Positions 1-9,219 of a stretch of 9,219 bases of DNA are shown here, one piece after another. Source of the DNA: Chloroflexota bacterium (GTDB lineage: Bacteria > Chloroflexota > Anaerolineae > Anaerolineales > Villigracilaceae). Every line of letters begins with the position of its first letter. Positions within the stretch are counted from its first letter, which is position 1. Under the pieces are notes generated by a model. The model did no database searches. It saw only the letters and a program-made list of their open reading frames with translations, and had not been told where the DNA came from. The DNA lies in contig JAJYOH010000208.1 in NCBI GenBank assembly GCA_021796315.1, forward strand, positions 1 through 9,219. Reading direction: 5' to 3'. The translations under genes and the position numbers were made by a program.

Positions 1-26
1 CTGTTATCATGCAAGTAGGCATCCCG
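1..26. repeat. 26-bp exact inverted match to the HExxH tip of copy 1 (2579-2604)
   Basis: The first 26 bases are the exact reverse complement of 2579-2604, which encodes RDAYLHDNS in the first metallopeptidase tip. The match stops at 27/2578 and may continue beyond the left edge. The reading frame across this point is open, so the encoded N-terminus of the first protein is uncertain. Confidence 0.8.
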
Positions 27-2797
27 CCTCAACCACGGCGTCCACCCCAACCAGTTTGGCGCCGAACCTGGTGAGCATCACCGTTCAAGATACAAGCAAC
101 GCGCCGAAAAGCGGGCTGGCGGTCTATGTCTTCGATGGCAGCACTTATACTGGTCACAACGGAACCACCGATGCGAACGGCCAGGTCTCGTTCACTTTGC
201 CGGATGGCAGTTATCGCTTCCGCGCAGATCTCAATGGAACCCAGTTCTGGAGCAGTGCGCAGAACGACTGCACGATCCCGACTTGCGTCTCGGATATCAT
301 CACAGTGACTGAACCAGTAACCATAACGGTGAAAGATACATCTGACACACCGAAATCAGGATTGCCGGTTTACGCCTTCAATGCTTCAACCTACACGGGT
401 TACAACAGCACAACCGATTCCAACGGGCAGGTGAGTCTGACCCTGCCGCAGGGAAGTTATCGCTTCCGCGCAGACCTGAACCCCCAAGGAACGGGGGCAG
501 GCGGCACACAATTCTGGACGAGCGCGCAGAACGATTGTGCGATTCCGGGTTGTGTAAGTGATTCCATTACCGTGACCTTGCCTGTGACAATCACGGTGAA
601 AGACACGGATGGAACCGCGAAAGCAGGTTTGAACGTTTACGCGTTTGCAAGTTCGATGTACACAGGTTTCAATGGAGTCACGGACAGCAACGGACAGGTG
701 AATCTGACTTTGCCCCAAGGCGAATATCATTTCCGCGCGGACTTGAACGGCACACAATTCTGGAGTAGCGATCAGAACGATTGCACACTTCCCGGATGCA
801 CAACAGCCAGTATCATGGTGACCAAGCCATTAGTCCTCACCGTGCAGAGCCAGACCGGACAGCCCTATCCCAATCTACCGGTCTATGCTTTCGATGGAAC
901 CACGTACACCGGCTACAATGGCACGACCGACACCAACGGGCATGTGACCTTCACCCTGCCGCAAGGGAACTACCATTTCCGTGCCGATTACAACAGCGTG
1001 CCGTTCTGGAGCAGTGACCAAAACGACTGCACGCTTCCCGGATGCACAACCGAAACCGTGACCTTGCCCGGAGGCACTGGGCAGCAGAAGGTGACGATCA
1101 ATTACACCTACGATGCTCTCGGCCGCCTGACCGCTGCGAACTACAGCGATGGCAATTCCTTCGCTTATGCGTATGATGCCGCTGGAAATGTCCTGCAATA
1201 TACGAGCACGGTCAACGGTCTACCGTCCACCGTCTCATACACCTACAATTCTGCCAACGAACTGGTCACCGCGCAACTGGGCAACTCACCCGCCACGAAT
1301 TACACCTACGATGCGGACGGCAATTTGTTATCCAACAGTGTGAACACGTATGCTTATGATTCCGCCGATCGTTTGATTACGGTCAACGGTACGTCAGGCA
1401 CGGTCAGCATGGCTTACGACGGTTTGGGTAATCGCCTGTCCATGAGCGCGGCAGGTGTGACCACGCAGTATGTGTTGGATGGCAACAACCCGCTTATGGC
1501 AACCGCCGCGGGCAAGACCACCTTCTATCTGTATGGTGTGGGGCCAATAGGTGAGCTGACCGATTCGTGGGCGTATGATCTTTCGGATGGTACGAACACG
1601 CCGCGCCAACTTGTAGATGCGCAAGGCAACATCACTTACGCAGCGCGCTATACCCCTTGGGGCGATACGATGGAATCCAATGGCACAGGGAACTTCACCT
1701 TCGGTTATCTGGGCGGTTTGATGGATAGTGCTACCGATCTGATCTATGTTGGCAATGGACAGTACTATGATCCAGCAACAGGAAGATTCATCAATCGCAA
1801 TGCCAACTCAAATAGCACCAACCCGTATGTGCCATGGGGAGGTAATCCAACCGGAGTGCTTTTCACTCCGCTGGCTCTGCTGTCTCTGGTTTACACTCGC
1901 AAGAAGAAACGCGGTACACTGGATACGATCATTATTTTGGTTGTGCTAGGCGTGGCGCTTGGTATGAGTCTGGCGGGGTGTAACTTCAGTCAGCCAGTGC
2001 CGGGTGGAACAGCTAGCGGTACTGCCACTCCGACTCCAACTCCTGCTGAACCTTCTGCGCTCACCGTGACGGCTACATATACGCCCACACCGACAGGCAC
2101 TCCGGTTCCATCACCATCTGTGACTTGCACGGCCACGCTTACGCCAACATCAACACCAATATCATCCATTGCTGACTACCTTAAACAAATGTTCGGCGTA
2201 GAATTACTGAACGGTACCACCGACGCAACAGGAATTTGGGATCAAAGGCGAGCCGAGAACGCTCTTCGGGCAGTCACGGATGTGGCCACAAAGCTTTCTG
2301 CGATATCTGGCAAGAATCCCTCAGATGCCTTTCGTACTAACTTTGACACCTACAGCGAGAATCTCGTGATGAAAAAAGTATTTTCCTTTGACTATAATGG
2401 ACAAACTTTTTATGGTGGCGGAGTCACGCTGGGTCCCCATCTGATAATCTTTGCTTGGATTGATTATAAGCGAGATGACTCTATGCGTAATAATATAGTG
2501 CACGAATTAGGTCATGCATTTAGCTCTAATAAGGGTTTCGAGCCGCAGAAAGAGATACCACAAGTTTTACTGAATAATCGGGATGCCTACTTGCATGATA
2601 ACAGTACGGTCATGTGGCAAGCCCATAGATCATCGGAGCCAGGAGAAACATTTGCCGACATGTTCTTAGCATACACATATGGAGTATGGCGAGATCCAAT
2701 TGATGTTAAAAGGTTACAGGCGGCAGATCCTGCACACCCTGAAAATTGGAATCCTCCGCAATGGATAGATGATCATATGAGAACGTGGGTAAAATGA
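2..2797 (+). CDS. Rhs/YD-repeat protein with HExxH metallopeptidase C-terminal tip (5' partial)
   Basis: Numbering is from a TTG at 56, giving 913 residues. That TTG has no ribosome binding site and the frame is open back to position 2, so the true start probably lies upstream. Residues 5-340 are four Ig-like repeats. Residues about 346-587 are a short YD-repeat core (NYTYDALGRL, YTYDADGNL, GQYYDPATGRF). Residues 589-642 hold a basic stretch, a membrane helix and a lipobox-like LAGC. Residues 643-702 are a Thr/Pro linker. Residues about 703-913 are the tip, with HELGH at 816-820 and ETFADMF at 864-870, which fits a zinc peptidase with E864 (or D868) as third ligand. The canonical DPxGL self-cleavage motif at the end of the core is absent. 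The YD core is far shorter than in full-length Rhs proteins. The tip is more AT-rich than the core, as expected of a swapped module. Lipoprotein A follows at once. Rhs and peptidase assignments are from motifs; the toxin role is inferred. Confidence 0.82.
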   Translation, partial: CYHASRHPASTTASTPTSLAPNLVSITVQDTSNAPKSGLAVYVFDGSTYTGHNGTTDANGQVSFTLPDGSYRFRADLNGTQFWSSAQNDCTIPTCVSDIITVTEPVTITVKDTSDTPKSGLPVYAFNASTYTGYNSTTDSNGQVSLTLPQGSYRFRADLNPQGTGAGGTQFWTSAQNDCAIPGCVSDSITVTLPVTITVKDTDGTAKAGLNVYAFASSMYTGFNGVTDSNGQVNLTLPQGEYHFRADLNGTQFWSSDQNDCTLPGCTTASIMVTKPLVLTVQSQTGQPYPNLPVYAFDGTTYTGYNGTTDTNGHVTFTLPQGNYHFRADYNSVPFWSSDQNDCTLPGCTTETVTLPGGTGQQKVTINYTYDALGRLTAANYSDGNSFAYAYDAAGNVLQYTSTVNGLPSTVSYTYNSANELVTAQLGNSPATNYTYDADGNLLSNSVNTYAYDSADRLITVNGTSGTVSMAYDGLGNRLSMSAAGVTTQYVLDGNNPLMATAAGKTTFYLYGVGPIGELTDSWAYDLSDGTNTPRQLVDAQGNITYAARYTPWGDTMESNGTGNFTFGYLGGLMDSATDLIYVGNGQYYDPATGRFINRNANSNSTNPYVPWGGNPTGVLFTPLALLSLVYTRKKKRGTLDTIIILVVLGVALGMSLAGCNFSQPVPGGTASGTATPTPTPAEPSALTVTATYTPTPTGTPVPSPSVTCTATLTPTSTPISSIADYLKQMFGVELLNGTTDATGIWDQRRAENALRAVTDVATKLSAISGKNPSDAFRTNFDTYSENLVMKKVFSFDYNGQTFYGGGVTLGPHLIIFAWIDYKRDDSMRNNIVHELGHAFSSNKGFEPQKEIPQVLLNNRDAYLHDNSTVMWQAHRSSEPGETFADMFLAYTYGVWRDPIDVKRLQAADPAHPENWNPPQWIDDHMRTWVK
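68..1075 (+). repeat. Four tandem Ig-like (carboxypeptidase-regulatory-like) domain repeats
   Basis: The units lie at about 68-316, 317-583, 584-829 and 830-1075, each 82-89 codons. Each contains TVxD, GLxVYxF, YTGxN, TTDxNGxV, LPxGxYxFRAD, FWSSxQNDC and PxC. The DxNG turn followed by LPxGxYxFRA is typical of the carboxypeptidase-regulatory-like or SpaA/prealbumin-type beta-sandwich that forms extracellular stalks. Each unit has two cysteines about five residues apart (C-x4-C), perhaps a disulfide in an exported protein. Unit 2 has a 7-residue Gly-rich insertion before GTQFW. Similarity is clear at the DNA level, so the array could expand or shrink by recombination. Confidence 0.85.
1431..1635 (+). 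repeat. 205-bp tract identical to 8649-8853
   Basis: Every base matches the fourth cassette at a constant offset of 7218. The 130 bp just before the tract, at the same offset, differ at many (about 18) positions, and the sequence after it diverges at once. This marks a recent exchange or gene conversion between Rhs core copies. Confidence 0.85.
1820..1981 (+). other. Copy 1 of 54-codon membrane/lipobox module between Rhs core and tip
   Basis: It encodes NPYVPWGGNPTG, a short hydrophobic stretch (LFTPLALLSLVY), a basic cluster (TRKKKRG), a second hydrophobic helix (TIIILVVLGVALGM) and SLAGC. Basic cluster, helix and lipobox-like cysteine together resemble a lipoprotein signal peptide placed inside a large protein. 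A Thr/Pro linker follows. The same module recurs at 4066-4227, 6458-6619 and 9038-9199, always exactly 162 nt. Confidence 0.75.
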
Positions 2798-2807
2798 ACG
2801 TTCGATC

Positions 2808-2812
2808 GGAGG
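2808..2812 (+). promoter_or_regulatory. Ribosome binding site that decides a TTG start
   Basis: A perfect GGAGG lies 5 nt before a TTG at 2818. The upstream alternatives in the same frame, GTG 2785 and ATG 2794 (the latter in an ATGA overlap with the preceding stop), have no comparable site. The TTG start also gives a cleaner lipoprotein signal peptide. Confidence 0.65.
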
Positions 2813-2817
2813 TAAAT

Positions 2818-3819
2818 TTGAAGCCACAAGTGTGCAAGTTGGGATTGTGCCTTGGCATTTCGTTGTTGGTTTTGTTGGGCTGTATTCCCATAGCTAACAA
2901 TTCAGGAATTCATGTAAGCGAAACCACGACCACATCATCTCTACAGTCAACTGCTACAACAAATTCGGTAGAGAGCACTATTCCCTCATCACCCATTCCC
3001 ACGGGAACTCCTGTCAATATTTCAACATTGAGTCTGGGTGACGCATATCTGTCATTGCAAAAATTGATTCAAGGTGGTCAAAGTTGCCTGCTTCCCTGCT
3101 GGGGTGGAATAATTCCTGGGGTGACCTCAACTTCAGATGCAAGTGTTAAACTACAAACCTTGTTTCAAGTGGCTACCGGTGGGCCACCGCTTTACTACAA
3201 GGGCCAACAGTTCCTAACTGCAGGTGGCGGTAGGAGCTTCCTCCTCGATGATGCAGAGATCAACCTTGTTTTAGGATGGTTGTATCATCCCGACAGAGAG
3301 ACAGTAGAGATGGTGCAAGTCGAAGCATTTGCCTTTCAGAAACTAAAAGATACAAAAGAGTATCTATACGGCAGTCAATCATATAAACAGCTATTTGAAG
3401 AATATGGCATTCAAAAAGTCTTATCTAGCTATGGGCGTCCGTCTAAAGTTTTGACATTCGCATATGTTTATGGATATGGTAATAGTAACCCTTATCCGAA
3501 TCCGGAGGAGTTCCAAATATTATTGCTGTACAACAAGGGAATATTTATTAACTACATGATGCCGTTGAAGCGAATAGGAAATGACAATGGAGAGGCTTGT
3601 CCAGCTGACGCATTTTTTGATATGTGGCTTATTCCGACCGGAAGCAGCGATTTTTATCAAGAGATGTGGTCGTCTTCGGTTACCGGCTCGCCGGATTTTT
3701 CTTCCCGCCTGAAAGTTGAAGAATCTACACAATTTACAGAGGATAGTTTCTACCAAACCTTTAGGGCATCAACTAATACATGTGTAGAAACTCCTTTGGG
3801 AATCTGGCCACAGCACTGA
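2818..3819 (+). CDS. Lipoprotein A, putative immunity partner of the HExxH tip
   Basis: The product is 333 residues from the TTG start, or 344 from GTG 2785. The signal peptide is MKPQVCK, a hydrophobic core, then lipobox LLGC with Cys22. A Ser/Thr-rich tether follows, then a globular domain with SCLLPCWGG, SSYGRPSKV and a C-terminal FTEDSFYQTF...TCVE segment. The product should be exported and anchored on the outer face of the membrane. It resembles lipoprotein B (7462-8298) in all three segments, and both genes directly follow an HExxH tip, which supports a cognate pairing. I recognise the cysteine/PCW motif as common in Anaerolineae hypothetical lipoproteins but cannot name a characterised family. 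The gene starts within 21 nt of the upstream stop, so co-transcription is likely. Immunity is inferred from position; a general lipoprotein role is the alternative. Confidence 0.8.
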   Translation: MKPQVCKLGLCLGISLLVLLGCIPIANNSGIHVSETTTTSSLQSTATTNSVESTIPSSPIPTGTPVNISTLSLGDAYLSLQKLIQGGQSCLLPCWGGIIPGVTSTSDASVKLQTLFQVATGGPPLYYKGQQFLTAGGGRSFLLDDAEINLVLGWLYHPDRETVEMVQVEAFAFQKLKDTKEYLYGSQSYKQLFEEYGIQKVLSSYGRPSKVLTFAYVYGYGNSNPYPNPEEFQILLLYNKGIFINYMMPLKRIGNDNGEACPADAFFDMWLIPTGSSDFYQEMWSSSVTGSPDFSSRLKVEESTQFTEDSFYQTFRASTNTCVETPLGIWPQH

Positions 3820-3840
3820 TAATGGTTTGCTCAACGAAAC

Positions 3841-3954
3841 CCACACCCAGTGCCAACTGAGCGACGCTAATGGAAGGTCACTCACACACCAAGATATACA
3901 CCTTGAGGCGACACGCTGGAATCAAGCGGCACGGGTAACTTCACTATCGGTTAC
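3841..3954 (+). pseudogene. Broken Rhs-core remnant at the head of displaced cassette 2
   Basis: The DNA aligns with the core of copy 1 at about 1600-1700. The frame reading QLSDANG (compare QLVDAQG in copy 1) loses one nucleotide near 3875-3879, where 5 nt replace 6. In the new frame RYTPWGD has become RYTP-stop-GD, because TGG is TGA at about 3897. Beyond that the frame is intact (SSGTGNFTIGYLGG). A ribosome arriving from further upstream therefore could not translate cassette 2 as a fusion. Confidence 0.7.
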
Positions 3955-5043
3955 TTGGGCGGCTTGATGGATACATCAACTAGATTGATCTATGTGGGGA
4001 ACGGGCAGTATTATGATCCAAGCACTGGAAGATTCCTGTCGCGCGGTGCAAACACCAATAGCACTAATCCGTATGTGCCGTGGGGAGGCAATCCAACCGG
4101 TGCACTCTTCACACCGTTAGCTCTGCTGTCTCTGGTTTACACTCGTAGGAAGAAACGCGGTACACTGGATACAATCATTATTTTGGTAGTGCTGGGTGTG
4201 TCGCTTGGAATGGGATTGTCTGCATGCGGGACTAATCCTGCTCCTCCACCTGTGATTACGATCACGCCTACCCCCACTCCGAATGGAACTCCAGAGGTAA
4301 CAATCACGGCAACGGCAACAGTTCCTGCTCCTCCTGGTACTCCCACCCCAACTATTACCGTAACTTGCACGGCCACAGCTATCTCAGGCACGCCAACGCC
4401 CATGGCCACATCAGGGTATTATATTCCCACTGAATCACAAGCTAAGGATGTTGATGGAAATTTCAAGGATGCTATTCCCGTCGACTCTACCGGATATGCT
4501 AATCAACTATATTTGACTAGTTACGAATATAAGGGCACTGCTAACGAATATACCAATGGTCTTGCTGGCAGTCTTCCGCCTTTAAAGGTATACGATGGTA
4601 TTATATATGATTACAACTATACCTGCCTACAAGGTTCAGCGAAATTAGATTTATCAGCTAACGGACATTACATTTCATGCAATACAGCATCTGCATGGTC
4701 TGGTTATATAAGTTACAATCAGAATCCCAACAGAGCAAAATTGGATATCAGGTATAGGTGGGCCGATGAGACAAAAATTAGATCGTTAAAAGCCTTCCAT
4801 ACTGCAGCAGTTTGCCCTGGTTCTCCGCTTTATGGAAAAACAGTTCAAATCGTTGGATTACCAGATAATGCAATGCAAATACTAAAAGACCATGGGAACT
4901 CAGATGCAATATTCAATGTGGTAGATACGGGTGGAAGGCTGTGCTCAACGAATGCAATAGATATTTTTACCGGAGAGGGCGCTACCGCTTATGGGTTCGA
5001 TCCCGCTTTTTATACTCATCCAGTCACAGTTTATCAACAGTAG
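3955..5043 (+). CDS. Displaced Rhs cassette 2: core end, membrane module and 3D/double-psi-barrel-like tip
   Basis: There are 362 residues from a TTG at 3955 (ATG at 3967 is an alternative). Neither has a good ribosome binding site, so this may be a silent cassette used by recombination. Residues 1-37 are the end of the Rhs core (IYVGNGQYYDPSTGRF). Residues 38-91 are the membrane/lipobox module ending LSAC. Residues 92-150 are a Thr/Pro linker with a TCTAT motif. The tip covers about 151-362. Its last 75 residues read as a 3D-like double-psi beta-barrel: SPLYGKTVQIVG (compare xPLGTKVYI), then VVDTGG with D324 and NAIDIF with D336, matching the spaced Asp pattern of the 3D family found in MltA-type lytic transglycosylases and resuscitation-factor-like wall enzymes. 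A role in peptidoglycan cleavage is inferred. The first half of the tip is unrecognised. A lipoprotein beta-propeller follows 20 nt later. Confidence 0.72.
   Translation: MGGLMDTSTRLIYVGNGQYYDPSTGRFLSRGANTNSTNPYVPWGGNPTGALFTPLALLSLVYTRRKKRGTLDTIIILVVLGVSLGMGLSACGTNPAPPPVITITPTPTPNGTPEVTITATATVPAPPGTPTPTITVTCTATAISGTPTPMATSGYYIPTESQAKDVDGNFKDAIPVDSTGYANQLYLTSYEYKGTANEYTNGLAGSLPPLKVYDGIIYDYNYTCLQGSAKLDLSANGHYISCNTASAWSGYISYNQNPNRAKLDIRYRWADETKIRSLKAFHTAAVCPGSPLYGKTVQIVGLPDNAMQILKDHGNSDAIFNVVDTGGRLCSTNAIDIFTGEGATAYGFDPAFYTHPVTVYQQ
4066..4227 (+). other. Copy 2 of 54-codon membrane/lipobox module
   Basis: Same order as copy 1: NPYVPWGGNPTG, LFTPLALLSLVY, TRRKKRG, hydrophobic helix, LSAC. The first 47 nt (4066-4112) are identical to copy 3 (6458-6504). 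Confidence 0.75.
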
Positions 5044-5053
5044 TGCCGATACT

Positions 5054-5057
5054 GGAG
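5054..5057 (+). promoter_or_regulatory. Ribosome binding site for the beta-propeller lipoprotein
   Basis: GGAG lies 6 nt before the ATG at 5064. It selects that start over ones further upstream in the same frame (for example 4941), which would overlap cassette 2 and put about 41 non-signal residues before the lipoprotein signal peptide. Confidence 0.65.
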
Positions 5058-5063
5058 ATTCCA

Positions 5064-6194
5064 ATGCAGAAAAGAAAGTCTCTCACTCTAAAATTAGTTA
5101 TATTTGCTTCAGTACCTATCCTTCTGATGAGCTGTATGTCCTTGGTGGGCAATATTTCCGCGACCGAGAAAGTGAGTTCATCGCCGACCGTTGTACAGGG
5201 TACTCAGGAAAGCACATTAGCACCTTCTTTGTTGGCTGAATGGACAATAGGAAACCCACAGGATATAGCCTGGAGTCCAGATAGCAAATTGTTTGCAATC
5301 AATTATGTGATGGATGGGAACAATTTCGTACAAGCCTTTTCTGTAGAGACGTTCAAAAGTGTGTGGACTGCTAGTAACAGTTTGGCATCCGACTTAGTTT
5401 TCACACCGGATGGACAGTTTATTGTAGAATCAAATATACATGTTCCTCTCTTCTATTGGAGGAACATACACCAGGGCAACATAGTGCATATGGGTGAATT
5501 CAAAGATGTGGAACACATCGCGAATGGGTCTTGCAGTGGTGGCGGGCAGGTTATGATAGAAAATGCCAAGGGAGATTTTGCTGTAATTGCAGATTACAAC
5601 GAAGTGTTTGGTCTTAACGGGCCGGGTTTAGTTTTCGTCCGTCAGTTGGATTTAGAAACAGGTAAATGTAAGGAACTATTCAATTATCAAGATCCTTCTC
5701 TGGACTTCTTCTTTGACTTGAACTCCAGCGGCACTCTCTTAGCTTACGGAGTTGCGGACAAAGACGATTCAATTGTAATATGGGATATGGAAAAGCAATC
5801 AGAAGTATGTCACATTTCCCCAGTACTGTTTGAGCGTTTTGTTCCTAGCGGAAACACATTAGCAGTAGTACAAGATCAAAAGATGGTTTTTTTCAACGCA
5901 ACAACTTGCAAAGAAATCAGAGAGTTGAACGTATCCCCTCTCTCTGGTTATGAAACTTATTTGGCTTTTAGCCCCAATGGAGAGGAGTTTGCCATTGCCA
6001 AAGATTCAATTCAAATTATGAATGTATCCACCGGCGATATCTTAACACAAATTGCCATTCCCAAAAATGCTTATCTTAACTCATCGAAACTCTTTTGGAG
6101 CGGAATTAAGTTTAGTCCAGATGGCCGGTATCTTCTAATCACTTACACAACATCAAATGCCAATGAAATCCAGCTTTGGCAACTAAAACAATAA
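5064..6194 (+). CDS. Lipoprotein with WD40-like beta-propeller, putative immunity partner of cassette 2
   Basis: The product is 376 residues. The signal peptide MQKRKSLTLK plus a hydrophobic core ends at lipobox LMSC with Cys24. A short Ser/Thr tether leads into propeller-like repeats: DIAWSPDSKLFAI, DLVFTPDGQFIV, LNSSGTLLAYG...IVIWDME, YLAFSPNGEEFAI...IQIMN, IKFSPDGRYLLI and a closing IQLWQL. The [FW]SPDGxxLA pattern is that of WD40/TolB-type propellers, which bind proteins or glycans on their faces. The protein should sit on the outer surface of the membrane. It starts 20 nt after cassette 2 ends, in the same position lipoproteins A and B hold behind the HExxH tips, but its fold is unrelated to theirs. 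That matches the different tip it follows. Binding and neutralising the cassette 2 tip is inferred. Confidence 0.8.
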   Translation: MQKRKSLTLKLVIFASVPILLMSCMSLVGNISATEKVSSSPTVVQGTQESTLAPSLLAEWTIGNPQDIAWSPDSKLFAINYVMDGNNFVQAFSVETFKSVWTASNSLASDLVFTPDGQFIVESNIHVPLFYWRNIHQGNIVHMGEFKDVEHIANGSCSGGGQVMIENAKGDFAVIADYNEVFGLNGPGLVFVRQLDLETGKCKELFNYQDPSLDFFFDLNSSGTLLAYGVADKDDSIVIWDMEKQSEVCHISPVLFERFVPSGNTLAVVQDQKMVFFNATTCKEIRELNVSPLSGYETYLAFSPNGEEFAIAKDSIQIMNVSTGDILTQIAIPKNAYLNSSKLFWSGIKFSPDGRYLLITYTTSNANEIQLWQLKQ

Positions 6195-6232
6195 TCGGAT
6201 TATTCATAGAAATCGGAATTGCTCAATAGCCC

Positions 6233-7411
6233 AATACTCCGCGCCAATTGACAGATGCGAGCGGAGAAGTCACCTACTCGGCACGCTACACGCCGTGGGG
6301 CGACTTGATGCAATCTAGCGGGACAGGCAACTTCACTATCGGCTACTTGGGCGGGCTGATGGATAATGCCACTAACCTGATTTACGTTGGCAACGGGCAG
6401 TATTATGATCCAAGCACCGGAAGATTCCTATCACGCGATGTAAATCCAAACAGCACCAATCCGTATGTGCCGTGGGGAGGCAATCCAACCGGTGCACTCT
6501 TCACGCCGCTGGCATTGCTGTTCCTTGTTTACAGCTGCAGGAAGAAACGCGGTACACTGGATACAATTGTAGTTCTGATAGTATTAAGCACAGCTCTTGG
6601 ATTGGGATTATCGGCGTGCCAAACCACACTGCAAACGCCATTTGGAACTGTTGCAGTTACTGCCACGCCCAACCCAAATGGCACGGTAGCAGTAGCTGTC
6701 ACCGTTACACCTTCTCCTACATCAACCCCTTCTGGTACTCCAACAAACACTCCTACTGCGACTTGCACAGCGACCGTCGTGCCAATAACGGATGACGATT
6801 ATAAAACACAGATTTCCACGAGATTCGGTATAACCCTTTCGGATGACACAGGAAAATGGCACACAACGGAGATTCACATCGCGTTTGGTGCGCTTTCAAA
6901 CATTGATGCCGCACTGAATGGCATGCTAAAAACATTGCTTAATGGACCAAAGACTTTCTACATAAAATGGAATCAGAATAACTATGGTGGGACTACTTAT
7001 CCTCAGCGGATCAATTTCCGGTACAACGGACGATTCCCATATTTGCTAATTTACCATGAAATGGGACATTTGCTCAACTATAGCCTCGGAGGAAGATTCG
7101 TTAACGCTCTGAACCATGGAGAAGTTACTGCGGATGGCGAAGTAGTTATGGGAAGAGACAAACCTCAATCTGATTACCACAGAAATAACTGGGCAGGATA
7201 CAAGGACCACTATCTCACTGACCCGAATGGGTTTACCCTAAGAGCGTTGATGCACCCTGCAGGCGCAGGTGATTTCGATGGCACAGGAAACACTCCAGAT
7301 GAGGATTGGGGAGACATGTTCGCAAATTTTGTTGCAGGGAATATCGATTTAACAACTGCAGCAGGGAAAGCGAGATATGATTGGACAATCAAATACCTCT
7401 TCCAAAAATAG
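6233..7411 (+). CDS. Displaced Rhs cassette 3: core end, membrane module and second HExxH metallopeptidase tip
   Basis: The frame opens after a TAG at 6227-6229, and core homology starts at once (NTPRQLTDASG). The first usable start in frame is TTG 6248 (387 residues), with no convincing ribosome binding site; ATG 6308 is another candidate. Residues numbered from 6248: core end to about 70, membrane/lipobox module 71-124 (ends LSAC), Thr/Pro linker with TCTAT to about 178, tip about 180-387. The tip has HEMGH at 270-274 and EDWGDMF at 352-358, aligning with HELGH and ETFADMF in copy 1. It also shares FG[VI]xL and TG[IK]W near its start, so the two tips are distant relatives. No frame damage is seen, but without a proper start this looks like an orphan cassette awaiting recombination onto a full core. 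Lipoprotein B follows after 50 nt. Wall or surface proteins as substrates are inferred. Confidence 0.78.
   Translation, partial: NTPRQLTDASGEVTYSARYTPWGDLMQSSGTGNFTIGYLGGLMDNATNLIYVGNGQYYDPSTGRFLSRDVNPNSTNPYVPWGGNPTGALFTPLALLFLVYSCRKKRGTLDTIVVLIVLSTALGLGLSACQTTLQTPFGTVAVTATPNPNGTVAVAVTVTPSPTSTPSGTPTNTPTATCTATVVPITDDDYKTQISTRFGITLSDDTGKWHTTEIHIAFGALSNIDAALNGMLKTLLNGPKTFYIKWNQNNYGGTTYPQRINFRYNGRFPYLLIYHEMGHLLNYSLGGRFVNALNHGEVTADGEVVMGRDKPQSDYHRNNWAGYKDHYLTDPNGFTLRALMHPAGAGDFDGTGNTPDEDWGDMFANFVAGNIDLTTAAGKARYDWTIKYLFQK
6458..6619 (+). other. Copy 3 of 54-codon membrane/lipobox module
   Basis: Same length and order as copies 1 and 2. The basic stretch is SCRKKRG, with a cysteine where the others have Thr. 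The helix is slightly diverged (TIVVLIVLSTALGLG) and ends LSAC. Confidence 0.75.
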
Positions 7412-7452
7412 AGAGACCAATTGCAATCTAGGCATTTGATATCCATGCACGC

Positions 7453-7457
7453 GAGGT
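7453..7457 (+). promoter_or_regulatory. Ribosome binding site for lipoprotein B
   Basis: GAGGT lies 4 nt before the ATG at 7462. It lets lipoprotein B be translated independently of the orphan cassette. Confidence 0.55.
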
Positions 7458-7461
7458 AATT

Positions 7462-8298
7462 ATGCGCATAAAGAAGTGTAGCTTGCTACTAATTTTGTTT
7501 ACCATCCTCAATGGGTGTAGAGGTTTGGGCACAAACTATTCTGTCAGTACCCCACTCTCAAATGTGACCCAAATACCGAATGTCTCGCTTACCGAGAATT
7601 CGACCATAACGCCTACGCTATCCCCTTCCGATATCCAGAAAGAATTAGAGGCCTTTCTGCAAACGAATGGAAATTGCCTTTTTCCTTGTTTCTGGGGAAT
7701 TCGCCCAGAGTTGACAAGCTACACTCAAGTGGAAAGCCTTTTCAACAGTCTAGGCAAGCAGGGTTTTGTAAGCAATCAGGGAGTTCATACTCTTGTGTCT
7801 ACTACCCTTGCTTTCAAAGGAGGCGGTAGGGTCTATTTCAAGACAGATATACAAAATAATGTGGTTCAGAACATCGAAGTCACACTGGACGGACTATGGA
7901 ATCGCGAAATCAGGCCCCAAGACTGGTCGGCCTATCATCTCAGTGAGATACTACGAAAATATGGCCATCCCACTTCGATTGAACTCTACTTGGATCTTCC
8001 AAATAACCTAATTCTATATGGTATTAAATTGACATACAATGATCTTGATACCATCGTGTTATACACGGCGAGCAAATCTCAAGATAAGATCCCGTCGTCC
8101 CACGTGAGTATATGCCCAAATGGAGAAATAGAATCTGTAAAGATAAATCTAGGTAAGAGCCCAATAAATCCAGAACCGAGCGGTGTTCCATTATCGAATG
8201 CAACAGGACTGACCATAGATGATTTTTATGGGCTATTTGCGGGAGACACGACAAGTTGTCTTGATATTAGTCTACAAGCAATGGGATGGCAGCAATAA
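7462..8298 (+). CDS. Lipoprotein B, putative immunity partner of the cassette 3 HExxH tip
   Basis: The product is 278 residues. MRIKK, a hydrophobic core and lipobox LNGC (Cys19) form a lipoprotein signal peptide, followed by a Ser/Thr/Pro tether. The globular part contains NCLFPCFWGIRPELTS, RKYGHPTSI and a C-terminal LTIDDFYGLFAGDTTSC. These line up with SCLLPCWGGIIPGVTS, SSYGRPSKV and FTEDSFYQTFRASTNTC in lipoprotein A, so A and B are diverged members of one family, each behind an HExxH tip. It should act on the outer face of the membrane. The stop codon lies inside the 9-bp target duplication of the element behind it, so that insertion left the gene intact. Immunity is inferred; no characterised family is recognised. 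Confidence 0.8.
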   Translation: MRIKKCSLLLILFTILNGCRGLGTNYSVSTPLSNVTQIPNVSLTENSTITPTLSPSDIQKELEAFLQTNGNCLFPCFWGIRPELTSYTQVESLFNSLGKQGFVSNQGVHTLVSTTLAFKGGGRVYFKTDIQNNVVQNIEVTLDGLWNREIRPQDWSAYHLSEILRKYGHPTSIELYLDLPNNLILYGIKLTYNDLDTIVLYTASKSQDKIPSSHVSICPNGEIESVKINLGKSPINPEPSGVPLSNATGLTIDDFYGLFAGDTTSCLDISLQAMGWQQ

Positions 8299-8340
8299 GC
8301 ATGGCGTTACCAAAGTCGGGAAATTCTTAACGCGAATGTC

Positions 8341-8399
8341 GCGAACGAGCGAATTTCACGAATTCTTCAGGACTCTATTCGCGTTATTCGCCTGTTCGT
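8341..8399. repeat. Imperfect hairpin rich in CGAAT motifs inside the MITE-like element
   Basis: The arms 8341-8363 and 8377-8399 match at 17 of 23 positions (19 allowing G-U pairs), with a 13-nt loop. CGAAT and its complement recur on both arms and just upstream at 8332-8336. No T-run follows, so a simple intrinsic terminator is unlikely. Confidence 0.55.
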
Positions 8400-8401
8400 G
8401 A

Positions 8402-8417
8402 TGGCGCCATGGCGCCA
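8402..8417. repeat. Perfect 16-bp palindrome
   Basis: tggcgccatggcgcca reads the same on both strands and contains two GGCGCC sites. It lies 2 nt after the CGAAT hairpin inside the MITE-like element. It could be a structural part of the element or a protein-binding site; nothing in the sequence decides. Confidence 0.7.
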
Positions 8418-8482
8418 CGTCCCAAATCTGTCATCCTGTCAAGCGACTTTGGTAAAACCATAAGCAATAAGTTAGCAAGATA

Positions 8483-9219
8483 ATGCCGTCAAGTAGGCAG
8501 ATCGTTTGTGGCCGCGATTACACCTACGATGCGGACGGCAACCTGCTTTCCAACGGCGTGAACACGTATGCCTATGATTCAGCCGATCGCCTGATCACGG
8601 TCAACGGTCCGTCGTCCACGGTCAGCATGTCTTATGATGGTTTGGGTCATCGCCTGTCCATGAGCGCGGCAGGTGTGACCACGCAGTATGTGTTGGATGG
8701 CAACAACCCGCTTATGGCAACCGCCGCGGGCAAGACCACCTTCTATCTGTATGGTGTGGGGCCAATAGGTGAGCTGACCGATTCGTGGGCGTATGATCTT
8801 TCGGATGGTACGAACACGCCGCGCCAACTTGTAGATGCGCAAGGCAACATCACCTACTCGGCACGCTACACGCCGTGGGGCGACCTGATGCAATCCAGCG
8901 GGACAGGCAACATCACCATCGGTTACCTGGGCGGGTTGATGGATACATCCACTGGATTGATCTATGTTGGCAACGGGCAGTATTATGACCCGACGACTGG
9001 ACGATTCCTATCGCGCGGTGTAAATTCAAACAGCACCAATCCCTATGTGCCGTGGGGAGGCAACCCAACTGGCGCGCTCTTTACACCGTTAGCCCTGCTC
9101 TCTCTGGTTTACACTCGTAGGAAGAAACGCGGTACACTGGATACAGTTGTCGTTCTGGTGGTGTTGGGCGTAGGTTTAGGTATGAGTTTGTCGGCATGTG
9201 CAGGAGCAACACCACCTCC
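8483..9219 (+). CDS. Rhs cassette 4: YD core end and membrane module, 3' partial
   Basis: The frame opens after a TAA at 8468-8470, and ATG 8483 is the first start, with only a weak purine stretch before it. Eleven unrelated codons precede the point where homology to copy 1 begins abruptly (about 8517, DYTYDADGN). From there YD-type sequence, YGVGPIGELTDSWAYD, ARYTPWGD and GQYYDPTTGRF run without damage into the membrane/lipobox module (9038-9199, ending LSAC) and the first residues of a linker. The tip lies beyond the right edge. This cassette keeps more core than copies 2 and 3: about 117 codons more than copy 3. It is mosaic, with 8649-8853 identical to copy 1 and 8850-8884 identical to copy 3. 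It could be an orphan cassette or the start of an expressed short Rhs gene. Confidence 0.75.
   Translation, partial: MPSSRQIVCGRDYTYDADGNLLSNGVNTYAYDSADRLITVNGPSSTVSMSYDGLGHRLSMSAAGVTTQYVLDGNNPLMATAAGKTTFYLYGVGPIGELTDSWAYDLSDGTNTPRQLVDAQGNITYSARYTPWGDLMQSSGTGNITIGYLGGLMDTSTGLIYVGNGQYYDPTTGRFLSRGVNSNSTNPYVPWGGNPTGALFTPLALLSLVYTRRKKRGTLDTVVVLVVLGVGLGMSLSACAGATPP
9038..9199 (+). other. Copy 4 of 54-codon membrane/lipobox module
   Basis: Identical in length and order to the other three, with TRRKKRG, a Val-rich helix and SLSAC. The linker after it starts AGATPP and is cut by the window edge. Confidence 0.75.

What the first reader, a model, noticed from the sequence alone, without database searches (positions are those of the whole stretch)
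2..9219. Rhs cassette array with swappable envelope-directed tips and lipoprotein partners
Four copies of the same Rhs core end plus membrane module occur in one strand over 9 kb. Three have complete tips, and each tip is followed within about 50 nt by an exported lipoprotein. Tip and partner vary together: HExxH tips go with lipoproteins A and B, and the 3D-like tip goes with a beta-propeller. Known Rhs and CDI loci use cytoplasmic immunity proteins for cytoplasmic toxins. Here every partner is a lipoprotein, which suggests that the fight is outside the membrane. The toxin/immunity reading is inference.
Basis: partly seen in the sequence, partly recalled or inferred. Interest (0 to 1): 0.75.

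Follow-up and report, generated by a model that had tools for sequence, protein, structure and literature searches.

The report
Rhs tip cassettes with lipoprotein partners
A bacterium, probably of the Chloroflexota, carries a row of interchangeable weapon tips that seem made to act outside cells, each beside a gene for a membrane-tethered protein that probably protects its owner; the way each tip is joined to its carrier looks unusual.

Summary
Four copies of an Rhs core end plus a 54-residue double-hydrophobic module lie on one strand; three have complete tips, each followed 20, 20 and 50 nt later by a lipoprotein gene. In relatives, 21 of 22 complete module-borne tips precede a lipoprotein gene, against 14 of 40 canonical Rhs tips that I fetched (one double count removed). 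Pairing is tip-specific: 15 of 17 HExxH tips precede one lipoprotein family ('CxxPCWxGI'), 0 of 45 other tips do (same correction). 'Lipoproteins A and B' are that one family. The same pair also sits on ordinary Rhs cores, so the pair, not the module, is the swappable unit. Best reading: an orphan-cassette array of Rhs toxins acting outside the membrane, with immunity lipoproteins. New here: the module ends in a near-invariant lipobox-like cysteine (32 of 33), while the usual Rhs self-cleavage aspartates are mostly lost (both kept in 5 of 30, against 32 of 35 canonical), suggesting tip release by lipoprotein signal peptidase. Toxicity, immunity and lipidation are untested inference.

The parts
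2..2797 (+). Cassette 1: C-terminal part of a long Rhs protein (5' end outside the window): four CarboxypepD_reg/Ig-like repeats, YD repeats, Rhs core end, module, P/T-rich linker, HExxH tip
   Evidence: TIGR03696 32.6 bits, cut-off 32.5
1820..1981 (+). Module copy 1: hydrophobic stretch, basic loop, second hydrophobic stretch ending in lipobox-like LAGC
2195..2794 (+). Tip 1: zincin-like metalloprotease domain, HELGH at about 2501-2515
2818..3819 (+). Partner lipoprotein A (CxxPCWxGI family), TTG start behind GGAGG
   Evidence: AlphaFold2 pLDDT 82, no PDB match at E <= 0.001
3907..5043 (+). Cassette 2: decayed core stub (open frame; first usual start TTG 3955), module, 3D-like tip
4066..4227 (+). 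Module copy 2 (ends LSAC)
4450..5040 (+). Tip 2: 3D-like (probable peptidoglycan-acting) domain
   Evidence: hhalign 96%, E 2.5e-9 to a group with a Pfam 3D member; Pfam alone: no hit
5064..6194 (+). Partner 2: beta-propeller lipoprotein (lipobox LMSC)
6230..7411 (+). Cassette 3: core stub (first usual start TTG 6248), module, HExxH tip
   Evidence: (TIGR03696 37.7 bits)
6458..6619 (+). Module copy 3 (ends LSAC)
6809..7408 (+). Tip 3: HExxH domain, HEMGH at about 7055-7069
7462..8298 (+). Partner lipoprotein B, same family as A (lipobox LNGC)
8483..9219 (+). Cassette 4: core stub and start of module; cut by the window end; core DNA about 94% identical to cassette 1 up to about 8852, then 76%
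9038..9199 (+). Module copy 4 (ends LSAC)

Best explanation
This is the 3' part of an rhs locus, by its nearest relatives from a Chloroflexota (Anaerolineae) bacterium: one Rhs gene followed by displaced tip/partner cassettes, probably silent, that can be swapped onto the carrier by recombination in the conserved core. The tips are enzymes that act outside the cytoplasmic membrane (zincin-like proteases, a wall-acting 3D-like domain; others in relatives), and each adjacent lipoprotein is the cognate immunity protein displayed in the same compartment. The carrier is exported by Sec; the module is a membrane hairpin (outside-in, basic loop inside, inside-out) that holds core and tip at the cell surface. 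Shown by sequence: the array, tip-specific pairing across genomes, stub decay, mosaic core, charge pattern of the hairpin. Inferred: toxicity, immunity, export and topology, delivery, silence of the stubs, recombination as the swap route.
For: Array and stubs. Mosaic: cassettes 1 and 4 are 94.3% identical (315 of 334) up to one alignment column and 76.0% (263 of 346) after it, while cassettes 3 and 4 are 93% identical (56 of 60) just beyond. Base composition: core GC about 0.52-0.57, tips and partners mostly 0.40-0.46. Partner lipoprotein in 21 of 22 complete module tips (11 of 33 module hits dropped for short or missing tips; 18 of 22 by the first, stricter rule) versus 14 of 40 canonical tips under the wider rule (corrected); among tips without HExxH 13 of 14 versus 7 of 31. 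HExxH tips with the CxxPCWxGI lipoprotein 15 of 17, other tips 0 of 45 (corrected). Of 14 module tips without HExxH, 12 have partners with some beta-propeller signal in Pfam, three of these weak. Same tip on two cores: P0059 has a tip 55% identical to tip 3 on a canonical DPTG core end. Sec-type signal peptides, by eye, on the long Rhs proteins of L045 and L046 and on a frame just upstream in L006. Net charge +4.7 between the hydrophobic stretches, -0.3 and -0.6 on the flanks, n = 30.
Against: No toxicity or protection has been measured. 28 of 65 lipoprotein copies have another gene upstream (corrected), so the family may do other work too. One module tip (trypsin-like by eye, L063) has a membrane partner that is no lipoprotein, and L046's HEGRH tip has a lipoprotein of no known family. 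Several tip assignments are below Pfam cut-offs. Canonical Rhs tips also have lipoprotein partners in a third of cases, so this is no sharp divide. Module loci are few and related (11 of 152 genomes of one family; 5 of 396 in the class draw; 2 of 400 in the phylum draw), so counts overstate independence. The window's own genome is not held.
Confidence: 0.74

Rival explanations
1. As above, but the hairpin is only a membrane anchor or leftover: the cysteine is not lipidated and the tip is freed by another protease or stays attached.
For: No experiment shows cleavage. An aspartate at the DPxG place is still present in 10 of 30 readable modules and both aspartates in 5 of 30, so some cores may still self-cleave. 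NCBIfam's 'invert_tail' anchoring model was not met.
Against: [AG]C at the end of the second hydrophobic stretch in 32 of 33 modules, strict lipobox in 24; in other internal hydrophobic stretches of the fetched loci 15 of 250 and 3 of 250. The cysteine is kept with TGT/TGC changes between the window copies.
Confidence: 0.4
2. The tips are surface-remodelling enzymes of the producer and the lipoproteins are their regulators or anchors, without conflict between cells.
For: The tips that could be assigned look like extracellular enzymes; the best Foldseek match of tip 1 is a Pro-Pro endopeptidase, PPEP-1, secreted according to the title of PDB 2n6j.
Against: Variable tips on a constant carrier, displaced stubs with intact partner genes, and tip-specific partners are the marks of polymorphic toxin loci (PMC3150448, PMC3967940, passages read).
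Confidence: 0.15
3. The CxxPCWxGI lipoproteins have a general function and their place next to Rhs tips is incidental.
For: 52 of 152 genomes of the family have a match at E <= 1e-5, far more than have the module (11 of 152); 28 of 65 copies examined are not behind a tip (corrected).
Against: 0 of 45 non-HExxH Rhs tips have this partner while 15 of 17 HExxH tips do (corrected). Immunity genes without a toxin are known from other systems (for example PMC10539506, listing only).
Confidence: 0.07

Closest known systems
Orphan rhs-CT/rhsI and cdiA-CT/cdiI arrays (PMC3150448, PMC3967940; passages read)
   Same: Main gene followed by tip fragments that keep some core sequence, lack start signals and have their own partner gene; core identity allows recombination.
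   Different: The main text of PMC3150448 does not use the word lipoprotein; here partners are exported lipoproteins and a membrane hairpin replaces the plain core-tip joint.
VgrG2b C-terminal metallopeptidase and PA0261; Tpe1-Tpi1 (PMC6899460; passages read)
   Same: HExxH-type zinc metallopeptidase toxin acting in the envelope, with an envelope immunity protein whose homologues in Enterobacteriaceae are predicted lipoproteins.
   Different: T6SS spike effector in two-membrane bacteria; fold match to tip 1 is weak (rank 33, TM 0.31-0.33, E 3.4). Homology of PA0261 to lipoprotein A was not tested.
TslA-TilA (PMC10730906; passages read)
   Same: Extracellularly acting enzyme toxin neutralised by an immunity lipoprotein in Staphylococcus.
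   Different: T7SS lipase with reverse domain order; no Rhs core or hairpin in the passages read.
Tox-MPTase1-5 and L,D-peptidase Rhs toxins, Imm65 (PMC3482391; passages read)
   Same: HExxH peptidase and cell-wall enzyme tips on Rhs carriers; principle that immunity location follows toxin location; Imm65 is a lipoprotein.
   Different: The table passage lists no immunity protein for Tox-MPTase1-5, and the text calls Imm65 its only lipoprotein; a CxxPCWxGI family is not named in the passages read.
Rhs aspartyl self-cleavage, RhsA (PMC8765631; passages read)
   Same: Core end with a PxxxxDPxG joint before the tip.
   Different: In the window the DPxG aspartate is Asn in all four copies; an Asp-to-Asn change at that place abolished self-cleavage of RhsA.

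Membership tests
Rhs proteins (TIGR03696 core) | Core-end profile over cut-off | tested here: met
   Cassettes 1, 3, 4: 32.6, 37.7, 36.2 bits, cut-off 32.5; cassette 2 stub alone 18.0, below
Rhs proteins (TIGR03696 core) | DPxG self-cleavage joint | tested here: not met
   Asn in place of Asp in all 4 window copies
Orphan rhs tip/partner array | Downstream core stubs lacking normal starts, homologous to the main core | tested here: met
   whether the stubs are silent was not measured
Polymorphic toxin-immunity system | Tip and partner vary together | tested here: met
   15 of 17 versus 0 of 45 (corrected for one double count)
Polymorphic toxin-immunity system | Tip is toxic and partner neutralises it | not testable with these tools
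   needs the bench
NCBIfam NF058595 invert_tail | Score over 37 bits | tested here: not met
   Cassettes 1, 2, 4: 17.0, 27.6, 15.7 bits; cassette 3 not listed; 0 of 152 family genomes over cut-off, though some of the best sub-threshold hits are modules; the one hit over cut-off in a phylum draw of 400 looks by eye like an Ig-type repeat protein
M34-type zincins (PPEP and kin) | Fold and HExxH | tested here: inconclusive
3D domain (tip 2) | Pfam 3D over cut-off | tested here: inconclusive
   No direct hit; profile match to a group with one 3D member
Tpe-Tpi (VgrG2b) pairs | T6SS delivery and homologous immunity protein | not tested
   only a weak fold row for the toxin domain
Bacterial lipoproteins (partners) | Type II signal peptide | tested here: met
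   rule for all three partners; lipidation itself not testable here

The most novel reading that the evidence does not exclude
The module is an internal lipoprotein signal peptide: signal peptidase II cuts the exported Rhs protein before the conserved cysteine, so the tip leaves the carrier as a lipid-anchored surface enzyme, replacing the aspartyl self-cleavage of ordinary Rhs proteins; toxin and immunity protein would then be two lipoproteins on the same membrane face, and tips might pass between cells as lipoproteins.
Probability: 0.42. Interest if true: 0.78.

Novelty: new variant of a known kind. Interest (0 to 1): 0.6.

Why it matters
It offers candidate immunity lipoproteins, for which Pfam and NCBIfam had no name, to HExxH Rhs tips, a toxin class for which a large 2012 survey listed no immunity protein (PMC3482391, passages). 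It shows that partner type can be predicted from tip chemistry. And it gives a testable idea of how a secreted Rhs carrier could free its tip without self-cleavage, in a phylum for which I found little in the held library: one paper held Rhs, lipoprotein, immunity and Chloroflexi together, and none of the ten listed for Anaerolineae, Rhs, toxin and antagonism holds the word Anaerolineae.

Full report
What is in the window. Four copies of an Rhs core end followed by the same 54-residue module lie on the plus strand at spacings of 2246, 2392 and 2580 nt. Copy 1 belongs to a long Rhs protein whose start is outside the window; it carries four CarboxypepD_reg-like repeats, YD repeats and the core. 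Copies 2 and 3 are core stubs whose upstream DNA still resembles the core but has decayed; copy 4 keeps more core and is cut by the window end. Cassettes 1 and 4 are 94.3% identical (315 of 334) in the core and drop to 76.0% (263 of 346) at one point near 1634/8852, beyond which copy 4 is 93% identical (56 of 60) to copy 3 for a while. Core DNA is about 0.52-0.57 GC, tips and partners mostly 0.40-0.46. These are the marks of displaced cassettes joined through a recombining core, as described for enterobacterial rhs and cdi loci (PMC3150448 and PMC3967940, passages read).

Relatives. A scan of genome contigs (84,980 species) with two core peptides found 32 pattern matches, of which seven loci encode a relative; all seven are titled Anaerolineae, Anaerolineales or Chloroflexi MAGs. 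The one viral hit was a short match. With a 15-row module profile matches were found in 11 of 152 genomes of one GTDB family, 5 of 396 drawn from the class, 1 of 5 and 1 of 2 in two further families and 2 of 400 drawn from the phylum. In the two large draws only some candidates per genome were scored, so these are lower bounds; no other phylum was searched by profile. I fetched 20 regions and found 33 module hits reaching model position 110 in them, the window and L007.

Partners. Of the 33, 22 have 180 residues or more after the module; 11 were dropped as truncated, decayed or cut. The next gene is a lipoprotein in 21 of 22 by one scripted rule; an earlier, stricter rule gave 18 of 22. The exception, L063, has a trypsin-like tip (by eye) and a single-span membrane partner. 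With the same wider rule, canonical Rhs tips in the 20 further regions that I chose and in the first 20 are followed by a lipoprotein in 14 of 40 cases (15 of 41 before one locus seen twice was removed). For tips without HExxH the figures are 13 of 14 and 7 of 31. The loci are related, so such counts overstate independence.

Tip-specific pairing. Lipoproteins A and B are one family with a conserved lipobox cysteine, a CxxPC[WF]xGI motif and further conserved cysteines. In the surveyed loci 15 of 17 complete HExxH tips precede a member of that family and 0 of 45 other tips do (16 of 18 before the same correction; two of the 15 are weak matches, 35.6 and 29.4 bits). The two exceptions are HEGRH and HEARH tips; the second has a propeller lipoprotein. 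From the other side, I examined the copies of the lipoprotein family down to about E 1e-25, plus those in loci already held; weaker matches of that list were not fetched. Of 65 distinct copies (at least 80 bits, 180 model positions), 7 follow a module Rhs with HExxH, 17 a canonical Rhs with HExxH, 1 a canonical Rhs without it (HKLGH by eye), 10 an HExxH frame whose carrier is incomplete or other, 1 a tandem copy, 28 another gene, 1 a contig end (66 and 18 before correction). So the pair is a portable unit that sits on either core type; P0059 has a tip 55% identical to tip 3 on a DPTG core end. This moves the finding away from the module: the module is one way to carry such pairs.

The module. 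In 32 of 33 hits the second hydrophobic stretch ends in [AG]C, in 24 as a strict [LVI][ASTVI][GAS]C; the exception (L059) is a weak hit, probably decayed. L060, whose second stretch is in another frame, and other partial hits fell below the length limit and are not in the 33. Other internal hydrophobic stretches in the fetched loci end so in 15 of 250 (strict 3 of 250). The part between the stretches carries +4.7 net charge on average, the flanks about zero (n = 30). By the positive-inside rule (established knowledge) this is an outside-in, inside-out hairpin with the cysteine outside, as in a lipoprotein signal peptide. The long Rhs proteins of L045 and L046, and a frame just upstream of that of L006, begin with what look by eye like Sec signal peptides. 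At the joint, an aspartate at the DPxG place (counted loosely as D[PA]x[GS]) is kept in 10 of 30 readable modules, an aspartate shortly after GRF in 11, both in 5; in canonical controls both are kept in 32 of 35. In RhsA the DPxG aspartate and one 22 residues before it are needed for self-cleavage, and Asp-to-Asn stops it (PMC8765631, passages). That my earlier aspartate is the equivalent of RhsA's first is an assignment by position. The window copies all have Asn at DPxG. Hence the idea that signal peptidase II took over tip release; it is an inference with no direct test.

Comparison with print. Extracytoplasmic immunity is known: Imm65 as the only lipoprotein in a 2012 survey, whose table lists no immunity for Tox-MPTase1-5 (PMC3482391, passages); TilA against TslA (PMC10730906, passages); PA0261 and predicted lipoprotein homologues against the VgrG2b metallopeptidase (PMC6899460, passages). 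In the listings that I saw, no title or abstract start describes the hairpin or the CxxPCWxGI family (searches; open-licence papers only, most hits not opened). So the kind is known; the carrier variant, the candidate immunity family and the scale of tip-specific pairing in Chloroflexota seem new.

Noticed in passing
window 119-1050: Four tandem CarboxypepD_reg/Ig-like repeats (spacing 246-267 nt) form a stalk before the Rhs core of cassette 1; P0002 and P0004 have similar repeats.
   Followed up: partly
window 8300-8440: The gap between lipoprotein B and cassette 4 holds a palindromic ATGGCGCCATGGCGCCA and repeated CGAAT-type words, like a dispersed repeat.
   Followed up: no
L109 (G459:C167): Nine Rhs core-end matches within 18 kb; six complete canonical tips by pattern, three with HExxH, each of these three with the CxxPCWxGI lipoprotein.
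   Followed up: partly
L171 1-2642: An HExxH tip with the same lipoprotein partner on a 590-residue frame; I read only its last 330 residues and saw no Rhs core end there.
   Followed up: no
L063 2923-3887: Trypsin-like HGDSGGG tip (by eye) on a module core, followed by a single-span membrane protein and not a lipoprotein.
   Followed up: partly
28 loci, e.g. L168, L190, L110 near 12300: CxxPCWxGI lipoproteins without an HExxH tip upstream; some follow genes that look by eye like propeller proteins, perhaps stand-alone immunity genes.
   Followed up: no
L003 about 9000-9060: A core stub with a PSTSSGQA insertion that looks like a dispersed repeat inside the gene.
   Followed up: no
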